Assembly (NCBI RefSeq): GCF_031877795.1
Contig: NC_133940.1
Location: forward strand, 4,775,985 to 4,839,984
From: Strix aluco
Lineage: Eukaryota; Chordata; Aves; Strigiformes; Strigidae
DNA: 64,000 nucleotides
Reading direction: 5' to 3'
Both the position numbers and the translations under genes were made by a program. Positions 1 through 64,000 of this stretch are shown here, in pieces; within the stretch, counting starts at the first letter, position 1, and every line of letters begins with the position of its first letter. Under the pieces are notes generated by a model. It was not told the DNA's origin. It was given only the letters and a program-made list of their open reading frames with translations, and did no database searches.

Positions 1-105
1 CCTCCCAGAACAAGCCAGGGGTGGTCCCGTGCTGCACACAACGTGACAGCAGCCCACAGAGGGACAGTTCATAGAAAGGACCCAGCCTTGAGAGTCAACA
101 CTTAC

Positions 106-4720
<4,615 letters not shown>

Positions 4721-4762
4721 GTCGGCCCCTCCAGCCTCCTCCACGCTGTGCTCGGCAGGTTG

Positions 4763-7700
4763 CTGTGAGCAGGACAACACCGACACAGCACTTGTTCAGC
4801 TGAAAACTTGCCCACCACTGGACCTCGCTCAGGTGCACTCTCCCCCCTGCCTGAGGGGCAGCCAGAGAGTGCTGGAACCCCCACGGAGGGGGGGAATCAG
4901 CTGCAGAGGTGTGTGGGCAGGTCAGCGTGGGGTATTTACAATGCGACCTCTCCCTCTCCTGTCCCCTCTCTGACACCAGGCTGCGGACCAAGCCACCACC
5001 CAGCTGGATTTGGCTCCCACCGGGTGCTGGATGGGCCCCCTCGGGTGTGCAGATGGACAGACAGAAACAGACGGCTGGAGAGGGAGGGAGCCGGGGAGGC
5101 TGTGAGAAGCGTAGCCCTGGGGAGGAGCGCAGAGCCCGAGCAGCAACACCCAGCAGGCTCCCTCCTCCCCTCCAACATCGTGTGTGTCTGTCTGTGTGGG
5201 CCGTTTCCTCCTGCCGCACCGCAGGCTCTGTGCCGGGGAGGCGCTGACTTGGCAGTGTGCGAGGGATGGCCGCGGGAGGCCAGTCCCTAATAAGTCGTGG
5301 GTAGGTCCTGGCCCCGAATAGCCGCAGAGACGTGCTGCCGAGAGCACGGCGTAGCCCTAACGCCTTCCTTCCCCCTGCAACCACGGCCCGCAGGAGTGCA
5401 GGGACGATGCTCAACCCCCTTTCCTCCCCTGTGAGCAGCCCTCGCTGGGGTCAGGCTTGAAGGGCTGTCTCCAGCCAGCACCCAGAGGGGAGAGCCCAGC
5501 CTTCCTCGGCGAAGCTCTCCTCCCGGGCCTCTCCAGGGGCGTCCTGGGCAGGAAAGGGCTCAGTGAGAGCCCCGCACCCCACTGCTGCCCTGCCTTCAGG
5601 GGGCCGGGAATCCACCCTGGCCCGTCTCTTGGAGCAGCCCGTCCATCTCTCCCTCTGCCGCTCCATGCTGCACCCGGGCCCTGTGACACCCAGACGGTCC
5701 CAGCACCCCGCAGAGCTGTGCAGCTGGAGCTGCAGGCTTCTCCTCCTCCCTGGGCTGGAACCAACACCTGCCTCCAGCCTGGACCTAACAGGGAGCTGAT
5801 GGTGTGGAGCCACTGCTGACCTGCGATCCGCTGGAGCACTCCTCCATGTCCAACCCCCTACATGCCCTGCTCCCTCCTTCACCTCCACCTTGTTCCCTTT
5901 TTTCTCCCACAAACACAGCTCTGGAGACCAACCTGGGAGAAGCTGTTTCCCTCCCCTGGTGCCCACAGCCCTCCTCCTCCAGAGGTGGGTCTGAGCGGGA
6001 GACATACGTTGGCTCACTTGTGAGAGGGACTGGGTGGGGACCAAAGAAGCTGGTCGCACCTGCTGTGCCTCTCTGCAGGGCATGCCAGCCCGGGGGCAGG
6101 AGCAGGGGCGTTCCCCCCCCCCCCCCCAGACCCTCCCAGCACAGATCCTGCTGCTGCAGTCCTGCCCCAGCTGAAGAGACTGGACACAAGCAGGGCTTCC
6201 CGCTCCCAGGGTCCCCCCTTCCCTCCCCTTGTGGCCCTCATGGCTCAGGCCTTTCCAGCTTGTTTGGCTGGTTTAAAAAAAAAAAAAAAAAAAGTTTAAA
6301 AATTAATCATCAGAGTCTTTTAGAAAAAACACCAGCCTCTGCTGGCTGATCCAGGCCTGGGGAGGAGGGAACTGGGGTCCCTGCTGGGGACAGGGCAGGT
6401 GGCTGGAGTGGCCACTGACCCCAAATTGCTGGTGGGGTGGTGGGCGAGCCCAGAGTGACCCCATGCCTCAGTTTCCCGAGCTATATAATGTGGCTGCTGG
6501 TCCTGTGTGCCAAGAGCAGGGGGGCTCCCATCGTGTGTCCCCCCCACCAGACGCGGGGGCTGAGCGAAGCGGCCCTGGGCTCCAGCCCATCCTGACTGCA
6601 GTGCCGGGTCCCCAGAAGCTTTACCTTGAGTCGCAGCAGCTGGGTCACTGCCAGCAGTGCTGGGCAGATGGGACACGTCTTCGCTGTGTCCTCTGGGACA
6701 GTGCCGCCAGAGAGGAAAGGATGATGAGCATCTCAGAGGGCTGTTCTGCCCCAGCATGGCACAGCCACCTGGTCCCCAGCACAGCCTCCCTGTCCCCAGC
6801 ATGGCATAGCCTCCCTCTCCCCGGCACTGCCACCAGCCTTCATCCGTCCCGGTCTGTCCTTTGGGGTGGTGGGTGCCCCACGGGACTCACCTCCGCAGCC
6901 AGCCATCGCTGCCCCGCTGCGACAGCAGAGGTGGCGAGTGGGTGGGTGGAAGCATGTCCTGTGTGTGTCCCCTCAGCTAATGTGACTTCCTGCCACTGTC
7001 ACACCTCAGCCGAGCGTGCTCTGACACCACCACTGGGCCCAGCACACACCACTAGCCCTGCGCCACCGGATGCTGTAGCCCACCACGGTCCTGGGGCTCC
7101 CTGGCCCCTGCCCGTGGTGTCCTGCTAAGGAGCCAAGCCTGCCTGCTGCTGCTGGCTAACGGGGGCTGGCAGGGGGCTGGCATGCTCAGGACAAGTGGGA
7201 AGGACGACAGGGTGTCTGGGAATGACAAACTCCCCAGCCCCTGTGTTTCAGGTGCAGCCTGGAGGGTGACAAAAATGAAGGGTGGGAGGCACAGAGGAGA
7301 GAATCTCCTGCATGGGAGAGACTCAGGAACAAAGAGCTGCACCACAGCAGCGCCCACTGCAAAAAGCACAAGCAAGGAACGGTCAAAGGCACTGTCAGCA
7401 CCCCGACCCCTGCTCTGGAGCACCCCTGGCATCCCTGGCACCTGCACACCACCCTGATCCTGTGCTCCCGTGCAGCCCCAGAGTGGCACCCCCACACCAC
7501 CCCACCGCCCTGCTCTGCTGCACCCCCATGGCCGCTGGCACTGTGGCCCCACGGCAGCTGTCCCACCCCCGGTCAGATGTCACTTGCTCAGAGCTGCCCA
7601 GGCTGCAGGACAAGGCTGAGACTTCCCAGCTCGGCTCACGCGCAGCTTGGCAGCATGTGGCCTGCGCCCGGGATGGCTTTCCCGCCCCCGGCAGGCACCA

Positions 7701-8374
7701 TGGACCCCGGCACCGCCGAGGCGAGCAGAGGTGTGAGGCCACAAGCAGGTGCCACATGGAGGCTCCGGCCTCCCGCTGCCATGGCTGCCCCGCAGCGACG
7801 TTTACGGGGCCGTGCTGGCACCCGGCGCACCGCCAGCCTCGTGTTCCCCGCTGTGCCTCTCCCCGCACCGCACGGTGCTGGGACCCGGCTCCCCTGGGCC
7901 CTCCGTGCCCCGGCGCACTCACCAAACCCTCTCACCACCGCTCCGGCCAGCCAGGGGCCCGCTGCGCCCGCCGCCCCGCGCCCGCTCAGAGCCCGGCGGG
8001 TCGGGGGTGGCTGTGGCAGCGGGGAGGCAGGGAGGCACGGCGGGTCGGCCACGCAGGGAGGAAGGACGGGGCCGGCCAACCCCACCCTTTCGGTTCCCCT
8101 TTTTTTGGTTTCTGACTCAAAAGCAGCAGTTGTGTTTCCTTCTGGAGACAGTCAGGTCTCCTCCAAGGGGCTGTCGGGTTCCAGCTGGGCCTGGGCCTGC
8201 CCCGCACCAGGGAGCCGGGGGGCCTGGCCGTGTGGCCGGGGTGGGGGCAGCGCCATGTTCCTGCCGGCTGCCTGCCCCTGCCCCCCGTCCCACACCCTGC
8301 GCATCCCACAGACCCGCACCCTTGTCACCCCGCGGCCACCTGCCCCCCCCCGCCCCCCCCGGCCCTGCTCCTCC
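4763..8374. other. BTK 5' region: intron 1 and untranslated first exon, not resolved
   Basis: No protein-coding exon was recognised. The untranslated first exon and promoter of BTK should lie here because coding exon 2 opens with a splice acceptor, but neither could be placed. The stretch is GC-rich and holds a poly-C run (6113-6127), an A run (6275-6293) and short imperfect tandem copies of a CCCCAGCA...GGCACAGCC unit near 6750-6830. Long open frames here (for example near 7600-8690) overlap one another on both strands and show no family similarity. Confidence 0.5.
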
Positions 8375-8393
8375 CGCCGCCAGGGGGCGCTGC
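8375..8393 (+). promoter_or_regulatory. CTCF-like motif at the BTK/RPL36A boundary
   Basis: The bases CCGCCAGGGGGCGCTG match the core of the vertebrate CTCF consensus closely. The site is about 90 bp upstream of the RPL36A start codon, between two divergent genes. Binding is inferred from the motif only. Confidence 0.5.
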
Positions 8394-8425
8394 AGCTCCC
8401 CGCGAGGCTCAGTCGCTCCCAGCTG

Positions 8426-8471
8426 CTTCCGCTTCCGGGGCGCAGCCTCTCTCCGGGCGGCCGCCGACAAG

Positions 8472-8474
<3 letters not shown>
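8426..8474 (+). promoter_or_regulatory. RPL36A: RPL36A 5' end with oligopyrimidine tract
   Basis: The stretch CTTCCGCTTCC at 8426-8436 lies 36 bases upstream of the ATG. It is the kind of C-starting pyrimidine tract (5'TOP) at which vertebrate ribosomal protein mRNAs begin and through which mTOR controls their translation. The exact transcription start cannot be read from sequence alone. Confidence 0.45.
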
Positions 8475-10954
<2,480 letters not shown>

Positions 10955-10979
10955 GCTCCATCTTGTCATTATGGACCAC

Positions 10980-10985
10980 ATTAAA
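10980..10985 (+). terminator. RPL36A: RPL36A poly(A) signal (ATTAAA)
   Basis: ATTAAA lies 26 bases after the stop codon and is followed by a TTGTTTTTATGT-type U/GU-rich stretch. The resulting 3'UTR of about 45-50 nt is typical of ribosomal protein genes. Confidence 0.8.
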
Positions 10986-13284
10986 GTATTTGGAATGATC
11001 AGTTGCTTGTTTTTATGTATCTTCTCTTGTTGGTGGGGTGGGACTTGCAAGTACATCAACCCAACAGGAAGGTGCTGCTTGCAAAGCTGCTCAGTGAGTG
11101 AACAGTTTGCAGTCTGAAGGCTTTTGAAAAAACCCTGCCGATGGCTGGGATCTCCCTCCTGTGTTACCAAGAGGTGGTTTAGACTATGTAGAGCGTGAGG
11201 CTCTGATGGATTTTTGCACCAGTGGCCTCTCTGCCTGAGCGTTGTGCTGCTGCTTTTCTCCAGGCTCGTTTATGAGCTGTGGTAGAAGGCAGTCTTCAAA
11301 AGGGCCTCCTCTAAACTTCTGCAGTTGGTTTTATTTAAAACAGTTTATGTCTCTATTATAGCAGTTCCATTTCAGGAATGCTGTGGTAAATTTGAATTGT
11401 TAGTAGATGAAGTAGTGATTGGAGAAAAAAAAAGAGTAGGCCTCTTTCCCTCTCCAAGCCCTTGCCTGAGAGGAGAGGCAGATGAGATTCCTCGCACCCA
11501 GCAACGGGGAGTAGGGACCAGAGTAACCCCGGAGCAGCCCCTGCGCTTGGCTGTGCCCCTCTTTACAAACGGGGAGCACTTGTGCTGCCCGAAGGGGCAA
11601 CGCACGTGCTGGAGCTGCTCGTGGGTTTGGGACTGGGGGCTTCCAGCCAGTGAAGTGTCCCCTGCACCATCGAGCAGTGGCTCCGTGCTGCGGCGCGGTG
11701 GGGACCTGTGTGTCACGGTAGCTCGGAGGCGAGGGACAGCTCCGTGCCCGTGGTTCCTGCAGCCCTGTGCTGTCACGCATGGCAATGGTGTGCCAGGATG
11801 CGGCGCTCTGACTGCTCTTGGCACCCCTTAGAATTTTCCTTAAAAGAAAAAGCTGAAGCACAGCACTAAGCTTCAGATGTGACTGAGTGTGGTACCTGAC
11901 ATGGACAGGATCACCCCTCGAGGCAGTGCTGTGCTCCTGGGAGCAGGGAGGTCACTGCCAGCGGGTGCTGGGAACGCGATGCAGAGCGCTCTCTTAAGAA
12001 TAACTTCCTTGTAGTGAAAATAAGAGCTGGAGGATGGAGAAATGCCTCTTCACAGGGACTGAGAGCGCTCAGTCACTGAACAGTAATGGAACATGTGCTT
12101 CTGCTTATTCTGTACTGGCTGATGTGATTAGCATTTTCAAACTCCGGCTGCTTGAGCTGTTAGCAGCACTGGCCTCCGCCTGGGAGATGGACTGTATGGC
12201 TACACTGTCAGCTTTACCCAGTGCTGTTTGGAGTAATTGTGACAAATTTCACAAGAACTTAGTGACTAGAACAAACTGGCCTGTTATCTAAAATCTGATT
12301 TAATCTCAGAGACCATGCTGTACAGTGAAACTAAGAAAAAGCCTTTTTAAGGGACATTTTAATCAAAGATTGTGTTTATCACAGAATGTTTAATCACAGA
12401 AATAAGAACAAATCAAGATATCTTGATTGTGTAGTAGTCAGAAGAGAACATACTTGGATGTGATGGTTGTGTGAGTGTTTAAGTATCCATCTCCTGTTTT
12501 GGAAGGACCTGTGTGACTCAGCCAAAAGGCTACTGCCAGCAGTACAGCAAGCACACAGGTATTTCTGGAAGGCGGCTCCCTGAGCAAGGGGGACCCTGGC
12601 GGAGGGTGGAGGGAGTTGTCATCTAAAGGGAAGTGACAGCCAGTGGTGAGGGGAAGACTCCTGGGGTAAGGAGGAACCCTCAAAAGCTGAGGCCCAAGGC
12701 ATGATAATCACATTTATACTAAGCAGGCAGCTGTCGAGAGCAGTTGCTAAGAAGTGCGGTGCTTTAGGCCAGACCCTGAGTTGTCAGAAGGTAGATGCCC
12801 ATGCTCTGAGGAGAGTGCTGGGTTTCTTCTGCAGGGGTAGGAGCAGCTTTTCTTGTTCTTCAACTGCATGCCCCAGCCTGGCAAAGCAAAAGCAAGGCAG
12901 TGGGTTTCCCCTGTTGTCCCTGAAACGGTCACGGAGAGGTGTCAGATGCTGCATGTGTCCTTTGCATTTCTTTGGCTGGTAGTGGCAGTGGGCACCAACG
13001 GGAGTTGCTGCCCTGCTGGGGCCCTTACGGCCCCTTGGAGGAGTTAGGTGAGGTGCCAGAGAAAGGGTAAACAGAAGAGAAGCAGCACCCCTTTCTTTGT
13101 TACCTCTTGGTGATGGAGCGATGGGTATTTGTCCATGAAGGTTCAAAGTCCACGTAGAAGCACTTGAGTAGTGAAAGCCTGAGGAGAGAACGAAGGCACC
13201 CCACTTGGAGGAAGGAGACAGGCTTCTTGTGACAAGAAGTTTAGACAGAGTCCGAGGCTTACAGAAAGATTGTCCTTGTGCCTC
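10986..13284. other. RPL36A-GLA tail-to-tail interval
   Basis: No coding exon was recognised on either strand. The GLA 3'UTR should be at the right side on the minus strand. No AATAAA was seen close to the GLA stop; three minus-strand ATTAAA hexamers occur between about 12296 and 12394, so a GLA 3'UTR of roughly 0.9 kb is possible. The region is otherwise unremarkable unique sequence. Confidence 0.4.
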
Positions 13285-13548
13285 CTATAGTGCCACTACT
13301 TTCAGCAGCACGGTGCCGGTTGGGTTCACCTCCACGCTCAGGGAGGAGACCCAGCTGTAAACCCCCCAGTCCCTGCTGGCTGGCAGGACCTGCTGCACGG
13401 CACACGCTGGGTTGCAGGCCAGCCCGTTGCCGAGGAAGGTGAGGGGGAAGGTGAAGTTCTGGGGTCCCCCAATCTCCTGCTGGTTCAGCACTGCCACGGC
13501 ATAGGCTCGGCCAGATAGGGGCCGCTCCCACAGCTCAAAGTTCTTGTC
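13285..13548 (-). CDS. GLA: GLA exon 7 (C-terminal beta domain, stop)
   Basis: The exon has 264 coding nt. It encodes [20 protein letters not shown], an antiparallel beta domain with GLACNPAC, and ends [14 protein letters not shown] before TAG. It is about nine residues shorter than the human C-terminus. Confidence 0.95.
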   Translation of the reverse strand, partial: DKNFELWERPLSGRAYAVAVLNQQEIGGPQNFTFPLTFLGNGLACNPACAVQQVLPASRDWGVYSWVSSLSVEVNPTGTVLLKVVAL

Positions 13549-16500
13549 CTGCAGAGGAGAAAATAAACCCAGTGTTTATGTTAGGGGAGGCAGAACTGGT
13601 GGTCCTCATGCCTGTTTAATCAGACTTCAGGAACAAGCGGGCTCGCTGGGCCTCTGTTCCCAAACACTGAGCACTCCCCTGTAGCCCGTGTGTTCCCAGT
13701 GTCCCCTAGCTGAGAGACTGGCTGCCTGTGCGCCACGCTGCACCCCGGCCTGGTCCTGCTGTACCTTGGTGATTTGGTATCCCTGCTTGCCCAGCGGATC
13801 CTGGTTGATGGCGATCACCTCCTTGTTCTGGAGCAGCCACTTGGCCTCAGGACTAATGTGCCGCAGGTCGTTGGACATGAAGAGGGGAGCTGCCATCACA
13901 GCCCACATTGCCATCTGAGTCACCGCCTGGTCCCAGCTCAGCCCAAAGTTTCCAATCACCAGCTGTGACAAGAAAACAAAAATGCTCAATCGTGCTGCCT
14001 GCTGAGGAGAAACTGGGCCACCAACCCAAGCACTGGTAAATGACAGGATGCTGAGGGTGGGACCCCTAGTTGGGGACTGGTTAGATAGGCTGAGCACCAG
14101 GAGCAGGACCAGCTGGTTGGGAAAGGCAAGGCATGACTAGTGTAGCAATTTAGGATGAACTACTGGTGGAGCTAAAGAAGGATCCTTAACTGGCTAGGCA
14201 GCATTGAAGAATCTGCTTTTGGATACAGCTATTCCTTCCCTGCAATGCTGGCATCTAGCCTGGCACCCAGGGTTTTTCCCTCTGGTGGGAGATCAGCACT
14301 TCCGAGACTGTCTCCCGCTGCCATGCCTGTGTTCGGAGCTGGCACTGCTTGCAGGCTGCGTTACAGAGACTTCCTCGGCACTGTCTGTAGCTGTAGTTCT
14401 CTTTCCCTCTCCAGCCAGGGATCTTCTCATCAAGTTCTTGATCCTAGGACCCCATCAGAGCCCTTCCCCTCAATGCTTCCCTCCCTTCCCATCCTTCTGA
14501 GCCTACAGCTGTTGAAAAGACTTTTTTGCTGGTGCCACAAGGGAGGTGGGCGTTGCTCTACTTGCCATGTCAGGATCATTCCAGCCCCCTGGCCCAGCTA
14601 TCTTCACAATGCTGTCCTGGTGAAGTGCTGTCCAGTCCAAGATACTCTTGATGCTGCTCCAGGAATCATAGACGTCAAAAAAGTTCCTCCAGTGATTGCA
14701 GTACTGTTTGATCTCTGTGTAATTGGGCTGCCAAAACAATGAATGTGATTAGCCAGAGGGCTTGGCTGTACAAGAAGAGGACTGTACAGAAGGCTAGACT
14801 GGATCAGGGATAGTTTGGGGGAGAACTATGGTAACACCTTCCACCACCAGCTCTCTGCATGACCTAGTGCATGTTGGTTCCCTAGGACACCTTGTGCCCA
14901 GTAACTCCAGTCTGCCACGTTCCAGACAACACTACTGCTTCCCCTGGGAGAAGAGCTGTGGCCACCTAGCTCTGTTAGAAAATTCCTTTGAGCGCTATTT
15001 TACTGAAGGTGTGATGGGGCCAGTGGGATTAAAGTGTGACATCCCAGTAATTACTGCCATTTCTTGGGTTTACACCCTTCAGTGACTAATGCATTTAACT
15101 CCCAGGGAGAGGGAATGGCACCATCCTGTCATGGTGGCACAGGGGAAGCCAGCTATGGGTGCAGAGCAACATGTTGGCCACGGAGCCTGGCTGGCAGAAA
15201 TCTGTCAGCAAACAATATGGAGAATTCCTATTAAATACGCTGTCCTAAAATCTCTCTCCTGGTCCCTAGAGGTGACTGTAAGGCTGAGTCTGCAGCACTC
15301 CGTGTCCCGGAGGAGTAACACCAAACTATCCGCTAGCTGTGTATCTGCATTGCCAGCGTTTTGTTGCTTGGCTCCCTGGAAACAGAAAGCAGATGGATGC
15401 TGCTGTGTCCTCTGGCATGCTCCAGCTGGGCCGTGCCTTCATGCTGCAGGATCCTATTGAATTCTTTTCAGCAGAGTAATGACTCACCTCAGGAATACTT
15501 CAGGGCTCTAGGGGAAAAAGTGGTTTTCCTTCACCTTACAGTCTTGTTCTCTGTCAGACCAGAGAGCAGCAAGTTTCTTGGGTGGCTGTTTTGCAGTCTT
15601 AATGCTTTTCTGTTCTTTTCACTTTCAGCCCCACAATAAGCCTTAAGAAACACTCCTTACCTGCTGTATGGGCCTCAAGTAGAAAGGCCACTCACAGGAG
15701 TACACAATGCTCCTCCCAGTGTTGTTCAGGGCCAGAGACATGCGCCTGTAACCTAAGGGAAGAGGACAGACAGAGGTTACACAAGCTCCTTGGTCAAACA
15801 GAGGAACTAATCCAGTGTCACAGGTTCAGGTTTCAGTTCCACTCTTGCAAAATCAAGGCTGAACACATTATCGTGGCTGAAACAGCACAGGGAGGACAGG
15901 GGAGCTTAGTCTGCAGCCAGTCTCCTGCCTCCTAAGGACAGGTTGAGCTTCTTCACAGCTTTGCTACAGGTCATGGGCAGGCTTATCGCTCCCAGACTGC
16001 TGATCTCTTTGTACATACAGTCATGGGACAAGACTGCAGTTTTGCTGTATGGTATTTTTTCCTCTAGGTATCTGGGAAATACAAGTTGGTATCTATCAAG
16101 CTGCTGGGTTCAGCTTTGCTGGGTAATGTTGCAGGAGTATGTTCTTAGGAGGCATTTGCACCATATGCACTGGGCAGGAATGCAAAAGCACTACTTTTTT
16201 CCTGTCCTTGTCCCCAGACAGCCCTGTTAAGTCCCTTTTCACCAGCAGACAGGGAACTAAAAGTTTGCTCTCCTGCCTGGAACTGGTTCAATACAAGTGG
16301 ATTGTATCTGGGTTACATGTATGATCCAAGAAGAGCTTTCAGCTCAGCTGTGACAGGGCTGAGCTGTGCTCCTGGCTGTGGCAGCTGGCATATGCCCCAC
16401 CAGCTGGCTTCAAGAGGATTGTCCCTTGGGCAGGTTCTCCCTGCCAGGCAGAACCAGGAGCGTGTGCAGGATTCCTGCTGCCGAACACCGTGGTGCTGAC

Positions 16501-18368
16501 TGTGCCAGCAAGTGAAAGCCCAGTCAAGAGAAAACCACCTTCCGAGCTGCATCGTTCTTTCCACAGATCTGCTCCTGCAGCACTGGGATTTGCTTGTGCT
16601 TGCAGAGAGTCTGTAGCCAAGCCCCCTTGGCACGGTGAGCTGCTGACTTGCCAGCCTGCATGCAAATAACTTCTGAACTGGGATTTACACTGGCATACTT
16701 TAAAACGAAAACCCCAGTCGGATTTTCATGCCAGAATTCCCTTCATTTTTTTTCTTAAAAGCCTTGATAACTGCCCCTTTTACAGCTGACACAAGCTGTT
16801 CTAGCTTCAAGCTGATCTGCGTTGATATGGCCTCCCAAAGGGACTATGGGTTAAGTGTGTGAAATGCTTTGAGTTCTCCAATACAGGCACTGCAGAAGGG
16901 CAAAGCCTCTGCTGCGTTAAGAGCTGAGGCAGCAGTCTGCACAGAGAGCCCCCAGAGTACACAGTCGATGTTTCCATGCTCAGCATGATGTGGTCTCTGG
17001 TGTGAGAAAGCTGCTTTTTCAAGCTGTGCACACCAGTGAAAGCTCCAGGAGGCTGAACAGGTAAAAAACACTTGGGCCAGCAACACTCACTACCTTGGGC
17101 TTGCGAACAGAGTCTCATGCCTGCTTTTGTAAGCAAATCCCTTAAATGAGTACGCTCAGAGAAAAGCAACTCCCTGGAGCCCACCCTGGGCCTAGAATTG
17201 CTGCTGCCTGCAGAATACTCCCACCCCATGGCACAGTGCTGCCTCCAGCCCACGCCTACCTTCTGCCAGCAGCTCCAGCGTGTCAGAGTTGCAGCCATCA
17301 AACTTCAGCAGGTCCACACCCCATGAGGCAAACGTTTGGGCATCCAGGTCGTAGTGGTTGTAACTGCCAGGGAAGCCAGCGCACGTCTTGTTCCCAACAT
17401 CGCTGTAGATTCCCAGCTTCAGCCCCCTGGAGTGGACCTGTGCTTGCAGGCAGAAAGAGAACAGGGGATGGGGCAGCCGTGAGGCAGGAGATAGTGGAGC
17501 TGGGGCGTTGAGGGAAGCAAAACCCCACGCTGGCAGGCAGGGCCTTAGCACAGCAGCTGCGCAGCCGTTCCCCACCCGGCCTTCCCTCTCCTCCCCTGCT
17601 CCCAGCAGGGCTGCAGGTCGGGTTGCCGACTGTTGGCACTGCTTGCATCGTGGCAGGTGGCACTCACATAGTCGGCCAGCTTGCGGATCCCACTGGGGAA
17701 CCGTTTTGGGTCAGCCTGGAGCCTGCCGTGTTCATCGCGTGTCGGGGCCATCCAGCAGTCGTCAATGCAGACAAACTCGTAGCCCGCATCCCTCCAGCCC
17801 TCGGCAGCCATCACGTCGGCCATCTCCACGAAGAGCTGCTCGCTGGGCACGGGGAGGCAGCACCACCAGGAAAGAAAGCGGAGAACGTGGCAGCCCGATT
17901 TCTAGCAACAACACGGCAACCGGGTGCCGCTCTTCCGCCAAGGGGCTGGGCCGGCCGCGAGCACACGAACGGCAGAGGAGCGCGGGGAAGGCCCCGGCCC
18001 CGGTACAGGGGCGAGCCCGGCTCTCTGCCCTGCCATGGGGAAGGCGCATCGGGTGCCAGGGCCGCAAAGCACCGCGCCAGGCCGCCTGTCCCCAACCCTG
18101 ACAGCCCCAGGGCCGGTGTCTGGGGCTCCCCTGGCGCCGGTATCCCCCGCCCCATTCCCGGGGCCGGGCCCCGGGGCACCCCCGCCCGCCGCCGGCAGTA
18201 CCTGACGCAGCGGCGCGGGTCGGTGGCGCAGTCGATGGCGCAGAGGAAGCGCTCCCAATGCAGCCAGCCCATCGGCGGCGTCCGCGCCAGCCCGTTGTCC
18301 AGCGCCGCCGCCGCCGCCAGCGCTGCCGCCGCCAGAGCCCAGCGCAGCACCCGCCGCACCGCCGCCAT
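13285..18368 (-). CDS. GLA: GLA, lysosomal alpha-galactosidase A
   Basis: Glycoside hydrolase family 27 enzyme that removes terminal alpha-galactose from globotriaosylceramide in the lysosome; its loss in humans causes Fabry disease. Seven exons (18202-18368, 17668-17842, 17260-17437, 15661-15752, 14566-14727, 13765-13962, 13285-13548) join to 1236 nt, 411 residues (human 429). Exons 2-6 match human exon lengths exactly. An alanine-rich signal peptide precedes [19 protein letters not shown]. The nucleophile Asp is in LLKFDGC (residue 161; human D170) and the acid/base Asp in GWNDPDM (human D231). The cysteines in [21 protein letters not shown] and YCNHW, and the N-glycosylation sites NKT, NNT and NYT, are kept. 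The C-terminus is shorter and diverges from human. The intron 5 donor is GC. Confidence 0.97.
13765..13962 (-). CDS. GLA: GLA exon 6
   Basis: The exon is 198 nt, as in human. It encodes [20 protein letters not shown] to [12 protein letters not shown], the end of the catalytic barrel. The donor is gtacag. Confidence 0.96.
14566..14727 (-). CDS. GLA: GLA exon 5 (acid/base aspartate), GC donor
   Basis: The exon is 162 nt, as in human. It encodes [20 protein letters not shown] and ends [11 protein letters not shown], including the acid/base aspartate. The ATG codon is followed by gcaagt, so the intron uses a GC donor with otherwise perfect consensus. Confidence 0.95.
15661..15752 (-). CDS. GLA: GLA exon 4
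   Basis: The exon is 92 nt, as in human. It encodes [20 protein letters not shown] and [11 protein letters not shown], with the glycosylation site NNT in place of human NRT. The donor is gtaagg. Confidence 0.96.
17260..17437 (-). CDS. GLA: GLA exon 3 (catalytic nucleophile)
   Basis: The exon is 178 nt, as in human. It contains [18 protein letters not shown] and [11 protein letters not shown] with the nucleophilic aspartate. The donor is gtaggc. Confidence 0.96.
17668..17842 (-). CDS. GLA: GLA exon 2
   Basis: The exon is 175 nt, as in human. It encodes [20 protein letters not shown] and [20 protein letters not shown], ending ADY before gtgagt. Confidence 0.96.
18202..18368 (-). CDS. GLA: GLA exon 1 coding part (signal peptide, start of barrel)
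   Basis: Begins [16 protein letters not shown], a hydrophobic signal peptide about nine residues shorter than human, then [20 protein letters not shown] and the cysteines of [14 protein letters not shown]. The ATG sits in ggggaccATGGCG. The exon ends two bases into a serine codon, as in human; the donor is gtactg. Confidence 0.95.
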
Positions 18369-18491
18369 GGTCCCCGCCGCGCCGCCGCGGCAACGGACTG
18401 TCCGACCGGCCAATCGCGGCGCCGCACCCGCCACGCCTCCGCCAATCCCCGGGAGCGGCGCGCACCGCGGCCCGCCCCCTCGCCGGGCGGT

Positions 18492-18533
18492 CACGTGAGG
18501 GGAGCTCACGTGAACGAGGCGGAAGGGCACGTG
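18492..18533. promoter_or_regulatory. GLA: GLA promoter: cluster of three CACGTG E-boxes (CLEAR-like)
   Basis: CACGTG occurs at 18492-18497, 18507-18512 and 18528-18533, about 120-165 bases upstream of the GLA start codon in a CpG-rich stretch. The first, GTCACGTGAG, matches 9 of 10 bases of the CLEAR element (GTCACGTGAC) through which TFEB and TFE3 activate lysosomal genes. Three sites within 42 bases next to a lysosomal hydrolase gene make a functional role likely; it is inferred from motif and position. Confidence 0.65.
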
Positions 18534-19062
18534 GCGGCGGAGGCGGGGTCTGCTCGGGCCGGTCTGCCCGGTGCCCGCGCCTTTTCCCGGCTGCTGCACC
18601 GGGGCCATCGGGAGGTGCTGGGGGGCCGCGGTCGGGGCGGGAGCCGCTGCGTGCGGCTCCTCCCTGCTGCCGGGCCCGGTCCTGGTCCTGCAGCAGCGTC
18701 GCCCCGCGCCCGCGGGCCCGGGCGTGCTCACACGGGGCCCTGTGGAAGGGGCTCCCCACGGGCCTGGGGCTTGGCTTTGGCTCTGGACTTCAGCCCAGAC
18801 TCAAAACCTGTGAGCAGCTCCCGAATGAGCCCTCTGACGGTACCGTCCTCCTCAGAGCGCCTTCTTCCCCCTGTTCCCTTTCCTCCTCTCTCCCCACTAC
18901 TCTCTTAACCCACCTGGGTTCCTGGACCCCTCTGAGACACACCACTGGGTTCATCTTCCTTGCTTTGCCTTTCACCTGGAGCACTGCTGCTTCTTGGCCG
19001 TGGCAGCTTGTCCAGCCTCAATGGCAGGGCAGGGGTTGGGTGTTACAGCGTTTCTTCAGGCA
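18534..19062. other. GLA upstream CpG-rich flank
   Basis: The CpG-rich sequence grades into ordinary sequence toward the LTR element. No divergent coding exon was recognised, although in human the divergent neighbour here is HNRNPH2. Confidence 0.4.
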
Positions 19063-19068
19063 GCATCT
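19063..19068. repeat. Target-site duplication, left copy (gcatct)
   Basis: The six bases gcatct directly precede the TGTGGGAG start of the 5' LTR and recur directly after the 3' LTR. Confidence 0.85.
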
Positions 19069-19588
19069 TGTGGGAGTGTCAGCTCTGTGCAGCTGTGGGA
19101 GATTCAATATGTTAAGAGTCAAATCATGTGTTACTGGTCAATGATTAAGAAGTAAGTGGGCATTGGGCTGTCAGCCCTGCACAGCTGGGGGAGATTCAAT
19201 ACTTAAGAGCCAAATCGACATTGGCCGGTGAGCTCTGTTTGGGGAGATCGGTGAAGGTGGAGAGCTCTGCTTGGGAGAACTCTGCTTGGGGAGCCAGGCA
19301 GGAGCTCTGTCCTGCGCTGGCTTGGAGAAGCAGTGAGGTTTGGAGGAGAAACAGGCCTTGGAAGAGCGATACCAGGCTGTGCTAGTGTGGTGAAGAAAAT
19401 GGCAGCACCGAGACTGCCTGTATGGTATGGAACTGTTTGTGGGATAAGAGTGTTGATGACTGTCTAGCTGCTGATTTGCTTATTGTGCAGTCAGAGCTAA
19501 GGTAGTGAGAGCGTAAGTGTGTACCATTGTAATAATGAAGGATTTTCCTTCTGCACTTCAATGGAGAGTCTGTGCCTCAGTTGCCACA
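19069..19588 (+). repeat. 5' LTR
   Basis: 520-bp LTR from TGTGGGAGTGTC to TTGCCACA. It matches the 3' LTR along its whole length, apart from a shorter set of GCTCTGCTTGGGAGA-type internal repeats. It lies about 700 bp upstream of the GLA start codon and points away from GLA. Confidence 0.93.
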
Positions 19589-19590
19589 GA

Positions 19591-19608
19591 TGTTGCCCCG
19601 TGTGAGGC
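19591..19608 (+). other. Probable primer-binding site, lysine-tRNA-like
   Basis: It starts two bases after the 5' LTR. By eye, 12 of 18 bases agree with the tRNA-Lys1,2 primer site used by several betaretroviruses. The assignment is tentative. Confidence 0.4.
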
Positions 19609-19732
19609 GGTGATAAGTGTGACCAGCTTGGATCACTCCGGTGGCAAACCTCACAGAACTTAAGAGCTGCTGTGAGGAAGCAGGAGCTGGCATCAATCAC
19701 CGCTGCAGGGTGAGTAAGGTGAGCTGGGGGGA

Positions 19733-20560
19733 GTGATGGGGAGTTTAATATCCTCGGAAGAAAAATATAAGGTGCATATTAACTCACATGCCTTGAAGAG
19801 AATTCTAAAGTGGGTGGCAGCTGCGGTTACTGCATTCACTGTTCTGACATGGGAGGAAGCAGGAGGAAGACTGTGGGAGTGTGCAACACGAGGGTATCAG
19901 GTTGCGGCAGAACTCTTGCCGACATGGAGAACTCTTTTTGAGATAATAAAAAGACAAGATAAGGAATGCGGTCAGTCTGTTAAGACAGAGGATGAGGACA
20001 CGTGTTCTGAACCCCTGCAGCAAGGTTTATGTGCTGGGTCTTTTGACTGCGATAATCCTTTAGACCCTGGCACTGTAAATCCTAAAAGAGACCCTGGCCT
20101 GTGTCCTCCCTTAGCGGGGGATGATCCATGGGGAAAAGTGAGGCAAGAAGCCTTGGCGCAAGGGGATATGGACATGGCGAGAAAGATTGTTGCTCCTCTA
20201 ATTTATGAGGCAGGACGTCAGCCATGTTGGGAAGGACTCCAATTTTCTGTTATTAAAGAACTACAGAAGAGCGTTAATGAGGACAGACTTAAACTCACAA
20301 CAGCTATACTGGAGGCAATCGCTCATGGCTGTACCCAGCATTCACATCCCCCCACCTGCAAGCTCAGAGTTGGCAGTGGCGGCCCCGGGCCTCCCCGAGG
20401 CCTCCCCCTGCCACGGAGCGACTGCCTGCGGCCGAGTCTGGCAATGCCATCGTCCATCCCGGCTTCCCTTCAACACAAAAAGCGACGGTTTTTTACAGAA
20501 GGTGTTGACACTGTGATGCGGTGTCCCTTGTCTATTCTAAAAGGACTAATTTGTATACTA
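19733..20560 (+). pseudogene. Gag-type remnant of the LTR element
   Basis: The reading begins MMGSLISSEEKYKVHINSHA, a short basic N-terminus like the matrix protein of class II retroviruses. Further on, CWEGLQFSVIKELQKSV resembles the start of the betaretroviral capsid. The part beyond about 20340 is GC- and proline-rich and not recognisable. The remnant is far shorter than a complete gag, and no nucleocapsid Cys-His boxes were seen. It is treated as a fossil. Confidence 0.7.
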
Positions 20561-20562
20561 AA

Positions 20563-20829
20563 GTATTATGGAACATGTGGACTATGCCAGTTTTGGTTAT
20601 CAGGTCACAAGCTGCTTTGCAGTATCAAGCCGTTATGGAACTCCAGATGACCTGAAAGAAATGACTGACGTTGCTCACTCAATGGGCATCCCTGTTCTGC
20701 TGGATGCTGTGCACAGCCGTGTATCAAAAAACTCCAGAGGTGATCTCAACAAATTTGATGGTGCAGATTCTTGTTTCTTCCATTCCGGCCATAGAGGAAA
20801 CCATCAGCTCTGAGACAGCAGGCTCTTTG
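20563..20829 (+). pseudogene. GBE1: GBE1-derived segment A inside the LTR element
   Basis: The plus-strand translation reads [44 protein letters not shown] and [12 protein letters not shown]. It aligns residue by residue with human 1,4-alpha-glucan branching enzyme from IMEHAYYASFGYQ to about WDSRLF, the start of the catalytic barrel. No intron interrupts it although GBE1 is a multi-exon gene, so the source was processed RNA. It is directly followed by segment B, which belongs upstream of it in GBE1. Confidence 0.88.
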
Positions 20830-20834
20830 ATATG

Positions 20835-21015
20835 CAAAGTGGTGATTTGTGCTCAAAATGGTGAACTCCTCTATCGTGCTTCACCTTGGGCAAGATACGT
20901 AGTTTGTGATGAAGACAAAGTGAATTACGATTGGGTACACTGGAATCCACCAGAGTCATATGTACATAAGCATCCTTCCCCCAAGAGATTAAAAAGCTTA
21001 AGAATCTATGAGTCT
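20835..21015 (+). pseudogene. GBE1: GBE1-derived segment B inside the LTR element
   Basis: The translation reads [20 protein letters not shown], then [19 protein letters not shown] and SLRIYES. It aligns with the part of branching enzyme (human KVVITS...GEILYRISPWAK to SLRIYES) that lies before segment A in the normal protein. About 37 residues that separate B and A in GBE1 are absent, and the order is reversed to A then B. The similarity stops cleanly at YES. Confidence 0.88.
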
Positions 21016-21084
21016 TGATTTAAAAACAAAGAAGGGGGAAATCTCTGGATACACCACATGGTCAACAAGCAATGGCTTTGTGTA

Positions 21085-21305
21085 AATGTAGATTGTAGTA
21101 TTTAAGTTAAAAATAATGTAGATTGTAATATTTGGTAAGTTTAAGGAAAATAATAAAATAATGCAGACTGTAGTATTTATTAAGCTTAAGGAAATAATGT
21201 AGATTGTAGTATTTGTTAAAAATAATGTAGACTGTAGTATTTGTTAAGCCTAAGGAAAATAATAAGATAATGCAGATTGGAGTATTTGTTAAGCTTAAGG
21301 CTTGT
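21085..21305 (+). repeat. Short tandem repeats in the 3' noncoding part of the LTR element
   Basis: About six imperfect copies of a 30-45-base unit built on AATGTAGATTGTAGTATTTG followed by TTAAGCTTAAGGAAA. They are AT-rich, with no reading frame maintained, between the GBE1 segments and the 3' LTR. Confidence 0.8.
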
Positions 21306-21471
21306 GTGATGGGATAAACTGTAATCAGTAGAGAAACTGCTTGTATGACTGGAGTAATGAGCCCCTCAAGGAGTTACCTTCCTTATTTTGTGATTATTCT
21401 ATGGATATTTTGTTTTCTGAGGTTTGCCTAAAGCTTAATTGGTAAAGCCTTTGCAGGTGCAGTTGTAAAAC

Positions 21472-21485
21472 AAGGAAGGGGGAGA
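21472..21485 (+). other. Polypurine tract
   Basis: AAGGAAGGGGGAGA abuts the 3' LTR, as expected for the plus-strand primer. A similar run, AAAGAAGGGGGAAA, lies near 21028-21041 just after GBE1 segment B. Confidence 0.8.
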
Positions 21486-22066
21486 TGTGGGAGTGTCAGC
21501 TCTGTGCAGCTGTGGGAGATTCCATATGTTAAGAGTCAAATCATGTGTTACTGGTCAATGATTAAGAGGCAAGTGGGCATTGGGCTGTCAGCCCTGCACA
21601 GCTGGGGGAGATTCAGTACTTAAGAGCCAAGTGGACATCAGCTGGTCAGCTCTGCTGGGTGAGCTCTGTTTGGGGAGCTCGGCGAAGGTGGAGAGCTCTG
21701 CTTGGGAGAGCTCTGCTTGGGAGAACTCTGCTTGGGGAGCCAGGCAGGAGCTCTGTCCTGTGCTGGCTTGGAGAAGCGTCAGCTCGGCTCTGTGCTGGCC
21801 CGGAGGAGCAGCAAGGGTTGGAGGAGAAACAGGCCTTGGAAGAGAGATACCAGGCTGTGCTAGTGTGGTGAAGAAACTGGCAGCACCGAGACTGCCTGTG
21901 TGGTATGGAACTGTTTGTGGGATAAGAGCGTTGATGACTGTCTAGCTGCTGATTTGCTTATTGTGACGTCAGCGCTAAGGTAGCGAGAGTGTAAGTGTGT
22001 ACCATTGTAATAATGAAGGATTTTCCTTCTGCACTTCAATGGAGAGTCCATGCCTCAGGTGCCACA
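21486..22066 (+). repeat. 3' LTR
   Basis: 581-bp LTR, 61 bases longer than the 5' LTR, mainly from extra copies of a GCTCTGCTTGGGAGA-like repeat and an added GGCTCTGTGCTGGCCCGG-type stretch. It ends AGGTGCCACA, next to the right target duplication. Confidence 0.93.
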
Positions 22067-22072
22067 GCATCT
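22067..22072. repeat. Target-site duplication, right copy (gcatct)
   Basis: Identical to bases 19063-19068. The sequence continues as ttgcagcc, host flank. Confidence 0.85.
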
Positions 22073-25000
22073 TGCAGCCTGCCTGTCCTGTCTGCGTGTG
22101 CGGTGTTCAGAGCACAGGTCTCCCGGCTGTGCTGAGGAGCTGGCAGGGTCTCTGCGCTGAGCTCAGGGTGTTTTATGGTACTGTAGGTTGGGAGGTAAGG
22201 AAGGGGAATGGGGTCTCTGCAGAGCCTGGCTCTCCTCTTGCAGGGATCCAAGGATCAGAGTGAAGCCCAGAGCCTGACCCAGCGCTGGCAAGAGGCTGAT
22301 ACAGAGCCCGGGGTGTGCAGCTGCTCTGCCTGCTTGTGGGGATCCCTGGGGGCTGGATCCAGCGTGTCTCTGCCTGGGGTCCTGTGCCCATCCAGACCTT
22401 TGCACTCAAAGATTGTGGTCTCTCTTCAAAACAAATTCAGCCACAAGAATAAGTCATAGTCACTGGGCATAGCCCTCTCTGCACCAGTAAAACCAGCTTG
22501 ACTGAGGGTTGAGACAAGAACCTCTGGGAAGGGGCAATGCCGGTGTCAGCATGACCCAGAGAGCTGTAAGGGGCACCTACATCCCAGTCGGTGTCTCAGA
22601 TGAACCCCAGATTTAATCCCTGGTTTTGCAGTAGTCACACAGCTGAGAGCACTGCTGGGCCTCACCCTGCTGGAGGTATCGGCGTTGGCAGCGTCTGTGG
22701 GCTGGCAGGGAGAGCAGTGGGAAATGGAAAACGAGGAGCCTATTCTTCCCCCCTGGGCATTCCCCCCAGGGCTGGACCAACCCTGCAGCCCCGTTGGAGC
22801 TTTCATCACGGGCCCTGCCGCAGCAGGAGGGAGCAGCAGGGGGGGACAGGGGGGGACTGCTGCCCCGGGGGAGGGCTCTGGGTGCCGCTGGTGCGCGGGG
22901 CCAGCGAGGCATCTCGCTAGGTGTCCTCCGATCCCTGCTCTGGCGCTGCCAGGGAACAAAAGCTCTTCAGAGCCTGTGGTTTGATAATCGCTCCTTGTTT
23001 CAGTGCCGGGGTCCTCCCCCTGCCCCTTGGGCTGAAGCGCAGAGGCTTCTCAAAGTGGGACAAAACAAGCCGCTTCGGGGGCTGGAAAACCTCATGGCTT
23101 TCTTCTTTCTTGTGCAAAACTACAGCCCGGAGCCGGGCAGTTATCCCGTATTTCCAGGGCTTGGGAGCGCTGCAGGGCTGATCCCTGCTTGTGTCCAGGC
23201 TCCAGCCCTCCCTCGCTGCCCCTTCCCAGGTGCCCTGCCCCTGGTTGTACCTAGCACAGCCACCCCCCTTGGGCTGGGGAGCAGGTGGGGTGCCCCGTGG
23301 CTGGCATCCCCTGAGCGGTGCAGGCTGGTCCCAAGGCGATGCAGGGGGAGGTGAAGGAGGGTGTGGGGTTTGGCAGGGCACTGGTGAGGCCCCTCTGAGC
23401 AGGCGGAGATGATGGGCTGTGGTGTGATGCTGCAGCTTAGACGTCACAGGTGTGCTGGGGGCCAAAGTGCCCCTTGGCTCCTGGGGCTCCTCTGGGGGCA
23501 GTGCTGGCAGAGCTGTGCTGAGGGCTGGGGTGCTGGCACTGCCATGCTGCCTGAGCACCCCGCACCTGGACCTTCCCTGTGGTGGAAGGATCCTGCCCCC
23601 AGGGGGCTGGCTGCAGCGCATCTGCAGTTCTGCAAGGGCCCTGTGCACCGTGGCATGGCCGGATCCCAGCAGGGCACACTGCCAGTCCAGACCCTGGCAC
23701 CTTCCTCGTGCCTCGCTTTCCCCATCTGTAAGGAGCAGCCCTGGCCTGCTGAGGGCTGGCTGGCTGACTTTGGAGCTTGATATTTTCTTTAAAAAAAAAA
23801 TCCATGCCCAGGCAACATGCGAAGGGCGCTGAGCGCTCAGAGCCCTGACAGAGCTGTCGCTGTTCTTGCTGCACTGAACTCCCCTGGCTCTAAACCCGGT
23901 GCCCCGAACAGCGTGGGACAGGCTGGCGGTGGGACAGGCTGTCCTGCGGCATTGCTCCGCTCAGGCAGGGTGGTTTGCTAAACCTCTGGCAGTTGCCCCA
24001 GGGCAGCTCCAGGCTTCACCTGGTGAAGGAGGTGGGGGAGGAAGGGAAGGTTTGGTGCCCCAATGCCGCCATGCACAGTGGCAGAGCTTGGCTCCAGCAG
24101 GATCAGGCACTCTGGTTGGTGGAGCGGGGGCCCGGCTAGCATGCCACCGCAGTGCTTGGCTAAGGGCACGTTTCCTTGGCCCCATGCAGGCACCCCAGGG
24201 AGCCCTTGGGGCTGGCGAGAGGCCGTGCTGCCCCAAACCTCTGTGTGGCTGTGGCCGCCCAGCCCTGGCTATGCTGTTGGCAGGCTGTTGGGAAGCTGGC
24301 CGTGCTGATGAGGCTCATTTTACTGTCTGGGAGTCCTGTTAGCCTGGTGTAACTCCATTAACTTCCATTTAAACCAGCAATTAACTTGGCCATGGCTGTT
24401 GGTTCCGTGCCCACAGCTGCTTCCCGGGGATATGTCCCGCAATGCACAGCCTTGGGCAGGAAATGGAAAATTGGCTCTGTCGAAGGCTGAGGGCTTTGCT
24501 GGGGGATGGAAGCACCTGGGCTGGCCCCTGGCTGTGCTGCGACAGGTGGGAGGGCACAGGGCTCAGCACTCCCATCTTGGGCACTGCAGCTGTCCCCAAG
24601 ATGTGAGGGACCCACTGAAGGTGTCCTGGAGGGCAGTGACAGCCCTGCAGCTGTGTGGGTGTCCCAGCATCTCCCAGTCCAAACTGGGCTGCTGAGAGGA
24701 CCAGGGGCAGGGGCTGAGTGCTGCTCCTGACCACGAAACTGCTCCCGGGTTCAGCCGAACCACAAGGGCTTGCAGGGCCGTGGGGCAGCGCTCTCCTCAT
24801 GCCTTTGCTAGCACGGTGCCAGCAGTGAGGCTCCCCCGCCTCGCCGCGACCAGCGCATGGGACCCAGGGGCTTTAGCTTAGGAAGGATGTGTTGGGTTTT
24901 TACCATTTTAATTTTTGGGGGATGCACCAGTTCCTGGAGCCGAGTGGCTTAGAGCTGACTGCAGTGTTTATCTCTGAACAGATGCTGGGTGCCCAGACCT

Positions 25001-25967
25001 GAAGTTTGGCAAGGGAGGGAAAGGAGAGCAGGGAGTGAAGAAACCAGGCGTACCACACTGTGTGAAACGGCTCCCGGCTCTCCCCTTGGCCGCATCCTCT
25101 CTCGGTTTGGGGTGGGGGCAGGAGCCAAACTCGGTTTGGTTTGTCCCATCTAAAGAACAACCCCAGCACCAAATCGGCATGGGTGCACCTCGCTTTCTCT
25201 CCTTCCCACCGCAGAAGACCCCGACGGGGCGGGCGGGTGATGGGGCTGCGAGGTACCAACAGAGCCGGTCTGTGAAACTTGGCCAGGAGGACAGAGGGAG
25301 ATTGATGTTTGCTTGGGTGCTCGGCCCTCAGCTGCGGGCTCTGCCTGCCCCTGCGCCAGCTGGGGACAAAAGCGCTGGCCCCGGATGGCACTGCAGGGCT
25401 GGCGTAAGCCCCCCAGGACAGCTGGCAGCTCTGTAAGGCTGGCGCCCGCCCAGCAAGCCAGTGCAAAGGGGCCGCGCAGGGAGGCTCGCCCGTCGGAACG
25501 CTCGCCCATGTTGGGGTGTCTGAGCTCCAGCGCTGAGCCGAAGCCCCCCCCCCACCCCGGCCCCACATTTGCCCCATCTTGGGTCCTGTCCCCTGGCCAA
25601 GCCTCATGGGATGGAAGGGAGCTGGGGTGACCACAGGGAGCACCCCACAGAGCTGGCAGGGGGAGGAGAGTGATGGGGTTTGGGACTGAGAGCTCACGGG
25701 GGGGGGGCTCCCGCCCAGCCCTGCTGGCATCTCCCACGTGGAAGATAAAACCCGATAGTCACCACCAATTAAGTCAGAAAAATCACCCATGGAGGTAACG
25801 ATGCCTGGGTATAAGTGCACATCAGGGCTCCTGTCCCTACAGGACTGTTGTGCCATTGTCCTCATGTCCCTCCCACATGCGGGGGCCCCCCGCCAGGAGC
25901 TGGGGCTGGCCACAGAGTCCTTAGCAGAGACAAACTCCCAGCACACCACTGAAAATCCCAGAAAGGC
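22073..25967. other. Intergenic interval between the LTR element and GLRA4
   Basis: No gene was recognised. The long open frames here (up to about 350 codons on the minus strand, 24900-25949) lie in GC-rich DNA, overlap other open frames and look like no known family. Confidence 0.4.
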
Positions 25968-25973
25968 TTTATT
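25968..25973 (-). terminator. GLRA4: Candidate GLRA4 poly(A) signal (AATAAA, distal)
   Basis: Minus-strand AATAAA is followed by GCCTTTCTGGG and a TGGTGTGCTGGG stretch, a good U/GU-rich downstream element. It would give GLRA4 a 3'UTR of about 1.95 kb. Confidence 0.55.
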
Positions 25974-26714
25974 TGCGTCGGAAGATTGCTGCTGTTTAAA
26001 AACCCACCGCTGCTAGAGGGTGGCTTGGCCGCCCAGCGCCTGCAGGTGCTGGCACCTCCCCATTCAGCGCTGCCTCGGGGTGCCAGGCGAGATGAGGTGC
26101 ACCCCCTCCTCTGCCTCCAAAGGGGGCCTCCCCAAAAACAAGAGTTGAAAGCCTAGCCTGGGCAGACGTTGGGGCCCCACAGGGACCCCCGCAATGGGGA
26201 AGGCATGCACAGCGCTGGGTCCCGGGTGTGGCCTGGGCTGGTTCTCCTTCACTTGCCCAACGTGTGAAATGGGTGCGTGCAGCTGAGCGCTCTGTAGGGT
26301 TCAGGGGGCTGGGGAGGGGACGGGGGGTGCAGGGCTTTGTTCCTGGTGAGTCGTGCGAGGGAGAGGGTCATGCCTGCCTGAGGAGCTGGGCCGGGGGCTG
26401 CGGTGGGGGTGTCTGCCTGGGTCTGGCTTCAGCAGGCAGCGCTAACCTCCTGCCCTGCAGAGTCCCTTTTGCCATCACCGGTGAGTAACCGGGGCCCTTG
26501 CTGTGCCATGGTGGCACCACAGCCTCCAAGGAAAGGGGAAAATCCTATTTCCATCCTGCCCTGCCTGGAAGACCCTGGGCCCTTTCCTGCACCTGGGGCC
26601 GTGGGGGGACAGACCACACCGGGCTGAGCCCCCCTGGGCTGGCTGTGAGCAGGGAGAAAGGAGAGCATCAACACATTTCTCTCTGTAGCACCTACATAAA
26701 CATCACCTACTGCT

Positions 26715-26720
26715 TTTATT
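26715..26720 (-). terminator. GLRA4: Candidate GLRA4 poly(A) signal (AATAAA, proximal)
   Basis: A second minus-strand AATAAA about 1.2 kb after the GLRA4 stop codon. Its downstream context is weaker than that of the distal site. Confidence 0.4.
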
Positions 26721-27920
26721 TCCTGCTAAGCGTGGAGGATATCCAGGTCTGGGGGGCTGGAAGTCTTGCTGAGCTTGTCCTTTGAGGTTTCAGACGCTCT
26801 CCTCTCCCGTGGAGGAGCAGCAGGTGTGAACCTGCTCGGGGACACCACGTGTGGGTGACAGGGTGAGGGGAAAGCTGGGGAACGGGGCAGTTTTCACCTC
26901 CGGCTCTCTGCTGGCACTGTGGGGCCATGGGAATGCAGCAGTCTGGGGATGCCACCACTCACTCTGCTCCTCCGAAGGGACCGGCCAAGCTGCCCCCACT
27001 ACTTTCATCCCAAAAAATCTCCCTCGGAAGATGGGCCCTACCTGCAGGTAGTGCAGTGCCAGCTCCCCCATGCCAAGCGGCTCCTGCCTGCCACTGTCTG
27101 TGCCCCTTCACTGTCAGCGGGACCGGCCTTGCCTGCTGCCTGCCCCAGAGCTGGCGTTTCCTTGGAGGAAAGAAGCCTCCTGCCCAGCATCCCTGCCACA
27201 GTCCTGCCTGCAGCTGCGGGCATGATGGGCAGCTCTGGGCTCTTGCAGGGAGGGAAGCATCCCTGACCCACTGCTCTGCTCTGCGTTGGAGCTGGCTGGG
27301 GGCTGCAGGGCCCTCTCTGTTGCTGGGCTGGGGGCTATGGGGCCATAGCGGCACCCCACGCAGTCTGGGGGCAGGCAGGGGTGCTGCCTGCTGTTTCCTG
27401 CAACCGAGCTCCAGGCCAGGGGAGGAGAGAGGACAGCAGCCTCTCGCCTGCATGCTCGTAGCCCACAGCTCAGCGATGCAGCCCAGAGAAGCAGCAGCCA
27501 GACATGGAAGGTGCAGAGAGGTGGAGGGTGTTTGGCTGGAAGGTGGTATTCCCTGGCCACCGGCTGTGCAGCATATCTGGGTACCAGGAGCTCCCCTGTG
27601 CCCTGGCAGCGCAGCATCCCTGGGTACTTGGGGCTCTGCCAGCAGCGCAGCATCCCTGGTACCCAGGGGTGACACCATGCAGGAGGCAGGAGGGGCCCCT
27701 CTCTCCAGCTGACCACGGGGATCTGAGGTTGCTGCTCCCCCACCTTGGTGCCCTGGCATCCAAAGGGACATGGGGGCTGCCACATGTCCAGGCTCCGAGG
27801 CCCAGCCCAGCTGTGCCACTGCTAAAGGACAGAGGGAAACAAAACGTGGTTCTGGCTGAGCTCGTGGTGCTGGGCGCCCTGGGGGGGTCAGACCAAGAGG
27901 CAGTCATGCTTTTCCAGGCC

Positions 27921-37417
<9,497 letters not shown>

Positions 37418-37854
37418 CCCGCCGCAGCCCGCAGCCCCGCCGCCCCGGGCGCACGGGCATGACCCGGCCGGCGGCGGCGGCGCCCCCGCTCCCGCTCCCG
37501 CCGCACCGGGGCCGCTGCCGCCGCCGCTGCCGCCGCCCCCCGCCCGGTCCCGCTCCTCATAGTCCGGGCGAGCGGGAGCCCGCCGCGGGGTGGGCGCCGG
37601 CCGGCTGCGGGCCCCGGGAGCCGGGCGGAGCCTCGCCCGCCGCGGCGGGGAGGAGGCGGGCACGGCGGTGGGGGGCTCCCCGCAGCCGTGCCCGCCTCCT
37701 CACCGCCGCCCCGGGGACCTCTGCCGCCCCGTCGGGGCTGTCCTGGCGCCCACGTCCCCCGCGGGGGCTGCTCGGCGCGGGGCGGCAGGGCCCTGTCCCC
37801 GTGCTGGGGGAGGGAGGCGGCTCCCGCGGGGGTCTGCGAGGGGCCGGGGACGCG

Positions 37855-38015
37855 CCGGGGCTGGGGGATGCGCTGGGTCCAGGGCTGCGCCGGGGCTGGG
37901 GGATGCGGCAGGGCTGAGGCTCGGCGGGGGTCAGGGGATGTGCGGGGCTGGGGGTTGCCCCGGGGACGAGAAATGTGCCGGAGTCAGGGGATGTGCGGGG
38001 CTGGGGGATGCCCTG
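37855..38015. repeat. GGGGCTGGGGGATGC minisatellite
   Basis: Imperfect tandem copies of a unit of about 20-30 bases containing GGGGCTGGGGGATGC or GGGGTCAGGGGATGTGCG, just outside GLRA4 exon 1. Confidence 0.65.
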
Positions 38016-41000
38016 GAGGTACCGCGCGGCTGAGCGGGAGGGGGCGGCTGGGAATAGCCGGGCTCCCTGCTCCCTCTGCCTGGCCTGGCTGTGCCTACCC
38101 CGGGGCTACAGTTTAGGCCCGGCCCGCGGGTTGCCCGGGCCACAGAGCCCGGGGGGCTCAGCCCTCCTGCTGGGCTCCCTGGGCTTGTCCTTCCCCGAGG
38201 CTCAGCGGATGGGCAGCCCCGTCCCTGGTCAGGGACAGGTGAGCTCCTTGGAGAAGGCAAGATGGACGGTCGTGTCTGCATGATGCGGGGAGCTGCAGAG
38301 GCTGCCAGGGAGAGGGAAACCGAGTCAGAGGGAGGGGAGCTGCTTGTTAACTAGGGCGGCACAGGCAGGGCTGGGGCTCGGGCTGCTCAGCTGCCTCTGC
38401 CCTGTTCCCTGGGGCCACCCAGCCGAGCCACAGAGTCGCCTTTGGTCCTAGGCAATCTGTGATTAATTTATGAGAAAGCGAATAGTATTAAAAAAAAAGG
38501 AGAAAAGCACAGAATAAATGATTCCCAGAGGATATGTCGTTCAGGTTTCCGTTCACCCTACTGTGGCTAGCTCATCTCATTTATCTGAATTAATTACAAT
38601 TCGGTAATGGCTAGGAGCCGCTTTGCTGCAGGGGAGAGGACAGAGGAGAATCTCAGTGGAGGAGGAGGAGGAGAGCATGGTACTCCCCATGGCCCCTCTC
38701 TCCCCAGGGCAAGCGAGGGGCTCGGGTCTGCGCTGGCTTCTCCTGGGCAGAAAGCCAGCGCAGGATTTTGAGAGCTCCCTGCTGTAGGGAGGCAGCGCGA
38801 GTGAGAGCTGGGTATGCGAAGCCGAGCCTGGGGCGCCTTGTCCAGCGCAGGGGAGAGGACAGGGGCTGTAGGCAGCGGGCACTTAGCTGCGAGGCAGCGT
38901 GCAGGAGTCCTCGTCCCCACTCATCGGCTCTTCCAGCACCAGGAGCTGGGAGAAGTCTCCTCCGATTACCGTTGCCATTAATGTTTATGGGGCCACGGTG
39001 CTGGGAGGGGCAAAGCAGGATCGTGGATCCCTGGGGCGCAGAGCAAACGCACACTGTGTGACAGCTCCTCTTCCAGAGACTGTCCGAGCTAAGTGGACCT
39101 GACACCGTTGGGAGGAGGGGAGCCAGCCACATCCTCTCCACCCTTCGGGGAAACTGAGGCACTCATGCAGTGTGCCTGCATCTGTGCCCGCACCCGCTGA
39201 GGGGCCTGGGGATGGTTGGAGTGGCTCTGGAGCCGGTTCTGCAGACAGCCATGAGCATGGGCTCTGAAGATAACCAGCTACAAGCCTCAGCCACACGTGC
39301 TGTGGCCAGCAGGGCACCAGGGGCGAGCTAACGAGGCCCTTGGAGAGGCCAGCGAAGTCACTGTGGCAACACAGCTCCCCAGTGAGCAGGGCTGCAGGGG
39401 TCAGTGCAGCCATGGCCCTCCTGCCCGCCTTGCAGCTCCGCAGGCTTTGAGGAGTGAAGCGGTGCTGAAAATAAACTCTGAGAAAATGAAGGCAGTGAGC
39501 ATCCCATCGGGAAGGCAAAGGCAGTACTGGTTTGCTTCTGGCTGGGTGGGGGGATGGAGCAGAGGTTGCGAAAGCAGAGCCCAGCCGTGTCTGGGGGACC
39601 CCAGTCACTGCGCCACATCCCGGCCGGGGGATTTTTGGGAGCGACAAGAACAGGCTTCTCCCCCGTGTGCCTCAGATCAGAGCACGAGGTGGTTTTTCTG
39701 TAAACAGTGAAGATGCCAGGCAGCAGGCAGCTGCGGGCAGTGGGCTCCCGGCGGCAGGCATCGCCTGCCAGGCTGTCCTGCGGGGGCAGCGCGGCGGGGG
39801 CACGGCCCACGCCATGCCCTGGCAGTCCTGGTGCAGTCCCCAGGGCTGGCACTGGCACTGCCCTCTCGGGGCATCCCTCTGGCCCTGCCCCGACGCCGTC
39901 CCCTCACGGTGCCAGACCCTGCTAATAGGAGAGACGCAGGCAGCAGAGGCTGGGGTTGCTAAGACAGGGAGGAGAGCGTGATACCTTTTTTCCCCTTCCC
40001 TTTCCCTCCGCTATCTCTGAGGCTGCGTCAAACTGTTCCCCTGGGGCCGGACTCTTACCCACTGCAAATCTGCCTGGATCCAGAGCCTGGAGGAGGGCTG
40101 TGCCAACCCACACCGACTGGATCCCGACCTCTCTCTGCTGCTCAGCCCCCGCATTGCCACATCTATATATTTAATCCCGCCTGATAAACCCTGTAGTGCA
40201 TTTGCAGACAACACAAAGGGCTGAATGATTCAACCCCTTGAAAATGTTGGGTTTTTTTTTTTCCAGAGAAAAGGTTGAGCAGTGCTTAAGCTCGATTTCA
40301 GGATGAACAGTTGCCTGTAAGATCAGTTTTGTGCTGTTCTTGTTGAGGGGGCAGTGGGAGGGAGGGCAGTGGGCGAAGGAGTGCATTTTGCTTTGTGTAG
40401 GGCCACAGAGCCCCACTGGGCTCCCCCACCCATGGGGGGCCGGGGGCTGGGATGCTGCTGCCCGCTCTGCTCCTTGGTCTGTCCTTTGGAGTCAGCTTGG
40501 AGCTTCACCTTTGTCCCAGAGACAGGAGAACCTTCGGCACCAGGAGTGGCAGAAGCTTCAGGTGGGCACAGGTTTGTGGTGGGCTTTAAGCGACCTGCTC
40601 CAGCTCCCCTCCAGCAGGCTCGGAGGGCGGGGGCCTCCGGGAGGGGGTTGATAGCAGCTTAGAGGCAGCTCCCGTTTTGAGGGGCATTGCGTGTTCTGCA
40701 TCTTGCAGCCCCAACCTCCCACCAGGGCCAGCCTCCCACCAAAGTCAGGGTAACGACTCTGCCATTAATCAGGGGCAGACGCTCTAGGAGACTCTGCTTA
40801 TTTTAATTAGAGAGCACCACACCGCAGGCATCTCCATCCCCGTCTCCTAATTCCCTCCTGCCTTCCTTCCTCTCTCCCAAGGCTCCCAGCCAAACCATCC
40901 AGCTCTGCACATCTTCCTCTCTCTTGCCCTAGGACTGGGATTCCTTTGCAGAAACCAAGGCGTGAAGCAGAGACACTGCGTGCAGAGGACTCGGTGTGCA

Positions 41001-44000
41001 AGTGCTGCTGTGTGCTTCTGTACCAATTGCTTAAATGCTTAATGAGCGCTGGGGAGCAAAGTGCTCCTTGTGAAAGAATCAAGGCCTCTGTGCCTTCAGT
41101 TTAGGGCTATGCCAGCTCCCCTTTCCATTTTTAATCCTCTGACCAGTGAAAGCGAGGGAAACCAGACACAGTCTCGCTGCTGTTTCTAAGGAAAGCAGCA
41201 AAACAAACAGGAAAGCCCCATGTGCCTGCATTCAGGGAGAGGACAGCCCCTCCGCCCTGGGGTGGGCACGGTGGCAGGCTCCCCCAAAGCAAACGTTTTG
41301 AGGTGTCTAATCATGTGTGAAATTAATGCCGGGGAAAACACATTCTTGAGGGTGGCTGTGCATTGCTGCCAGCCCGCAGCTCTCCCTGGCTGCCCAGCAT
41401 GCACCCAGCTTGGGCGCTTCCTTCTCGTTTAATGGCACATCCGTCTGGTTCCCCAGTGTCATGCTGGTCCGTCTTTTCCTGCAGAAGCTGTGTCATGGGC
41501 TGCGGGCGCTTTCCTTTTTCAGCAGGAGCAAAAATCATCTCCGGGCAACAAATGCATGGCTAAGGGATGAATAACTGTGGTGGTGCTTTGGTGGGGAGAC
41601 TGGGGCCCTGCCAGCACCAGCACATGAGCAGAGAGCCCAAACCCCCAGCGTGTCTCAGCCGGGCAAGCGGGCACTGGGTTCGGATGTAGCCACCAGCAGG
41701 GCAGGGTGGGACATCCCCTCCAGGAGCCCAGGAAGGTCATGGGATGCGGGGGGGGATTTGGAGCTGCTCCGAGGGGAAGGTGACACTGTGGCATGGGAAG
41801 AGGGGACAGGATGGCAGCGGTACTGGGCAGCCCAGTGGGTGCCTGGTGTTTATGAGACAGTGCCAACAGGACCCAGTGCCTCGCTGAGCTGGGCGGGGCG
41901 ACCCGGAGGAGATTGCAAGGTGAAATGAGACGTTGGTCCCAACTCCAGCTAATGTCACTCTACGATTTTGTGGCGCTTTTCCAGGCTAAAAATACCCCTG
42001 CTGTTGATGCGGGGCGGGTGCTGTGTGCAGCGGCTGCGGAGGGCTGCTCCGTGCTGTGGGACTGGCCAAGGGCAGCCGGCCGGTGGGGCTGGGGTGGCCT
42101 TGCAGCAGCCTTGGAGCTGGCCCTCCTGCTCCCCAAGCAGCCAGGCGCAGAGGTCACCTCGTCTCTCCTCCCGCTCCGAGGTAACCTGGCACCTCTCTCC
42201 AGGGCTGTGCCAGATGCAACCGCCCAGCCAGCAGTCCCCAAAATACCGTGTGGGGAGAGAGCATCCTCAGTGACCTCTCTGAGCTGTGTTTCAGCCCAGC
42301 ACTGGGTCCTCTGCTGATGCTGAGGGTCATACCGGCTCATCTAGGCGGTCCCCGGGGTGCATCTGGCCTATTTGGGGACCAGCCTGGGGGTGGAATGCTG
42401 CAGCAGGGCTCATTTCCCTAACGAGCTCAGCCCATCACTGTGGCTGTGGGGCTGCTGCATGTGCTGAGGAAACGTGCCCCCAGCCCCTCCGTACAGCTGG
42501 GGGGGTGTTGAGCTGAGGGACCTCACCTGACCTTGAGAGTCTGAGCTGGTGGGGAGCTGAGTTTGGGACACATGAGCAGGTGGCTGGAGGTGACAAGGCT
42601 GGCAAGCCTCTCCCAGGCTCGGAGGCAGTCCCAGCACAGCAGGACCCGGCTGGGCCAGCCCCATCCACCTCCTCCACCCTCCTCGCCGCCCCGCACCGCT
42701 CTGCTGCCATGAGCAGATCGCTCAGAGCCAGGCAATGAGAAATGCAGGATCTGGCCCTGGGCCCATGTCTGCATCCGTGACAGGACTTTTCAGGGTGATC
42801 CATAGGGATTTGGTCCCCTGTGCCATTGTGCAGCCTTGGGGTATGTCGTGCCATCCTGGGGATTGCTGTGATGGAGGCGAGGCGGGTAGCGCGTGGCTGG
42901 GGCTGGGTGCTGTGCTGGAGGGGAGCTGGCCGGGCAGCCGAGGGAGGGCTGCTGGTGGCTCTGCAGCTTTGTCACCTGCACAAAGGCTGCCCGAGCCCTG
43001 CCCAGCATCCTGGAGCCCTTGGGCATCCTCTGTGCAGCTCAGAGGTATGTCAGATGTTGCTCTCCTGAAAGCTATCAAAGCGTCCAACGCTTGTTCTTCA
43101 AAACCAACCTCGTCTAACAGGTGTTTATCCTCATGTGTCTGACATATTTCTGGTATTTTATGGCAGCTTCTCAAGGAAATATTTTGTGTATGTCCCCCCC
43201 ATCATGTACGAGCAGGGGACTCCCACCCTGGCCTGAAGATATGGCCTAGATGGTCCCAACTTGACTTTTCCCATCCATGGGCTGCGGACCTTGTGCCTCC
43301 TGGCGCCGATGGTGCTTTGAGTAAACTACATGGGTCGTATCTGCAGACAAAGCAAGCGTGGAGGGAACTGCGGGCAGAGGGAAGGCTGGGCAACGGTACT
43401 GGCTGATCCCATGACCTTGGCAAGCTGGACACGCTGAATGAGGAGGTTTAATTTAGGTAAGTGTCAAGTGAGACTTTTGGGGCCAGCAGCAAAGCCTGGA
43501 ACAGATTCCAAAACCCTCAGTGGGGACCTCGCTCTCCCAGAGTGGCCTGGCCATTTCCTGTCCTCGTGTCCCTTCTCTTTTTCCATGTGTCACCCCTTTG
43601 CTGCCTACCTTGTCCCCAAATCACCTTGCGGTGCAGGCTGGTTCCCTCCTGAGGCTGGGGGTGTGGGAGGGGAATTACAGGGAAGAAGCTTGGACTGGAG
43701 CTGAGCTCTCTCCTGGCTGAGGATGCTCTTATCTGGCCCTGCTCGGCGAGGACGGCGGCTGGAAGGGGTTGGAATCTGCCAAGGGGTTTGGGGAGCAGTG
43801 CTGGGGGCGACAGCACTGGCCTCACCCCTGCTCTGGTTGCCACCAGAATTTTCAATTACTGTGGGGAAAATTTACTGGATTTTGACACTGCAAGACTCCC
43901 CAGCCCCTCTGCCTCCCCTAGCCTCCCCCCCTGCAGCCCTTGACCCTGCCTGAGCCTGGGGAGAAGAGAAACTACTGTGCAAAATCAATGCCTCGGCCTG

Positions 44001-47000
44001 TGCTGGGCTAAGGGCTGTTGTACCAGCAGAGGCAGGTGGGGATGTGGGACAGGGTCAGCGTGGTCCCCCAGTCTCCTCCCCACTTTGGGGTACCAGGCTG
44101 TGTGCATCCTTGGCCATGGTTGCCATGGTGATGCTCATCCCTCACTGCAGCAGGAGCGCTTGCGGGGTTTGATGAGCTCTGTTTGCTGTTCCTTCCACCA
44201 CGGCTCTCCTGCCCTCAGCCCCGGTGGTCTCCGAGCATGAAAGCGGAAGGAGATCACCCGGAGCAAAACACGCGGTAGCGTTGCGTGGTGTTAACCACCG
44301 GCTGCCCACCTCAGCCTAACTGGATGGGATTTTTTTTTTTTCCACTGGAGACTCCCCGGGAGGGACAAGTTTGAAAAAATGAAGCGTTACACATCTGTGA
44401 CATCAGGTGTCAAGCAGAGAGGGGAGAAGTAATAAGAAACTCGCCCCCTGCCCTGTGCCCCCAGCGGCTTTCCCCTGGCACGGCCGCCGCGGGGGAGATG
44501 AAGGATTTGTTTACTTAGATGGCAAATCCTCCCACTGCTGCACAAACAGCAGCAGCTCAGGCAGCAGCTGCTTCCCAGGGGACTCTTGGCTGCGGGAGTC
44601 AGGGTGTGAGGCTGCTGTGATGGCACCTGCATCCCACAGAGCTGGTGGGTGTCACGGTGCCACTGAGGCTGGGGGGGACAGTATGCTGGGTGCCAGCCTG
44701 GCTGTGGAGGATGGTGCCCTGAGGAGCCAAGTGTGACACTGGCTTTGCTCCCCTACTCTGTCCTCTGCCTCCCATGCTGTTACAGGCTCTGGGGTGCCTG
44801 TCCTGGGGTCCCCGCTGCAGGTGGCATCCTGGCAAAGGCATCTCATCACTGCCATGTCATCACCCCGCCACCCCCAGGGGGCTGGTTCCCCCGGTGCGGC
44901 CGCCGGCACGGAGGGGCTGCTCGGTGGTATCGCCCAAGTAAATGTAACAGCCGAGCAGCCAGCGAGTCCCCCCATCCCCGGTGCCACCCTGGGAGTGGTC
45001 CCTGCGTGGCATCTGTGCGTTGTTTCCACCCGGCTCCGCTGCAGGGGGATGCAGGAGGGTTGTGTGGCCGCGGCTGTCCAGCCGACTGTCCGAGAGCTGC
45101 CCACATCTGTGACTCTGGGGAGAGGCAGTGGGTGCTGGGTAGGAAACGTCTGCGTCTCCCACACCCACCTCTTGGTCCTACCACTGGGTTTGAAACTGCA
45201 GTGTGCTCTCTGTGGCTCAGGCACAAGGTGCTGTGACAGAAATGCCACCCCAGGGGCTCTCACTGCTGTCCTTTTGCCACCCGGCCCAGCCAGGAGCTCT
45301 TCAGTGCGCCCCTGGGAGGGGCATCACCCCTGGCATGTGTGGGTGAGCCGAGGCTGGGGCTGGCATGGGGACAGGCAGGAGGAGAAGCATCTTCCTGGGC
45401 TCTGGAGGGAAATACAGGGAAAAGCTCCCTCTCTGGGTAGAAATCCAAGACCAAACATCACCAGCAGAACCTCCACTGCTCAAGGACTGTCCTGGTTAAC
45501 CCAGGAGCTCCCTCAGCATCACTCTCCCTCCTCTCAGAGAAAGAGTGAGACAAGTTAACACCTCCTTGGCTGATTGGAGGCACATGAATTCACCTGACAC
45601 TTTCAAAAATGGGTCCCACGGGCAGCAAGACATAAATGGGGGTGCCCCAGAGCTGAGCCTGGCTCTGACGCTGCCTGCACCCTCCCTTTACAGAGCCCGC
45701 TTTGGCTTTGCAGGAGCAAATAGAAGCAGAGGGATCCTGGGCTGTGTTTGCTCTTCTCGGACACCATCAGCTCCAAAGAGGCAGAACAACATTTGTCTTT
45801 CCCTTCCAGGATTTTCTGAAAGGTAAATGAGAACAGTTCAAGAATATGACCCCACGAACAGCAGAGCAAGAGAGTAATGAACAGCCCAGAGAACATCAGT
45901 GCGAGGCGTCTGTTTACTCTCCTTTAGGAAGAAAATCAAGGAGAAAGGCAGTGGATATGAAAGGCAAATCTGCTGGAAAATCAGCCAGGGAAAGAAAAAA
46001 ATTACCTTCATCCCCAAACCTGTAATTAACCCAGGGGACTCGCTGCACTGAGCGAGGAGCTTGTTGAGAATTTTGGGGGAAAATTAGAAACTAGGACAAA
46101 AAAGCGGTTTGGACCAGCATATTATCCCCAATTTCTGCAGCAAACAGCAGGGCTATTTGGTGGGTAAAAGGAGCAGCAAGTAGCCAGCAGGCTCTGCGGT
46201 GCCTGGGCTGCCTCTTACATCAGCTGGGCCCCGGGTTGTGCTGCCAGCAGCTGCCTGCGCCCCTGATTCCACCCCCCGAGGTGTGGGCAGCCGTGCCCAC
46301 ACCCCTGCGCCGTGTGGCCCCACCACCCCGGGCTTCCCAGCCTGCAAAAGATGTGGGGAGAGCGGGGCGGCAGCGGGGCTCCTGCAGGCATCACCCCCAG
46401 GATGCCAGACACGCTGCCCCAGGTACGGCTGTGGGGCTGGTGGCCCTCGCGGCTCCTCCTACACCAGTGAGCCCAGGCATGGTGACGGGCTGGACGAGAA
46501 GACCTTCCGAATTTTAAAACTTGGTATTTTTAAAGAATCGAGCTCCTGCAGGAGAGAACAGCCAGGCACACCAAAAAGGAGGTGTGGGCTTTTGCTCATC
46601 TTCTCTAAAGGGCGACTAGGTGGGGAGGTGAAGGCAGCCTCAGCGCGGTCTCAGCCGCCCCACACCTCTGTGGCTGCCGCTGGGCTCCCAGATGGAGCCG
46701 GCAGCTGATGCAGGCAGGTGGGTGCTGGTGCCAGGGAGGAGGGCTCTGCCCCCGGGCTACCTGGCAGGGCTTTGTCGCGCTGCCTGCAGCCCTCGTTACT
46801 GTCCTGAGAGCCTTGAGCGTTCCTGGGGGGCTGGGGGTGCGGGGTCCCACTGCTGCCGACCCCCACGCCCAAGGCTGGTAACCGTGGAGGCCGCTGAGGA
46901 TTTTAGCCCGCTCCTCTCCCAAACAGCCCCCGCCCTTCCTCTGTCACCCTCCAACACTGGCCTGTCTGTCTGTCCTTCAGCGTGCCCTCCTGTCCTCTGA

Positions 47001-50000
47001 CAGCCTCAGCCAGATTTTTTTTTTTTTTTTTAAAATTTAATTTTTATTAGCACATTTTGTGGCCTTGCAGCAACCCAGGAATACAAATAGGACAGCGAGC
47101 GCAGCCAGGCCTGGGCAGTGGCGAGCGGGGCTGGCTCCGGCTGGCGTCCTTGGCACCGCCGGGAGGAGGCAGCTGGGCAGATGCTGCCGGTGCCACTGTG
47201 ACCTTCCCGCAGTCCCCGCATCTCCTCTCTGCGTGGATGGGGCTGCCGGGGAGAGCAGGAGATTTTGCACCGCAGGAAAATCCCTGGGCATCCCTGGCTG
47301 CTGCAGGAAGCCACCTGGCTCACCCTGGCCACAGAGCTGCCCTGGGGCACTCGATCGCAGGACGTGGCTCGGGCTCCCAGGCCGGGGTGTTTTTACCCCA
47401 CTGATGGGTGAACCAAAGCAGAGAGGTGGGTGAAGAGGGACAGTTAAAATCGGCAGCAGATTATGAGAAATTCAGCCTGGCCAGGGAAGTGGCTGCCTAA
47501 AAATAGCAGCAAGGAAGGCTCTCAGCTGTGACAAGATGCACTGGGATCTCTCCCACTGCCCCGTGTATAATGGATAAAGGTGCTGCACACGCTGCTGCTG
47601 GCTCCTCTTGGGGATACTGGGGCTGAGCCTGCATTTTGGGGGTGCAGAGCAGAGGGGCTTTCTGTGTTTTGTAGGGTCGGCACCCACTGAAGCGTGTGAT
47701 TTGGGCCACTGTACATCTTTGAAAACCCGGCCCCATGCCCAGGGCAGCGCAGAAAACTAGCCTGCGGGGACGTAAGTAAAGAAATCAATTAAGGAGGAGA
47801 AAAAAATCCTCCCTGAAACTGTGGGGCTGCAGCAGCCGGGAGCGAGCAGGAAACCCAGGAAACCTTCTTCTCCCAGCTGGTCCCCGCTGCGACTGGTGTC
47901 CCTGCTGCGGGCTGGCTCACCCCGGGGAGGGCTGCCCATGTGCCCAGCGTGCCCGGTGGGGGCCAGGGCAAGCAGGAGCCTGTCCTGTGCCATCAGCATG
48001 ATGGGAGCGGGTGTGACAGGCTGTCTGTGGTGATTATGGGTGAAGCGGCTGCTTATGGGGACAGGGACAGGGACAGGGAAGATGCTTTGGTCCTCTACCC
48101 CATATGTTCCTGCTTGCTTTCCCACCTCACTTCTTTGTGCTAATGCGGTGGAGTGGTGCGGATCAGCGGCGCCTCTGTGGCTCTCCCTTTGCCATTGGTG
48201 TCACCTGTTTGTCCCCCCAGTCCCAAACTTGCCTTCCCCAGGGCCCAGGGAAAGCCCGACTCTGAGCCGCAGCTGTGAAACACTGAGGATGGAAGAGAAA
48301 AACACACAAACATCCCAGCGAGGCCTTACCATGTGGGGTGTGGATTTAGAGATGTGTCTGTGTGATTTCCTCCAAATACTTCATTTTGGTGCAGCCCGTT
48401 CCAGTGTCTTAGTGCAGGTGGCGGGTGGCTGGGGCAGGAAAGCCTCTCCATGTCTAGTCCTCGGCGTGCCTCGCACGGGGCAGCGTGGCAGTCCCGGACT
48501 CTATTAATGAGCACAGGTAGCTAAGCCCTTAATTGCCCTGGGGGGGGTGGTTTTGGACATAATTGGCCACTGTCCAAGGGTCAGAACAAATTGCAAGGTG
48601 ATGCAGATTGATTTATAAGCACGTTTATTTTTACCAGTCTGCCATGGCCCTCTCCTGGCTGGCAAACAGGGATGCATCTCCCTTTCCTGCCTGAGAAATA
48701 GCAGCATTTTCTCTGGCAGGGACAAGCCAAAAAGGAAACTTTTATGCGGGCTGGCAGGCTCCCTGCAGCCACACGCTGCCCTCAGGGCCTCATCCAGGAA
48801 GGGGCTGAGCTGCAGGATTGATCCAAGCGTGCAGTTATGCACTGAGGATTTGCAGGAGAGGCTCTCACAGCCGCTCCAACTGAAATGCAAAGGGAGAAGG
48901 ATGCAGGAAGGCCTTTTGAGCATCCCCGTGGCCACATGTACCCTCTGGGGCTCTGCCCCCCCAGCGTGGGGGCAGCGTTTGAGGTGCAGCTGCTCAGTGC
49001 GGGGTACCCACACTGCTGGCGGAGGAAAGGCAACCCCAGCCACTTTCCTGCACACTTTCTTCTCCCTCAAGCCTTAGAAATCCAGGGAGAGGATTTCCCT
49101 CTTTTCCCATCTCCCTGTTTTGCAGCGCCGCTCTGGAGCACTGGCAGGAGCACTGCTGGGAGATCGGCTGGTCCCTGCTGCCAGCAAGTGATGCCAGTGG
49201 CAGCGCCGAGGAGTTTCCATCCCAGGAGGGAATGGCTTGCTGGCAAACACTGCCCGGTCACAAAGAATTTTAAGCAGAAATCACAGTCGCTCTTAGCTGC
49301 CCACTTTCACCCCTATGGGGTAAAGCTGCTGCTTCCCACCAGGGTGTTCAGAAATTGCAGAATTGGCAAGACTGGAATTTATATGGAAAGAAAAAAAGGG
49401 CTTCTATTTTTTTCCCCAATGTCATATTTTATTTTTTTTTCTGTTATATTTTATATGTTATATTTATGGAGGTTTTTGATGTCATATTTTTTCCTCCTGG
49501 TGGCCAGGGGTCCCCCTGCACTGCCCTGGGGTGCAGGTTGGGCCCTGCTGGTTTCCAGTGGCCATCAGGATCATGGGGTACTTCCAAAGGGATGTTGCAA
49601 GGCTGTCACCTTCCCATGGCCATTACAAGGTGGCTGTGGCCAGCTGACATCACTGCCAGGCCACCTGGGTGCCACCTGGAGGGTTAAGGGAGGTGCCCAA
49701 AGATGCCACCTACAGTGGTGGTGGAGGCTCTCCCCACTCTGTTGTCCCTCCCCGTCCCTTCCCATCCCACAGTCAGCTGGGGACACGGGGCAGCCCCCGG
49801 CCACCCTGCCTTGCAGTGGGAAACCGAGCCAGGCAGTGGTGCTGGGGGGCCAAGAGCTGGGTCCCACCGATGTGGGGTGCAAGTGTCCACCCTGAAGCTC
49901 TGGCAGCATTTGCACAGCTGCCCAAGAGGTGTTTGTTTCTCCCCAGCACACCTGCGGGCAAGCCAAGGGGTGGCTCTTTGGGTGGGCGAGGAAGGGGCAG

Positions 50001-50780
50001 GGGTGGCCCACCCTGCTCCTGGCCTGCTGTAGCCCAGAGACCCCCCCAGCCCACCAGCATCCCAGCCCCAGGGACAGCCAGGCCCTGCCACCTCGCTGCC
50101 TGGCACAAAGCGGGGCATTGAGGGACACAGCAGGGCTTTGTCCACCCCGTGCCCGCTGGCAAGGGGCTGGTTGCCCTCTGCAGGCTTCCCCGGCCCTGTG
50201 CTGGCTCCGCAGCCGCAGCACCCAGGGGAGCTGGGGGCACCCATGGGACGTGGGGCACCCGAGGGATCTGGGGTACCCATGGGAGCCCCCAAGGGAGCTG
50301 GCTCCGTCTGCTGCAGCCCTGCAGCCACATCTGTCACTTGGGGACCCGGGGCTGTGCCCACTTGAGCGCCGTTCCCCCATGAGGACCAAGAGGCCAGGGA
50401 AAGCGGCTGCAGGATTCCCAGCAAAAAGGGGAGAACTCCCGATTTGGATCCCCCCAAGGCTAAAAGCAGGTCCCCTGGGGCAGGGGACCCCCGTTCCCTG
50501 CTGGCAGGTGCTGGGGGTCAGGGAGGTAACTGCTGTCCCATGCGGTCAGGCTCCCACACTGTCACAGCCTGGCCGGGCTCGGGGGGTGTCCCCAGAGCCA
50601 CCGACAAGGGGACACCCCATGAACACCCCTGACCCCCAAACTGCTCTTTCTTTTGCAAAAGCCTTTTCCCCCAAAAGCCCTGAGGCGGGGCTGTGGGGCG
50701 GCTCTGCCCACGCAGCCACCAGGCACCCAGGAGCTGGCAGCCAAGGGGTGCGGCTGGGGGGGCCGGGGGGGGCGGGGTCC
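38016..50780. other. GLRA4-PLP1 intergenic interval (divergent genes)
   Basis: No gene was recognised across about 12.8 kb. AT-richer islands that stand out against the GC-rich background, and may be conserved regulatory elements of these nervous-system genes, lie at about 38450-38610, 40960-41110, 43060-43200, 45770-46100 and 48520-48660; this is a reading of composition and motif density, not conservation. A T17 run with a minus-strand AATAAA beside it lies at 47015-47048. A short GGGGCACCCATGGGAG-type minisatellite lies at about 50215-50300. Confidence 0.4.
47015..47048 (-). other. Poly(A)-tail-like tract with AATAAA (minus strand)
   Basis: On the minus strand AATAAA (47043-47048) is followed 11 bases later by 17 A residues, the layout of a retroposed mRNA 3' end. 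Upstream minus-strand sequence (47050-47350) is GC-rich and matched no protein that I recognise. Confidence 0.35.
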
Positions 50781-50951
50781 TGTCCCTTTAAGGGGGGTGG
50801 CTGTCACTCAGAGAGCCCTTTTCTTTGCTGGAGAGCGGGACAGGCACCCAGAGGGGGAAATACAGGGCGAGGGACCGCCTGGCGAGGGCTTCTGCAGACA
50901 GCACCAACGCAGCCGAGCAGGCGGTCGGGGGAGTTGACCAAGTCCAGCGCC
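50781..50951 (+). promoter_or_regulatory. PLP1: PLP1 promoter and 5'UTR
   Basis: A TTTAA-containing GTCCCTTTAAGG lies about 165 bases before the ATG, within GC-rich sequence. The 5'UTR ends gttgaccaagtccagcgccATGG. The transcription start is not fixed by sequence. Confidence 0.45.
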
Positions 50952-56234
<5,283 letters not shown>

Positions 56235-56861
56235 CCCGCCCGGTGGAGCCCAGACAGACCAAAAGCCCTTCTTTTCTCTAACCCTGAGGCTTTAACACTG
56301 CAGCCACCTGACACCAGGTCTCCTGCGTTAACTCTGCCTTTGCTGCTGACTCCCCTCCTCTTCCTCCCTCGCATCCATCATGCTGAGCGTGACCAGGAAG
56401 GAGAGCTTCCCACCAATGGACACCTCTTCATGCACTTTTCTCTCTCTGCTCATCCATAACCGGTTCGCTCTAGGGCCAAGCCCATCAAAACCAGCCAGAG
56501 AAGAGGAGGGACTTGCTCCAGTGTCCTGATGTTGCTTAGGGATGAGCAAAGGCCTTCACACTCCTGGGAGAAGGAAATCCGTGTAGGTTGTTCCATGAGT
56601 AGCAAGAGGCTACCTAGAGAGAAAAGGAAGTTGGCCCCGTCCTGGTACCATTGCTAGAGACTCTCCTGGAGCTGTCTGCTGTCACCACCCATGGATGGAG
56701 AATAAGAGAAGGATTTTTTTTTTCCCTTAGCAAAGAAAGATTAATTTACCCCAAATTGCCTGCTGCAGCCAAGGCAAAGGGAGTTCAGGGCAAGGATCTT
56801 CCCGTTGCGGAGAAGAGAGTGCTGACCCCAATGCTGATAAAGCCCTAACCCAGCTGCCCCT

Positions 56862-56867
56862 ATTAAA
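56862..56867 (+). terminator. PLP1: PLP1 proximal poly(A) signal candidate (ATTAAA)
   Basis: ATTAAA lies about 630 bases after the stop, followed by GTTTGGTGTCTCTG, a GU-rich element. Mammalian PLP1 is known for several mRNA sizes made by alternative polyadenylation. Confidence 0.5.
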
Positions 56868-57998
56868 GCCTAAAGGAGTTTGGTGTCTCTGCAGACAAGG
56901 GCAACTCTTGGCTTTACCCTTCAGGCAGCAGAGAGGCAGCAGATAGGTTTGACCGATTTGGGACATCTCTGCGCCGCGCCCCGGGAGCGTAAAGCCAGAG
57001 CTGTCCCTCCATAGGCAGGGGATGCCCCTCCGGACTGCACGGCTTCCCCCGCCCTGCCCTGCCAGCGCCACGCTCGCCGCACGCTCCCGTCCCTTCGCAA
57101 TGGTGCTCTTCTCCGGGGTGACGTCCGCTTCGCTAACCTCCGCGGCATCGGAGAGCTTCATCTGTTTCTCACCCGTGTCCAACGTAACTTTCCTTTGTTC
57201 TGTCCCCCTCTTCCCCTCACTTTTCTCCCCGCGTTTCCTGCAAGTCAGGACAACTGTCTTGTGTCTGCCAGGGCGGGAGGGACTGGCAGCATCTCGCTTC
57301 CAGCCAAAACCCACAAAGGATTTGAGGAGGGGAGGAAAGGCGGCGGTTTGGGGGGCATGGCGCGGAAACACGGCCCGTCTCTGCAAACAAGATCTTTTCT
57401 GGTGCCAGTTCAGTCTTTTCCTGTGGAAGGGGGCAGTGGGGCAAGGGGTTTGGTGGAGACGACCTCTCCCCCATGATCACTCTCCACGGCAGGTGGAGGA
57501 AAGCCCTTTGGCTGGGTAGCATGGGTCCAGCCAGACCCACCAAAATGCTGTTTCCAGTCCTCCTCGCCAACTGGTATTTTGTTTTGCTCTTCCCTGACTC
57601 TCCTTAATGCTAATCTTTGTGTTTATTTATTGGAGAAACTACTTTCAGTGGCAGACTGTAGCTCCATCTTGCATGGATTTTTTTTTTGTCTGTATTATTA
57701 TTATATTTTTTTAAGCGCCAGTTTCAGCAGGGGCAAGGATAAAGGAGCAGATCTGCTGAGCAGAGCATTTGAAGGATCCTTGCTGCCAGCAGTGCTGAAA
57801 CAGGTTGGCCAGGCTACCAACGCACACGGGCTGGGGAGGGGGGAGATGCCAGGAGGGACAGCAGGGTGAGGAGAAACCAGTCAAGATCTTGAAATTCACA
57901 TCAACGCTATCTCTCTTGGGGGTTTGCTGGGGTCTTTTTGGTATTCATTTAACAAAAAATAACCAGATCCTCCTTCCCACCCTTGTCCCCAGACCCCA

Positions 57999-58050
57999 AA
58001 CACACACACACACACGCACATGTGTACACACACACACACACACACACACG
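57999..58050 (+). repeat. (CA)n microsatellite, interrupted
   Basis: Two CA runs separated by cgcacatgtgta, inside the presumed PLP1 3'UTR. Confidence 0.95.
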
Positions 58051-58120
58051 CAAAAAGAGAGTTAATCAACTGAAAGTGTTTCCTTCATTTCTGATCTAGA
58101 ATTTCAACTTGTTAACAAGC

Positions 58121-58126
58121 AATAAA
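58121..58126 (+). terminator. PLP1: PLP1 distal poly(A) signal candidate (AATAAA)
   Basis: AATAAA lies about 1.9 kb after the stop codon in an AT-rich stretch. A second AATAAA follows at 58184-58189, with TCTGTCTGTCCGTTTGTTGTG further downstream as a GU-rich element. Confidence 0.6.
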
Positions 58127-58183
58127 AAGGAGCAAGTTTTTAGAGACTTATCTTACAAGATGTATTTTATAAAAATTAAAGAA

Positions 58184-58189
58184 AATAAA
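58184..58189 (+). terminator. PLP1: PLP1 most distal poly(A) signal candidate (AATAAA)
   Basis: AATAAA is followed at about 40 bases by a strong T/GT-rich stretch (58222-58250). It would end a 3'UTR of nearly 2 kb, which fits the long PLP1 mRNA of other vertebrates. Confidence 0.65.
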
Positions 58190-58259
58190 TTAAAATTAAG
58201 AACATTCTGAACAAGATATACGTCTGTCTGTCCGTTTGTTGTGCTGGTTTTCCCACCCC

Positions 58260-61200
58260 ACCTGGCCAAAAAAAAGCAGGGAAAGGGAGGCTGCAGAGAA
58301 GGTCACAGAGGGGCAGCACTCACCAGCCCAGTGTGTGGGCCAGCAGCCCCTGCAGGATTCTGCCCACTCCTCCTTCCCACCCCAGCCATGAGGTTTGTCA
58401 GCCCTGACTTCAAAATCTCTGTTCCCAGCTGGGGAGCCCTTAAAACCTCTGTTTCTCCTCCAGCCACCCAGAGGAAAGCTGGGGTCTCGCAGGAGCCGCT
58501 TGCTCGTGCTTGGTGATGTGCTGCTGCCCTTTAACGCTCGGCCTACGCAGTGCCAGCCTCTGCCACGTCTCCTAACGTAGCACCTACAGCGCGACCACAG
58601 CAAAGCTAATCGGCACGGCTGGAGCAAAGCTCGCTGGCTCACCTCAGGCAACGCGTGAGGTACGAGCACGACCAGAGCCACGCAGGATGCCTGATTCTCT
58701 CACCTGCAGAGAGCCCTGTGTGAAGTAGGATGGTCCTGTTTAGGCACGAGGGTGGACTTGACTGTCGCAGGGCTCTACGTGGCCTGTCCACGCGCTTGGT
58801 GGGTGGCTACGTGCCATTTGCCCCAGGGTTGTTAACAGCTTGCACAGTGCTGGTGTGTATCAGGTGGTGTCTTTCTGCCCCTGATCAGACGAACGCTGCC
58901 CTTACATGCACGTGTTCACAGCAGCTCTCAGGAATTATCGATTCAGATGTTGCTTCTCTTGGAAATTCCCCCCAGGAGCTGTGCTCAGGAGCCTCTGGGG
59001 AGCAAGGCCATGGAGGGATGCTCCCAGCCCACACTCAAACCCTGACACTGCTTCCATGTGCAGCAGATCTGCCCGAGAGGCAGATTTCAGGCACAGCTAG
59101 GTGCCCACGAGCAGCAGGGTGGGCCGAGAGCTGGCAGGCTGTTACCTACCCATGGCAGGACCCTCGCTGCTCTTCCTAAATGGGACTCTAGCCCAAATCC
59201 CAGTGCTCCCCCTCTCTCTCCCCTGGCTTCAGCCCTGTCCAGGCAGTCAGCAAGGCTTCCCAAGCAGCCCAGCCAGGGGAGGTTTAGCTCATGCATTGTT
59301 GCTGCCCCAGCTCAGTGCCCAGCTGTGCCTGCACCCTGGCCTTGCCCCGGGCTCACAGAAACCCATGGGGCTGCAGCCAGCATCAATGGGGCCCTTTGTT
59401 CCCTGCGTTCCCAGATGCCATCACCCTCCTCTCCCCATGCTGAAAGGGCCCTGTGTGTGCACGATCAGCCGCTGGGCAGGAGCGAGCCGGGGAACAAAAC
59501 ACCATCTCTTTCCCCTGGCAGAGACTGGTGCCCCCCGGCCAGGGTGAGGGTTGGGGACAGCAGTGTGAGGTAGCGTGTGAAAGCAGCCAGCATGGCCAGG
59601 ACACTGGGCAAGTCCAAGGGCTGAAGGACACATGCAGCCTCTTGTCAGGTGTGCCCTTGGCTGTGTCCTGCTGCCACCCCACCTGGGGATAGGGGACCTG
59701 CCCTCACAGCTCCTTCCCTGGGCACCCAGTGCCCTCCGGGAGCTGGCTGAGAAAAGACAGAGAATAAACCCTGCCTCCTACCAAACCACACCTCTGTAAA
59801 CTGGCCCTTCACGAGCGCTCCAAGGAGGGGAGCCAGTGCAATCAAACACTCTCCCCCTGTCTAGCAGCTGAAATGTGGCAGCAGTTTGCTCCCACAAAGG
59901 CTGGACCACAGAAAGGGACCCTGGAGCAACTCCTACCCCTTCACCCCATGCCCTGCCACCCCGGGAGATGGCTCTGTGCCCTGCTAGCAAGGGACACCGG
60001 GCACGCAAGCCCTTGGGACAGCGATGACAACCCCCCCCTGCGCAGAGCAAGGAGAGGGGAGGGGATGGGGGCGCTCAAGGGTGTAGATGTAGGGACAGCC
60101 CCATTCCCCAGCCCTTCCCTGCGGCGGCCTCCGCGGGCAAAGCCCCAGCAGGATGATGCTCCTCCCGGCCGCCTCGCTCCCGGGCTCTCGCATCCCCGGT
60201 CCTCCGTCTCCTCCCCGCGGCCACCGGCCGCAGCGGCGGCTGCCCGGGCTGGCGGTGCCGTGGCACAGCAGGACACGGCGGGCACCCTGCCCGTGCGTCC
60301 CCAGGGAAGGGTGCCCTGGGAGCCCCCGAAACGCCAGCCCACCGGCCACGCATCAGAAAAAATAACTACTGTCCCCTTCGAGTGCCTTCATTTACGCTGG
60401 GCTCATTCCTGTACAATGCAGCAAGGGAATCGCAAATAAAAGCTACCCTAAACAGCCCGATGCTGCCCTCCAAAGCCCGCCTGCAAGCCCCTAACTACAC
60501 AGCAAATTCCTCTGGAGCCACACAGGCAGGCACAGTCCCCGCTTGCTCTCTTAGCAAGGCCTCGGGCTCAGCCCTGGGGAAAGGCTGTGTGGGACGAGCA
60601 GGAGGGCTCAAGGAAAGGAAGCGGAGTTCGAGGCAAACCCAGCGGCTGCCCTGGCTCAGCCCCCAGCCCTCCGCCGGCGCTGAGGCTCAGCGGAGCGGGC
60701 AGCGGGCGCTCCAGCCGTGGCAGGGCACACGCAGGCTGCTCCTCGCCGGCAGCTCTGTGCTGGCTTCAGTCAGGGCAGGGAAAGGGCCGTGAGAGCGAGC
60801 GATGCCCTGGCAGGGGTGGCAGCTGGCAGGCAGCCCTGCCTGCAGGGCCACGGCCCATCTGCCCTAGAGGAAGGTCTCACCTGTCACCTCTCAGGCACCC
60901 AGCTGGTCTCCCTCCGTTTCCCCACGCAGTTTGGCTCTGCTAGGGAAGATGCCCGGGGATGAGGAGCCAACAGCAAGTGGGAAGTTCTCGCGGGAAGGAC
61001 TGACAATAGCACAGGCAGATGCTGTACCTGACTGCTCATGAAGACAGGAGTCCTGTGTCCGCACGTGGCCACATGCACCATCCCCTAAAGGACCCCCTGA
61101 AGCCACCAGGGAAGAGCTGCTCCACCAGCCACGCAAGCACTGGGGTCAAGGGGTATCTCCGTCCATCCTCGATTGCTTTTGCCCAAGCAATCGCCTCAGC

Positions 61201-64000
61201 AGGTCGCCCACTATTTCATTGACTTCACAGATTGCCCCAGGGTCCAGACTCCCAGTCTCGGGACTCTGACTCACACCTCTTTGGGCAACCACTGTGGGAG
61301 CTGCCATCGCCTCCTACCTCAGCAGAACGGGGAGTGCTCCCTACTCCAGAGCAGGGGGTGCCAGCGCCCCTGGCACCAGAGCAGCAACAAACTCCCTGTT
61401 GAGAACTGGAGTGTGGTTCAGAAGCTCTTGAAAGGGCATTTTTAGACTTTCTATCTTTCTGCTCTTCCTCAAACATGCAAGAACATGTGGTGCCCAGAGC
61501 CTGTGCTCCCACAAACCTCCTTACAGCTGCACTGCTGTGAGGAGCCAGGAGAGAGGAGCAGCACTCAGGAAACACTCAGTGTGTGAGCAGCCTCGATCAC
61601 CCAGAGAGCAACCCCAGGGCAACTGCAGCCATTTGGGGCTCCTCAGCTAGTGGTTCTAGAGAAGATTTCAGTCTCCTCATCCCACCAAGCAGCTGCATGG
61701 CCTTACAGCTGCACTACCCGGTCCAGAGCAGCAAAATCCTCAAGAGGGCTGTGGGAGAGAGGGGTGGATGTGACCAGGAGACTCCCCACCACTCCTCCTC
61801 CTTTGCAAGCACACGGGGATACGCTACAGCATCTGTTCCCCACAGAAGCAGCTCACTGCTTTCCTTTGGAGACACTCCTTTGCCCTCCAGGGATCCATCT
61901 TCTCCCCAGGCCGTGACACTGAGCCCCCTGCTATTGCCTGCAGCAGCAAAGCTGGGAATAAGGGAACAGCCTCGCTCCTGCCTCTGCCCCGCATTTTCTT
62001 ACAAACATCTCCCATCAGGGGAGTCACTGGTTCCGATGGTTTTAGACAGACCCTCGCTGACCTGAGACAGCCCTACCACACAACTCCTCTCACCAGGTCA
62101 TGTTGGCTGCCTGTTTTCAGCTGTTTTGGAACAGCTGAAGGTGCTGGAGGCCCCCAGACACTCCAGCCCACATTTAAAAAGCAGGGTTCCCAAGGCCTTG
62201 AAACCCTGCGCTGCCTCTGGAAGCGTGGATAGGAAAGCAGACATGGGAGAAAAATAAACTCAGAGGTTCTGCCAACAGAAACAGCAGGCACAGACTCTGC
62301 AAACACAGAGAACGCATCCCAAAATAAGCAACCATCCTGGCAGCGGAAGAGAACAGTCCCCATATGCTGATTTCTGTTTCAGCATCCTATGGAAATCATG
62401 CCTGGTTACAACCCCCTGGAGCTCGAGGGACCGGTTCCAAGATTGCAGGAAGAAATTAAAAGGAAAGTACCTGACTTGCTGCTGATAGCCCAGGCAGAAA
62501 ATTAAAATCTGGTGACAGAAGGAAGCAACGTGGAATATTTCTACAACAAAAGTGTTTTCTGATACTCTTGAAAAAACAAAACTGGTCACTGGATTCAGCT
62601 GGTAAGTTCTATTCCTTCAGCTCCTGGTCTCGCTAGGTTCATTCAGGAATAACCAACCCCTCTGATCCCTTAGCGACTTCTCTCTGCCAGATGCTATAAC
62701 CAACCCAGGTCCACATCCCTCAGGAGAACAGGAGCCAACTTGAACTTTGATAAACCAAGAAGGCAGCCACTTCCTGAATTCACTTGAATACATCCATGGT
62801 TTATTTGCTTAAATAAAGGTAGAATCTCGGTTTTACAATTCCAGTTCTGTAGCGATAGCAACAACCGCAGCAGCGTGAGTGGACACAGGGAGGGGGTGGC
62901 TGTTGGCACTGAACTTTGCAACAAGAGTTCAAAATCCTGTCTCCTTTGGAAATTGTGCGTATCGTTTAAAATAAGTTAAACAATATATTATACTATACTT
63001 TTTAAAATGGATTTGTAAAACACCTAGGCCTAATAAAATAGGTGGCTTTTTAAAAAAGTCAACGATCCAATGTCTGTTAGGAATGAAAGATGCTGTGTAA
63101 CACCCTCTGGCAGTACACACTGTTTGCACAGCCTGTGCACAATGAGGCTCTCGAGCTTCAGCTGTCAGCATCAACACGCACCCAGGCTACTGCAAACAGC
63201 GTGCTGCACCCGGGCCTCCCACAGCGCGGCTTGGTCAGTCTCTGCCCTCTCCCGGGGGTGCCAGTCCTCACACAGATCCCCCGAGAGCCGTGCTGGGGAA
63301 GCAGCAGCTTCAGCTGCAGGGAGCTCCCTCAGCAGCCCCTCTGGCAGGGCCGAGCAGCACACAAGGGCCTGAGCTGGGTCCAACCCCGGGTCCCTGCGCA
63401 AACCAGCTCTGCAGGAATGTGTCAGAGATGTAAATCAGAACCACAGATCAGAGAGTCTGCGATTTTGAAGGAAATATCAAGCAGTGTCAAACTGAAGAAA
63501 AATCTAGAGGCCTGGGGAGACAGACACTGGTAAATAAACAGACATTGGTAAATAAACAGTAACAATAACTTTAATATCCCGTAAAAATCTGCTGTACCTA
63601 CAGAGGCAGAGCCTTCTCCTATACCTCAAGGGACCTGGTTTTTCAGAGACTGCAAGCACTTCCTATCTATACTCGTGAATATGAGTGTTCAGTCCTGTTT
63701 AGAAATCAGATCCTTCTAAAGCACTTTGCATTAAAGCTTCAGTCCCTTCCACACGTGGGTGCCCTGCAGAGGAAAGCAGGATCACCCCGAGTTCCCCCAG
63801 AGGAGACTCCCTGCATGCTCAGAGACTGCTTGGCGATGGGGATTAGCTGCCACCAGCCAGCACCAAGGCAGAGATTGCCCTGCTCCAAAGCACAGGCTGC
63901 TCGATTTGAGCTACGTCACAGTGGGAATCACATCCAGCAGCTAGAGGATACGTACTCGGGGAAGCTCTCCCCACGGCAGGCTCCTATGTGCTTATGGGCA
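58260..64000. other. Region downstream of PLP1, no coding exon recognised
   Basis: In human the next gene is RAB9B on the minus strand. Its GTPase motifs (such as GDGGVGKS or WDTAGQE) were not found here. The right part from about 62800 is AT-rich with minus-strand AATAAA at 62800-62805, which could be the 3'UTR of such a gene starting beyond 64000. Two 17-base copies of ACTGGTAAATAAACAG-type sequence lie in tandem at about 63526-63560. Confidence 0.3.

Follow-up and report, generated by a model that had tools for sequence, protein, structure and literature searches.

Structure of the element and its GBE1 insert

The analyzed window, a stretch of 64,000 nucleotides on contig C10 of the Strix aluco genome, contains a non-autonomous LTR element of 2,998 bp, which was read from the window sequence at positions 19069–22066. 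The element is bounded by a 5' LTR of 520 bp (19069–19588, plus strand) and a 3' LTR of 581 bp (21486–22066, plus strand), both identified as repeats and with their ends read from the sequence. The hallmarks of an LTR retroelement are present: paired LTRs, TG...CA ends and a perfect 6-bp target-site duplication, GCATCT, at 19063–19068 and 22067–22072. This confirmed the intact LTR boundaries and the 6-bp duplication that an earlier note, made from the sequence alone, had described. A probable primer binding site at 19591–19608 (plus strand) resembles the complement of a tRNA 3' end, which we take to be that of tRNA-Met.

After a leader comes the start of a gag gene, mainly the part upstream of p24, together with a short downstream viral remnant (19736–20562, plus strand). 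The open frame from 19736 extends to 20650, out of the GBE1 frame. It is the sole long frame of the element in the list of open reading frames, and there is no room inside the element for a pol gene. No Pfam domain was detected in 19742–20320 at E-values up to 1. The region 19736–20562 is similar to the first part of the gag frame in a related element on contig C36, which adjoins one of the insert copies described below and has Gag_p24, zf-CCHC_5, dUTPase, protease, reverse transcriptase (RT) and integrase domains. Among the class II endogenous retrovirus (ERV) domains sought, the window element keeps the gag start only, and its placement in class II is indirect, by way of the C36 relative. 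Protein searches with its gag region returned three proteins, the two named ones being from owls (Bubo bubo and Strix aluco), and the gag of the relative returned six, of which the three named ones are also from owls and add Bubo scandiacus.

The 3' viral remnant (21016–21485, plus strand) contains internal repeats and ends in a polypurine tract (about 21467–21485); it may include a remnant of env. The repeats lie in 21085–21300, with copies starting at 21106, 21170 and 21215. Polypurine-tract-like sequence occurs twice in the window, at 21467–21486 before the 3' LTR and at 21023–21042 right beside the insert, and the one to the right of the insert was also present in the relatives read that have no GBE1 sequence.

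Inserted between the gag remnant and the 3' remnant is a single block of 452 nt at 20564–21015, whose translations match human glycogen branching enzyme with E-values of 6.7e-33 (residues 208–289, chain 5clt_A) and 8.2e-19 (residues 118–170). The corresponding exons of the host GBE1 gene on contig C2 are 91–96% identical to it at the DNA level. The match to GBE1, and a position between a gag-type remnant and the 3' LTR, had been proposed in the earlier note, and the match is supported by these values. The note had described two separate stretches within 20563–21015. The end of this interval was correct, the stretches turned out to be one insert, and its first base is 20564, as set by the host exon.

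Alignment to the host exons fixed the junctions, as had been anticipated. The insert consists of the last 66 of the 91 nt of exon 6, from its nucleotide 26 (20564–20629), the whole of exon 7 (20630–20838) minus one deleted nucleotide (210 nt in the host), the complete exon 4 of 126 nt (20839–20964) and the first 51 of the 136 nt of exon 5 (20965–21015), the last 2–4 nt of which overlap the viral acceptor site. All four parts are on the plus strand, in the sense orientation relative to the element. The introns have been removed exactly, and the 6/7, 7/4 and 4/5 joins are all located precisely at host splice sites. The two GBE1 stretches abut exactly, and the earlier residues of the enzyme are encoded downstream of the later ones: at 20838–20839 (plus strand) the end of exon 7 is joined to the start of exon 4. 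This is a splice-exact back-splice with the remaining exon order kept, as in circular RNA (circRNA)-derived pseudogenes. The order 6-7-4-5 with its exact back-splice was overlooked in the first reading of the sequence.

The GBE1 frame is broken by a stop codon at 20811–20813 in the exon 7 part, a tryptophan codon in the host, and by the 1-nt deletion; both were seen in all six loci that are readable there. A functional GBE1 retrogene was ruled out, as the stop, the deletion and the permuted exons leave no open branching-enzyme frame, and a fragment arisen by segmental duplication was ruled out by the absence of introns. Most likely, the insert encodes no enzyme and is a passenger of the element.

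Copies of the element and the empty site in its relatives

A genome search combined with readings of the individual loci placed the GBE1 insert at a minimum of seven loci, which lie on three contigs and differ in their flanks. These are the window copy, a copy on contig C36 and five loci on contig C40: at 21.86 Mb (C40a), at 29.55 Mb (C40b), at 15.498 and 15.508 Mb, and at 23.07 Mb. The copies at 15.498 and 15.508 Mb are an inverted pair with a shortened insert that is identical in both. They are located in an inverted repeat with 7.4-kb arms of 99.7% identity, and the pair was therefore counted as one insertion. At the 23.07 Mb locus, the insert breaks off some 19 nt after the left junction and gives way to other sequence. 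In the C40b copy (L014, about 4152–4748), some 600 bp of foreign sequence, solo-LTR-like by eye, lies inside the GBE1 segment. The 3' remnant is 390 to 469 nt long across the GBE1 copies.

The five loci that keep the left junction (window, C36, C40a, C40b and 23.07 Mb) agree there, apart from one base at the edge in C36, and the six that keep the right junction (window, C36, C40a, C40b and both arms of the pair) agree there as well. Compared with host GBE1, these last six also have in common the stop codon and the 1-nt deletion; in C40b, the base next to the deletion reads differently. Because junctions and mutations are common to the loci, the sequence comparison indicates one capture, followed by retrotransposition of the GBE1-bearing element. 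The differences from host GBE1 amount to 33/452 in the window copy, 15/452 in C36, 18/450 in C40a, 19/452 in C40b (joined segment) and 8/293 in the pair.

Target duplications could be read for three insertions. They are perfect in the window copy (GCATCT) and in C40a (GCCACC) and imperfect in the C40 pair (GATAAC/GATATA); the C36 and C40b copies have lost or interrupted 5' ends. The two LTRs of an element differ at 29 of 520 aligned sites in the window copy, at 26 of 562 in C40a and at 10 and 14 of 478 in the two arms of the pair. With approximately 2e-9 substitutions per site and year, the LTR divergence would correspond to roughly 5–15 million years.

Elements related by their 3' remnant were found at a minimum of 30 loci (best 40 of 336 candidates scored), six of which are insert copies. 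Eleven GBE1-free relatives were dissected and eleven were read at the site, L043 being added and L037 being without the site. The site is empty in 10 of the 11 relatives read, and the eleventh, L039, has a deletion that spans it. In the relatives, the left viral flank ends in ...GTATACTAAA (two variants), followed by 4–5 nt and then by TGATTTAAAAAC... or a near variant. The intervening nucleotides are GGCCT in five relatives, GGTC in two duplicate-like ones, and GGTCT, GACCT and GTCT in one each. In the GBE1 copies, the insert is preceded by ...ACTAAAG and followed by TCTTGATTT. Since the flanks are contiguous in the relatives, the insert is located at this site with at most 5 viral nucleotides lost, and none of the viral sequence beside it is duplicated. 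With a parental G(G)TCT, as found in 4 of the 10 relatives, TCT would be common to exon 5 (AATCT) and the acceptor, no viral base would have been lost, and the G that the copies have at a host A would be viral in origin. With a parental GGCCT, as found in 5 of the 10, only CT would be common to exon 5 and the acceptor, and the G at the host A would be a later change.

The relatives without the insert lie beside or around the GBE1 copies and have a related leader, gag start and LTR. The GBE1-bearing copies are not resolved as one clade by a 12-row tree of the 3' remnant (3 label changes, with 124 of 500 shuffles as low, and one starred branch), a result compatible with a single origin; five GBE1-free rows group apart from the GBE1 copies (99/98 support). 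One relative, L020 (7200–6300, minus strand), has a different gag-like fragment joined to the left viral stretch of the insert site, followed directly by the right stretch, which suggests that mosaics arise easily in this ERV family.

Taken with the copies that have the same junctions, the empty site in the relatives bears out what the earlier note had put forward, namely that an LTR element captured GBE1 sequence that then moved with it, and that the insert might define a multi-copy family. The host-genome search that it had suggested recovered further copies with the same GBE1 junctions wherever these are readable, as expected of a transduced family. Its proposal would have been refuted if the LTR family had carried the segment nowhere else and the segment had fitted an intron-containing GBE1 locus better, or if there had been no significant match to GBE1; the segment recurs elsewhere, lacks introns and matches GBE1 significantly. 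Intronless GBE1 sequence thus lies between viral sequences and moves with the element, as in the transduction of a host gene.

All 10 copy pairs show less divergence in the captured segment than in gag, 5 of them at p < 0.05 (Fisher), in a comparison where the pairs are non-independent, two copies have partial gag and C40b was entered as the joined segment. The lower divergence might be due to composition or to recombination between copies. In the window copy (19594–21484), the private changes scored for A/T to G/C were 23 versus 10 in gag, 16 versus 3 in the GBE1 part and 16 versus 7 in the 3' remnant; the same comparison gave 30 versus 51, 12 versus 10 and 19 versus 19 for the other four copies summed. 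The GC content of the window is 59.7%, and the bias of the window copy suggests GC-biased gene conversion. This ERV family is strongly concentrated on contig C40, of 49 Mb, which contains 5 of the 7 insert loci and 52 of 68 family match rows (scoring of the best 40 of 465 candidates). C40 may be the W chromosome and serve as a refuge for ERVs.

Origin of the permuted exons

The host GBE1 gene contains exons 4, 5, 6 and 7 in this order on contig C2, and each of them was found once outside the elements in the genome search. With an exon numbering that presumably follows the human gene, they are located at 23500246–23500371 (exon 4, 126 nt), 23502692–23502827 (exon 5, 136 nt), 23505204–23505294 (exon 6, 91 nt) and 23506516–23506725 (exon 7, 210 nt), each with AG before and GT after it, and they sum to 563 nt. 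Introns 4, 5 and 6 are 2,320, 2,376 and 1,221 nt long, so that the four exons form a compact island, and introns 3 and 7 on either side of it measure 20,944 and 25,894 nt. Exons that circularise typically lie between long introns. An inverted match between introns 3 and 7 (798 nt, 65%, E 2e-37) would support circularisation weakly at best, because the same-strand match between these introns is stronger (954 nt, E 8e-55).

The order 6-7-4-5 corresponds to one continuous walk around a circle of exons 4–7, covering 80% of its 563 nt. The insert accounts for 453 of the 563 host positions, of which 452 remain after the deletion, and both of its free ends border a single missing arc of 110 nt, from nucleotide 52 of exon 5 to nucleotide 25 of exon 6. 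Given the permuted order and the exact back-splice, an RNA that was circular, or had its exons scrambled in some other way, is the most likely source, rather than fragments of ordinary mRNA. We infer that the donor was a circular RNA of GBE1 exons 4–7.

Based on these results, we consider it likely that a defective class II-like LTR element captured a circular GBE1 exon 4–7 RNA by copy-choice during reverse transcription and then spread. The basis for this is observed: the permuted order, the exact splice junctions, the empty site, the LTRs and target duplications, the insertions with different flanks and the shared mutations. During minus-strand DNA synthesis, RT would leave the viral RNA just upstream of TTGATTTAAAAAC, and the new 3' end would pair to exon 5 of the circular RNA through a match of 2–4 nt. 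RT would then copy exon 5 and exon 4, continue across the back-splice into exon 7 and on into exon 6, and resume on the viral RNA at the nucleotide that it had left or immediately beside it. The hybrid would integrate, and proteins supplied in trans would mobilise it further, giving rise to the seven or more present loci. Both joins would accordingly be products of template switching by RT rather than of DNA repair, and the later movement of the element was presumably aided by a helper. The betaretrovirus-like neighbor on contig C36 is the kind of element that would be able to help; it need not be the actual helper.

The return to the same viral position, with a loss of 0–5 nt, is cleaner than two independent template switches would be expected to give. 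Together with the lack of duplicated flanking viral sequence, this small loss at the empty site would also fit a cDNA of the circular RNA that was inserted as filler DNA during break repair in a resident provirus, which then transposed. The short match between the acceptor and exon 5 and the sense orientation are predictions of copy-choice and speak against repair, both of them weakly, since repair too can use short matches and would place half of its insertions in the sense orientation. The provirus changed in this way must moreover have been active afterwards, whereas copy-choice makes the hybrid directly in the replication cycle. We regard filler insertion as unlikely, and as the strongest of the alternatives.

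Slightly less probable still is a linear, exon-scrambled GBE1 RNA, formed by trans-splicing of two pre-mRNAs or transcribed from an allele with tandem-duplicated exons 4–7. The same exon 7–4 junction and exon order would be expected from such an RNA. However, the genome contains a single set of exons 4–7 outside the elements, both ends of the insert border the one missing arc of a single circle, and trans-spliced RNAs are far rarer than circular RNAs (textbook knowledge). A duplicated GBE1 allele may have existed in the past.

Non-homologous template switching is common in retroviruses (textbook knowledge), which could favor a scenario in which pieces of ordinary GBE1 mRNA were captured twice, independently, and abut by chance, or one jump between linear mRNAs. 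Both pieces would then need ends located exactly at exon borders with zero extra bases. With exons of 126, 136, 91 and 210 nt, the odds that a random breakpoint falls on a border are, as a rough estimate, about 1 in 141, and those for two breakpoints about 1 in 20,000. The junction reads CTGAAG/GTGG in the linear 3/4 RNA, GCAAA/CTGG in the linear 7/8 RNA and GCAAA/GTGG in the element. The bases on either side of the slash differ between the two linear RNAs, and thus no microhomology would favor a jump to the exact join. On these junction bases, two linear captures were rejected, and we give this explanation very little weight. An assembly artefact or chance similarity is the least credible explanation. 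In its favor, two loci form an inverted pair with identical inserts, and 234 N occur in the stretch around one of them. For the family as a whole it is refuted by the spread of seven loci, with differing flanks, over three contigs and by target duplications at three insertions, two of them perfect.

Circular RNAs from GBE1 have been described in other species. Two chicken circRNAs, gal-GBE1_0002 and gal-GBE1_0003, are catalogued, the first with a span of 5,711 bp and a reported ORF of 156 aa (PMC11091503). As it is given in that catalog, the 156-aa ORF fits none of the 10 subsets of exons 4–7 computed for the present host; the nearest subset ORF is 147 aa (exons 6–7), and exons 4–7 give 95 aa. 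Going by the catalogued values, gal-GBE1_0002 may be a different circle from the exon 4–7 one. In muscle from human patients with myotonic dystrophy, GBE1 is listed among the genes with raised circRNA pools (PMC6689976). The back-splice junction was absent from the four protein matches to the junction-crossing frame, three of which were read as exon 4 running into the intron and one as exon 7; as full-length GBE1 was excluded by length, this absence has no bearing on the circle.

Relation to known captures of host sequence

The nearest precedent is provided by the circRFWD2 pseudogenes of the mouse (Dong et al. 2016 Cell Research, as told in the reviews PMC5408686 and PMC6110255), which are circRNA-derived and number at least 33 (PMC6110255). 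LTR sequences occur in the flanks of the mouse circRNA retrocopies, and LTR-mediated movement has been suggested (PMC5408686). Going by the reviews, the two cases are alike in that the genome contains multiple copies of circular-RNA exons in non-collinear order and that LTRs are involved, and unlike in that ours is from a bird and a different gene. For GBE1, the LTR element, the target duplications, the viral flanks and the empty site were read, which places the insertion into the viral backbone before the spread.

Read-through transcription or linear mRNA is the usual explanation for the capture of host genes by retroviruses. Acute transforming retroviruses have captured oncogenes as spliced host exons, with deletion of viral genes and the need for a helper. 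The GBE1 element is similar in its retroviral backbone with deleted viral genes, its captured spliced exons and its probable need for a helper, and differs from these viruses in that it carries a metabolic gene fragment with a broken frame and permuted exons and forms a germline family in which the insert is under no evident selection. The maize LTR retrotransposon Bs1 is likewise non-autonomous and carries intronless exons from captured cellular gene fragments; it is, however, a plant element whose capture is described as linear, and it is not known to have a back-splice. The leader, gag start and LTR are related to those of betaretrovirus-like class II ERVs of owls (gag matches in Bubo bubo, Strix aluco and Bubo scandiacus), whereas the relatives read are without the GBE1 insert and the longer C36 neighbor keeps gag, protease, RT and integrase.

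In a literature search that covered largely freely accessible papers, we found no report of GBE1, or of any circular RNA, captured in a bird retrovirus, and nothing on circGBE1. In the zebra finch, gbe1 is named among the four genes first known from the germline-restricted chromosome (PMC6884545). With the element described here, this makes two cases of extra GBE1-derived sequence in the bird germline; the occurrence of GBE1 in both is probably a coincidence.

What is new here is a bird case for which viral acceptor, empty site and target duplications could all be read. A single genome provides the donor gene, the recipient virus, the empty site and the two junctions, and these point to a circular RNA donor. 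It is possible, and we suggest it tentatively, that circRNAs are genuine substrates for retroviral gene capture, copied in an out-and-back run of RT through the back-splice with almost no viral loss, and that the GBE1 element is the fossil of one such excursion that later became a transposing family. This leads to the testable proposal that retroviruses package circRNAs and copy them with their RT. The owl element would then be a bird parallel to the circRFWD2 pseudogenes of the mouse, and a fossil trace of a germline circRNA some millions of years old.
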